Shown piece by piece: positions 1 through 47,891 of a DNA stretch of 47,891 nt. The notes beneath the pieces are model-generated. The model saw only the letters and a list, made by a program, of their open reading frames with translations. It ran no database searches and was not told where the DNA came from. Position 1 is the first letter of the stretch; each line of letters begins with the position of its first letter. The translations under genes were made by a program, and so were the position numbers. Source of the DNA: Caulobacteraceae bacterium (GTDB lineage: Bacteria > Pseudomonadota > Alphaproteobacteria > Caulobacterales > Caulobacteraceae); contig JAIERG010000018.1 in assembly GCA_019747095.1 (NCBI GenBank), positions 1-47,891 on the forward strand, written 5' to 3'.

Positions 1-2
1 CC

Positions 3-1349
3 ATGTTCACCAAGGTCCTGATCGCCAACCGCGGCGAGATCGCGCTGCGCGTCCACCGGGCGTGCAAGGAGATGGGTATCTCCACCGTCGCCGTTCACTC
101 CGAGGCCGACCGCGGCGCCATGTGGGTGCGCCTGGCCGACGAGAGCGTCTGCATCGGCCCCGCTCCCGCCTCGAAATCCTATCTGAACATCCCCTCGATC
201 ATCGCCGCCGCCGAGATCACCGGGGCCCAGGCCATTCACCCCGGCTACGGCTTCCTGTCCGAGAACGCCCGCTTCGCCGAGATCGTGGAAGCCCACGGCA
301 TGACCTTCATCGGCCCGCGCCCTGAGCACATCCGGATCATGGGCGACAAGATCACTGCCAAGCAGACAGCCAAGGACGCCGGCATTCCCGTGGTCCCGGG
401 CTCGGACGGCGAGGTCGAGACGGTGGAAGCCGCGGTTCAAGCCGCCAAGTCCATCGGCTTTCCCCTGATCGTGAAGGCGGCGGCCGGCGGCGGCGGGCGC
501 GGAATGAAGGTGGCGCTGACCGAGAATGACCTCGTCGAGGCCGTTCAGACGGCCCAGACCGAGGCCAAGGCCGCCTTCGGCAACGGCGCGGTCTACATGG
601 AGCGCTATCTTCAGAAGCCCCGCCACATCGAGATCCAGGTGGTGGCCGACAGCCACGGCAACGTCGTCCATCTGGGCGAGCGCGACTGCTCGCTTCAGCG
701 CCGTCATCAGAAGGTGCTGGAAGAGGCTCCCTCGCCTGCCCTGTCGGCCGAAGGCCGTGCAAAGATTGGGGAGATCGTCAACAAAGCCATCGGCGAGATC
801 GGCTATCTGGGCGTCGGCACCATCGAGTTCCTGTGGGAAGACGGCGAGTTCTTCTTCATCGAGATGAACACCCGGCTCCAGGTCGAACACCCCGTTACCG
901 AGGCCGTCACCGGCGTCGACCTGGTCCGCGAACAGATCCGTATCGCCGCCGGCCTGCCGCTCAGCTTCGCCCAGGAGGACATCCACTTTGAGGGTCACGC
1001 CATCGAGGTCCGGATCAACGCCGAGAACCCCGATACCTTCGCGCCGTCGCCGGGCACTGTGAACGACTTCCACGCCCCGGGCGGCCTTGGCGTGCGTCTG
1101 GATAGCGCCATCTACGCCGGCTATTCGATCCCGCCCTATTACGACAGCCTGATCGGCAAGCTGATCGTCCACGGCCGCGACCGCGCCGAGTGCGTCGCCC
1201 GCCTGAAGCGCAGCCTGAACGAGATGGTCGTCGGCGGCATCGACACCACCATCCCCCTCTTCCAGCGCCTTTTGCAGGAGCTGGACATCCTGAGCGGCGA
1301 CTACGACATCCACTGGCTGGAACAGTGGGCCAAGAAGCGGACGCAATAG
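3..1349 (+). CDS. accC: Acetyl-CoA carboxylase, biotin carboxylase subunit
   Basis: This enzyme carboxylates the biotin on AccB using ATP and bicarbonate, the first step of fatty acid synthesis in the cytoplasm. The 448-residue product has the usual AccC length. It begins with the typical [16 protein letters not shown], has an ATP-grasp glycine-rich loop GGGGRGMKV at residues 162-170, and the metal/biotin site segment around [14 protein letters not shown] near residues 287-301. The ATG lies two bases from the window edge, so accB, its usual upstream partner, would be just outside. aat follows after 20 bases in the same direction, as in many alphaproteobacteria. Confidence 0.97.
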
Positions 1350-1369
1350 GGACGGCGCGGCGTTAGCGC

Positions 1370-2032
1370 GTGGACGCCTTCACCGCCGAGGACCTGCTCC
1401 GTTGCTACGCTCGCGGCGTCTTTCCCATGGGCGAGGCGCGCGACGACCCCCGCATCTTTCTCGTCGAGCCAGAGATGCGAGGCGTCATTCCCCTCGACGG
1501 CTTCCACGTCCCCACCCGGCTGCGCCGCACCGTGCGCTCCGAGCCGTTCGAGGTCCGTATCAACACCGCCTTCGGAGCCGTCATCGACGCCTGCGCGGCC
1601 TCCGCCCCCGGCCGCGAGGATACCTGGATAAACGCACCGATCCGACGGCTCTACCTGGAGCTCCACGCGCTGGGACGCGCACATTCCGTCGAATGCTGGA
1701 AGAACGAGGCGCTGGTCGGCGGTCTCTATGGCGTGACGCTCGGCGGCGCATTCTTCGGCGAGAGCATGTTCAGCCGCGCGACCGACGCCTCCAAGGTAGC
1801 GCTGGTCCACCTCGTGGCCCGGCTAAATCGGGGCGGCTGGCGACTGCTGGATGCACAGTTCCGCACCCCGCACCTCGACCAGTTCGGCCTGATCGAGACG
1901 CCACAGTTCGTCTATCTGAAGCTACTGGAGCGGGCGTTGACCGCTCAACCGGACGCGTCTGCGCTGACGCGCCCCCACACGGGCGCTGAGGCCGTCGCCT
2001 ACTCTTTACAGCCGACCACCCACGCGTCGTAG
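1370..2032 (+). CDS. aat: Leucyl/phenylalanyl-tRNA--protein transferase
   Basis: Aat attaches Leu or Phe from charged tRNA to proteins with N-terminal Lys or Arg, marking them for ClpS/ClpAP degradation (N-degron pathway). The 220-residue product carries the family signature [19 protein letters not shown] at about residues 117-135 and [11 protein letters not shown] near 159-169. Translation starts at GTG, 20 bases after accC, so the two are probably co-transcribed. Its last 34 bases overlap the end of the opposing DUF2155 gene, so the two convergent messages are complementary at their 3' ends. Confidence 0.95.
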
Positions 2033-2682
2033 ATCGGGTGCTGCAGGCCGCTCAGCGCTGGGGTCGAGGCGAACATCCAGCCTCGGAAGATCTGGCGGGG
2101 CTCTGCTCGCACTGAACCGCGCGGCTGCAGCGTCACCTCCAAGTAGGCGATTGAGTCCGCGACCGGCTCATTGTCGGCGCTGACTTCGCAAGCACGGGCG
2201 GTGAAGATCAGCGACTGGTTGAAGCGCACAGGGCGCCCACCAACCTCGACTTCAAAACGCATGCTCTCGGCCGTGATCTTGTCGATCGCCTCAACAATGG
2301 CGACGCGGCGGCGCTGACGAGGGGTAGGCGACTCGGCGGCGAGACGTTCAGCCTTCTCCTCCTCGCTCTCGCCCTCTTCCTCCTCGTCGGTCGCCCCTTC
2401 CTCGTCTTCGTCAGCCGTCACTGCATCGTCGACGGCGGCGGTTTCGATAGAGGGCGCAGGCGGGACGATTGCAATAGGATTGGAAGGCGCGGGATCGGCG
2501 GCCGGCGCCACCTCTTCGTTGAGCTGGCGACGGATTTCCTCTGCAACAGGATCGACAGCCGGGGTGGCGTCCTGCGGGGGTGCGTCCTGCATCCCGCCGG
2601 CGACCACACCGCCTCCGACCGCGAGGGTCAGGGTCGCCGCGCCGACTGTGAGCAGACGCATACGGTTCATTCGGGTTTCCAT
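1999..2682 (-). CDS. DUF2155 domain-containing secreted protein
   Basis: The 227-residue product has a signal-peptide-like N-terminus (about residues 1-29), a Pro/Ala-rich stretch and a very acidic Glu/Asp segment around residues 85-112. The C-terminal DUF2155 domain (about 125-226) contains [18 protein letters not shown] and the characteristic [20 protein letters not shown] with a Cys close to the end. The family is found in alphaproteobacteria next to the NDUFA12 and aat genes and has no established function; secretion or periplasmic location is inferred from the signal. It overlaps the upstream NDUFA12 gene by 16 bases, implying coupled translation. A second Met at residue 5 is a possible alternative start. 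Confidence 0.88.
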
Positions 2683-3059
2683 GCCTCATAGTCGCCGGTC
2701 GCGGCCGGGCGCGAAGCTTCGGCGGCCAGAGATCCAGGCGGACGCCAGGCCATCGGCGTACCCGTCAGATTCGGGTGATAGTCCTTCTCCCAGCGGCGGC
2801 GCGGCAGCGGCGCCTCGGTCGGCGGCTCGTCGAAGGTGTAGTGTAGCCAGCCGTGCCAGTCCGGCGTGACTTTCGAGGCCTCGGCATAGCCGTTGTAGAC
2901 CACCCAGCGCCGACGGCGCCCGTCGTAGCTGACGGTGTCTTTCGACTGGTAGTAGCGGTTGCCGAACTCGTCTGTTCCGATCAGTTCGCCGCGCTTGGCG
3001 ATGGTGAACAGGGTCCCGAGCGTCGCGCCCGAGGTCCAACCGAAGATCTTGCCGAGCAC
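2667..3059 (-). CDS. NADH:ubiquinone oxidoreductase NDUFA12-family subunit
   Basis: This is the bacterial homologue of the mitochondrial complex I accessory subunit NDUFA12 (B17.2), found in alphaproteobacteria, where it binds the peripheral arm of NADH dehydrogenase. The 130-residue protein shows the family pattern: an N-terminal segment ending [20 protein letters not shown], then [34 protein letters not shown] and the C-terminal [19 protein letters not shown]. The start codon is GTG. It is the first gene of a two-gene minus-strand unit with DUF2155 (16-base overlap). Subunit assignment is firm; its exact role in this organism is inferred from the family. Confidence 0.92.
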
Positions 3060-3206
3060 AGGCGGTCCAGTCCGAAATCACGCCGGCGGGGAGGCCGGTC
3101 CAACAGACTCCAATCATAGAAACCGCGCCGCGCCGCGTCCAGCGCAGTGATAGACGGTCTCACGTCAACATCTTGGGGGTAACCCGCGCTCCGTATGCCA
3201 TATCTA

Positions 3207-3236
3207 TTGCGACAACCGCAGGGCGAGGCCTAGAAT
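3207..3236 (+). promoter_or_regulatory. Putative housekeeping promoter of the RNR-like gene
   Basis: A TTGCGA -35 element (3207-3212) and a TAGAAT -10 element (3231-3236) are separated by 18 bases. The predicted start of transcription is about 20 bases before the ATG at 3266, which supports that start codon over the upstream TTG at 3173. Identified by eye only. Confidence 0.4.
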
Positions 3237-3265
3237 CAGCAGGTTCGCCGTCGAAGGCCCCGCGC

Positions 3266-5992
3266 ATGCGCTTCACGCCCCGCTTCCACGCCCTGACCCG
3301 CGAGCTGCGGCTGGAGAGACGCGCGGTGGAACGGGCGGACCGCGTCGTGGACGCCGTCACCCCTTCGGGCTGGACCGACGCCCAAGTCGAGGCCTGGCTG
3401 GACTGGGCCGACGCCGTGCCGACCGACCTTCCGAGGCTCAGCGAGATCGCCGCCTCGCCGTCGCCGGTGCTGGGAGGCGCAGTCGATCGCTGGGCCGGCC
3501 GGCTCGCGGCGTGGGGGCGGGCGGTGGGGGTGTTCGCCTCCGACAAGGACGCCCGCGCCTTCGCCGACGACCTCGCCGCCTCCGTGATCCTGGGGCTCGC
3601 GGCCCCGGGCGCGTCCAGGCCCGACGGCGCGCGCGTTCATCCGGTGGCCGACGACCCCCAGGGCGAGACGCCCTCTCCGCCCGTCGCCCGCCTCGACGAT
3701 GCGACGGCGCGCGCCACCTTCGACGCAGGGACTCGCCGCCGTCAGGGCGAAGCCATCGCCGCCGCTTCCCTCGGCCGGGTCTGCGCCGCCCTGAACGCCG
3801 TCGCTGACGCGGTCGCGCGTTGCGAAGGGCCCGCCGCCGACTGCGCCGATCCGGCCGCCAATCCAGCGCTCGCCCGGGCCGCCTGGGCCGCGAGACAGGC
3901 CGGCGCAGACGACGCGACCATCCTGCGCGCCATCTCCGGAGAGACCTTCCTCGCCCCCGACCCCGCGTCGGCCGCACCCGACAGACGGGCGCTGCTGTCG
4001 GACGAGCCTTCGGACGAAGCGGTCGTCGCCGCCGCCCGCGCGGCCCTGGCCGGCCCGCTCACCCTTGCCTTCGATCCTGACGCGGCCGACCGCCTCGCCC
4101 TCGCGGCCGACGCCCCGTGCGCCGTCCTGTCCTGGCCCGCCCTCTGCGCGCTCGGCGGCGACGTAATCGGATCGCTCGAGGCGCTCGTCCGCCTGTGGAC
4201 CACGGCGCTGGAGATCGAGACCGCGGCCGGCTTCTGCACGGACGGCGCAACGAGCCGCTTGCGCCATGTCCATCGCCCGATCCGCCTGTGGCTGGACGGA
4301 GTGCTGGAAGGCTTCCTTCTGGCCGGTCGCGGGCCGAACGCTCAGGCCGACATGACCGGGCTCGCCGCGCTCGTCGTCGCCCAGGCCTCGCTGACCTCCA
4401 GCGAACTGGCCGACGCCCTCCACCCCGCCGGCGGCTGGTCCCGGATCGCGGGTTCCATCGAGGCCGAGCTGACAGCCTGCCGCGAGCGTCTCGGCGAAGG
4501 CAGCGTGTCGGATCGCGTGCGGACCGCGCTGGACGCGGCGGTGTCCGCCCTGCGCACCTCTGGCCGTCGCAACACCCTGATCGCCCTGGTGCCCCCCGAT
4601 CCGGAGACCTCCCTGCGGCTAGGCCTGGGCGCCTTGACCCCCGCCCAGACGGTGCAGACCGAGTGGGGCGAGACCTTGCGCCGACTGCACCCCGCCTTCC
4701 ACGCTGCCATCGCGGCATCGGGCGGGGATCCCGAAGAGGCGGAACGCTGGGTGCTGGGCCGTGGTACCTTGGTCGGCGCGCCCGGACTGGATCACGACCA
4801 TTTGCGCGGCCTCGGCTTCACCGATGCCGAACTCGAGGCCGTCGAACGCGCCTTGGCCTCGGTGGGGACGCTCGAGAACGCCTTCGTTCCGCCGGTGCTG
4901 GACGCGGGCTTCATCCACGACGTTCTGGGCCTCGACCCGGAGGCGACCCCGCCGCACGCACTTCTGGCCGCGCTGGCTCCTCCGGAGGCCCTGGCGGCCA
5001 CGCGCGCCTACGTCTTCGGGCGAGACGACCTGTCGGGTTGGACCGGCACGCCAGCCGATCTGGCCGAGCTGTGCGCTGATCCGGCCACCGTGGGGGCCGC
5101 AATGGCCCAGTCGCTGGCTGCGTTTGGAGACCTCCCGGTGGTCGCCGATCGGGTGCTGCCATGGACATCGACCCTGAATGAGGTCGAGGCCCTGATCCGG
5201 CAAGCCGCCGTCGTTGCGCAGCCGATTCGCCTCATCCCGACCCTTGCGCCTGCGCAGCCCGTGCTTGTCCTCTCCGAACCCGAGACCCGCCGCGTGCCCG
5301 AGCCGGCGGTGCCTCCCATCGAGACGGTCGTCGAACGCGTCGTCGAGCGCGACCGCACCCGCCGCAAGCTGCCCGACCGCCGCAAGGGCTACATCCAGAA
5401 GGCGGCTGTTGGCGGCCACAAGGTCTACATCCACACCGGCGAATACGACGACGGCGAGCTCGGCGAGATCTTCATCGACATGCACAAGGAAGGCGCCGCC
5501 TTCCGCAGCCTGATGAACAACTTCGCCATCGCCATCTCCATCGGGCTGCAATACGGTGTGCCACTGGACGAATTCGTGGACGCCTTCGTCTTCACCCGGT
5601 TCGAGCCCGCGGGCCGTGTGACCGGCAACGACTCCATCGGCTCGGCGACGTCGATCCTCGACTACATCTTCCGCGAACTGGGCGTGTCCTATCTGGGTCG
5701 CCACGAACTGGCCAACGCCGACGCCGAGCCGCTCGACGCCGACGGCCTGGGCGGAGGCAAGGCCGACGAACTGGTGCCAGCCTCCCACTTCATCTCGCGC
5801 GGCTTCGCCCGGGGCGCGGCCCCTGACAATCTCGTTGTCCTGCCGTTCGCCCGCCGCGCCGAACCCGATCCGCCTCCCACCTTGATCCACGACGCCGACG
5901 CCTGCCCCGCCTGCGGCGATTTCACACTCCAGCGGCGCGGCGGAGCCTTCGTCTGCGACGCCTGCGGCATCGCCCCGTCGATGCAGGGATGA
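3266..5992 (+). CDS. Catalytically degenerate class II (B12) ribonucleotide reductase-like protein, TSCPD C-terminus
   Basis: The protein (908 residues from this ATG) is clearest at its C-terminus: from about residue 700, [40 protein letters not shown] and [10 protein letters not shown] match the TSCPD end of alphaproteobacterial NrdJ, followed by a four-Cys ribbon (CPAC...CDAC) near residues 878-900. Earlier parts align by eye with NrdJ throughout: [13 protein letters not shown] plus DARAF near the N-terminus, [11 protein letters not shown] mid-protein, and a segment from [20 protein letters not shown] through [15 protein letters not shown]. The catalytic elements are missing: where NrdJ has NPCSEY...TAC this protein has DAADRL...APC, and the PTGT loop reads PPDPE. 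Family length is roughly 1,200, so it is also shortened. It is unlikely to reduce ribonucleotides; a regulatory or structural role is a guess. It overlaps the next gene by ATGA. Confidence 0.75.
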
Positions 5993-6417
5993 CCAGAGCC
6001 TTCTCTCACCCGCTGCGGGTGCGCTGGGCCGAGGTGGACGCCCAGGGCGTGGTCTTCAACCCGAACTATTTCCTCTACGCGGACGTCGCGGCGACCGAGT
6101 TCCTGCGGGCGCTCGGCGTGGTGCAGACGACCACGCCAGACCTTCTTGAAAGCTATGTGGTCGACGCGCGAGCCAGCTTCCGGGCTCCCGCGCGCTTCGA
6201 CGACCTGCTGGACATCGGGGTTCGCGTCGACCGGATCGGGCGCTCGAGCTACGCCCTCAGGATCGATGTGATGCGGGATGGCACCGTGCTGGTCGAGGTC
6301 TGGCTGACCTATGTCCGGGCGGTGGATGGCACATCGACCCCCCTCTCTGAGGCGTTTCGCCTCGCACTCGAGGCAACGATGGCTGCCGGAGAAAGTTCAG
6401 AAGATCGTAAGGCCTGA
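5989..6417 (+). CDS. YbgC/FadM-type acyl-CoA thioesterase (4HBT hotdog fold)
   Basis: This 142-residue protein has the single hotdog domain of the 4-hydroxybenzoyl-CoA thioesterase family. The active-site segment [16 protein letters not shown] places the catalytic Asp at residue 17, followed by the helix with [16 protein letters not shown]. Such enzymes hydrolyse short or medium acyl-CoA esters in the cytoplasm; the substrate cannot be told from sequence. Its ATG overlaps the TGA of the RNR-like gene (ATGA), so the pair is translationally coupled. It is not the tol-pal-associated ybgC by context. Confidence 0.88.
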
Positions 6418-6423
6418 ATAAGA

Positions 6424-6945
6424 GTGTTGCCGCGTTCTCACCGTTCCGGGACCGCATCCGTGATCAAGCCTTCTCTCACCGTGATTGTCCTGTGCCTGCT
6501 GGCGGTGCCGGTCCAGGCCCAGAACGCCAATCAGATTGAGCGAGTGCGGAGCGGCGGGTCCTGCCCGGGCTGCAATCTGTTCCAGGGCGACTTCTCGGGG
6601 ATCGAAGCACGGGGCCAGAACCTGTCAGGCGCTCGCATCCGCCAGGCAGATCTGAGCCTGGCCACCATGAACCGCACCCGGTTCTCCAACGCCGACCTTC
6701 GGGACGTCGAGGCCTACGGCGGGGTTTTCTCCTCTTCAAACTTTTCTGGTGCCAATCTGACGAACTCCAGCTGGGTAGGAGCCTACCTCGAGGGTTCCAG
6801 CTTTTCAGGTGCGACACTTGCCGGTGCGAACTTCTCTGGCGCTCAACTGGCCCGAGCGACCGGCCTTACGCAACGTCAGTTGAATACAGCGTGCGGTGAC
6901 GCCTCGACCACTCTGCCAAGCCGGCTGACCATACCGCTCTGCTGA
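6424..6945 (+). CDS. Secreted pentapeptide-repeat protein, short paralogue
   Basis: The 173-residue protein has an N-terminal signal peptide ending near VPVQA|QN, then SGGSCPGC (Cys 47 and 50), then about 15-20 pentapeptide repeats of the A(D/N)LXX type (for example GANLT, GATLA, GANFS), expected to fold as a right-handed quadrilateral beta-helix. The C-terminus has ATGLTQRQLNTACGD and a terminal Cys. The GTG at 6424 is used here; GTG at 6460 would give a more compact signal peptide. It is a paralogue of the next gene: both share a GGSC-x2-C motif, the ATGLTQ-x2-Q/I...TACGD block and a Cys after the last repeat. Function unknown; periplasmic location inferred. Confidence 0.8.
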   Translation: MLPRSHRSGTASVIKPSLTVIVLCLLAVPVQAQNANQIERVRSGGSCPGCNLFQGDFSGIEARGQNLSGARIRQADLSLATMNRTRFSNADLRDVEAYGGVFSSSNFSGANLTNSSWVGAYLEGSSFSGATLAGANFSGAQLARATGLTQRQLNTACGDASTTLPSRLTIPLC

Positions 6946-7008
6946 CATCCAACTGACCTTACGGCGATTTAAGTGGGATTCCGGTGCGAGAGGGATCATC
7001 TAGGACGC

Positions 7009-7899
7009 GTGACCCAGAACCCGAACCTGTTCCGCCCTCGCCTCCTCGCCATTGCCGCATCGTGCAGTGCTATGCTCGCCGCCGGGACGGCCTCCGCGGA
7101 GATGCAGCTTCAATGGCAAGACCGCGATGTGGCCCGGATGGTGTCGCTGGGTGGTTCGTGCAACCGCTGCGAGCTATCGGGGCGCAACCTGTCGGGTGCG
7201 ACCTTTACCGGGGCATCGTTCGTATCCGCGACGCTGGTTGGTACCAATCTCCGTGGAGCCGAGCTTGTCGGTTCGAACTTTTCGTCGTCCGATTTCAGCC
7301 GGGCCGATCTGCACGGGGCGGAGTTGGTCGGCTCGAATTTCACTGCCGGCGTGTTCAACGACGCAGTCCTGAACGGGGCGGAGGCGCAAGGAGCGGTCTT
7401 CTCGCGCGCCAATCTCACGGGAGCCAACCTGTCGGGTGCCGAACTGGTCGGGGCCAATATGAACGGAGCCATCCTGGCTCGCGCCAACCTTTCAGGCGCG
7501 GAACTGTTCGGCACGACGCTGGCCAACGTCAACGCCCGCAGCGCCAACTTCGCCGAAGCCCAGATGAACGCCGCCAACATGGCCAATGGCGACTTCGGCT
7601 CAGCCAGCTTCGCGAATGCCGAGCTGGACGGAGCCCGTCTGTCCGGTGCAAGCTTCGACCGGGCCAACTTCTCCGGTGCTTCACTAAACCGAACCGACAT
7701 TCGCGGTGCGGATTTGTCGAGGGCCACCGGGTTGACCCAGGCCCAGATTTCCACCGCTTGCGGCGACTCGACCACGCGCCTGCCGCGTAACCTGACGGCC
7801 CGTACCTGCACCCGCGTCGTAGTCCGCGCACCGCGGGCCCCGGCACCTCCTGCTCCGCCTCAGCCGCGGCGCAACATCGTCATCGCCGACGCGAACTGA
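7009..7899 (+). CDS. Secreted pentapeptide-repeat protein, long paralogue
   Basis: From the GTG at 7009 this is a 296-residue protein with a signal peptide (RPRLLAIAASCSAMLAAGTASA|E), a GGSCNRC motif at about residues 49-54, and roughly 35-40 consecutive pentapeptide repeats (LSGAE, LVGAN, LSGAT and similar) up to about residue 235. It ends with ATGLTQAQISTACGDST and a proline-rich tail. An upstream in-frame GTG at 6973 would add 12 residues without a better signal. The repeats predict a long beta-helix rod. Known pentapeptide proteins include DNA mimics such as Qnr, but a signal peptide argues against gyrase binding. Tandem duplication with the preceding gene is likely; function unknown. Confidence 0.82.
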   Translation: MTQNPNLFRPRLLAIAASCSAMLAAGTASAEMQLQWQDRDVARMVSLGGSCNRCELSGRNLSGATFTGASFVSATLVGTNLRGAELVGSNFSSSDFSRADLHGAELVGSNFTAGVFNDAVLNGAEAQGAVFSRANLTGANLSGAELVGANMNGAILARANLSGAELFGTTLANVNARSANFAEAQMNAANMANGDFGSASFANAELDGARLSGASFDRANFSGASLNRTDIRGADLSRATGLTQAQISTACGDSTTRLPRNLTARTCTRVVVRAPRAPAPPAPPQPRRNIVIADAN

Positions 7900-7904
7900 C
7901 AAGC

Positions 7905-7938
7905 AAAAGGCCCGGAGCGTCCCCGCCCCGGGCCTTTT
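7905..7938. terminator. Bidirectional intrinsic terminator between pentapeptide gene and aspS
   Basis: A perfect 11-bp stem (AAAAGGCCCGG, 7905-7915, with CCGGGCCTTTT, 7928-7938) encloses a 12-base loop. A-runs on one side and T-runs on the other allow termination on both strands, serving the plus-strand pentapeptide gene and minus-strand aspS. Confidence 0.85.
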
Positions 7939-7958
7939 GGTTTCCGGACCCGGGGGCC

Positions 7959-9740
7959 TCAGACCTTGATCGGCAAGGCCGTGCGGATGTGGACGTCCTT
8001 CAACTGACGCTCCTGCGCTTCCGTCGGCGCGTTCATCAGCAGGTCCTCGCCCTGCTGGTTCAGTGGGAAGGCGATGACCTCGCGGATCGCCGTCTGGCCA
8101 GCCAGCAGCATGACGATGCGGTCGATACCCGGGGCCAGGCCCCCGTGCGGCGGCGCGCCATAGCGGAAGGCGTTCAACATGCCGCCGAACTGCTCCTCGA
8201 CCACCGAGGCGTCATAGCCCGCGATTTCGAAGGCCTTCAGCATGATCTCGGCCTTGTGATTCCGGATCGCGCCCGAGCACAGCTCATAGCCGTTGCAGAC
8301 GATGTCGTACTGGTACGCGAGCACGTCCAACGGGTCCTTGGTGTTGAGCGCCTCCAGCTCGCCCTGCGGCATGGAGAAGGGGTTGTGGCTGAAATCGACC
8401 TTCTTCTCCTCCTCCGACCACTCGAACATCGGGAAGTCGACAATCCAGCAGAACCGGAAGGCGTCGTCGGCGATCAGCCCCAGGTCCTGGCCCAGCTTGG
8501 TCCGCGCATTGCCGGCGAACTTGTGGAACACGGCCGGATCGCCGGCGGCGAAGAAGCAGGCGTCGCCCTCGCCCATGCCGACGGCCTTCATCAGGGCGTC
8601 GGTGGCTTCCGCGCCCAGGTTCTTGGCGATCGGCCCGCCCCAACCGCCCTGGTCGTCGGACCAGAAGATGTAGCCCAGCCCCGGCTGGCCCTCGCCCTGC
8701 GCCCAGCTGTTCATCCGGTCGCAGAAGGCACGGCTGCCGCCCTTCGGCCCCGGAATGGCCCAAACGGCGTTTTTGGCGTCGGCGGCCAGGATCTTGTTGA
8801 ACAGGCCGAACCCGCCGTCGCGGAAATGCTCGGACACGTCCTGCATCTCGATCGGGTTGCGCAGATCGGGCTTGTCGGTGCCGTACTTGGCGATGGCCTC
8901 ACGGTAGGGGATGCGGACGAAGGGATAGGGATCGACCGCCTTGCCGTCGGCGAACTCCTCGAACACCCCATGCATGACGGGCTCGATGGCCGCGAAAACA
9001 TCCTCTTGCGTGACGAAGCTCATCTCGACGTCGAGCTGATAGAACTCGAGGCTCCGGTCCGCGCGCAGATCCTCGTCTCGGAAGCAGGGGGCGATCTGGA
9101 AATAGCGATCGAAGCCCGAGACCATCAGCAGCTGCTTGAACTGCTGCGGTGCCTGCGGCAACGCATAGAACTTGCCCGGATGCAGGCGGCTGGGCACGAG
9201 GAAGTCGCGCGCGCCCTCAGGGCTCGAGGCCGTCAGGATCGGCGTCTGGTACTCCAGGAAGCCCTGATCGACCATGCGGCGGCGGATCGACGAAATGACC
9301 TTCGACCGCAGGACGATGTTCCTGTGCAGCGTCTCGCGCCGCAGGTCGAGATAGCGGTGCTTGAGCCGGATCTCCTCCGGATACTCAGGCTCGCCGAAGA
9401 CCGGCAGCGGCAGTTCGGCGGCTTCGGAGAGCACCTCGACCGCCTTGACCCGCACCTCGACCTCGCCGGTGGGCAGGTTGGCGTTCACGGTGCCAGCCTC
9501 GCGCACGACGACCTCGCCATCGATTCGGATGACGCTCTCGGCCCGCACCCGCTCGACGATCTCGAAACCCGGCGTCTCGGGGTGCAGCACCAGCTGCGTC
9601 AGGCCGTAATGGTCACGCAGGTCGATGAACAGCAGGCCGCCATGATCGCGCTTCCTGTGGACCCAGCCCGACAGGCGCACGTTCGATCCGGCGTCCGAAG
9701 CTCGAAGGGCACCGCAGGTGTGGGAGCGATAGGCGTGCAT
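7959..9740 (-). CDS. aspS: Aspartyl-tRNA synthetase (bacterial type)
   Basis: AspS charges tRNA-Asp. The start chosen gives [18 protein letters not shown], the normal N-terminus of the OB-fold anticodon-binding domain; the upstream in-frame extension is atypical and was left out. The 593-residue protein has class II motif 2 ([20 protein letters not shown]), the bacterial GAD insertion domain, and motif 3 near the end ([15 protein letters not shown]). Alphaproteobacterial AspRS enzymes are often non-discriminating, also charging tRNA-Asn for GatCAB; that is family knowledge, not visible here. The gene is divergent from hdaA and ends at a shared terminator. Confidence 0.97.
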
Positions 9741-9790
9741 GGTCGGGTTCGTCTGAAAACGGCTGTCGGACAGCGGAAAAGAGAAGCGCG

Positions 9791-9820
9791 CTATGGCGCA
9801 TCCGCGCCCCGGAAAGTCAA
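9791..9820 (-). promoter_or_regulatory. Putative aspS promoter
   Basis: On the minus strand, TTGACT (9820-9815) and CCATAG (9796-9791) are separated by 18 bases, about 45-50 bases ahead of the chosen aspS start. The position supports the ATG at 9740, since a start at 9887 would lie upstream of this promoter. Found by eye. Confidence 0.4.
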
Positions 9821-9910
9821 GGATTCGCCGTCCACAGCCCTGATCGCCTGTCCACCATGACAAATGGAACCGTGTCCGGACAGTCACGCCGATCTGCTAT
9901 GTTGGCAGCC

Positions 9911-10609
9911 ATGTCCGCCCGGCGATCCTCGTCAGACCAGCTGCGCCTCCCGCTCACCCGGGATGTGGCTCCCAGCGCCACCGCCTTCGTGCGGTCGGCG
10001 TCGAACGCCTTTGCTTACGATGCCCTCGCCGCCTGGCCCAACGAGACCGGACGGGTCATGGCCCTGTGCGGCCCCGCCGGCTGCGGCAAGAGCCACCTCT
10101 CCGCCCTCTGGGCTGAGCGAGTCGGCGCGGTCCCGCTGAACGGCTCGGAAGCGGCCCTAGCCGATCCGCTGGAGCTTGAGGGCCGCCCGGTCCTGCTCGA
10201 CATCGCCCAGGACGCGGACGATGAAACCCTGTTCCACCTCATCAACCTGGCCCAGCAGGACGGCGGAGCCCTTCTGATGGTCTCCCGCCCCTCGCCGCGC
10301 CGCTGGCATGTGGGCGTGCCCGATCTCAGAAGCCGCCTGGACGCCGTCCGCGTCGTCGCCATGGAGGCTCCGGACGACGCGGTCCTGTCCGCCATCCTCG
10401 CCGCCCGCTTCGCCGAGCGCAGCATCACGCCGGGCGATGGCGTCATCGACTATCTGGTGTTGCGCATCGACCGCTCGGCCGAAGCCGCCGCCGCCATCGT
10501 CGAGCGTCTGGACGCCGAACACCGTCCCGTGACGCGAGCACTGGCCCGCCAGGTTTTGGGGGCCAGCGCCGATCTGTTCGAAGAGCCGCCTGAAGGGTTG
10601 CAGCCGTAA
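9911..10609 (+). CDS. hdaA: DnaA-inactivating regulator HdaA (Hda homologue)
   Basis: HdaA works with the DNA-loaded beta clamp to stimulate ATP hydrolysis by DnaA (RIDA), limiting re-initiation of replication. From the ATG at 9911 the 232-residue protein carries QLRLPL at residues 10-15, the clamp-binding motif at the expected N-terminal position, and a Walker A loop GPAGCGKS at 54-61 within a DnaA-like AAA+ domain. The Walker B region reads [13 protein letters not shown]. The motif position decides the start: earlier in-frame starts at 9857 and 9899 would bury it. It is followed by ppk after 23 bases, suggesting one operon. Confidence 0.88.
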
Positions 10610-10632
10610 CATTGCGGCCCCACAACCAACCC

Positions 10633-12849
10633 ATGTCCGACGCCGCCATCGCCGACACCACGACCGGAGAAGAGGTCCCCTCCTCCCGCGCGCCCCAGCT
10701 GCATTTGGACGAGGCGCTGATGGCGTCGCCCGAGCGCTTCTTCAACCGCGAGATCAGCTGGCTGAAGTTCAACGCCCGCGTGCTGGAGGAGGCCGCCAAC
10801 CCGGCCCACCCCCTCCTGGAACGCCTGCGCTTCCTGTCGATCTCGGCCAACAATCTCGATGAGTTCTTCATGACCCGGGTCGCGGGCCTGAAGGGTCAGG
10901 TGCGCGAGCGGGTGCGCACCCTGTCCGCCGACGGCCTGACGGCCGCCGAGCAGCTGGAGCGCGTCAACGTCGCCGCCGGCGAGCTGATGGCCGAGCAGCA
11001 GAAGCGCTGGCGCCAGCTACGGAACGAACTGACCACCGCCGGCATCGAGGTCGTCCGCTCCGCCAAGATCACCAAGACCGACCGCGACCGGCTGGAGCCA
11101 GAGTTCCTCAGCCAGCTGTTCGCCGTGCTGACGCCGCTCGCCATCGACCCGGCGCACCCCTTTCCCTTCCTGCCGAACCTGGGCTTCTCGCTGGCGCTGA
11201 AGCTGCGCCGGAACCGAGACAACAAGACTCTCTACGCCCTCGTGCCCGTCCCGACCCAGGTGCGCCGCTTCTGGGAGCTGCCCGGCGACGGCCGGTCGGT
11301 GAAGGGGCGGCGGCGGTTCGTGACGCTGGAGACGGTGCTGCTCCTCTTCATCGAGCACCTGTTTCCCGGCCATGAGGTGCTGGAGAAGGGCGTGTTCCGC
11401 CTGATCCGCGACAGCGACATCGAGATCGAGGAAGAGGCCGAAGATCTGGTCCTTGAGTTCGAGGAGGCCCTGAAACAGCGCCGCCTGGGCTCGGTCGTGC
11501 GTGTGAAGATCGAGGCCACCATGCCCGACGACCTGCGCGACTTCATCGTCGGCGAACTGGAGGCCGAGCCCCAGGACGTGGTCATGATCGACGGCATGCT
11601 GGGGCTGGCCCAGCTGTCGGAGCTGATCCCGCCGGGCCATCCCGACCTCAAGTTCCCCGGTTACGAGCCGCGCTATCCTGAGCGCGTCCGCGACCAGGGC
11701 GGCGATGTCTTCGCCGCGGTGCGCGAGAAGGACATCCTGATCCACCACCCGTTCGAGAGCTTCGACGTGGTGGTGCAGTTCCTGCGCCAGGCCGCGCGCG
11801 ACCCCAACGTCATCGCCATCAAGCAGACGCTGTATCGGACGTCCAAGGACAGCCCGATCGTCGCCGCCCTGATCGAGGCCGCCGAGAACGGCAAGAACGT
11901 CGTGGCGCTCGTCGAGATCAAGGCCCGCTTCGACGAGGAGGCCAATCTGCGCTGGGCCAGGGCGATGGAGCGGGCCGGCGTCCACGTCGTCTTCGGCTTC
12001 GTGGAGTACAAGACCCACGCCAAGCTCAGCGTTGTCGTCCGCCGCGAAGGCGATGGGCTGAAGACCTACTGCCACTTCGGCACTGGCAACTACCACCCGA
12101 TCACGGCCCGGGTTTATACCGACCTCAGCCTGTTCAGCTGCGACCCCGTGCTGGCCCGCGATGCCTCTCGCGTCTTCAACTACATCACCGGCTACGCCCA
12201 GCCTGAAGAGCTGGAGGCCCTGGTCGTCTCGCCGCTGAACATGAAGTCGACCCTGATCGAACTGATTGGCAAGGAGATGCAGGCCGCTGCCAAGGGCAAG
12301 CCGGCCGCGATCTGGGTCAAGCTCAATGCCCTCGTCGACCCCGAGATCATTGACGCCCTCTATCGCGCCAGCCAGTGGGGCGTACGCATCGAACTGGTGG
12401 TGCGCGGCATCTGTCGCCTGCGTCCGGGTGTTCTAGGGCTGTCGGAGAACATTCGGGTCAAGTCCATCGTGGGCCGCTTCCTCGAGCACAGCCGCATCAT
12501 CTGCTTCGCCAACGGCCGCGACCTGCCCCATGACCGGGCTAAGGTGTTTATCTCCTCGGCCGACTGGATGACACGCAACCTCAACCGCCGTGTCGAGGTG
12601 ATGACGCCGGTGACCAACGCAACCGTCCATGACCAGGTGCTCGACCAGATCATGGTCGCCAATCTCAAGGACGACGCCCAGAGCTGGGTGCTCGAACCGG
12701 ACGGCACTTACGTTCGCGTCACGCCGGCTGATCTGGAGCGCCCTTTCTCGGCGCACCAGTACTTCATGACCAACCCCAGTCTCTCCGGCCGCGGTCGAGG
12801 TGTGAAGACACTCCCTGCACGGCTGCGTTACGATCGGCCCAAACGATGA
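10633..12849 (+). CDS. ppk: Polyphosphate kinase 1
   Basis: PPK1 reversibly polymerises the gamma phosphate of ATP into polyphosphate through a phosphohistidine. The 738-residue product has all four domains: an N-terminal segment with [20 protein letters not shown], the head domain, and two PLD-like catalytic domains. The phosphorylated His is in [10 protein letters not shown] (His462) and a second conserved His in LEHSRI (His619). The ATG at 10633 is preferred over the TTG at 10612. The gene sits between hdaA and ppx, spaced 23 and 10 bases, so replication control and polyphosphate turnover are probably co-expressed. Confidence 0.96.
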
Positions 12850-12859
12850 GTGTCTACGC

Positions 12860-14347
12860 GTGAAGGATCCGTGGCTCGCACCGCGCGAGGCAGCCGTTAT
12901 TGATGTCGGCTCGAACTCCGTCCGTATGGTCCTATACCGGCTGGAGGGCCGAGCCATCTGGACGGTCTTCAACGAAAAGGTTCAGGCCGGGCTAGGCCGC
13001 GACCTGCCTGCTACCGGCAAACTATCCGAAAGCGGCGTGGCACTCGCGATGACCGCGCTTCGCCGGTTTTCTGCGGTGCTGGACGGGGTAAAGCCAGCGT
13101 ACGTCTTTGTCGCCGCAACCGCTGCGGTGCGGGAGGCAAAGGATGGCCCGGCCTTTTGCGAGCGCGTGGCAGCAGAGACGGGTCTGCAGATTCGGGTCCT
13201 GACTGGCGAGGACGAAGCTCGATTTGCCGCCCTCGGCGTTACCGCGGGCAACCCGCGCGCCAATGGCCTCGCTGCCGACATGGGGGGCTCAAGCCTTGAG
13301 CTGATCCGCGTTGGGGTGGACAGCGGAGACCCGGGCATCACGCTGCCACTGGGCCCCTTCAGTCTCGCTGAACCCGGTGGCTTTGACGTCAACCGGCTCC
13401 GTAGCACCGTGGCATCTCGGCTGAAGCCCGTGGCCCAGCGTTTCAATACGACCGAACTTCACGCCGTCGGCGGTGGCTGGCGCTCGCTCGCTCAACTTCA
13501 CATGGAGATGAGCGGTTATCCTCTGCGGATTGTGCATCAATACGCCATGAGCGCTAGCGATGCACGAGACGTCGCACGTTTCGTCGCCCAGCAGTCACGG
13601 GCGTCACTGGACCGTCTGCCAGGAGTATCCAAGAGGCGGTCCGAGACCCTGCCTTATGCCGCCCTTGTTCTGGATGGCCTCATCGAGGCGCTTGGTTTGA
13701 GCACGATTGTTTTCTCCGCGTGGGGGCTGCGCGAAGGTCTGCTCTACGAAACGCTGGATCGGGACGAACGACCGGTCGATCCGCTGATTGCCGGCTGCGC
13801 AGCCCTTGGAGGACGCCAGGGAATCTCCCCCGGCCTTCCAGCGGCGCTTGAAGCCTGGCTGGCGGATGTGATCGAAGCCTTGCCTCGAAGCTTCGACGCA
13901 GAACGCGATGGATTGCTGGCAGCCGCTGCCTGCAGGTTGGCCGACCTTGGTGCCCGCCTCCATCCCGATCATCGGGTCGATCTGGTTTTCGATCAGGTCC
14001 TGCGCGCCCCGATTCCGGGCCAGACGCACGCCGAACGAGCCTGGCTCGCGGCGGCTTTGGGTGCCCGCTATGGCGGAGCGGTGTCGACACCAGCACCAGA
14101 GCTGATTGAGCGCCTCTTGCCAGAGGAAGCGAGACTGGCTGCTCGCGCCATGGGTCTCGCCCTTCGACTGGGATGCGATCTGTCTGGCCGATCACCGCAG
14201 CTTCTTGCGAACGCGTGGATCACGGTCGACGCGGGTGCGCTACGCCTAAGCGCCGCTCCCGGATACGCGGACGTGCTGCTCGGCGAGCAGACGCGAAGGC
14301 GCGCAAAGGCACTCGCAGAGACGATGGGCTTAAAGCTCTTGATCTGA
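12860..14347 (+). CDS. ppx: Exopolyphosphatase, Ppx/GppA family
   Basis: Ppx/GppA enzymes release phosphate from polyphosphate ends or convert pppGpp to ppGpp. The 495-residue protein starts at GTG 10 bases after ppk. It has the ASKHA phosphate-1 motif AAVIDVGSNSVRMVLY (about 11-26), the conserved VAATAAVREAKDG segment, LTGEDEARFAALG and the phosphate-2 motif DMGGSSLEL. The C-terminal part (from about 315) is the helical extension. Pairing with ppk favours polyphosphate as substrate. Codon use looks less strictly G/C-ending than in ppk, which may reflect lower expression. Confidence 0.92.
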   Translation: MKDPWLAPREAAVIDVGSNSVRMVLYRLEGRAIWTVFNEKVQAGLGRDLPATGKLSESGVALAMTALRRFSAVLDGVKPAYVFVAATAAVREAKDGPAFCERVAAETGLQIRVLTGEDEARFAALGVTAGNPRANGLAADMGGSSLELIRVGVDSGDPGITLPLGPFSLAEPGGFDVNRLRSTVASRLKPVAQRFNTTELHAVGGGWRSLAQLHMEMSGYPLRIVHQYAMSASDARDVARFVAQQSRASLDRLPGVSKRRSETLPYAALVLDGLIEALGLSTIVFSAWGLREGLLYETLDRDERPVDPLIAGCAALGGRQGISPGLPAALEAWLADVIEALPRSFDAERDGLLAAAACRLADLGARLHPDHRVDLVFDQVLRAPIPGQTHAERAWLAAALGARYGGAVSTPAPELIERLLPEEARLAARAMGLALRLGCDLSGRSPQLLANAWITVDAGALRLSAAPGYADVLLGEQTRRRAKALAETMGLKLLI

Positions 14348-14350
14348 GTT

Positions 14351-14382
14351 GGCCTTCCTCCACTCGGCAGTGGAGGAAGGCC
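14351..14382. terminator. Perfect hairpin between convergent ppx and lon
   Basis: GGCCTTCCTCCACT (14351-14364) pairs perfectly with AGTGGAGGAAGGCC (14369-14382) around a CGGC tetraloop. There is no T-run on either strand, so it may act as a Rho-assisted or mRNA-end-protecting hairpin rather than a classical terminator. Its placement between two converging genes supports a 3'-end role. Confidence 0.6.
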
Positions 14383-14389
14383 TACCCGC

Positions 14390-16789
14390 TCAGTGGCTGA
14401 TCACCGTTGAGCCGTCACCAGAACCAGCGAGTGGCGCAGGGTTCAGCGGCTCTGCTGTTTCGTCCCACTCCACCGGTACCAAGGCACCCGTTAGGGCCCA
14501 CTTCAGCGCCTCGTCGGCCGTCGAGATCGGGACGATCTCCAGCGCGCCCTTCACATTGTCGGGCACGTCGGCGAGGTCCTTCTCGTTCTCCTGCGGGATC
14601 AGGACGGTCCTCACACCGGCGCGCAGCGCCGCCAGCAGCTTCTCCTTGAGCCCGCCGATCGCGGTGACCCGGCCGCGCAGGGTGATCTCGCCGGTCATGG
14701 CGATGTCCTTGCGGATCGGGGTGCCAGTCAGAACCGAGACCATGGCCACCGTCATGGCGACGCCGGCGGACGGCCCGTCCTTGGGCGTGGCACCGTCCGG
14801 CACGTGGACGTGGATGTCGGTCTTCTCGAACACCGGCGGCTTGACGCCGAAGGCCAGCGACCGGGCCCGGACGTAGGACGCCGCCGCCGAGATCGATTCC
14901 TTCATCACGTCCTTCAGGTTGCCCGTCACGGTCATGCGGCCGCGGCCCGGCATCTTGATCGCCTCGATGGTCAGGATGTCGCCGCCGAACTGGGTCCAGG
15001 CAAGGCCAGTGACGATGCCGACCTGATCGTTCTCCTCGGTCTCGCCGTAGCGGAACTTCCGGACGCCCGCGTAGTCGGCCAGCTTGGCGCTATCGACCGT
15101 GATCGACAGTGTCTTCTCCTTGGCCATCTCACGCACGGCCTTGCGCGCCAGCCCGCCAAGAGCGCGTTCCAGAGAGCGCACGCCGGCCTCGCGGGTGTAG
15201 TAGCGGATCAGCTCGCGGATACTCTCGTCCGGGACAACGAACTCGGCGGGCTTCAGGCCGTTGTCGGCCGTGACCTTGGGCAGGACGTGACGCTTGGCGA
15301 TCTCGACCTTCTCGTCCTCGGTGTAGCCACTGACGCGGATGATCTCCATCCGGTCCATCAGCGGCTGGGGCATGTCCAGGCTGTTGGCCGTCGTCACGAA
15401 CATCACGTTCGACAGGTCGTAGTCGACCTCCAGATAGTGGTCGCCGAAGGTGTTGTTTTGCGCCGGGTCCAGCACCTCGAGCAGGGCCGAGGACGGGTCG
15501 CCGCGCCAGTCGGCACCCAGCTTGTCGATCTCGTCCAGAAGGATGAAGGCGTTGGTGGTCTTCGCCTTCTTCATCGACTGGATGATCTTGCCGGGCATGG
15601 AGCCGATGTAGGTCCGGCGGTGGCCGCGGATTTCCGCCTCGTCGCGCACCCCGCCCAGCGACATGCGGACGTACTCACGCCCCGTCGCCTTGGCGATGGA
15701 CTTGGCCAGCGACGTCTTGCCGACGCCCGGAGGGCCGACCAGGCACAGGATTGGGCCCTTCAGCGAGTTGGTGCGCGCCTGGACGGCCAGATACTCGATG
15801 ATGCGTTCCTTGACCTTCTCCAGCCCGTAGTGGTCCTCCTCGAGGATATCCTCGGCCTTCTGCAGATCGATGGGCTTGGTCTTGGCCTTGCCCCAGGGGA
15901 TCGACAGCAGCCAGTCGAGATAGTTCCGCACGACGGTGGATTCCGCCGACATCGGGCTCATGTTGCGCAGCTTCTTGACCTCGGCCTCGGCCTTGGCGCG
16001 CGCTTCCTTGGAGAGCTTCGTCTTCCGGATGCGCTTTTCCAGCTCCATGATCTCGTCACGGGCGTCGTCGGTCTCGCCCAGCTCGCGCTGGATCGCCTTC
16101 ATCTGCTCGTTCAGATAGTATTCGCGCTGGGTCTTCTCCATCTGGCGCTTCACACGCGAGCGGATCTTCTTCTCGACCTGAAGGACGCTGATCTCGCCCT
16201 CCATCAGGCCGTAGACCTTCTCCAGTCGCTCTGGCACCGTGATGGTCTCCAGCAGGGCCTGCTTGTCGGCGATCTTGACCGAGAGATGGGCGGCGACGCT
16301 GTCGGCCAGCTTCGACGCGTCGGTGATCTGAGGGATGGAGCTGAGGGCCTCGGGCGGCACCTTCTTGTTCAGCTTCACATAGTTCTCGAACTGCTCGACG
16401 ACGGCACGGAGCATGGCCTCGGCCTGGGCCGGGTCGCCCAGGTCGTCCTCGATCTCGACGGCCTCCGCTTCGAAGTACTCCTCGCGGTCGGTGAAGCGGG
16501 TCAGGCGAGCGCGGCCCTTGCCCTCGACCAGCACCTTGACGGTGCCGTCGGGCAGCTTGAGCAGCTGCAGCACGGTGGCGATGACGCCGATGGGATAGAT
16601 TGCGTCGGGCGTCGGGTCGTCGTCGACGCTGTTCTTCTGGGTAGCCAGCAGGATCTGCTTTTCACCCTTCATGATCTCGTCGAGCGCCCGCACGGACTTC
16701 TCGCGCCCCACAAACAGCGGCACGACCATGTGGGGAAACACGACGATGTCCCGCAGCGGCAGGACGGGGAGAATCTTACTCTCGGACAT
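14390..16789 (-). CDS. lon: ATP-dependent protease Lon
   Basis: Lon unfolds and degrades misfolded and regulatory proteins; in Caulobacter its substrates include DnaA, CcrM and SciP. The start [20 protein letters not shown] is the normal N-terminus, so upstream residues in the same frame were excluded. The 799-residue product has the N-terminal substrate-binding domain, a coiled coil, Walker [10 protein letters not shown], Walker [10 protein letters not shown] and the C-terminal serine-lysine dyad (Ser674 in [10 protein letters not shown], Lys717 in [10 protein letters not shown]). It lies tail to tail with ppx; polyphosphate is known to steer Lon in E. coli, so proximity to ppk/ppx may be meaningful. 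Confidence 0.97.
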
Positions 16790-16898
16790 AAATGCGCTCC
16801 TGGGCCTTTGACGATCTCCGGCCCGCCGGCCGGAACGCCCCGCGATATGCAGCGACACCCTCGACCGGCCCGTCGATTCCGACGGTGTTCGGGACAGT

Positions 16899-16926
16899 AT
16901 GTGGCCCGTCAGCGCCTCGGTTCAAG
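16899..16926 (-). promoter_or_regulatory. Possible heat-shock (RpoH-type) promoter for lon
   Basis: On the minus strand CTTGAA (16926-16921) is followed after 16 bases by CCACAT (16904-16899), close to the alphaproteobacterial RpoH pattern CTTG-N17/18-CYTAT. The predicted 5' untranslated region is about 100 bases. lon is a classical heat-shock gene, which supports the call, but the -10 half is imperfect. Confidence 0.38.
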
Positions 16927-17057
16927 CGTGGTTGCTCCCTGCGGACCGGAACGCGACCGTCGCCTCCCCGTGCGCAAGCAAGCATCAAGCGCATGCCGCA
17001 TGTCAGAAACGCAGCCTTCAGTAGGGCCGCCGAGGATAACCCGGCGCACCCTGCTGC

Positions 17058-17984
17058 CTACAGCGGCGGTTCAGTATCGGGTGTCTCGAGACGGGCGTCA
17101 GCCATGGAGTCCGCAACCGCTCGCGCATTACGGCGAGCATTGTTCTCGGTCTGGTCGGCGGAGTACACGCCACGGAGGTAGGCGATGTCCCAGTCGGTCA
17201 AATACTCGTCGGTTGCGACGTCGGCCCGAAACAGGTTCAAGATCGTGTTAAAACCGCGCGTATCAGCCTCTGGGTCAACCTGTGCCAGGGCGATCATCGA
17301 GACGTAGTCCGCGATCTGCGTGAAGCTGGCGTCTCCCAGAGCATCAACATCAACCACAATGATAACCTTCTGCAGGTCATCGCGAATCTGACTGTTCAGG
17401 CGCGAAGCGGCGTTGACGTTGATTGTAGGAGCATAGTCGTAGACGCTGTTACAGCTTCCGGTGCACTGCCCAGGGATACGGACGGCAGGCGCTCCGGTCT
17501 CGGAATCGACCGGCAGGCTGACATGCCACCACCGGATCGGGCGAGCTGAACCGATGAAATCCTGAAGCGCAGCGTCGGAACGATTGGCGCCAGAGATATT
17601 GGTATCGAAAGCGCGACGCTCGCGGCTGACCAACTCACGAGCCATGGCCTGACCGTCCTCGGCCCCTGCGATCACGACGTTCGGCGTGCAGCCGGGATCG
17701 CCGACCTCAACCCCAAGATCCTCGGCAACAGTCGAAACGCGATCGACGAGATACTGCCCAGCGTCCCGCTGGAATCCGACCGCTCCAACGCAGACCCGAC
17801 CCCGCCACAAAGCAAGTCCGCGTCCGCGAGCGGGTGCTGCCACTTCACCCACGAAATCGCGGGTCGCTTCGTCGAGCGAACGGCCCTGGACCACGATGTC
17901 CGGCAGGGCATCTTCAGCACCGCTCTGTTGCGGCGTGGCCTGAAGGACCGCCATTGCAGCCATAAGGGCGAAAGAAACGGGCAT
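17058..17984 (-). CDS. Unknown secreted protein between tig and lon
   Basis: I do not recognise a named family. From the ATG at 17984, placed 5 bases after a strong GGGAGG ribosome site, the 308-residue protein has a signal peptide (MPVSFALMAAMAVLQATP) and an IVVQG-containing linker. A compact region at about residues 35-95 contains LALWRGRVCVGAVGF, YLVDRVSTVAEDLG and PGCTPNVVIAG; two Cys here may pair. The remainder includes RWWHVSLPV, an IPGQCTGSC segment and VIIVVDVDALGDASFTQIADYVSMIALAQV, reminiscent of secreted DUF-type proteins common in Caulobacterales and sphingomonads. A Met at 17987 is an equal alternative start. Codon use is less GC-biased than in lon and tig. Confidence 0.75.
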   Translation of the reverse strand: MPVSFALMAAMAVLQATPQQSGAEDALPDIVVQGRSLDEATRDFVGEVAAPARGRGLALWRGRVCVGAVGFQRDAGQYLVDRVSTVAEDLGVEVGDPGCTPNVVIAGAEDGQAMARELVSRERRAFDTNISGANRSDAALQDFIGSARPIRWWHVSLPVDSETGAPAVRIPGQCTGSCNSVYDYAPTINVNAASRLNSQIRDDLQKVIIVVDVDALGDASFTQIADYVSMIALAQVDPEADTRGFNTILNLFRADVATDEYLTDWDIAYLRGVYSADQTENNARRNARAVADSMADARLETPDTEPPL

Positions 17985-18120
17985 CATCACCTCCCAGCGA
18001 AGGCCCGTTGCAGGCCCAACCACTCCAAGACGCCACCCCTAGAGGCACTTGATGACAACCTTTGGGCGCATCATTACGACGACGTCACACAGCGGTTGGG
18101 AGCTGAAATGTTCAAAAGGC

Positions 18121-19464
18121 TCAGACCTCTTCTTCGTCCTTGAGCAGCTCTTCCTTGCTGATTGGCGTGTCCTTCACCGCAGCCATGGTGAAGATCAGGT
18201 CGCAGACTTTTTCCTCATAGATCGGGGCGCGCATCTGGGCGGCCGCGCCGGGGTTCTGGCGGTAGAAGTCCAGCACCGCCCGCTCCTGACCCGGATAATT
18301 CCGGGCTTCCTGCATGATGGCGTTGTTCAGTTCCTGATCAGAGACGCCAACGTTGTTGGCCCGGCCGATCTCGGCCAGCACCAGACCCAGGCGCACGCGG
18401 CGCTCGGCGATCTTCTTGTATTCTTCCTTCAGCTTCTTGTCGGACTTCTTGGCGTCCTCGGGCGTCAGGCGGCCGGCTTCCTTGTCTGCCTCGACCTGCT
18501 TCCAGATGCCATCGAACTCGGCATCGACCATCTTGGGTGGCAGGTCGAAGCTGTGGGCGGCGTCGAGAGCGTCCAGCAGGGAGCGCTTCAGCTTGAAGCG
18601 GGCGGCCCCGGCGTACTGCTGGTTGAGGTTCTGGCGCAGCAGGTCCTTGAGCTTGTCCAGGCTCTCCAGCCCGATGCGCTTGGCGAATTCGTCGTCGACC
18701 TTGGTTTCGGCCTCGGCCTTGATGGCCTTCACCTTGACGTCGAAGGTGGCCAGCTTCCCGGCCAAGTTCTTGGCCTGATAGTCCTCGGGGAAGGTGACCT
18801 CGATGGTCTTCTCCTCGCCGACCTTGGCGCCCTTCAGCTGCTCTTCGAAGCCGGGAATGAAGCGACCCGAGCCGATCACCAGGTCCGCGTCCTCGGCGGC
18901 GCCCCCGTCGAACGGCACGCCGTCCAGCTTGCCCAGGAAGTCGATGGTCAACTGGTCGCCCTCGGCGGCCTTGACCGTCTTGCCCTTCTTGTCCTCGTAG
19001 GACTTGGCCTGACCCGCCAGCTCCTTAAGCGCCTCGTCGATGTCGGCGTCGGAGGCTTCATAAACGGGACGCTCGAGCTTCAGCGTCTTGGGATCGACTG
19101 GCTCGAAGTCCGGCATGACTTCCAGCGCCATCTCGTAGGCGAGGTCGTCGGAGCCGGCGAGCACCTTGTCCATGTCCGACGTCAGCTTCATCTCGGCGGG
19201 CGCGGCGGGACGGACCTTGGCCTCGTCCAGCGCCTTCTGGCTCGACTCGTTGATCGCGTCGTTGACGATCTCGCCCATCATGTCGCGGCCGAACGACTTC
19301 TTGACGTGCGACACCGGCACCTTGCCCGGGCGGAAGCCCTTCAGCTTCATCTTCGGCGCGATCTCGGCGGCCTTGGCGTCCAGGCGGGCGGTCAGGTCGG
19401 CGGCCGGGATGGTCACGGCGATGACGCGGCTCAGGCCTTCGGTGGATTTCTGGACGACTTGCAT
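18121..19464 (-). CDS. tig: Trigger factor, ribosome-associated chaperone and prolyl isomerase
   Basis: Trigger factor binds the ribosome at L23 and shields nascent chains. The chosen start gives MQVVQKSTEGLSRVIAVTIP, the standard N-terminus, and a 447-residue product. The ribosome-binding signature appears as GFRPGKVPVSHVKKSFG (about 41-57), followed by the FKBP-type PPIase domain (GDQLTIDFLGKLDGVPFDGG, about 160-180) and the C-terminal helical arms, ending in a short acidic tail (KDEEEV). In many proteobacteria tig is followed by clpP, clpX and lon; here an unknown secreted gene and lon follow. Confidence 0.96.
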   Translation of the reverse strand: MQVVQKSTEGLSRVIAVTIPAADLTARLDAKAAEIAPKMKLKGFRPGKVPVSHVKKSFGRDMMGEIVNDAINESSQKALDEAKVRPAAPAEMKLTSDMDKVLAGSDDLAYEMALEVMPDFEPVDPKTLKLERPVYEASDADIDEALKELAGQAKSYEDKKGKTVKAAEGDQLTIDFLGKLDGVPFDGGAAEDADLVIGSGRFIPGFEEQLKGAKVGEEKTIEVTFPEDYQAKNLAGKLATFDVKVKAIKAEAETKVDDEFAKRIGLESLDKLKDLLRQNLNQQYAGAARFKLKRSLLDALDAAHSFDLPPKMVDAEFDGIWKQVEADKEAGRLTPEDAKKSDKKLKEEYKKIAERRVRLGLVLAEIGRANNVGVSDQELNNAIMQEARNYPGQERAVLDFYRQNPGAAAQMRAPIYEEKVCDLIFTMAAVKDTPISKEELLKDEEEV

Positions 19465-19642
19465 GGACGGATCTGACGCTCTGGGGCGGCGCCGGATCGG
19501 GCGCGCGCGGCGGGAGGGATAAACGAAAAGAGGCCGCCCCATCCGGAGCGGCGTCTCGAAGCCCGCCCTTATGTCGAGACAGGGCCAAAAGGTCAACGCG
19601 GCGCGGTTTCCCCGCGGGCCATGCATCGCTATGTGCTCAGCC

Positions 19643-20344
19643 ATGACCTCGACCCCCTCCCCCGTCGGCGTGTTCGTGACGCCGGTCACGCCGCTGCAGC
19701 AGAACTGCACCACCGTCTGGTGCACGAAGACGATGAAGGCCGCCGTGATCGATCCCGGCGGATCGGTCGACGCCATCCTTGGCGAGGTCGCGCGGCGGAG
19801 GCTGACGCTGGACCAGATCTGGATCACCCACGGCCACCTCGATCACGCAGGCGGCGCGGCAGAGATGGCGGAGAAGTCCGGTGCCCCGATCATCGGCCCG
19901 CACCCGGACGACCAGTTCTGGATCGACGGCATCGAGGCCCAGGGCCAGATGTACGGCCTACCCGAGGCGCGAGGCTTCGTCCCGACCCGCTGGCTGGATG
20001 AGGGTGATGAGCTGACGCTGGGCGAAACCCGCTGGGCCGTCCGCCACTGCCCCGGCCACACGCCCGGCCACGTTATCTTCTTCAACGAGCCGGCGCGCTT
20101 CGCCCAGGTCGGCGACGTCCTGTTCAAGGGATCCGTCGGCCGCACCGACTTCCCGCGCAGCAACCCCGACGCCCTGATCCGGTCGGTGATCGACAAGCTC
20201 TGGCCGCTCGGCGACGACGTGACCTTCGTGCCGGGGCACGGCCCGCACTCGACCTTTGGCGAGGAACGTCGGACCAATCCCTTCGTGTCGGATCGGGCGG
20301 TCGCGGGAACGCCGCAGACGCGGGCGTCGTCCGGTCCGTCCTAA
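19643..20344 (+). CDS. MBL-fold metallo-hydrolase, glyoxalase II-like (YcbL type)
   Basis: The 233-residue protein has the zinc-binding motif THGHLDHAGG (His63, His65, Asp67, His68), then CPGHTPGH and a late metal His in VPGHGPHSTFGEE. Compact single-domain members of this type lack the C-terminal substrate domain of GloB and hydrolyse S-lactoylglutathione-like thioesters; the true substrate here is uncertain. The start at 19643 is chosen because MTSTPSPVGVFVTPVTPLQQNC matches family N-termini. It is divergent from tig, with a 178-base gap between the two start codons. Confidence 0.85.
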   Translation: MTSTPSPVGVFVTPVTPLQQNCTTVWCTKTMKAAVIDPGGSVDAILGEVARRRLTLDQIWITHGHLDHAGGAAEMAEKSGAPIIGPHPDDQFWIDGIEAQGQMYGLPEARGFVPTRWLDEGDELTLGETRWAVRHCPGHTPGHVIFFNEPARFAQVGDVLFKGSVGRTDFPRSNPDALIRSVIDKLWPLGDDVTFVPGHGPHSTFGEERRTNPFVSDRAVAGTPQTRASSGPS

Positions 20345-20348
20345 GGCC

Positions 20349-20636
20349 CTACCGGCGCAGAAGGATGCCTATCAGCATGCCGACGCCCAGGGCATAGAGC
20401 GTCGCCTTCATCGGCTGCTCCTCGATGGCCGTGCGCGCGCGGGTCGCCCGGTCGCGCGCCCAGTAGCGGCCGGTCTCGATGTCGCTGCGCAAGGCTTGCC
20501 GCAGCCCCTGCTCGCGGGCGAAGGCGCGCTGCTCGCCTTCCACCAGAAGCCGATCGCCCTCGGCATCCAGCGTGCGGGTCGGGTCGCCGTCGTCGACCAT
20601 GTCATCGGCATCCGGGGCGTGGTTCACATCGGTCAT
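20349..20636 (-). CDS. Small ElaB/YqjD (DUF883)-like membrane-anchored protein
   Basis: This 95-residue protein has an acidic N-terminus (MTDVNHAPDADDMVDDGD), a charged, probably helical middle, and one C-terminal hydrophobic segment KATLYALGVGMLIGILLRR, the layout of ElaB/YqjD proteins, which are tail-anchored in the inner membrane and induced in stationary phase in E. coli, where YqjD binds ribosomes. A GAGGAG ribosome site lies 7-8 bases before the ATG. A sigma-EcfG-like promoter precedes it, fitting a general stress gene. It converges with the MBL gene, 4 bases apart. Confidence 0.72.
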   Translation of the reverse strand: MTDVNHAPDADDMVDDGDPTRTLDAEGDRLLVEGEQRAFAREQGLRQALRSDIETGRYWARDRATRARTAIEEQPMKATLYALGVGMLIGILLRR

Positions 20637-20675
20637 GGAAAGCTCCTCAGGCAGGGCATGGGTCCTGACCGATTG

Positions 20676-20700
20676 AACCCGACGCCCCGCGAGCGGTTCC
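20676..20700 (-). promoter_or_regulatory. Sigma-EcfG-like general stress promoter of the ElaB-like gene
   Basis: On the minus strand GGAAC (20700-20696) and GGTT (20679-20676) are separated by exactly 16 bases, matching the alphaproteobacterial EcfG pattern GGAAC-N16/17-(c/g)GTT. It lies about 40 bases before the start codon. The KGG gene promoter at 20929-20953 has the same geometry. Confidence 0.55.
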
Positions 20701-20731
20701 GAAGGGATCACCGTTCTCAAGCGAGGCTCCC

Positions 20732-20887
20732 ATGACCGATCCGATCCAGCCCACACCCCAACCGGAAATCCCGCCGCTGAACCCTGTCCCGCCCCAGCCC
20801 GAGATCGATCCAGCGGGCACCCCTGACGAGGTCCCGCCCCAGCCTGGCGAGAACGACGGCGAGGTCAGCGTTCCCGGCGTCCAGTAA
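20732..20887 (+). CDS. Tiny proline- and acid-rich protein
   Basis: A 51-residue frame, MTDPIQPTPQPEIPPLNPVP onward, is about one third proline with repeated PxPE/PPxP units (PQPEIPPLNP, PPQPEIDP, VPPQPGEND). It has no signal peptide, Cys or hydrophobic segment and should be disordered. A GCGAGG ribosome-like site lies 5 bases before the ATG. It sits between two genes with stress-type promoters, so it may be a small stress protein; no family is recognised. The G+C-rich, codon-consistent composition and clean RBS make it more likely real than chance. Confidence 0.5.
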   Translation: MTDPIQPTPQPEIPPLNPVPPQPEIDPAGTPDEVPPQPGENDGEVSVPGVQ

Positions 20888-20928
20888 GGCTGTGGTTGAT
20901 TGGCAGCCTGTTGAAAACGCGGACCTTC

Positions 20929-20953
20929 GGAACCTTGGCGGGGCGGCGGGGTT
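20929..20953 (+). promoter_or_regulatory. Sigma-EcfG-like general stress promoter of the KGG-repeat gene
   Basis: GGAAC (20929-20933) and GGTT (20950-20953) are separated by 16 bases, the same layout as the element at 20676-20700. The ATG of the KGG gene lies 44 bases downstream. KGG-repeat proteins are typical general stress products. Confidence 0.55.
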
Positions 20954-20996
20954 TGTCATTCAACCGGCAGCACCAGTTCAGTAAAGGGATCATCAT

Positions 20997-21215
20997 ATGG
21001 CCGAAGGACAAACCCCCCGTCCCTCCGGAGTCTCCAAGCGTGGTTTCGCCTCCATGGACCCCGCCCGCCAGCGCGAGATCGCGCGAAAGGGCGGTGCCAG
21101 TGTGCCCAGCGAAAAGCGCAGCTTCTCACAGGACCGCAGCCTGGCCGCCTAGGCCGGCCGCAAGGGCGGCGAAGCTTCGCACGGGCCCCGCAAGCCCGGA
21201 GACATCGCCGACTAA
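20997..21215 (+). pseudogene. KGG-repeat stress protein interrupted by an amber codon
   Basis: The frame starts MAEGQTPRPSGVSKRGFASM and contains the KGG-family units KRGFASMDPARQREIARKGG and VPSEKRSFSQDRSLAA. After 51 codons a TAG (21150-21152) interrupts the line, and the same frame continues with AGRKGGEASHGPRKPGDIAD to TAA at 21213. Family members normally have Glu at the stop position (LAAEAGRKGGE), so a single G-to-T change (GAG to TAG) explains it. The shortened 51-residue product may still be made. Related proteins are small, hydrophilic and stress induced (GsiB-like). An EcfG-type promoter and an AAAGG ribosome site precede it, and a terminator follows. Confidence 0.8.
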
Positions 21216-21245
21216 GCCGAATAGATCTCGATCAGGTTGGAAGCG

Positions 21246-21279
21246 AAGGGCGGTCGGCGAATGCGTCGGCCGCCCTTTT
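21246..21279 (+). terminator. Intrinsic terminator after the KGG gene
   Basis: AAGGGCGG (21246-21253) pairs with CCGCCCTT (21270-21277) and is followed by TTTT up to 21279. It ends the KGG transcript and lies 20 bases from the end of the convergent egtBD gene. Confidence 0.75.
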
Positions 21280-21298
21280 CGTATCTGTCTTGCTGACG

Positions 21299-23470
21299 TC
21301 AGGCGAGGACCGCGAGCGCCACCGATGGGGACGGACCGGCCCTGAACTCGGCCACCCGCCAGCCCGCCGCCTCGGCCATCGCCGCCACCGAGCCTTGGGT
21401 GAACTTGCGCGAACTCTCGGTGTGGATCGTCTCTCCGGCTGCGAAGTCGAAGGTCTCCCCCCCGATCCGAACGGTCATGTCGCGTTCTGCGCGGAGGTGC
21501 ATCTCGATCCGTGAGGCCTCAGCGTTCCAGCGCGCCTCGTGCGCGAAGGCGTCGAGGGCGAAGTCGGCCCCCAGCTCCCGGTTGGCCCGGACCAGTACGT
21601 TCTTGTTGAAGGCGGCGGTCACGCCCTGGGCGTCGTCGTAGGCGGCGACGAGCGTCGCCTCGTCCTTCACCAGATCGACGCCCAAGATGAACAGCCCATT
21701 CGGTCCCAGCCGCTCGCGCGCATTGGCCAGGAAGGCGACCGCCTGATCCGGTTCCAGATTACCGATGGTCGAGCCGGGGAAAAAGCCGATCCGCCGACCG
21801 CGACCCAGCTCGGGTAAGGGCGCGAGGTTGAGGAAATCCCCGACCATCGGCGCGACCTGCAGATGCGGATATGCCTCCCCGATAGATGCGGCGGCGGCGT
21901 TCAGCGCGTCCGGACTAATGTCGATGGGCACATAGGCGCCCAACGTCGGTGCCGCATCCAGCAGGATGCGGGTCTTCTCGCTGGCCCCCGAACCGAACTC
22001 GACCAGGACGGCGTCGTCGCCGAAGCGGGCGGTCAGGTCCGTTGCAAGCACGCGCAGCAGGGCGGCCTCCTGGCGGGTCGGGTAATACTCCGGCAGACGG
22101 GTGATGTCCTCGAACAGATCGGATCCGGCCGCGTCGTAGAACCACTTGGGCGACACCGCCTTCTGCGGGCGCGACAGGCCCGCGATCAGCTCGGCGCGGA
22201 AGCGGGCGGTCTCGACGGATTCGATACGCGGTTTCGACATGACGGGGGCGTCCGAGGCGAGGCGGAGGCCGAGAAACGCCCAACGCTGGTGCGGATAGAA
22301 GAAGTTGCGATAGGTTCGCCTTGCATGGCCGGAGGGCGTGGCGAACGACCCGCCGCGCATGACCCTCTGACTGGCCATGAACTTGCCGTTGTACTCCGAC
22401 GCCGTACCTTCGGTGGGCTTGAAGCCCGGATAGGGGGCATAGGCCGACGACGTGTGCTGCCACACCTCGTTGAACAGGTTGGAGAAAACGGCCGGGGCGG
22501 TGGCGACCGCGCTCTCCCACTCGGCCTCGGTCGGCAGGCGCTTGCCGGCCCAGGCGGCGAAGGCCTCGGCCTCCCAGGCGCTGATGTGGCGCACCGGGGC
22601 ACCCGGGTCGACGGCGACGCGGCCCGTCAGGCTCATGGTCGTCCAGCCGTCTTCGTCCTCGCGCCAATAGAGCGGCGCGGTCCAGCCCTCGGCCTTCACC
22701 GTCGCCCAGCCGTCGGCCAGCCATAGCTCGGGCCGCCAATAGCCGCCGTCGGCGATGAATTCGATCCACTGACCGTTGGTGACCAGGTCGTGGTCGAGGT
22801 GGAAGGGCTCCAGCCACACCTTGTGGCGCGGCCCCTCGTTGTCGAAGGCGAAGCCGTCCGCGCCGTGCCCGATCTCGACCAGGCCGCCCTCGAACCGGGT
22901 CGCCCCTCCCCTCGCAGGCTGACGCGGCCCCGCCGGACGCGGCTCTTTGGCGTAGGCGGCGGGGTCCAGCGGCGAGCGGGCCATCAGCGCCAGCAGGTCC
23001 ATCAGGAACAGTTCCTGATGCTGCTGATCGTGATGCAGGCCCAGAACAAACAGATACTGTTCCAGCTGCGTCTCGAAGCTCTGTCCGATCCGCGCCTCCA
23101 TGCGGCGGTCGATCTCGGCGCGATAGGCCAGCACTTCGTCCAGCGACGGCCGGGTCATCAGGCCCCGCTCATGCCGCTCCACCCGATGGCCAAGACTCTC
23201 GTAGTAGGAGTTGAAAAGGGTCTGCAGGCGCGGATCGACAGGCTCGTAGCCGTCCTCAGCCGCCAAGATCATCGCCTCGAAGAACCAGCTCGTATGTGCC
23301 AAGTGCCACTTGCCGGGGCTGGCGTCCGCCATGGCCTGAGCGGCGAGATCCTCGGGCGACAGGCCCTCCGCCAGGGCAGGCATGGAGGCGCGAACGGCGC
23401 GGTAGCGGGCGAGCATGTCGACCTCGGTCGCCGCACTCTGCGCGGGAACGGTTCGCGCGGTGTCGTGCAT
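21299..23470 (-). CDS. egtBD: Bifunctional ergothioneine enzyme: EgtB sulfoxide synthase fused to EgtD histidine methyltransferase
   Basis: One uninterrupted 723-residue frame carries two enzymes of ergothioneine synthesis. Residues about 15-405 are EgtB: a DinB-like domain with WHLAHTSWFFE and the iron motif HDQQHQE (His147, His151, Glu153), then a formylglycine-enzyme-like domain ending GGSFATPSGHARRTYRNFF. Residues about 411-723 are EgtD: SPKWFYDAAGSDLFEDI, the SAM loop VEFGSGASEKT, GFFPGSTIGNLE and the FNKNVLVRANRELGADF region. EgtD trimethylates histidine to hercynine and EgtB joins it to a thiol. The junction keeps an internal Met (MSKPRIESVE, codon at 22240), suggesting two once-separate genes. 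The ATG at 23470 is preferred to an upstream TTG. Fungal Egt1 has the opposite domain order. Confidence 0.9.
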   Translation of the reverse strand: MHDTARTVPAQSAATEVDMLARYRAVRASMPALAEGLSPEDLAAQAMADASPGKWHLAHTSWFFEAMILAAEDGYEPVDPRLQTLFNSYYESLGHRVERHERGLMTRPSLDEVLAYRAEIDRRMEARIGQSFETQLEQYLFVLGLHHDQQHQELFLMDLLALMARSPLDPAAYAKEPRPAGPRQPARGGATRFEGGLVEIGHGADGFAFDNEGPRHKVWLEPFHLDHDLVTNGQWIEFIADGGYWRPELWLADGWATVKAEGWTAPLYWREDEDGWTTMSLTGRVAVDPGAPVRHISAWEAEAFAAWAGKRLPTEAEWESAVATAPAVFSNLFNEVWQHTSSAYAPYPGFKPTEGTASEYNGKFMASQRVMRGGSFATPSGHARRTYRNFFYPHQRWAFLGLRLASDAPVMSKPRIESVETARFRAELIAGLSRPQKAVSPKWFYDAAGSDLFEDITRLPEYYPTRQEAALLRVLATDLTARFGDDAVLVEFGSGASEKTRILLDAAPTLGAYVPIDISPDALNAAAASIGEAYPHLQVAPMVGDFLNLAPLPELGRGRRIGFFPGSTIGNLEPDQAVAFLANARERLGPNGLFILGVDLVKDEATLVAAYDDAQGVTAAFNKNVLVRANRELGADFALDAFAHEARWNAEASRIEMHLRAERDMTVRIGGETFDFAAGETIHTESSRKFTQGSVAAMAEAAGWRVAEFRAGPSPSVALAVLA

Positions 23471-23597
23471 GATCGGCGGCTCCGTGACGTCGTCCAGCAA
23501 GGCTGCCAGCCGGACTACGCTAACACGCCGCCCGAGGTTTCGTTGCTTGGATCACGCGGTTTGGTGGCGACTGCCGACGCCGAATGGCAGCAGCCGA

Positions 23598-24812
<1,215 letters not shown>

Positions 24813-24896
24813 GAGGTATGTCCCTGGGTCTGAAAGCAGAACGGCGCGAGATCGAGCCCGACCCCGCGCCGCTTGATGTCTTCACTCAGCTCAAGC

Positions 24897-25202
24897 TCAG
24901 CGCTTCAGCAGCGGCGCCAGCTTCTGGGCGATCATCATGTCGCCGGCGATCTTCAGCTTGCCCTGCATGAAGGCCATCATCGGATCCAGTTGGCCATTCG
25001 ACAGGGCCATGAAGTCATCCCAGTTCATCGACACCGTGGCGTCGGCGGGCTTGTCCTCGTTGGTCACGGTGTTCGGCACAGAAGCCCCGTCAATGAAGAT
25101 CTTGCCGGCGTCGCCGAGGTCGAGCTTCACGGTCTTGCCCAGACCGGAGTTGTCGCCGACGGCGCCGCGGATGTGTTCGGTGACCTGTTGAAGATCGGCC
25201 AT
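24897..25202 (-). CDS. SCP2 sterol-binding domain protein
   Basis: This 101-residue single-domain protein matches the SCP-2 lipid-transfer fold: IRGAVGDNSGLGKTVKLDLG, an IFIDGASVPNTV strand, DATVSMNWDDFMALSNGQLD and the conserved MMAFMQGKLKIAGDMMIAQKL helix. Such domains bind acyl-CoA or other lipids in the cytoplasm. An AGGGAG ribosome site precedes MADLQQVTEH, which fixes the start. It is followed after 84 bases by the acyl-CoA dehydrogenase on the same strand, so a joint role in fatty acyl handling is a fair inference. Confidence 0.9.
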   Translation of the reverse strand: MADLQQVTEHIRGAVGDNSGLGKTVKLDLGDAGKIFIDGASVPNTVTNEDKPADATVSMNWDDFMALSNGQLDPMMAFMQGKLKIAGDMMIAQKLAPLLKR

Positions 25203-25293
25203 GTCGCTCTCCCTGCAAGCGGTGGAGGCGAAGGCGTAGCGCCGCCCGCTCCGCCCCACAAGATCACGTCGGGGAAAGTTAGCGAGGACCCGA

Positions 25294-25320
25294 TTGCGCC
25301 GCCGCGCAGCCTCCGCTATC
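25294..25320 (+). promoter_or_regulatory. Putative promoter of tRNA-Ser
   Basis: TTGCGC (25294-25299) and GCTATC (25315-25320) are 15 bases apart, resembling the Caulobacter housekeeping pattern TTGACG-N10/14-GCTANAWC. Transcription would start a few bases before the mature tRNA at 25334. Confidence 0.45.
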
Positions 25321-25333
25321 GACGCCTCCTGCC

Positions 25334-25425
25334 GGAGACGTGGCCGAGTGGCTGAAGGCAACGGTTTGCTAAATCGTCGTACCGGGTAACCGGTACCGAG
25401 GGTTCGAATCCCTCCGTCTCCGCCA
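25334..25425 (+). tRNA. tRNA-Ser (anticodon GCU)
   Basis: The acceptor arms GGAGACG (25334-25340) and CGTCTCC (25415-25421) pair perfectly, followed by discriminator G and an encoded CCA. The anticodon stem ACGGT/ATCGT holds the loop TTGCTAA with anticodon GCT at 25368-25370, reading AGC and AGU. The long variable arm (GTACCGGGTAACCGGTAC) is typical of serine tRNA, and the T-loop GGTTCGAATCC is intact. Confidence 0.97.
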
Positions 25426-25452
25426 GCCCGGCGCTGATCAGCCTGCGAGTGG

Positions 25453-25470
25453 AAAAAACCGCTTTAGCGG
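25453..25470 (-). terminator. Probable terminator of the chemotaxis operon
   Basis: Read on the minus strand, CCGC-TAAA-GCGG is followed directly by TTTTTT. The stem is only 4-5 bp, but the T-run and its place about 65 bases after the last che gene support termination, separating the operon from tRNA-Ser. Confidence 0.5.
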
Positions 25471-25533
25471 AACGTGAGCAGGTTGTGGCACGCTAGAGCG
25501 GCTAACCCGAAGCAAACTTGGCAAAGCAAGAAG

Positions 25534-26043
25534 TCAGGCCGCCGGTGACACGGGGATGCGTTCTGCGGACGCGGGCGTTTCGCTCGCAGCCGCGAGGTGC
25601 TGCATCACCTGTTCCATCTCCGAGACCAGAACCTTAACTTCAGTTGATGTCAGCCCTCCCTGCAGAGAGGCTCGAATCATGTGAATCGCCGGGAGAAATG
25701 CGCCGGGTTTCCAAACAGCCTTTCCTTCAAGCAGGTCCGCCAGCTTGCACACTGTCCTCAAGCTTCCCGCCAATCCCGGGCGCTTGATCGCCACGCAGTA
25801 TCCAAGGCACTCGTCAGCGAGCCGATGGACTTGATCGAGGGCTTCAGGCGACGGGCGCTTCTTGAACGGCTGAACCAACGCCTCGATCTGCGTCACCCGC
25901 TCCGCGATCAGCGGCAATATCGTCGGCTCAAGTTCAGTCAGGCGCGCACTGGCGTCTTCGATGCATTCGCGAACGGTCTTGCCCCCGGGCTTGCGGCACT
26001 TCACCTCGAGTGAGGTGGTGACAATGCGAAACTTCACGGACAT
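25534..26043 (-). CDS. cheE: CheE-like chemotaxis operon protein
   Basis: The 169-residue soluble protein has no recognised catalytic motif. It is predicted mostly alpha-helical, with an N-terminal strand MSVKFRIVTTSLEV, a helix around IEDASARLTELEPTILPLIAERVTQIEALVQPF and later ADECLGYCVAIKRPGLAGSLRTVCKLADLL. Its position as last gene of a chemotaxis operon whose order otherwise matches Caulobacter CC0430-CC0441 is the main basis for the name CheE, whose function is not well established. It overlaps the preceding cheY-type gene by one base (TGATG type), so it is translationally coupled. Name by synteny only. Confidence 0.65.
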   Translation of the reverse strand: MSVKFRIVTTSLEVKCRKPGGKTVRECIEDASARLTELEPTILPLIAERVTQIEALVQPFKKRPSPEALDQVHRLADECLGYCVAIKRPGLAGSLRTVCKLADLLEGKAVWKPGAFLPAIHMIRASLQGGLTSTEVKVLVSEMEQVMQHLAAASETPASAERIPVSPAA

Positions 26044-26642
26044 CAGAGACTGACCTTCTGCGGACGAAACACGTTGTCGATCTCGTCCTGTGACATGTTG
26101 GCTTTCTGGGGTTCGCCCAGGTCACCGCTCAGATCCGTTGATCGTCGCCCCCCGGTGGCCGGCACGCCATCGAACTTGAAGCGCCGATCAGGGCCGATGA
26201 AGTTTGGAGCCTCGACGAAGACCCGACCGCCCTTGGCTGCCCATAGGATGCGCTGCATCAACACCGTCGGAGAGGTCGGCTTGGCGACCACGAAGTTGGC
26301 ACCACAATCACGGGCGCTCATGACCTGGCTCTCTCGGGTGTGGCCGGTCACAACTATGACCGGCATGAAGCGCGCAGGCTCGCTCGCGCTTTCTCGCAGC
26401 CAACGGACGATATCGTAGCCGGAGTCGTCGGCGAGGTGGGCGTCCAGAAGAACCAGGTCATACTCGTTGACCCGAAGGGCTTCGCGTGCCTCGCGTCCGC
26501 TTTGGCAGCGGGAGATCTTCTCCACACCAAAGCCCATGAGCATCTGACCCAGGATCTCGAGCCCCTGGCTGTTGGAGTCGACGCAAAGAACCTTGACCTG
26601 TCTGAGGTTTACACGGCCCTCACCGCCAGTCCGCGTTACCAT
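26043..26642 (-). CDS. cheYIII: CheYIII-like response regulator with FliM-like C-terminal tail
   Basis: The 199-residue protein has a receiver domain (about 16-138) with phospho-acceptor Asp67 (LVLLDAHL), Thr99 in VVTGH and Lys121 in VAKP. The acidic pocket has Asp22 followed by Ser rather than a second acidic residue. After the receiver comes FIGPDRRFKF (148-157), common in alphaproteobacterial CheY-like proteins, and a flexible tail with MSQDEIDNVF at 183-192. That decapeptide resembles the N-terminal CheY-binding motif of FliM (SQ-x-EIDALL). It overlaps cheU by 7 bases and cheE by 1. Synteny points to CheYIII of Caulobacter; motor binding or competition with FliM is inferred. Confidence 0.82.
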   Translation of the reverse strand: MVTRTGGEGRVNLRQVKVLCVDSNSQGLEILGQMLMGFGVEKISRCQSGREAREALRVNEYDLVLLDAHLADDSGYDIVRWLRESASEPARFMPVIVVTGHTRESQVMSARDCGANFVVAKPTSPTVLMQRILWAAKGGRVFVEAPNFIGPDRRFKFDGVPATGGRRSTDLSGDLGEPQKANMSQDEIDNVFRPQKVSL

Positions 26643-26962
26643 AGCTCGTACTCAGACGAACCATTCCTGGCTTCGCCGCCCTGCAAGCGCTCCGCAAGAG
26701 CCGCAAGATTAACGGAGCGAACGGCGCCCGCCACGTCCGCAGAGCCTTCAGAATGCTTCGCCAGTTCCAACACGAACTGCTCAAGCTGTTCCAAATGCTG
26801 TCGCAGCAGGTCCGTTTCCTGTCGGACAAACGGCGTCAGGCCGTGTGCACCCAGATCGTCTTCAATGCGTCTGGCGGACGACGCCCAATGCCCCAACTCA
26901 CGCCCAAGCGCCACCAGGGCGGCCGGTACAGACATACGATCCTGATCGGGCCCGAACGACAT
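26636..26962 (-). CDS. cheU: CheU-like chemotaxis operon protein
   Basis: The 108-residue protein is helical with two amphipathic stretches (VPAALVALGRELGHWASSARRIEDDLG and a Leu/Gln-rich RQHLEQLEQFVLELAKH likely to form a coiled coil). No enzyme motif is seen. Its place between cheD and cheYIII matches cheU of Caulobacter, whose role is poorly known. The last five residues are EYELW: an aromatic at positions 2 and 5, like the CheR/CheB tether pentapeptide of chemoreceptors (NWETF; DEWEEF in the receptor of this operon). It overlaps cheD by 1 base and cheYIII by 7. Confidence 0.65.
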   Translation of the reverse strand: MSFGPDQDRMSVPAALVALGRELGHWASSARRIEDDLGAHGLTPFVRQETDLLRQHLEQLEQFVLELAKHSEGSADVAGAVRSVNLAALAERLQGGEARNGSSEYELW

Positions 26963-27504
26963 CAGAAGAGCTCGACCTCACCCGACTTGACGACGAGTTC
27001 CTTCGAGGAAGAGCGCTCGCGCGCCATGATGGACGGGTCGGTCACCAGCTGCTGCTGCGCGCGGCCCATGGCGGGCCAGTACTGAACACGACGAGCCTTG
27101 GATCCGCCGAGGCTTTCGCCGATCAGCGGAATGCGTTCGTCTGCCAGAAAACGTCGCGCAAACTCAGCGTTCCTCAGACCGATATCAGCCATGGTGGCGC
27201 TCATCCGGGCCCCGCCGAATAGCTTTGCCTCCAGACGATGCCGGCGAGCGCCTAAGGCCAGAAGCCCGTTGATGAGCAACTCCATGGCCTGAACCCCATA
27301 TCTCCGATGGCCCTGGCCAGGATCCGGGGCCTCCGGCAGAAGGAAGTGGTTCATCCCGCCAACGCCTGTGGACGGATCGCGAATGCAAGCGGCCACACAG
27401 CTCCCAAGGATTGTCGTCAACAACACCTCGGGATCGTCAGTGACCTCGTGTGTGCCTTGGATGACGTGCAAGCGCCGTCTCGGTAACAGGAGCGCAACGG
27501 TCAC
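26962..27504 (-). CDS. cheD: Chemoreceptor glutamine deamidase CheD
   Basis: CheD deamidates Gln to Glu on chemoreceptor methylation helices and in some bacteria interacts with CheC. The 180-residue protein shows the papain-like catalytic Cys36 in [10 protein letters not shown] and His53 in GGMNHFLLP, plus KLFGGARM further on. The C-terminus SGEVELF resembles the receptor tail pattern only partly. It overlaps cheYII by 4 bases (ATGA) and cheU by one. The upstream receptor (33130-35424) is the likely substrate. Confidence 0.94.
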
Positions 27505-27890
27505 TGGAGGGGTCCGTATACAGCTTCGAGTTTTTCTCGAAGCGAGGCCACGGTGAAGGGCTTCACGAGATAGTTGTTCACCCCAAACTGCTGGGCCCGT
27601 GTGATCAGATCACTGTCGGCCCGCCCGGTCAGCATTATGAAACCGATTGACCGGAACTGTGGCGTCGCGCGGACCGCGCGCAACAGCGCCAGACCATCCA
27701 GTTTGGGCATGTTGAAGTCTGAGATGATCAGGTTGAAGCGCCCATGGAGCAGCTGGCGCAGCGCGTCCTCGCCGTCGACTGCGTCCTCAATCATCTGCAC
27801 GCCGATCTCCCGCAGACCATTGCGCACCAGAACGCGGATGGTTTGCTGGTCATCGACCACCAAAGTGCGAAGGTCAGAAGCGGCAGGCAT
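27501..27890 (-). CDS. cheYII: CheYII-like single-domain response regulator
   Basis: A 129-residue stand-alone receiver domain with the acidic pair VVDD (13-14), phospho-acceptor Asp58 in [14 protein letters not shown], Thr in MLTGRAD and Lys in YLVKPF. Two or more CheY proteins per operon are usual in alphaproteobacteria; one may act on the motor and another as a phosphate sink. This sequence alone does not tell which. It overlaps cheB by one base and cheD by four. Confidence 0.93.
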
Positions 27891-28930
27891 CAGGCAATCT
27901 CCGGGGCTCGGCGGCTGGCCGCGCGCAGAATTGCAGAACCCATTCGCTCAAGCGGGACCTGGATCTGGACAGCGCCGATTTCCGACGCGGCTCGGGGCAT
28001 GCCGTACACGATACTGGAAGCCTCATCCTGGCCGAGTGTCCGGGCCCCGGCACGACTCATTTCGAGCAATCCGGCAGCCCCATCGCGGCCCATTCCAGTG
28101 AGAATGGCCCCCACAGAAGATGCGCCCGCAGAACGGGCGACCGACGAGAACAGGACATCCACCGAGGGACGGTGACCGGTGACGGGGTCACCGGCATCCA
28201 AGCGACAGACGAGCGCTGGCCCAGCGCGCATGACCTTGAGATGCGCATCGCCGCCCGGCGCGAGATAGACGTGGCCTGAACGCAGGGGCTCGGAATCGCG
28301 TGCTTCCGCCACCTTCGGTGCACAGGAACGATCAAGCCGAGCGGCAAAACTCGCCGTAAATGTAGCGGGCATATGCTGGGTGATGACCGTTGGAGGGCAG
28401 TTGCCCGGAAATGTCTGCAGGATCGTCAGCAGGGCCTCAACGCCGCCCGTGGACGCGCCGAGAGCCACAACTTCAACCGCGCTTGAAAACCCGACCTCGG
28501 CTGGTGTCGTGACCGGCCGATCAACGGGTCTGACCCGAGCGCTCGCCGCAACCTTGACCTTCTCGATCAAGAGCGAAAAGCCGCCAGCCTCGTGACCGGT
28601 AGGTTTGCCGACACAGTCGATGGCACCGAGTTCAAGCGCCGCCAGAGTCGCGTCAGCACCCTTCTGGGTCAGGGTCGAAACCATCACCACCGGGGTCGGT
28701 CGCAGCCGCATCAGTCGCGAGAGAAACTCCAGACCATTCATGTTGGGCATTTCGACGTCGAGCGTGACGACATGCGGATCGAGGCTCTTGATGGCCTCGC
28801 GCGCTTCCAGCGGATCAGCCGCCTCACCGACCACACGGATATCGGGATCAGAGGTCAGATGATGACGAAGAAGCGCCCGCATGGTCGGCGAGTCATCGAC
28901 AATGAGGACACGGATAGGCTGAGAGGCCAT
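27890..28930 (-). CDS. cheB: Chemotaxis methylesterase/deamidase CheB
   Basis: CheB removes receptor methyl groups when phosphorylated by CheA, giving adaptation. The 346-residue protein has a receiver (Asp58 in [18 protein letters not shown]) and a C-terminal methylesterase domain with the catalytic triad Ser160 (ALGASTGG), His186 (ITQHMP) and Asp283 ([11 protein letters not shown]). The linker lies at about 130-150. It shares one base with cheR before it and one with cheYII after it. Confidence 0.97.
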
Positions 28931-29790
28931 CAGCCCTCTCGCCGATAGGCTGTCAGACCGTCTGGACGCAGACCGTCGATCGAGGCCCGCTCCGAGTGTC
29001 CGATGTACAGTCGTCCGCCGAGCTCAAGCTGGTCACGGAAGCGCGAGAACAGCTGGGCCTGGGTTTTGTCATCAAAATAGATCGCAACATTGCGACAGAA
29101 GATGACGTCGAACCTGCCCTTCATTGGCCATGGACCAAGAAGGTTCAGCGGCTTGAAAGCGACCAGATCGCGAACTTCCTGACTGACCGACCACGCATCG
29201 CCGTCCCGGCGCAAGCCTCTTGAGCGATACGCTGCGGGAACCGGGGCGACATCGGCTTCGCTGTAACGCCCGGCCTTCGCGCGCTCGACGATACCGGTAT
29301 CAATATCCGTCGCGAGAATCCGGACGTCGAGTTGTCCGGCTTCCGGAAGCACAGCCAGAAGCGCCATGGCAGCGGAATAGGCCTCGTGCCCGGCGGAACA
29401 ACCTGCTGACCAGAGACGGACCCGCCCTCCCGCTCGCGCCTTCGCAGCAAGGCGTGGGCCTTCGACATCCGTTAGATCCGTGAAGTGATGGGCCTCACGG
29501 AAGAAGCTTGTGACGTTTGTGGTCAGGGCATTGAGCATCTCGCGACGCTCGCTTTCGCCTCGGTCCGACGAAACAAGATCGAGGTAGGCACCAAAATCGG
29601 CTAGGCGCAGCGCACGAACCCGCTTGGCCAGTCGCGAATAGACGAGCGTCGCCTTGCCTTCGGAGAGGCAGATGCCCGACATCTCGTAGAGAAGGGCAGC
29701 AACTTCCTCGAAATCCTGCCAGGTAAAGGCGAACTCGCCCTCGACGGCGATCCCGGCAGCACGAGGCGTCGCCTGTGCGAGCGCGGTCAT
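28930..29790 (-). CDS. cheR: Chemoreceptor methyltransferase CheR
   Basis: CheR transfers methyl groups from SAM to receptor glutamates. The 286-residue protein has the N-terminal helical domain ([20 protein letters not shown]), [14 protein letters not shown], the SAM motif [16 protein letters not shown] (usually CSxGEEPYS; here GHEA), ATDID and [14 protein letters not shown]. The beta-subdomain that binds receptor pentapeptide tethers is present, fitting the DEWEEF end of the receptor in this operon. It overlaps cheW by 4 bases. Confidence 0.96.
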
Positions 29791-30245
29791 GCCGCCTCCT
29801 GGGAATGTTCTTCTGGCAGAATGCCATCCAGCGAAAGCAGGCTGATCATGCCGGATTCCTGGGCGATCACGCCCCGCAGGAAGCCGCGCACAACATCACA
29901 AGCCACATCAGGCGTTGGCTGAATGACGGCGTCAGCGATGTTGAGAATGTCGGAGACCGCTTCGACGAGCAGTCCGACCGTCTTGGCGCCAATCCGAGCG
30001 ACGATGATCACGTGGCGCGGCGTGGCGAGCGTCGGCCCGAATCCAAGGCGGGCCCCAAGATCAACGATGGGCAGAACGGTCCCGCGCAGATTGATCACGC
30101 CTTGGATGTAGGCGGGCGCGTGAGGAAGCGGAGTGGCCTTGGCCCACCCGCGGATCTCACGAACAGCGTGGATGTCGACACAAAACTCCTGATCCCCCAC
30201 CCGGAAGGCAATCAATTCGCGGCGATCTTGGGTCTGCTGGGTCAT
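29787..30245 (-). CDS. cheW: Chemotaxis coupling protein CheW
   Basis: CheW links CheA to receptor arrays. The 152-residue single SH3-like domain protein has [21 protein letters not shown], the receptor-contact segment [23 protein letters not shown] and a late [11 protein letters not shown]. The C-terminal extension ([13 protein letters not shown]...DGILPEE) is ordinary for the family. It lies 3 bases after cheA and overlaps cheR by 4. Confidence 0.96.
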
Positions 30246-30248
30246 GGC

Positions 30249-32489
30249 TCAGCTCGCTAGGGCCAGGGGAATGGAATGCGTGGCGTTGGCGCGCCGAAGG
30301 GCGATGACAGCGTCCACGTCGAGAATGAGTGCGACACGCCCGTCGCCAAGGATGGTGGCGGCCCCCACCCCTGGCACCTGCCCGTAGTTCGTCTCCAAGC
30401 TCTTGATGACGACCTGGCGCTGCCCTTGGATCGCATCGACGCGGAGGGCGGCCAGACCGCCGAGTTCACTCTCCACGAGGATGATCACACCCGCATCGCA
30501 GGACGGACCGAGACCAAGCTCAGAGGCGATGTCGATGACCGGAACGTGCGAGCCTCGCACGAGTAGCACAGTGCCTGTGGGGCCCAACGCCCGCGTCTCT
30601 GCCGTTCTCAGTTGGAGAGTTTCGACGATCACGCTGATCGGAACGACCAAGGTCTGATGACCGGCCATCACGACCATGCCATCCAGAACGGCCAGTGTGA
30701 GAGGCAGGCTCATCGTGAAACGAGAGCCGATCCCCGGAGTCGAGTTGATCGTGATCCTTCCGCCCAGGGCCTGGATGGAGCGCTTGACCACGTCCATGCC
30801 GACGCCGCGGCCGGAGATGTCAGAGATCTCTGACGCGGTGGAAAAGCCCGGAGCGAAGATCAGGTTGTCGATCTCCTCATCCGTCAGCGAGGCGTCGGGA
30901 TCGATGATCCCTCGTTCAACAGCGATCTGGCGCACTCGGGACCGGTTGATGCCGCGGCCATCATCGGAAACCTCTATGACGATGCGGCCCGAGCGATGCT
31001 GCGCGGAAAGGCTGATGACGCCCTCAGCCGGCTTACCGGCCGCGAGCCGTTCTTCGGGACTTTCGAGGCCATGGTCGATCGCATTGCGGATCATGTGAGT
31101 AAGCGGATCGGTCAGGCGCTCGATCACGGTCTTGTCGACCTCAGTACCCTCGCCTTCCGTCACCAGGCGCGCGGACTTTCCTGTCATTGCCGAGACTTCG
31201 CGAACCAGCCGCGGCATGCGCTGGAAGACTGACTTCACAGGCTGGGCCCGAATGGCCATGACGCTGTCCTGGATGTCGCGCGTCAGATGCTCGAGATCGT
31301 CGAGCGACAGAGCGAGGGCGTCGGTCCTTGCCAGACCGGCCTCATGCATCTGCTGAGCGAGCATGGCCTGGTTGATGACCAACTCGCCGACCAGATCGAT
31401 CAGGCGATCAACGCGATCGAGATCCACCCGGATGGTGGGCTGAGCCGGAGTGTCGACCCGATCCGCCGGTGCGCGGGCCTGAGCCGGCGCGGTGTCCGTC
31501 GGGCGTGCCGGGGAAGGGGCGGTGGCCGACTGTGCAGTTGGCGCAATCCCAGCCTGCATTGGTGGTGCGCCCAACGGCATGGCCGCGGCGGGTTCACCGT
31601 GCGCGAGTGCGAGCAGCGCCTCTAGGGACAGCTCGGCAGGTGCCGCGCCGTCATCGGCCTGCCCTTCGTTGGCTCGGGCAGGAGCGAGCAGGCCAGAGAG
31701 GGAGAGTCCTCCGTCGGACGCTGAGTCGCCAGTCGCACGACTTATCGTCAGGTCGCATTGGCCTTCGACGAACTCAAACACCTCGCGAACCGTCGCTTCG
31801 GATACGTCTGCATCAAGCTGGACCGTCCACGTCAGATAAGCCCCGTGGGGGTCGAAATCGTCGAGGCTGGGGACATCAGCGTCGAGGGAGTGCTCGATGG
31901 GCCCAAGCCGTTCCAACTCGCGAAGCAGCGTCAGAGGATCGTTACCGTTCCTGTAGAGCTGCGAGTAGGGACGAAAGCTCACGATCCAGCGACAAGACGA
32001 CTCCGGCTTGGGCACCTGAGGCAGCTGGGGTGACGGAGCAAAATCGCCGAGCGAAATTGCCTGCGGGACAAATCCCACGCCAGGATCCTCGATGTCTTCC
32101 TCGACAGCGGTCCCTGTGAAGGCCTGCAGTTCTGCCACCAGATCGGCATCGTCGCCATCAAGCTCGGAACCTTGCTTGGCCGCAGTGATGTGGTCCGTAA
32201 GGCGATCCGCTGATTTCAAGAGAACGGAAACGACGGCTGCGTCAGCCAAGAGTTCGCCATTCCGAACGGCATCCAATGTCGTCTCGAAGACATGGGCAAA
32301 GCGCACCAGGGCGTCCATGCCAAAGGCCCCGGCCCCGCCTTTGACGGAATGCACGGCGCGAAAGACCGCGTTGACCGTCTCGGAATCGGTATCGCCGCCC
32401 TGCATGGCCAGCAGACCGCCTTCCAGGTCGACGAGCAGCTCGTCGCACTCCTGGAAGAAAGTCGCCTTGATCGCCTCCATGGGGTCCAT
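30249..32489 (-). CDS. cheA: Chemotaxis histidine kinase CheA
   Basis: CheA phosphorylates CheY and CheB in response to receptors. The 746-residue protein contains the P1 Hpt domain with phospho-His47 (FRAVHSVKGGAGAFG), a P2-like CheY-binding region (about 168-250, WIVSFRPYSQLYRNGNDPL), a long Ala/Pro linker with PAQARAPADRVDTPAQ, the P3 dimerisation helices, the P4 ATPase domain (N box HMIRNAIDHGLE, G1 VSDDGRGIN, GFSTASEISDISGRGVGMD) and a CheW-like P5 domain to the end. It starts 9 bases after cheYI stops and is 3 bases before cheW. Confidence 0.97.
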   Translation of the reverse strand: MDPMEAIKATFFQECDELLVDLEGGLLAMQGGDTDSETVNAVFRAVHSVKGGAGAFGMDALVRFAHVFETTLDAVRNGELLADAAVVSVLLKSADRLTDHITAAKQGSELDGDDADLVAELQAFTGTAVEEDIEDPGVGFVPQAISLGDFAPSPQLPQVPKPESSCRWIVSFRPYSQLYRNGNDPLTLLRELERLGPIEHSLDADVPSLDDFDPHGAYLTWTVQLDADVSEATVREVFEFVEGQCDLTISRATGDSASDGGLSLSGLLAPARANEGQADDGAAPAELSLEALLALAHGEPAAAMPLGAPPMQAGIAPTAQSATAPSPARPTDTAPAQARAPADRVDTPAQPTIRVDLDRVDRLIDLVGELVINQAMLAQQMHEAGLARTDALALSLDDLEHLTRDIQDSVMAIRAQPVKSVFQRMPRLVREVSAMTGKSARLVTEGEGTEVDKTVIERLTDPLTHMIRNAIDHGLESPEERLAAGKPAEGVISLSAQHRSGRIVIEVSDDGRGINRSRVRQIAVERGIIDPDASLTDEEIDNLIFAPGFSTASEISDISGRGVGMDVVKRSIQALGGRITINSTPGIGSRFTMSLPLTLAVLDGMVVMAGHQTLVVPISVIVETLQLRTAETRALGPTGTVLLVRGSHVPVIDIASELGLGPSCDAGVIILVESELGGLAALRVDAIQGQRQVVIKSLETNYGQVPGVGAATILGDGRVALILDVDAVIALRRANATHSIPLALAS

Positions 32490-32498
32490 GGGAAAGCC

Positions 32499-32858
32499 TC
32501 AGGCCGCGACGCGACGGACAGCGCCGACCAGCTTGTCCGGGTCGAATGGCTTGACGATCCAGCCCGACGCCCCCGCCGAACGAGCGCGCTGCTTCTTGGC
32601 GTCATCGCTTTCGGTGGTCAGAACAAGGATCGGGGTAGCCCGGTCCTCGCTTCGCACGGCCTCGATGAAGCCGAAACCGTCCAGGTTGGGCATGTTGATG
32701 TCGGTGATGATGACGTCAGGCGTATGCTGAGACAGGACTTCCAGGCCGTGAGCACCATCGACGGCCTGCACGACCTCGTAATCGGCCTGAACCAACACCA
32801 TCCGCACCATGTCCCGCATGGTCCGCGAATCATCGACGACAAGAACCAGTTGGCTCAT
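32499..32858 (-). CDS. cheYI: CheYI, motor response regulator candidate
   Basis: A 119-residue receiver with the acidic pair VVDDS (9-10), phospho-acceptor Asp53 (ITDINMPNLDG), Thr81/82 in VLTTES and Lys103 in WIVKPFD. It lies directly before cheA and overlaps the STAS gene by 4 bases. Of the three receivers in the operon this is nearest to canonical CheY (TTES, KPFD), so it is the best guess for the main flagellar switch regulator; that is an inference. Confidence 0.94.
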   Translation of the reverse strand: MSQLVLVVDDSRTMRDMVRMVLVQADYEVVQAVDGAHGLEVLSQHTPDVIITDINMPNLDGFGFIEAVRSEDRATPILVLTTESDDAKKQRARSAGASGWIVKPFDPDKLVGAVRRVAA

Positions 32859-33130
32859 GAGCGGGGTTCCTCGGTGGAGATTGCGGACACCAGACCCAGT
32901 CGCTCGAGGGCGACCGTGAGTTGGTCGGTCGAGTTGGAGAGCGTCAGAACACGCCCATCATCGCGCCAGGTCTTCAAAGCAGAGTGAAGCAGCTGACCTC
33001 CCAGGCCGCCCAAACGCTCCGTCTGGGCCAGGTCGATGGTCAAATCTTCACCGCGATGACCGCAGACCAAATGGGTCAGATCCGCGATCGATGTGGCGTC
33101 AACGCGCGCTGGAAACGCGAGCGTTGCCAT
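32855..33130 (-). CDS. cheX: STAS-domain protein, CheX position of the Caulobacter operon
   Basis: A 91-residue STAS-domain protein: [20 protein letters not shown], then DLTIDLAQTERLGGLGGQLL, where anti-sigma-factor antagonists carry a phosphorylatable Ser, and VLTLSNSTDQLTVALERLGL. In place of the usual DxSGVxxL it has ERLGGLGGQ, so serine phosphorylation is unlikely. The Caulobacter gene at this place is called cheX, but it is not the CheC-type CheX phosphatase. Its ATG shares a base with the receptor stop; the longer in-frame start at 33145 was rejected for that reason. Confidence 0.82.
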   Translation of the reverse strand: MATLAFPARVDATSIADLTHLVCGHRGEDLTIDLAQTERLGGLGGQLLHSALKTWRDDGRVLTLSNSTDQLTVALERLGLVSAISTEEPRS

Positions 33131-35424
33131 CAGAACTCCTCCCACTCATCCACGGCGACGGCTGCTGACCCGTTGGCAGAGCGACGCGGGGGCGCGGAGA
33201 AGCGGGCCGCGAACTCGGCGACGCGGTGTTGGGCTTGACGCACGGCAGGCTCAGGCGCGGCGCGGCGAGCCGGTTGCGCGGCGGCCTTGCCTGCTGACCC
33301 GCTCGTCCTGAAACGCCCGACCAACGCGGCCAGTTCTCCGGCCTCCTGGCTCAGGTTGTGGCTGGCAGCGGTAGACTGTTCGACCATGGCCGCATTCTGC
33401 TGGGTCGTCTGGTCCATCTGATTGACGGCCGTGTTCACCTGGCTGAGCGCGGTCGCCTGCTCCTGGGCCGAGGCGCTGATCTCCTGGACCAGGCCCGTAA
33501 TCTCGCCGACGCGCTCGACGATCCCGGTCAGAGCGTGACCGGTCTGACCGACCAACGTCACGCCGTCCTTCACCTGGGCGGAGGAGGCGGAAATCAGGCC
33601 CTTGATTTCCTTGGCGGCGTCAGCCGAGCGTTGCGCCAGAGCGCGGACCTCAGAGGCCACGACGGCGAAGCCCTTACCAGCATCACCCGCTCTCGCAGCC
33701 TCGACGCCCGCATTCAGCGCCAGCAGGTTGGTCTGGAAAGCGATCTCGTCGATGACGCCGATGATCTGGCTGATTTGCTGGGCCGAGGCCTCGATCTCAC
33801 CCATGGCAGCGACCGCAGACTGGACGACTTCGCCGCTGCGCTCGGCATCGCGACGAGCCTCGACGACGACCGTATTGGCGCGCTGAGCTCCCTCGGCGGT
33901 CTTGCGGACGGTCGCCGTGATCTGGTCGAGCGCCGCTGCAGTCTCCTCGAGGGTCGCGGCCTGCTGCTCGGTGCGCCGCGACAGGTCATCTGCAGCCGTC
34001 GAGATTTCGGACGCGCCGGTCTGCATGGCGGCGGCATTGTTGTTGATCACCCCCATGGCGTCTTCGAGAGACTGCATGGCGGCATTGAAGTCCTCGCGGA
34101 GCTTTGCGTAATCGGCCGGGAACTCGCTTCGGATGCGGAAGGACAGGTCGCCGTTGGAGAGCGCTTCCAGGCCCTCAGCCGTCGAATGCACGACGAGACG
34201 CTGCTGCTCGGCGATCGCCTTTTCGGCAGCCTCGCGCTGCTCCTTGGCGACTTCTGCCGCCGTGACATCGGTGGCGAACTTGACCACCTTGTAAGGACGA
34301 CCTTCGGCATTCAGGATCGCGTTGTAGGTGGCGTCAATGACGACACGTTTCTGACCTTGGCCGACTCGCTCGAAGCGACCCGCGATAAACTCGCCATTGT
34401 TCAGACGCCGCCAGAAGTCGGCGTAGTCGGGCGAAGAGACGAACGCCTGCTCGCAGAACATCCGATGATGCCGACCGCGGATCTCGTCAGCCTGATAGCC
34501 CATGACTTTCAGGAAGTTGTCATTGGCCTCAAGAACATTGCCCTGCAGATCAAACTCAATGACAGCCTGGTTGCGTTTGGCGGCGGCCAGTTGGGCCGTA
34601 GCGTCTAGAATTTCTGCCTGTTTGGACCGAGCCTCGACTGATGCGACATCCAGGGCCTCGGCGTTTCGCTTGAACTGGGCCAGCGCCCGAGCCAGGGCAC
34701 CAATCTCATCCTTGCGATCCTCTCCCACTACCATCACATCGGTGTGCCCGTTGGCGAGCCGCTCCATCGCCGCCGTCATGCCAGACAGTGGATTGAACAC
34801 CCGGCGCATCAGGAAGGCGGTTCCCAAGATCAAGGCCGCAAGGATGAAGAGCCCGCCGATCGCACCACCCACCATGACCTGGTTTGACCAAGACAGTGCG
34901 GCAGTCTCGGCTCCCGCCTGACTTTCCACCGCCCCAGTCACAAGGGTATCGACGGCGGTCCGGTGCGCCTGGAAGGCTTCGGTTGCGCGTACAAGTGCCG
35001 CCTGGGCGGCCACCTGATCGCCCCGAGCCGCCGCGGGTGCGAGCTCCCGCTCGGCGATAGCCCAGAATCGATCGGCTGTGACGGCGACATCGCCCTGAAC
35101 CTGGGCCTTCAGATCCTCCGGAAGGTTGGAATCGCGCCACACGGTCTGCCGCTCGTCATACTGTCTATGCAGTTCGACGATACGCTCCGTCAGCTCGCCA
35201 GCCTTGGTCGGCTCGTTGGCCATCTGATAGGCCATCAGATAGCCCTCGATCACGAAGACCGGTGGCGGCAGGATATCGGCCACCAGATCCTTCTTCTGCA
35301 CGATGTCAGCGTAACGAGGCCCGCCGACCCGAACATCGGTGATCGACAGACCAATGCCGGTTGCGAGAATGGCGACAAGAGAGGCGACGATCACTGCGCC
35401 GACAAGGAAGGTGCGCTTCAGCAT
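33130..35424 (-). CDS. mcpA: Methyl-accepting chemotaxis protein with PAS domain (McpA type)
   Basis: First gene of the chemotaxis operon. The 764-residue receptor has a first membrane segment at about 6-28, a helical periplasmic domain (about 29-182), a second membrane segment around 183-207 ([20 protein letters not shown]), a HAMP domain, and a cytoplasmic PAS domain (about 285-400, [20 protein letters not shown]). The signalling hairpin has the invariant tip [21 protein letters not shown]. It ends in DEWEEF, the tether for CheR and CheB. The PAS domain suggests sensing of redox or a small ligand; none can be named. It shares one base with the STAS gene. Confidence 0.95.
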
Positions 35425-35503
35425 GGGCTTGGCCTCGATCAGTAGGAAGCGAAGATGGACGTTCTCTACCCCTATTCAGGTGGTAACGTTTGCAGACCGT
35501 AAA

Positions 35504-35542
35504 TTACGCATTCCTACGTAAGGCTCGGCTTCCCTAAGGGAA
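35504..35542. promoter_or_regulatory. Two dyad elements between mcpA and the FixL-like kinase
   Basis: TTACGCATTCCTACGTAA (35504-35521) is an interrupted palindrome; its minus-strand reading TTACGTAG differs by one base from the FixJ box GTAMGTAG. TTCCCTAAGGGAA (35530-35542) is a second, perfect dyad. Both lie in the 179-base gap between the divergent starts at 35424 and 35604 and may control either gene. Confidence 0.35.
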
Positions 35543-35603
35543 TGCGGACGACCGGTTCTGAATCAGGTTACGGGGTAGCCGAGAGCAATGGTCGGGAGCC
35601 AAG

Positions 35604-36650
35604 GTGGAAGCCAGTCTGGCAAGAACAGTCCTGGAGGCGGCTCCGGTCTGCATACTGGCTGTCGATGCTGGGGGAACTGTTTGTCTCGCGAACCCGACCG
35701 CCCTTGGGTTCTGGCAAGACGACCTGGTCGTCGGAGCGACGTCTTTATGGTCGCTCCTTCCCCGCTTTGAACTCGAGACCATGGTTCCCGGGGAGCGGCG
35801 TCATGAGCCGGTCTCCCTGAGAGCCAGCATTGGCGGCAACGACAAAGACCTTGTCGTCTTTTCTGTCCCTTTCGACTCACCGCAGGGCCACCTCACCGCC
35901 CTCTTCATTCGCGACGAAACCGAACGGGTCCAGACAGAGCATACTCTTGAGAGGCTCAGGAACGAAGTCCTCGTGAACTGGCAGCTCAACAGCCTTGGCG
36001 AGCTGGCGGCGCTGGTGGGACACGAGATCAGTCAACCGCTTGCTGCAATGACCACCCTCCTTCATATCGCCCGGGAGGAGCTTCAGTCGGCCAGCATTCG
36101 TCCGGAGGTTCTGGAGACCCTGGAAGGCTCCATCGCTCAAGCTCATCGCGCTTCGGACATCATTCGCCGCTTCCGCGCCCTTCTCTCGCGGGAGACGCAA
36201 TACCATTCGGATGTGCCTGCCCGGAGGCTGGTGGCCGATATTGAACCGCTGCTGCAGCTTCAGGCCCGGGATGCGACCTTTCTTCTGACGATCCATGTAG
36301 AGGAGGCCTCGCTCCGCTGCGACGCTGTGCAGATCCACCAGGTTCTGCTGAACCTCGTCAGGAACGCGCTCATGCATGGGCGCGCCGAGCGGAACCCGGC
36401 GGTCTCGATCTTCGGACAAGCATGCGCGGATGCCTATCGTTTCGAGGTCACGGACAACGGACCCGGATTCGTTAATGGATGGCCGAGCTTCGATCCTCAG
36501 CCACCCATGGATGGGGGTACCGGCATGGGGCTTGGATTGGCCATCTGCCGGCGGATCGTCGAGGCTCACGGCGGTAGCATCACCGCGTCGACCATGTCTG
36601 AAGGCGGCGCTCGCGTCAGCTTTCAGTTGCCTTACGGTACGCTTGAATGA
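35604..36650 (+). CDS. PAS-containing sensor histidine kinase, FixL-like
   Basis: The 348-residue soluble kinase begins at GTG with a GGGAG site 6 bases upstream. An N-terminal PAS domain (about 1-110, VCILAVDAGGTVCLANPTAL) is followed by the H box [19 protein letters not shown] with phospho-His140 and an HATPase domain (N box LLNLVRNALMHG, G1 VTDNGPGF, G2 TGMGLGLAICRRI). The HE-x-x-QPL H box places it in the FixL/NtrB-like HPK4 group. No haem-binding His is evident, so oxygen sensing should not be assumed. It overlaps its partner regulator by ATGA. Confidence 0.9.
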   Translation: MEASLARTVLEAAPVCILAVDAGGTVCLANPTALGFWQDDLVVGATSLWSLLPRFELETMVPGERRHEPVSLRASIGGNDKDLVVFSVPFDSPQGHLTALFIRDETERVQTEHTLERLRNEVLVNWQLNSLGELAALVGHEISQPLAAMTTLLHIAREELQSASIRPEVLETLEGSIAQAHRASDIIRRFRALLSRETQYHSDVPARRLVADIEPLLQLQARDATFLLTIHVEEASLRCDAVQIHQVLLNLVRNALMHGRAERNPAVSIFGQACADAYRFEVTDNGPGFVNGWPSFDPQPPMDGGTGMGLGLAICRRIVEAHGGSITASTMSEGGARVSFQLPYGTLE

Positions 36651-37213
36651 CACCCGTTTTCCTGATCGACGACGATGTCGCAGTTCTTTCGGCAGTCAGC
36701 ATGCTGCTCCGTCGTGCCGAGTTCGAAGTTCACCCGTTCGGGAGCGCGCTGGACTATCTGAAGGTCGCGCCATCCTTACCGGCGGGGGTCTTGGTCACCG
36801 ATGTCCGCATGCCTGACCTGGACGGCCTCGAGCTTTTGCGTCTGCGTCAGGATGCCCGGATGCAGAAAGGTCCTGTCGTGGTCATGACCGGCCATGCCGA
36901 CGTTCCGATGGCTGTAGAAGCCATGCGGCTGGGCGCGTTCGACATCATCGAAAAACCCTTTGATCCGGCTTCGATGGTATCCATCGTCAGGGCCGCTGCC
37001 CTGAACCTTACCGAAATCTCAGACGCACTCGGGCTCACGTCGCGAGAGCGGCAGATCGCCACCGCTGTTTGCCAAGGCCAGACAAGCAAGCAGATCGCGC
37101 TCGACCTAGGCCTCAGCCACCGCACGGTCGAGGTGTTCAGGGCCCGAATTCTAAAAAAGACCGGGGCCGCAAATGCAGCCGCCCTGGCGGCCTTGCTCAA
37201 ACTGAAGGGCTAA
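36647..37213 (+). CDS. FixJ-family response regulator
   Basis: The 188-residue regulator has a receiver domain with DDD (8-10), phospho-acceptor Asp52 (LVTDVRMPDLDGLEL), MTGHADVPMAVEAM and Lys in IEKPFD, then a LuxR-type helix-turn-helix (about 126-186, LTSRERQIATAVCQGQTSKQ followed by IALDLGLSHRTVEVFRARIL). It is the cognate partner of the preceding kinase by the 4-base overlap. Its targets are unknown; the divergent chemotaxis operon and the nearby surface genes are candidates. Confidence 0.92.
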   Translation: MTPVFLIDDDVAVLSAVSMLLRRAEFEVHPFGSALDYLKVAPSLPAGVLVTDVRMPDLDGLELLRLRQDARMQKGPVVVMTGHADVPMAVEAMRLGAFDIIEKPFDPASMVSIVRAAALNLTEISDALGLTSRERQIATAVCQGQTSKQIALDLGLSHRTVEVFRARILKKTGAANAAALAALLKLKG

Positions 37214-37299
37214 CCGTAGCTTCGCCGACCAAAGGACGACGAGGCCCGCCCAGCCGTTTGCTCCATCTTGCCGGTTGGCAGGAGAGCTTCCGGTCGAGT

Positions 37300-37335
37300 T
37301 TTCGGGAGCCGGGCGAACAGACCCGGCTCCCGAAA
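37300..37335. terminator. Perfect 14-bp hairpin between convergent FixJ-like and DUF305/LVIVD genes
   Basis: TTTCGGGAGCCGGG (37300-37313) pairs perfectly with CCCGGCTCCCGAAA (37322-37335) around an 8-base loop. The outer bases are T on the left and A on the right, the reverse of a classical terminator, so no U-tract follows on either strand. A 3'-end role is inferred from its place between converging genes. Confidence 0.5.
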
Positions 37336-37342
37336 GCCTGAA

Positions 37343-39814
37343 CTACCCGATCCGTGCCGCAATACCCGTCAGCGTCACGGCCAGTTGCCGAAGGCGCCGC
37401 GACGCGAGCTCGTCGCTGGCGGTCGGCATACCCTCTGCAAGAACCCGCAGTTGCTGAGCGATCGCGTCATCACGCCCTGCCGCCTCCACAACCGGCGACG
37501 CGGAGTCCAATACCGAGTTGATGCGGGCAATCGCGTCGGTGGCCAGCCCGCCATCTCGCGCCAACTGATCGAGGTAGGCACGCGCCACGACTGGGTGAGC
37601 GGGCCAGGTGACCCTGAACTGCTGCTGGGGGTTAACGGTCTCGCCCTGTTGAGCCATGCGGGCTGCGGCGATCTCGTTCTCGGACAGATGTTCGCTCGGG
37701 GTCAGTTCCAGCACGTCCAGCCCGCGTGCAATCTCAGTGCCGTAGATACGGCCGTCGTACCAGTAGACCGACCAGAAGCCGCCCAGGATGTCGTGCTGGT
37801 CGCTGATCGGGCCTCGATCGAAGTAGGCGATCTCGCGCGGGTTGGCCGAGTCGGTGAAATCGCTGATCGACAGGCCGCCCTGATACCAAGCTTGCACGAA
37901 CAGGTCGCGCCCCGGGACCGGGATCAGCGAGCCATTGTGAGCCACGCAGTTCTCACGTGCCGTCTGGGGAGCTGGCAGCTTGTAGTAGCTCCGGAAGACC
38001 AACTGGTTGTCGACGATGTCATAGATGGCGTTCGCGCCCCAGGTCTTCGGATCTTGCACGCGACAGCGCGGACGGCCACCGCCGCCCCATTCGTCGGTGA
38101 AGACAACCTTGGTACCATCATTGTTGAACGTCGCCGAGTGCCAATAGGCGAAGCCGGGATCGTTCACAGCCGCAATCCGGCGCGGAGCCGCCGGGTTCGA
38201 GATATCCATAAGGATACCGTTGCCCGAACAGGCCCCGCCGGCCAGGTTGCCATCCGGGAACAGGGTGATGTCATGGCACTGGTCGGTACGGCTGGTGGTC
38301 TGGGTACCCTCGCCGTGATCGCCTCCGCGCCACAGGCCGGCGACCGCGCCGGTTGCGTCATCGGCGAAGACCCGCGGACTGTCGATGATCCGTGCCCGCG
38401 AGGGGTCGGCCAGCGGGATCTCGATCACGTCGATGCTGAACAGGGCCGTGTTGTCGTCACCCGGCAGGCCGACGACGCAGCCGGCCAGTTCCTCATCATC
38501 ACGCACCCCGGCGGTGCCGGAGTTGTAGACGATCAGCCGACGCTCATCGGCCGCGACGATCGAATGGGTGTGCGATCCACGACAGGTCTGGACCTGACCG
38601 ACCTGGACGGGGTTCGTACGATCCGAGATATCGAAGATGCGCAGACCTCGAAAACGGTCAGGTTGAGGCCCATCCTCGACGCCTTGGCGGCCACAATCCA
38701 CGCGGCCGTTGTTCGACTCGACCGACATGAGCAGCAGATCACCGTGGATCGAGACGTCACCCTGACCACCAGGGCAAACAACCGAGCTGATCAGCTGCGG
38801 CTCCGGAGAGGCATCGCTTAGGCGATACAGATTGAAGCCGTGATAGTTGCCAACCGCCAGCAGATCGCCGGAGAAGGCCATATCCGTATTGGCGAAGCTC
38901 AGGAAAGGGGAGCGGCGCCCGAACTGCCCCGACGGAGAAGCGGCCGTGTCGTCACTGTCGTTCGCCGAAGGCACTGGCGGCGGCAGGCCTTCGGGATTGG
39001 CCGGATCGAAAAAGCCCGCCGGCTTGGGCAGGCTGGCAACCAGCGTCAGATTGCCTGCCGCCTGGCCGGCGTCACGGAAACCTGCGGTGAGCGTGCTGCG
39101 GGGGTCACCGACTTGCTCGCGCAACAGGACCGACATGCGATTGATTTCGGAAGTCTGCTCGCTCGTAATGTCGTTCACGAAGCGAAACAGAACCGGGTCG
39201 TAGGCTGAGCCGGGTCGCTCCAGAAGGTCAGACACCATCGTCACAGCACCTTCATGGTGGGCGATCATCAGGCTCAGGAACTGACGGTCGAAGTCGACGC
39301 CGGACGCCGCGCGCAGCGTCGCGAGCTGAGCTGGAGTTGCCATCCCAGCCATCTGGGCATGGCCACCGTGAGCGGAGTGATCCATGCCAGAATGGCCAGA
39401 GTGATCCATGCTGGCCATCGTGTGGCCGGCGGCTGGATCCGGTGCCGTCTGACCACGCTCAACCAACCAGCCACGCATGAACTCGATTTCGTCGGCCTGA
39501 GACGCGTTGATCCTGCCGGCGATATCTCGGATGGCCTGGGTGTTCGTTCGCGCCTGCACAAGCTCGGCCATCTCAACAGCCTGTGCATGGTGGACGATCA
39601 TGTCCTGCATGAACTTCACATCATCGTCGGAAAAACGGTTGTCCGCTATGCGAGAGGCTTCAGCACCCTGCAGGGCACGACTGGCCTGACCGGGGGCGCC
39701 GGGCTGAACAATGGGTGCCTGCTGCGCGAGCGCTCCCGACGCGTAAAGCATGACAGCGACAGCGGCCGAAGCCCCGAGGCGCTTGCGGATGGATGAGGCG
39801 AACTTCTGCAACAA
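37343..39814 (-). CDS. Secreted two-copy DUF305 protein fused to an LVIVD beta-propeller
   Basis: From a TTG start preceded by CGGGAGAG, the 823-residue protein has a signal peptide (KRLGASAAVAVMLYASGALA|Q). The first DUF305 domain (about 60-125) has FMQDMIVHHAQAVEMAEL; a His/Met-rich linker (HTMASMDHSGHSGMDHSAHG) follows; the second DUF305 has FLSLMIAHHEGAVTM (about 175-240). From about 265 to 700 there are LVIVD-type propeller blades (LLAVGNYHGFNLYRLSD, GLRIFDISDRTNPVQVGQV, GLSISDFTDSANPREIAYFD). DUF305 proteins are ferritin-like and linked to copper handling; the His/Met linker fits metal binding. Export to the periplasm or surface is inferred. A longer in-frame start at 39940 lacks a site and buries the signal peptide. 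Confidence 0.85.
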   Translation of the reverse strand: MLQKFASSIRKRLGASAAVAVMLYASGALAQQAPIVQPGAPGQASRALQGAEASRIADNRFSDDDVKFMQDMIVHHAQAVEMAELVQARTNTQAIRDIAGRINASQADEIEFMRGWLVERGQTAPDPAAGHTMASMDHSGHSGMDHSAHGGHAQMAGMATPAQLATLRAASGVDFDRQFLSLMIAHHEGAVTMVSDLLERPGSAYDPVLFRFVNDITSEQTSEINRMSVLLREQVGDPRSTLTAGFRDAGQAAGNLTLVASLPKPAGFFDPANPEGLPPPVPSANDSDDTAASPSGQFGRRSPFLSFANTDMAFSGDLLAVGNYHGFNLYRLSDASPEPQLISSVVCPGGQGDVSIHGDLLLMSVESNNGRVDCGRQGVEDGPQPDRFRGLRIFDISDRTNPVQVGQVQTCRGSHTHSIVAADERRLIVYNSGTAGVRDDEELAGCVVGLPGDDNTALFSIDVIEIPLADPSRARIIDSPRVFADDATGAVAGLWRGGDHGEGTQTTSRTDQCHDITLFPDGNLAGGACSGNGILMDISNPAAPRRIAAVNDPGFAYWHSATFNNDGTKVVFTDEWGGGGRPRCRVQDPKTWGANAIYDIVDNQLVFRSYYKLPAPQTARENCVAHNGSLIPVPGRDLFVQAWYQGGLSISDFTDSANPREIAYFDRGPISDQHDILGGFWSVYWYDGRIYGTEIARGLDVLELTPSEHLSENEIAAARMAQQGETVNPQQQFRVTWPAHPVVARAYLDQLARDGGLATDAIARINSVLDSASPVVEAAGRDDAIAQQLRVLAEGMPTASDELASRRLRQLAVTLTGIAARIG

Positions 39815-39964
39815 ATACTCTCCCGGTCGGCGGGTCTGCGACCCCTGATCGTCTTTTGACCATGCAATGACGAAGCGGCCAAGCTGCCTTTCGTCGCGAA
39901 ACAACTGAGCGCCCAAATCGGCCGTTAACGTGAAGTCCACGGCGGGTGTGCATGCTCATTTGTC

Positions 39965-41518
39965 ATGACCACCGCTCTCGATCTCAAGCGCGACGCAAAT
40001 GCGTTGCTGGACGCGTCAGCCCTGCAAGCGCTTGCCAAGAAAACGCTGCGGACCCGAGGCGAGTCCCAGGAGCCCCGTAGAGGGCCGTTCCGTCCCGAAG
40101 TCTGGCTCAACGTCCGGCAACGCCATGCTTCGCGCCTCGCCGTGCACTGGTTTCGCACAACCGATGTCACGCTCGTTGGCCTCATAACAGTCGCGGTTCT
40201 TGCCGCGACAACGCGTGGAAGCCTGCTTTCGGCTACCTTGGCTGACATCCTTCCGTTGATGGTCAGCACACTCGTCGTCCTGGGCGCGCTCAGGTCGCTC
40301 GATCTCTACCGCTTCGAGCGGGGCCAACACCTGCAAATCCACCTGGCTGCCGTGAGTGCGATCGCGGTCGGGGGCGGAGTGGTGGCGGTCGTGTTCCAGG
40401 CGGGGCTCTCGCCGGGTCAGCATGGATTCTCGACTCCCATCCTGTGGTCAGCCTTTGTCGCTCTCTCACTCTACGGAGCCCACATGGTCTGGGGATCGAT
40501 GGTGGCGCAGTGGCGGGCCATGGGTGCACTGACGCCCAACATTGTGGTGGTCGGTGCCACCCGTCATGCGGAACGTCTCATACGGGACGCGCTACAGCGT
40601 AGGGACATCAATGTCCTGGGCGTTTTTGATGACCGACTTGCCCGGTCACCCGACAGTCTGGCTGGCGTGCCGGTGCTCGGTGACGCAGAGGCGCTGATGA
40701 ACCATCGCATGCTGCCGTACATAGACAAGATCGTGCTCGCGCTAGATCCTCGCGCCGAGGCGCGGGTGCGTGAACTGACCGCTCGACTCACGACCTTGCC
40801 CAATGAAGTGACCCTGCTGGTCGATCCGGTGGATGCGTCTGAACGTGGCGCGGCATTGGATCGTCTGGCACGAGCGCCGCTCGCTTCTCTCAATGGGCCG
40901 ATCGACGACGATCGCCGTGCCTTCAACAAGCGAATCCAGGATTTGGTCATTGGCACCATCGCCTTGCTGGCGCTCTCGCCGGTCATTGCGCTGACGGCGC
41001 TTGCCATTCGTCTCGACAGCCCCGGCCCGATCTTCTTCCGCCAGCGCCGACATGGCTTCAATCACGAGGAGATCGTGGTCTGGAAGTTCCGCTCCATGCG
41101 CCACGAGGCCGCCGACGCCACGGCCAGCCGTCAGGTCACGGCCGACGACGACCGCGTCACCCGCGTGGGCCGGTTCATCCGCAAGACCAGCCTCGACGAG
41201 CTGCCCCAGCTGTTCAACGTGCTGCGGGGCGAGATGTCGCTGGTCGGCCCACGCCCTCACGCCATTGGCATGAAGACGGGCGCGGTCGAGAGCGCGCGCC
41301 TCGTCGCCGAGTATGCCCATCGCCATCGCATGAAGCCAGGTATGACGGGCTGGGCCGCCATCAAGGGTTCACGCGGGCCGCTGCACACCGCCGCCGAGGT
41401 CCGCGCCCGCGTGCGGCTGGATATCGAATATATCGAGCGTCAGTCTCTATGGCTCGACCTCTGGATCATGCTCGTCACCGTGCCGGTGCTGCTCGGCGAC
41501 CGGGCGGCCCAGCGGTGA
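39965..41518 (+). CDS. hfsE: HfsE-like undecaprenyl-phosphate sugar-1-phosphate transferase
   Basis: HfsE starts holdfast glycan synthesis by putting a glucose-1-phosphate on the C55 lipid carrier. The 517-residue protein has about four N-terminal membrane segments (roughly 65-180), a CoA-binding-like middle region with IVVVGATRHAERLIRDAL, a further hydrophobic helix (331-353) and the C-terminal catalytic domain with GPIFFRQRRHGFN, VWKFRSMR, KTSLDELPQLFNVLRGEMSL and GPRPHA, and MTGWAAIKGSRG. It heads the plus-strand unit hfsE-hfsF-hfsG-GT. In Caulobacter PssY and PssZ can replace HfsE. Codon use in the first two thirds looks less GC-biased than in the 3' third. Confidence 0.9.
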   Translation: MTTALDLKRDANALLDASALQALAKKTLRTRGESQEPRRGPFRPEVWLNVRQRHASRLAVHWFRTTDVTLVGLITVAVLAATTRGSLLSATLADILPLMVSTLVVLGALRSLDLYRFERGQHLQIHLAAVSAIAVGGGVVAVVFQAGLSPGQHGFSTPILWSAFVALSLYGAHMVWGSMVAQWRAMGALTPNIVVVGATRHAERLIRDALQRRDINVLGVFDDRLARSPDSLAGVPVLGDAEALMNHRMLPYIDKIVLALDPRAEARVRELTARLTTLPNEVTLLVDPVDASERGAALDRLARAPLASLNGPIDDDRRAFNKRIQDLVIGTIALLALSPVIALTALAIRLDSPGPIFFRQRRHGFNHEEIVVWKFRSMRHEAADATASRQVTADDDRVTRVGRFIRKTSLDELPQLFNVLRGEMSLVGPRPHAIGMKTGAVESARLVAEYAHRHRMKPGMTGWAAIKGSRGPLHTAAEVRARVRLDIEYIERQSLWLDLWIMLVTVPVLLGDRAAQR

Positions 41519-41531
41519 AGGGAGTGCCCTG

Positions 41532-42983
41532 ATGTTCTGGCGCGGGGTCTGGGGCTATCTGCCCGCCAACATCGTCCAGGGGTTGGTGGGTTTCGGCTCC
41601 ATCGTCGTGTTCACGCGGCTGCTAAGCCCCGAGGACTTCGGCCGCTACGCCATCGCCTTCTCGGTGATGACCCTGTTCCATGTCGCCACCTTCAGCTGGC
41701 TGGAGGCGGCGATGGCGCGCTTCTGGGCGGCCGAGAGGGGCCAGTCGCTGGCCGACCACTTCCTGACGCTCTACCGCACCGCCGCCGTCGTCACGGCCGC
41801 TGTCCTGCCGCTGATGGCGCTGCTGCTGTGGCTCGCGCCAATCGGTCCCGGAATGAAGCTGACCATCGGCATTGCGCTCGCCGGAATCCCGATCCGTTGC
41901 CTATCCAAGCTGGCGCAGGAACGCTTCCGCGCGGCCGGAGAGGTCCGCAAGTCCGCGACCATGGACATCTTTGTCAGCCTGGGGGGCTTCGGCTTTGGCG
42001 TGGCGGCGGCGTTCGCTGGCCTGGGCTCGGCCTCGCCCTTCATCGGCCTGCTGCTCGCGCCGCTGCTGACCCTTCCCTTCGTACTGCCGGGCGAGCTCCG
42101 GCGAGCAAAGGGCGGCATCCTCTACCGGGATCGCCTGTGGTCCTACGCTCGCTACGGCTATCCCATCGCGGCGGGACTGAGCCTGACGCTGGTCATGAAC
42201 TCGACCGACCGCTTCCTGCTGGAGCTGTTCCAGGGGCCCGCCGCCGTCGGCGCCTATCATGCGGGCTACAGCCTCGCGAGCCGGACGCTGGACGTGCTGT
42301 TCATCTGGCTGGGCGCGGCTGGCACGCCCGCGCTCATCATGGCCTGGGAGCGATCCAGCCGCGAAGGCTTCATGGCCGCCGCGCGCGAGCAGGCCTCGAC
42401 CTTCATTCTGATCGGCCTGCCCGCTGCCGTGGGCCTGGCGCTGGTCGCCCGGCCGCTGGCGGATGTGATGATCGGGGAGGACCTACGGGCGCTCGCGGCT
42501 TCGGTGACCCCGCTGATCGCGGTGTCGGCGCTGCTTTCCGGCATCACGTCCTACTATCTGAGCCAGAGCTTCGTGCTGGGGCGACGCACCGACCGGCTGC
42601 TGCTGACGCTGTGCATTCCGGCGGCGTCCAACGTGCTGCTGAATCTCGCGCTGGTCCCGACGATGGGCGTCATGGGCGCGGCGATCGCGACGACGATCAG
42701 CTTCGGCATCGGCGTTCTGGCCTCGATCGCCATGGGCCGCCGGATCGGTGTGGCCATGCCCATTCCATGGGCAACGCTGGGCCGCTGCGCCATCGCCTGC
42801 CTGGCCATGACTGGAGCGGTGGTTCTCGTCCCCCCGTGGGGCGGCGCGTCTGAGTTGTTTGCCAAGGCGGCAGTTGGTGCTGCCGTCTATGGCGGGATGG
42901 TATTGGCGCTGAATGCTGCCGGTGTGCGCGATCTCGTTGCTCGGCTGATCGGTGCCCGGCTGAACCGGAGGGCCACGGCATGA
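41532..42983 (+). CDS. hfsF: HfsF-like polysaccharide flippase (Wzx, MOP superfamily)
   Basis: The 483-residue protein has about 12-14 hydrophobic segments from MFWRGVWGYLPANIVQGLVG to VYGGMVLALNAAGV, the pattern of Wzx-type flippases, with the family feature FTRLLSPEDFGRYAIAFS near the N-terminus and AWERSSREG in a central loop. It moves lipid-linked holdfast repeats across the inner membrane. It follows hfsE by 13 bases with a GGGAG site and overlaps the next gene by ATGA. The position matches hfsF of Caulobacter. Confidence 0.9.
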   Translation: MFWRGVWGYLPANIVQGLVGFGSIVVFTRLLSPEDFGRYAIAFSVMTLFHVATFSWLEAAMARFWAAERGQSLADHFLTLYRTAAVVTAAVLPLMALLLWLAPIGPGMKLTIGIALAGIPIRCLSKLAQERFRAAGEVRKSATMDIFVSLGGFGFGVAAAFAGLGSASPFIGLLLAPLLTLPFVLPGELRRAKGGILYRDRLWSYARYGYPIAAGLSLTLVMNSTDRFLLELFQGPAAVGAYHAGYSLASRTLDVLFIWLGAAGTPALIMAWERSSREGFMAAAREQASTFILIGLPAAVGLALVARPLADVMIGEDLRALAASVTPLIAVSALLSGITSYYLSQSFVLGRRTDRLLLTLCIPAASNVLLNLALVPTMGVMGAAIATTISFGIGVLASIAMGRRIGVAMPIPWATLGRCAIACLAMTGAVVLVPPWGGASELFAKAAVGAAVYGGMVLALNAAGVRDLVARLIGARLNRRATA

Positions 42984-43915
42984 GCGGTTCGTCCACGATT
43001 CAGAACGCCCGCTGGGCCAAGGCGCGACCCAGCGTGTCGGTACTGATCCCCTTCCTGCGCGACGACCCGTCCGATCTGCTGGCCTTGCTGGACCGGGAGG
43101 CCGAAGCGCTCGGCGGCGCGGTCGAGATCGTCGTCATGGACGACGGCACCGGCGACGCGGCCCTGACCGTGCGCCTGACGGCGCAGGCCGAGGCGATGGC
43201 GCTGCCCGTGCGACTGATCACACTGCTGGCCAACGAAGGCCGCTCCAAAGGGCGCAACCGTCTCGCGGGAGCGGCGCGCGGCGGCTCGCTCCTGTTCCTC
43301 GACAGCGACATGCGGCCCGACAGCGATCGCTTCCTTCAGACCTGGACCGAACTGGTCCGCGAAGAAGCTCCGGCCGTAGCCTTCGGCGGCTTCTCGCTTC
43401 TTCAAGCCCCGAACGAGCCGCGCTTCTCGGTACATCGGGCCATGGCGACGCGCGGCGAATGCGTCGAGGCCAACGAACGGGCCAAGGCCCCTGAGAAATA
43501 CGTCTACACCTCCAACCTGCTGGTCCGCCGCGACGTGTTCGAGGCGGAGGCCTTCGACGGTGCCTTCACTGGCTGGGGCTGGGAGGACGTGGAGTGGGCC
43601 ATGCGCGTCTCGCGCCGCTGGCCCGTGCTGCACATCGACAATCCCGCGACTCACATGGGTCTGGACACGGTCGAGCAGCTGGCCGGCAAGTATGAGCAGT
43701 CGGCCGGGAACTTCGCCCGCGTGGTCGCCCGCCATCCGGACATCGTCAGCGCCTACCCTAGCTATCGCGTCGCCAAGGCCCTGAAGCGCGTGCCGGCGCT
43801 GCGGCAGGTCCGCCCCCTCATCAAGCGGATCGCGCTCGCGGCCTGGGCTCCGACCAAGGCGCGGGCCTTCTCGCTGCGCCTTTATCGCGCCGCCCTCTAT
43901 GCGGAGGCGGTGTGA
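42980..43915 (+). CDS. hfsG: HfsG-like GT2 glycosyltransferase
   Basis: HfsG adds an N-acetylglucosamine-type sugar in holdfast synthesis. The 311-residue GT-A enzyme has [23 protein letters not shown], the DxD motif FLDSDM (Asp108-Asp110), the acceptor-side [14 protein letters not shown] (the ED motif of GT2) and a basic, amphipathic C-terminus ([19 protein letters not shown]) that could lie on the membrane. It overlaps hfsF and the following GT2 gene by 4 bases each. The name rests on family plus position; the sugar is inferred. Confidence 0.85.
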
Positions 43916-44865
43916 TGCAGGCGGTCTGCGTCCTGATCCCGACCATGCGCCGTCCCGAAAGCCTGGCCCGCGCGCTGCGGTCTGTATTCGTGCAGGAGGG
44001 CCTGAACGGTCGGCCGGTCAGCATCGTCGTGGTGGACAATGACCCGGCCGGAACGGCGCGGGCGACCGTCGACACGGTGCGGCCGGAATGCCCCTTTCCG
44101 CTCGCCTATCGTCATGAGCCACGCCCCGGCGTGGCCACGGCGAGGAACGCCGGTCTGGCAGCGACGGACGCGCCCTTTATCGCCTTCCTGGACGACGACG
44201 AGGCCGCCTCGCGCGGATGGCTGGCGGCCCTGCTGCGCGCGCAGGAGGCCACCGGCGCCGACGCGGTGTTCGGCCCCATTGTCGGACGTATTCCCCACGA
44301 AAGCGGATGGGCGGCCGCCTATCTACAGCGGTTCTTCGGGCGCGAAGGACCTGTATCCACTGGCCTGATCGATCATGGATACGGCTGTGGAAACTCCCTG
44401 ATGGTTCGGACCACGGCCCTGCCCGGCCCTGCCCCTTTCGACGCTTCCGCCGACCAGACGGGCGGAGAGGACGACGCCCTGTTCGCGGCGCTTCAGGCGC
44501 GCGGCGGCCGCTTCGGCTGGGCCCATGACGCCTGGGTCGAGGAGTTCGCCCCGCCGCATCGGGCGACCATGCGCTACGCCCTGTCGCGGGCCTTCGCTTA
44601 TGGCCAGGGGCCGAGCCAGACCGCCGCCAAGGCCCGCAACTGGCCGGGCGTGATCCGCTGGATGCTGATCGGCGCGGCGCAGACGGTGGTGTGGGGCACG
44701 GTATCGCTGGCACTGGCCGTCGTGGCTCATCCCCGCCGCGCGGACCTGATGGACCGCACCGCGCGCGGTCTCGGAAAGATCTTCTGGATGAGAGGCTTCG
44801 AGCCCCAACTCTACGGCGCGCGCGAACTGCGTCGGCTGGACACCGTCAGCCCGTCAGCCGCCTGA
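43912..44865 (+). CDS. Second GT2 glycosyltransferase of the holdfast locus
   Basis: The 317-residue GT2 enzyme has VCVLIPTMRRPESLARALRS, IVVVDNDPAGTARA, RNAGLAATDAPFIAFLDDDE with the DDD metal motif at 93-95, and GGEDDALFAAL (ED motif). A hydrophobic segment near 242-268 (WMLIGAAQTVVWGTVSLALAVVA) anchors it to the membrane, as in HfsL/HfsJ-like and other cell-surface glycosyltransferases. It occupies the place of hfsH in the Caulobacter order. It may correspond to HfsL, but I cannot prove it. Its ATGA overlap with hfsG shows coupling; its last 20 bases overlap the end of opposing hfsB. Confidence 0.82.
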   Translation: MMQAVCVLIPTMRRPESLARALRSVFVQEGLNGRPVSIVVVDNDPAGTARATVDTVRPECPFPLAYRHEPRPGVATARNAGLAATDAPFIAFLDDDEAASRGWLAALLRAQEATGADAVFGPIVGRIPHESGWAAAYLQRFFGREGPVSTGLIDHGYGCGNSLMVRTTALPGPAPFDASADQTGGEDDALFAALQARGGRFGWAHDAWVEEFAPPHRATMRYALSRAFAYGQGPSQTAAKARNWPGVIRWMLIGAAQTVVWGTVSLALAVVAHPRRADLMDRTARGLGKIFWMRGFEPQLYGARELRRLDTVSPSAA

Positions 44866-45547
44866 GAAAGGGCGGCGGGGCGTAGGTAGAGCGGTTCACG
44901 ACCACGCCTGCGATACGGCCGCCGACGGCCTCGATCTCGTCCCTCAGGATCACCGGCTCGGCCGCAGACGTCGCCTCGGTCGCCACCACCAGCACCGTCG
45001 CATCCACGAACGGTGCCAGCGTGATCGCCGTGTCCGAGCGGTCCGCGGCGGGCGCGTCGATGACGACCGTGTCGGCGAACTTCCGCATCGCGTCCCAATA
45101 GCGGGGATCGGCCAGCGGCTCGGCCCTCTGCCCCGAGCGCAGCAACTCGGCGCGGAAACGGGTGATCCAGAGGCGTCCGCCCAGACACGGCCGCGCCGTC
45201 ATCAGCCGGGCATGGGCAATGGGCTTGCGGTCGCGACCGACCACCGGCGGGCTGACGGCGAAGAAACTCGCGCCGTTCGGCGAGGACGCGGCGGGCGCTC
45301 CAAGACGGCCAAAACGGTCGAAGTCGGCAGCGACGGCTTCCTGCTGGCCGGGCTGGGCCAGGTCGGCGTCGATCAGCCAGACGGGCTTTCTCGCCCGCAC
45401 GGCCGCAAGCCGGGCGAACTCGCGCGCGACGGTGGAGGCCCCCTCGCCCGTTGTGGCGCAGGCGATCTGGACGACCCGTCCACGATGGGCGGGGGCCGGT
45501 CCCAGAGCCGCCCAGAGGCCGGCCATTTCGCTTGTTAGGTCGACCAT
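44846..45547 (-). CDS. hfsB: HfsB-like holdfast export ATPase-like protein, degenerate Walker A
   Basis: HfsB is the cytoplasmic partner of HfsA in the holdfast export complex and resembles the kinase part of Wzc-type BY-kinases. The 233-residue protein has the fold signature VVQIACATTGEGASTVAREF (about 25-44), but the Walker A Lys is Ala37 (GEGAST instead of GEGKST). The A'-like motif VWLIDADLAQ (Asp60, Asp62) is kept, and FADTVVIDAPAADRSDTAI matches the Walker B region. It has no Tyr cluster at its C-terminus. It follows hfsA by 42 bases on the minus strand. Confidence 0.82.
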   Translation of the reverse strand: MVDLTSEMAGLWAALGPAPAHRGRVVQIACATTGEGASTVAREFARLAAVRARKPVWLIDADLAQPGQQEAVAADFDRFGRLGAPAASSPNGASFFAVSPPVVGRDRKPIAHARLMTARPCLGGRLWITRFRAELLRSGQRAEPLADPRYWDAMRKFADTVVIDAPAADRSDTAITLAPFVDATVLVVATEATSAAEPVILRDEIEAVGGRIAGVVVNRSTYAPPPFLRRLTG

Positions 45548-45589
45548 CGAATCGGTTACGCGCTGACTGAACCGGCTAAGGCTAACACG

Positions 45590-47050
45590 TCATCTGGCCT
45601 TGACCGGCGCGACGGCGAGCACCGGCATTTCCAAGGTGCGCCCGACCATGCCGGGCGTCGACAGACCGCGCCGGGTGAACACCCTGAGCAGACCTACGCA
45701 CAGGGCGGTGAAGCCGGCGAACAGGATCACCAGCGCCAGCAGGGGCGCCTTCAGGCTGGTGCCCCGCGTCGCCGCCGCGGCCCTCTCGATCACCCGCACA
45801 TTGTCGGCTCCGGCGCGGACCAGGCCGTTATCTGCCCGGCTCTGCGTCTCACGCTGCTGGAACTCGCGGATCGAAGCGGTCAGGACGTCGCGGTTGGACG
45901 CCAAGGTCGCGTTTTCCGACTCCTGCCGCGTCAGGCGGGCCTGCCGCTCGAGAATGTCGGCCAGCTGCCGGTTCACGGACGACAGCCGCGCGGTCAGGCT
46001 GTCGCGCTCGGCCTGGGTGGTGATGCGGGTGGTCTCCAGCTCGGTCCAGATCGGGTTGGGGCCCAGGCGGACCTCCTTGGCCCCAACGGTCGTGCCCGAG
46101 GCGACGTATTCCTGCAGCTGGGCGATCCGTGCCTCGATGTCGCGCACGGGCTGGCTGTCGGGCTGATAGCGGGCCAGCAGTTGCTCGCGCTCGGTCCGCA
46201 GCGTCAGGATCTGGTCCTGGGCCGAGACGTTCAGGTCCTGCTGCAGCGCGATCTCGGCCGGCACCCGCGCCAGCTGCGCCTCAATGGTGACCAGCCGCCT
46301 CGCGGCCTGGTTCAGCTGGTTCTCGACCGACAGCTTCTCGGTCAGGGTCGACTGATAGACCGCCGCCAGCGCTGTCTTGGTCGCGGCGAAGTCGCCGATC
46401 TCGTTGGACGCCAGGAAGGTCTCATAGGCCCGGTCCACGTCGGCCAGTTCGTCCTCGAAGGCGCGACGCTGGCTGGCGATGGCGGAGGTCGAGCGGTCCT
46501 GGAACACCTCACGGCGATAGATCAGATACTGGTCGATAATGGCGTTCAGCACCCGCGCCGACTTCTCGGCGCTGTCGCTCTCGAAGCCCAGGCCGATGGT
46601 CGAGCCCTGCGGCGTCGTGGAGATCGACAGGTTGTCGTTGATGAACTTGATCGCGTCGCCTTCCTGCTTCTCCACCGGGTCGGTCGAGACGCGACCGGGC
46701 TTCTGGAAGAAGGGCAGGCCCAGCGCGCGCACGGCCCTCAGCTTCACCTCGCGGCTGCCGATGATGTTGGCCTCGGTCTGGGCCACCTCGCCGGGGGCCG
46801 GCGGCTGGGACTGGCGGTCTTGCATGCCGCCGACGCGAGGCTGGTAGACGTATTCCTGACCGGCCCCGACGAATAGACTGGCTCCGGCGGTATAAGTCTT
46901 CTTGAGCGTCAGAACGGCGGCCGCGCCGATCGCCAGCACCAACAGAAACACCAGCACCATGACCCACAGCTCGCGGAACAGCAGGCCGACGACATCGCCG
47001 AACCCGTAGCGCGGGCGGGCCGAGACATAGGCGGTGGCCGTGGAACGCAT
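45590..47050 (-). CDS. hfsA: HfsA-like polysaccharide chain-length/export protein (Wzz/GumC)
   Basis: The 486-residue inner-membrane protein (from ATG 47050) has a first membrane segment (about 26-46, ELWVMVLVFLLVLAIGAAAV), a large periplasmic domain with long coiled coils (RAFEDELADVDRAYETFLAS and DSLTARLSSVNRQLADIL), and a second segment near 441-462 (LALVILFAGFTALCVGLLRV). This is the polysaccharide co-polymerase architecture of Wzc/GumC, bridging inner membrane and HfsD. A GTG at 47113 gives 21 more residues; it has no good ribosome site. It reads in the opposite direction to hfsD, 94 bases away. Confidence 0.88.
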   Translation of the reverse strand: MRSTATAYVSARPRYGFGDVVGLLFRELWVMVLVFLLVLAIGAAAVLTLKKTYTAGASLFVGAGQEYVYQPRVGGMQDRQSQPPAPGEVAQTEANIIGSREVKLRAVRALGLPFFQKPGRVSTDPVEKQEGDAIKFINDNLSISTTPQGSTIGLGFESDSAEKSARVLNAIIDQYLIYRREVFQDRSTSAIASQRRAFEDELADVDRAYETFLASNEIGDFAATKTALAAVYQSTLTEKLSVENQLNQAARRLVTIEAQLARVPAEIALQQDLNVSAQDQILTLRTEREQLLARYQPDSQPVRDIEARIAQLQEYVASGTTVGAKEVRLGPNPIWTELETTRITTQAERDSLTARLSSVNRQLADILERQARLTRQESENATLASNRDVLTASIREFQQRETQSRADNGLVRAGADNVRVIERAAAATRGTSLKAPLLALVILFAGFTALCVGLLRVFTRRGLSTPGMVGRTLEMPVLAVAPVKAR

Positions 47051-47105
47051 GGGCGGACGGAGTTCCGGGGAATCGTGAACGTCCCCGATCCTTCGCCGGT
47101 CGGCG

Positions 47106-47120
47106 TTAACCACTGATTAC
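47106..47120. promoter_or_regulatory. CtrA-like box between hfsA and hfsD
   Basis: TTAA-N7-TTAC (TTAA 47106-47109; TTAC 47117-47120) matches the CtrA consensus TTAA-N7-TTAA with one mismatch and correct spacing. It is 56-70 bases from the hfsA start and 25-39 from hfsD. CtrA control of holdfast or polar development genes is plausible in Caulobacterales, but binding is not shown. Confidence 0.4.
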
Positions 47121-47144
47121 CCATGTTCGGCGAGCCTCGCGCTC

Positions 47145-47867
47145 ATGATGGATCGGCGGCGGATTCTGTGGGGTGTTCTTGGCGCGGCTGTCGCCGCGTC
47201 TACCGGCGCGTGCGCCTCGGGCCAGAGTCGGCCGACCAACCGGGTGCAGCGCGGCGGCTTCTCCGACATCGCCTTCGCCGACTGGACCGACGCCGAACCG
47301 GAATACGTCCTCTACCCGGGCGATGAGATCGACGTCGCCCTGCCGACCGCATCTGAACTGAACCGGACCCTGCGGGTTGGCCCCGATGGCCGCATCGCCC
47401 TCCCTCTGATCGGCCAGGCGATGGCCGCGGACCGGACGCTGGCGGAACTGGAATATACCCTGAGTGAGGCCTACGCGTCGCAACTGGTGCGGCCCGTGGT
47501 GGAGGTCACGTTGAAGCAGGCTGGCCCGATCCAGGTCTGGGTCGCGGGCGAGGTCCGGACGCCTGGAGTCTTCTCGATGACGGGCGACATCAACGCCTTT
47601 CAGGCCGTGATCCAGGCAGGAGATTTCCTGCCCACCGCAAAACCGGAACAGGTGGCCCTGATCCGGCGCGGGCCAGGAGGGCGCGGAATGATGCGGGTGG
47701 TAGACCTGCGGCCCCGTCACGGCGAGATCGTGGCGCTGCGTCGGAACGACATCCTTTATGTGCCGCGCTCGACGCTCGGCGAGCTGGCCAACTTCTTCAC
47801 CCAGTTCCGAAACGCCATGCCGATCGGGTTCAATTACTCGATCAACGGGCAGTATCAGTCGTTCTAG
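47145..47867 (+). CDS. hfsD: HfsD-like outer-membrane polysaccharide export lipoprotein (Wza type)
   Basis: HfsD forms the outer-membrane channel for holdfast export. The 240-residue protein has a lipoprotein signal with lipobox STGAC (Cys23) and a poly-saccharide export domain (YVLYPGDEIDVALPTASELN, VGPDGRIALPLIGQ). A SLBB-type domain follows (VWVAGEVRTPGVFSMTGDIN, AFQAVIQAGDFLPTAKPEQV). The C-terminal segment (GELANFFTQFRNAMPIGFNY) is the membrane-spanning helix region. The first of two Met codons is used. In Caulobacter hfsD, hfsA and hfsB run in one direction; here hfsD is divergent from hfsA. Confidence 0.9.
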   Translation: MMDRRRILWGVLGAAVAASTGACASGQSRPTNRVQRGGFSDIAFADWTDAEPEYVLYPGDEIDVALPTASELNRTLRVGPDGRIALPLIGQAMAADRTLAELEYTLSEAYASQLVRPVVEVTLKQAGPIQVWVAGEVRTPGVFSMTGDINAFQAVIQAGDFLPTAKPEQVALIRRGPGGRGMMRVVDLRPRHGEIVALRRNDILYVPRSTLGELANFFTQFRNAMPIGFNYSINGQYQSF

Positions 47868-47891
47868 TGGGCTACCGCTCTCGACGCGGTC

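Follow-up and report, generated by a model that had tools for sequence, protein, structure and literature searches.

The window analysed here, a stretch of 47,891 nucleotides from contig JAIERG010000018.1 of a Caulobacteraceae bacterium, carries on its forward strand a gene of 908 codons (3266..5992; ATG at 3266, TGA at 5990-5992), lying where an earlier note on this DNA had placed it, that appears to encode a catalytically dead descendant of the class II ribonucleotide reductase (RNR) NrdJ and is called pseudo-nrdJ in the following. Its predicted product consists of a body with a trimmed RNR fold (residues 1-662; 3266..5251, forward strand), a near-invariant C-terminal module of the TSCPD, or IscU-like, type (residues about 690-820; 5333..5725, forward strand) and a putative zinc ribbon of the form CxxC...CxxC (C880, C883, C897 and C900; 5903..5965, forward strand) without the two redox cysteines. 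Two NrdR-type boxes, neither assigned to a strand, precede the gene: CGTCAACATCTTGGGG (3163..3178; score 15.3), whose palindrome is centred about 95 bp ahead of the ATG, and ATGCCATATCTATTGC (3195..3210; score 8.3), exactly 32 bp from the first. On the other side, the gene of a YbgC/FadM-type thioesterase (5989-6417) begins with an ATG at 5989 that overlaps the TGA of pseudo-nrdJ. Co-translation with this thioesterase, as proposed in the earlier note, is borne out in the window by the overlap but does not extend to the family in general, the thioesterase being present in one of 152 other loci (L094), many of which extend only briefly beyond the gene, and adjoining pseudo-nrdJ in six of 29 further loci of the same genus. 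Genes for pentapeptide-repeat proteins (6424-6945 and 6973-7899 in the window) adjoin nrdJ or pseudo-nrdJ in most loci examined, and they remain where the nrdJ gene has been lost.

Homology of the protein to NrdJ has been found by several comparisons, at levels that chance could not produce. The NCBIfam model of alphaproteobacterial NrdJ (NF005736, 1,222 positions) matches it in five stretches (E 3.6e-99), a profile of 122 relatives aligns over 845 columns with one built from 13 real NrdJs of Caulobacterales (E 2e-165), and the top PDB sequence match of the family profile is the NrdJ of Rhodobacter sphaeroides, 7b9p (E 5e-65); the homology therefore runs over the full length, just as the note had judged by eye. 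The curated cut-off of NF005736 is not reached (333 bits vs 1,737), and in Pfam the TSCPD domain (PF12637, 40.5 bits) is over its cut-off, while the class II N-terminal domain has left a trace only (15.2 bits vs 27). The structure model of the body is confident and displays what is predicted to be the RNR barrel fold. A homologue search of 5.8 billion proteins yielded 166 homologues among 7,994 candidates scored, the named ones, among the matches listed (120 of 166), being mostly from Brevundimonas or Caulobacteraceae.

The catalytic parts of NrdJ have not shared in this preservation, as is seen when 40 pseudo-nrdJ loci (the window and 39 others, from four families) are compared with 30 real NrdJs from Caulobacterales. 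The finger-loop motif with the radical cysteine (NPCxE) occurs in 0/40 pseudo loci and 30/30 real NrdJs, and the same holds for TACNL, with an active-site redox cysteine; HACF, also with an active-site redox cysteine, occurs in 0/40 and 28/30, and PTGT in one pseudo sequence (L060, the motif being searched for anywhere in the protein) and in all 30 real ones. The catalytic death postulated in the earlier note is thus borne out far beyond the window. In the alignment of 122 sequences, conservation stays below 90% for every cysteine of the body. One alignment shows gaps at the finger-loop NPC columns in 40/40 pseudo loci, and in a second the finger-loop block of family f2 is 65% filled at 9% identity; other blocks mostly absent lie, in real-NrdJ numbering, near 161-260, 421-440 and 621-640, part of the first being retained in family f3. 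The specificity-site region, the finger loop, the PTGT loop and the active-site cysteines are not recognisable in the body of pseudo-NrdJ. In the window, PPDPE (residues 443-447; 4592..4606, forward strand) aligns with PTGT at the place of that loop, as had been read by eye. DAADRL (residues 272-277; 4079..4096, forward strand) had been read as standing in for NPCSEY; the loss of the motif is upheld but a plain replacement is not, the NPC columns being gapped and DAADRL lying at the edge of the gap, beside the lost finger loop, and in another alignment it stands opposite NPCSEY with almost no identity.

Scoring of four marks (NPCxE, TACNL, PTGT and the six-cysteine ribbon discussed below) over all loci with a module-bearing frame, partial frames and repeats counted, gave 95 frames without any mark, 74 with all four and a single mixed one (L090). 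Loss of the catalytic residues from a gene that is retained by selection supports, at the level of sequence, the classification of pseudo-NrdJ as a pseudoenzyme. The mixed frame (L090:1-2118) begins at the end of a 5,225-base contig of the Brevundimonas MAG UBA2388 and combines a live-type body, with TACNL and PTGT, with a dead-type tail lacking the six-cysteine ribbon; the two are joined within the conserved module, and identity to three real NrdJs over the whole frame is 59-63%. It is most simply an assembly chimera, a true intermediate being possible. In L185, at a contig end (G235:C45), a live-type YRDGSKLSQPL stretch stands ahead of a dead-type tail, and the joins of both loci are likely assembly chimeras, possibly intermediates.

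In real NrdJ and pseudo-NrdJ alike, no other part of the protein comes near the C-terminal module in constraint, family averages for the module lying at 69-97% identity to one real NrdJ in five blocks of 20 residues. The IscU-like fold match of the module is weak, and structures of IscU, SufU and SufE recur among the weak matches. In real NrdJ, the six cysteines of the ribbon comprise four zinc ligands and a redox pair, as assigned from the enzyme of S. nassauensis (PMC5704485). This six-cysteine ribbon is found in 30/30 real NrdJs and 0/40 pseudo loci, and the four predicted zinc cysteines are kept in 40/40 pseudo loci and 119/120 homologues (the exception, P0107, is truncated); C880, C883, C897 and C900 are the only invariant cysteines in the 122 sequences. 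Because the module has been retained after the loss of the redox pair, electron transfer is not its main constraint, and to judge from these alignments its job must be one that can be separated from electron transfer. The discussion of PMC5704485 attributes the dATP/dGTP-dependent oligomerisation of a class II RNR to its cysteine-rich C-terminus, with hints of a third nucleotide site. PMC9669993 depicts the long C-termini of class II enzymes as an IscU-like part plus a zinc finger and states that the IscU-like part had no reported role.

Selection on pseudo-NrdJ is purifying, as estimated from codon comparisons of close pairs within Brevundimonas. In 18 non-identical pairs of 22 printed (the four identical-sequence pairs were dropped, and some of the remaining ones share one duplicated sequence), dN/dS ranges from 0.10 to 0.31 in the body and from 0 to 0.13 in the module, and between the window and L155, whose proteins are 88% identical, the 171 codons of the module have zero amino-acid changes at a dS of 0.37. 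The fast divergence of the body, its low identity to NrdJ and the clean loss of the gene in several genomes might suggest a decaying pseudogene that is open by chance, but such decay is very improbable in view of stop-to-stop frames of 774-1,061 codons open in 40/40 loci, a dN/dS far under 1 for body and module alike, a confident body model, four invariant zinc cysteines and a clade that extends over four families. The survey of orthologues and the dN/dS check which the earlier note had recommended have thus come out on its side: the loss of catalytic motifs is consistent in the 40 loci, and the open frame, the confident body model and the purifying selection argue, as it had done, for retention in a non-enzymatic role over decay.

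The distribution of the gene was surveyed in 200 genomes of the order Caulobacterales. A full NrdJ match (best E 0) was found in 49 of them (all 40 sampled from family f5 and nine from f4), and a weaker, C-terminal-weighted match in 140, the window's genome included; 40 of the latter were examined and all 40 proved dead. By best E-values, 11 genomes have no NrdJ match (three of the window's genus, seven of the f4 genus g14 and one of f3), and within the window's genus a match is present in 111 of 121 genomes, or 97 of 103 of good quality. Among named records, the dead form occurs in Caulobacter, Brevundimonas, Phenylobacterium, Maricaulis and, as a partial frame, Asticcacaulis, and a live-type NrdJ occurs in Euryhalocaulis (L133). 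The window's genome, at 94% completeness, yielded no live NrdJ. Class I NrdB is present in 198/200 genomes, both exceptions having a full NrdJ; these two, G119 and G169 of family f5, are the only ones of the 200 with full NrdJ and no NrdB detected, and both assemblies are fragmented. Outside the order, a search of the class covered 289 genomes, 207 of them with a match, and among the matches listed 144 of 147 have open frames as long as real NrdJ (1,170 codons or more). Two rows were dropped ahead of the counts, L001, which is part of the window, and L073, which has no TSCPD frame. The latter (G198:C1:1106544-1108709, family f4) has a real-NrdJ-like match to model positions 1-741, no TSCPD frame was found in its 17-kb locus, and it is perhaps an independent truncation.

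The gene order accC-aat-DUF2155-NDUFA12-[nrdJ]-pentapeptide-aspS is common, wholly or partly, to the pseudo loci, and the same locus houses the real NrdJ in most f5 loci examined and some of f4, as well as in further Alphaproteobacteria, Methylobacterium and Bosea among them. Since dead and real nrdJ share this locus, the pseudoenzyme is to be regarded as an NrdJ changed in place. At seven loss loci (L227-L233) NDUFA12 is followed directly by the pentapeptide genes, which marks a clean loss. Pseudo-NrdJ forms one clade in the gene tree (support 88/26 in a module-only tree), and a tree of neighbouring genes nests two real-NrdJ genomes inside the dead clade (support 0.687), so that a single origin of pseudo-NrdJ is favoured by these trees and unproven.

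The paired NrdR-type boxes are, within the sequence evidence, the strongest clue to the function of pseudo-NrdJ. The earlier note had offered cobalamin sensing, nucleotide sensing or the holding of a partner as possible roles; the boxes add a tie to dNTP metabolism. The pair in the window has a tandem shuffle p of 0.005. A 16-bp matrix trained only on the upstream regions of 30 nrdB and 30 nrdA genes of the family (54 sites used; class I consensus CCACTACATCTAGTGG) exceeds the 99% shuffle level in 22/40 pseudo upstreams and 10/30 real NrdJ upstreams, compared with 1/34, 0/36, 1/27, 0/35 and 1/38 for five control genes. None of the seven gene-loss junctions lies above that level (the best, L233, scores 12.3 vs 13.5), with 220-340 bases scanned at the junctions and 320 at the genes. 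In a second set, of same-genus loci, boxes were found in 25/29, and one of the misses, L157, is no test, its locus being cut at the 5' end. A partner box at 32 bp accompanies 17/21 and 19/22 main sites, the first count being from 30 upstreams that include the window; at 31-32 bp, a partner accompanies 18/28 main sites of nrdB and 21/26 of nrdA. The paired test at p 0.01 was passed by 14/15 pseudo loci in family f1, 1/6 in f2, 7/10 in f3 and 0/9 in f4, and by 12/30 real NrdJs. Because the first or nearest ATG was taken as the start, distances from site to start codon are approximate, and in f3 two sites lie within the frame chosen in this way.

Within the window's genome, the pattern CAACATCTTGKGG with up to one mismatch has 9 sites vs 7 for a reversed-pattern control, that is, no genome-wide enrichment, and what carries weight is the pairing of the sites and their position ahead of nrd genes. 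The sites include the upstream regions of pseudo-nrdJ, nrdB, nrdA and a serine hydroxymethyltransferase gene next to nrdR, the gene for the regulator itself being present in the genome. As described in PMC4009431, the NrdR box reads acaCwAtATaTwGtg and occurs as two copies separated by whole helical turns; the consensus and paired spacing found here agree with this. Pseudo-nrdJ thus shares paired predicted boxes with the class I nrd genes, the sequence pattern of an NrdR regulon, most regularly in family f1, and expression of the dead gene in Caulobacteraceae seems to be turned on and off along with that of the live RNR. The box before the serine hydroxymethyltransferase gene (score 23.1; L243:1498-1513, G000:C183:13805-13820) may reflect a possible link to one-carbon metabolism or to self-control of NrdR, a regulator that, according to PMC5343134, has never been found autoregulated.

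As its boxes in Caulobacteraceae are like those of nrdA and nrdB, pseudo-NrdJ is probably made there when the class I RNR is made, and ongoing selection together with shared control sites suggests that it probably has a non-catalytic job in the same DNA-precursor system. The reading preferred here, to which a probability of roughly one half is given, is that of a pseudoenzyme formed in place and co-expressed with the class I RNR as its non-catalytic scaffold or modulator. An ancestral nrdJ, in cells also carrying a class I RNR, would have lost catalysis within Caulobacterales, giving up the finger loop, the active-site cysteines, the PTGT loop, the specificity region and the C-terminal redox pair, and would have retained the RNR fold in trimmed form and, almost without change, the IscU-like/Zn-ribbon module. 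With NrdR presumably binding the boxes, low dNTP levels may bring about expression of the protein alongside NrdA and NrdB. It may then act non-catalytically, its C-terminal module letting it serve as an oligomerising scaffold or as a modulator, with the class I RNR or dNTP pools as the target. The genome's own NrdB and NrdA (588 residues of the latter being available before a contig end) have no ATP-cone match, which leaves room for activity control in trans; this, the C-terminal oligomerisation described in PMC5704485 and the conservation of the module favour a modulator or scaffold of the class I RNR. A more specific version, which we regard as speculative and rather doubtful, makes pseudo-NrdJ a trans-acting switch of class I RNR activity, controlled by NrdR along with NrdA and NrdB and oligomerising via the IscU-like/Zn module when dATP or dGTP signals it to, and would, if true, give the Caulobacter cell cycle one more level of dNTP control. 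Some Caulobacteraceae have a second RNR large subunit of about 750-780 residues (for example G002:C1:146430 and G235:C73:34603), and a second NrdB was not found in G002, G007, G027 or G309.

The main rival is an RNR-independent role, in which the module would bind a ligand or partner unrelated to the class I RNR (a metal, a nucleotide, Fe-S or another protein), the RNR body serving as the frame of a stand-alone sensor or scaffold. This possibility, tentative as it is, can appeal to the constraint on the module in both live and dead proteins, to the IscU, SufU and SufE structures among its weak fold matches and to the absence of boxes in family f4 and most of f2; against this, the NrdR-type pairs in Caulobacteraceae tie the gene to dNTP synthesis, and the cysteine ligands of IscU-like proteins are not conserved, as only the four ribbon cysteines are invariant. 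A sensor that binds adenosylcobalamin and reports B12 status is improbable: descent from a B12 enzyme and the trimmed RNR fold of the model would suit it, but large stretches of the catalytic half are missing, and PMC6538847 places the two B12 riboswitches of C. crescentus on btuB and metE. Several sources name the family ribonucleotide reductase, and papers give the C. crescentus gene as NrdJ, yet a still-active RNR or other radical enzyme with relocated catalytic residues is scarcely credible when no cysteine of the body attains 90% conservation among 122 sequences and both C-terminal redox cysteines are absent from 40/40 loci.

The reading of pseudo-NrdJ as a non-catalytic partner of the class I RNR has consequences for annotation. 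Some sources label family members vitamin B12-dependent RNR or RNR alpha chain; CCNA_01966 of C. crescentus is given as a B12-dependent RNR in two papers (PMC5869019, PMC6538847), in the second of which B12 use for dNTP production is counted in this species with NrdJ CCNA_01966 in the scheme, and a further paper counts NrdJ in 10/12 isolates, a set including a Brevundimonas (PMC10378866). At 95% identity to the Caulobacter query, the syntenic gene of C. vibrioides L074, a MAG, has none of the active-site motifs and no six-cysteine ribbon; in a C. vibrioides control genome the NrdJ-family match is below the cut-off. The B12-for-dNTP reading of CCNA_01966 should be dropped or tested. Text searches, with most subscription journals outside their scope, found no account of pseudo-NrdJ as dead. 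Raised dNTPs hold back the swarmer-to-stalked transition of Caulobacter, as stated in PMC12186491, and should pseudo-NrdJ modulate the class I RNR, a dNTP control protein has so far gone unrecognised in a model organism for cell-cycle research. A further suggestion is that class II RNRs have in their C-terminal module a part whose conserved job can be separated from electron transfer, and pseudo-NrdJ would be a natural separation-of-function protein for finding that job.

Among known systems, the closest is alphaproteobacterial NrdJ itself (NF005736; PDB 7b9p), with which pseudo-NrdJ shares full-length homology, a predicted RNR fold, the TSCPD module, the four zinc-ribbon cysteines and the chromosomal locus, and from which it differs in being about 310 residues shorter and in lacking the active-site cysteines, the redox cysteine pair and any recognisable finger loop or PTGT loop. 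A parallel for an RNR large-subunit fold put to protein binding is offered by the herpesvirus large RNR homologues, one of which, EBV BORF2 (PDB 7rw6), is among the fold matches of the pseudo-NrdJ model, but these are viral and of unrelated origin. Cytomegalovirus M45 is likewise a large RNR homologue in non-reductase use; the herpesvirus proteins derive from class I and are aimed at host proteins. In Pseudomonas aeruginosa, NrdJb, the C-terminal subunit of a split NrdJ, has the same IscU-like and zinc-finger module, but it transfers electrons to a live NrdJa (PMC4520616, PMC9669993), whereas pseudo-NrdJ has a dead body attached and has lost the redox cysteines. The likeness to the NrdR regulon, as set out in PMC4009431, lies in two palindromic boxes, an integral number of helical turns apart, upstream of an nrd gene, and the difference is that the gene behind the boxes of pseudo-nrdJ encodes a dead enzyme.
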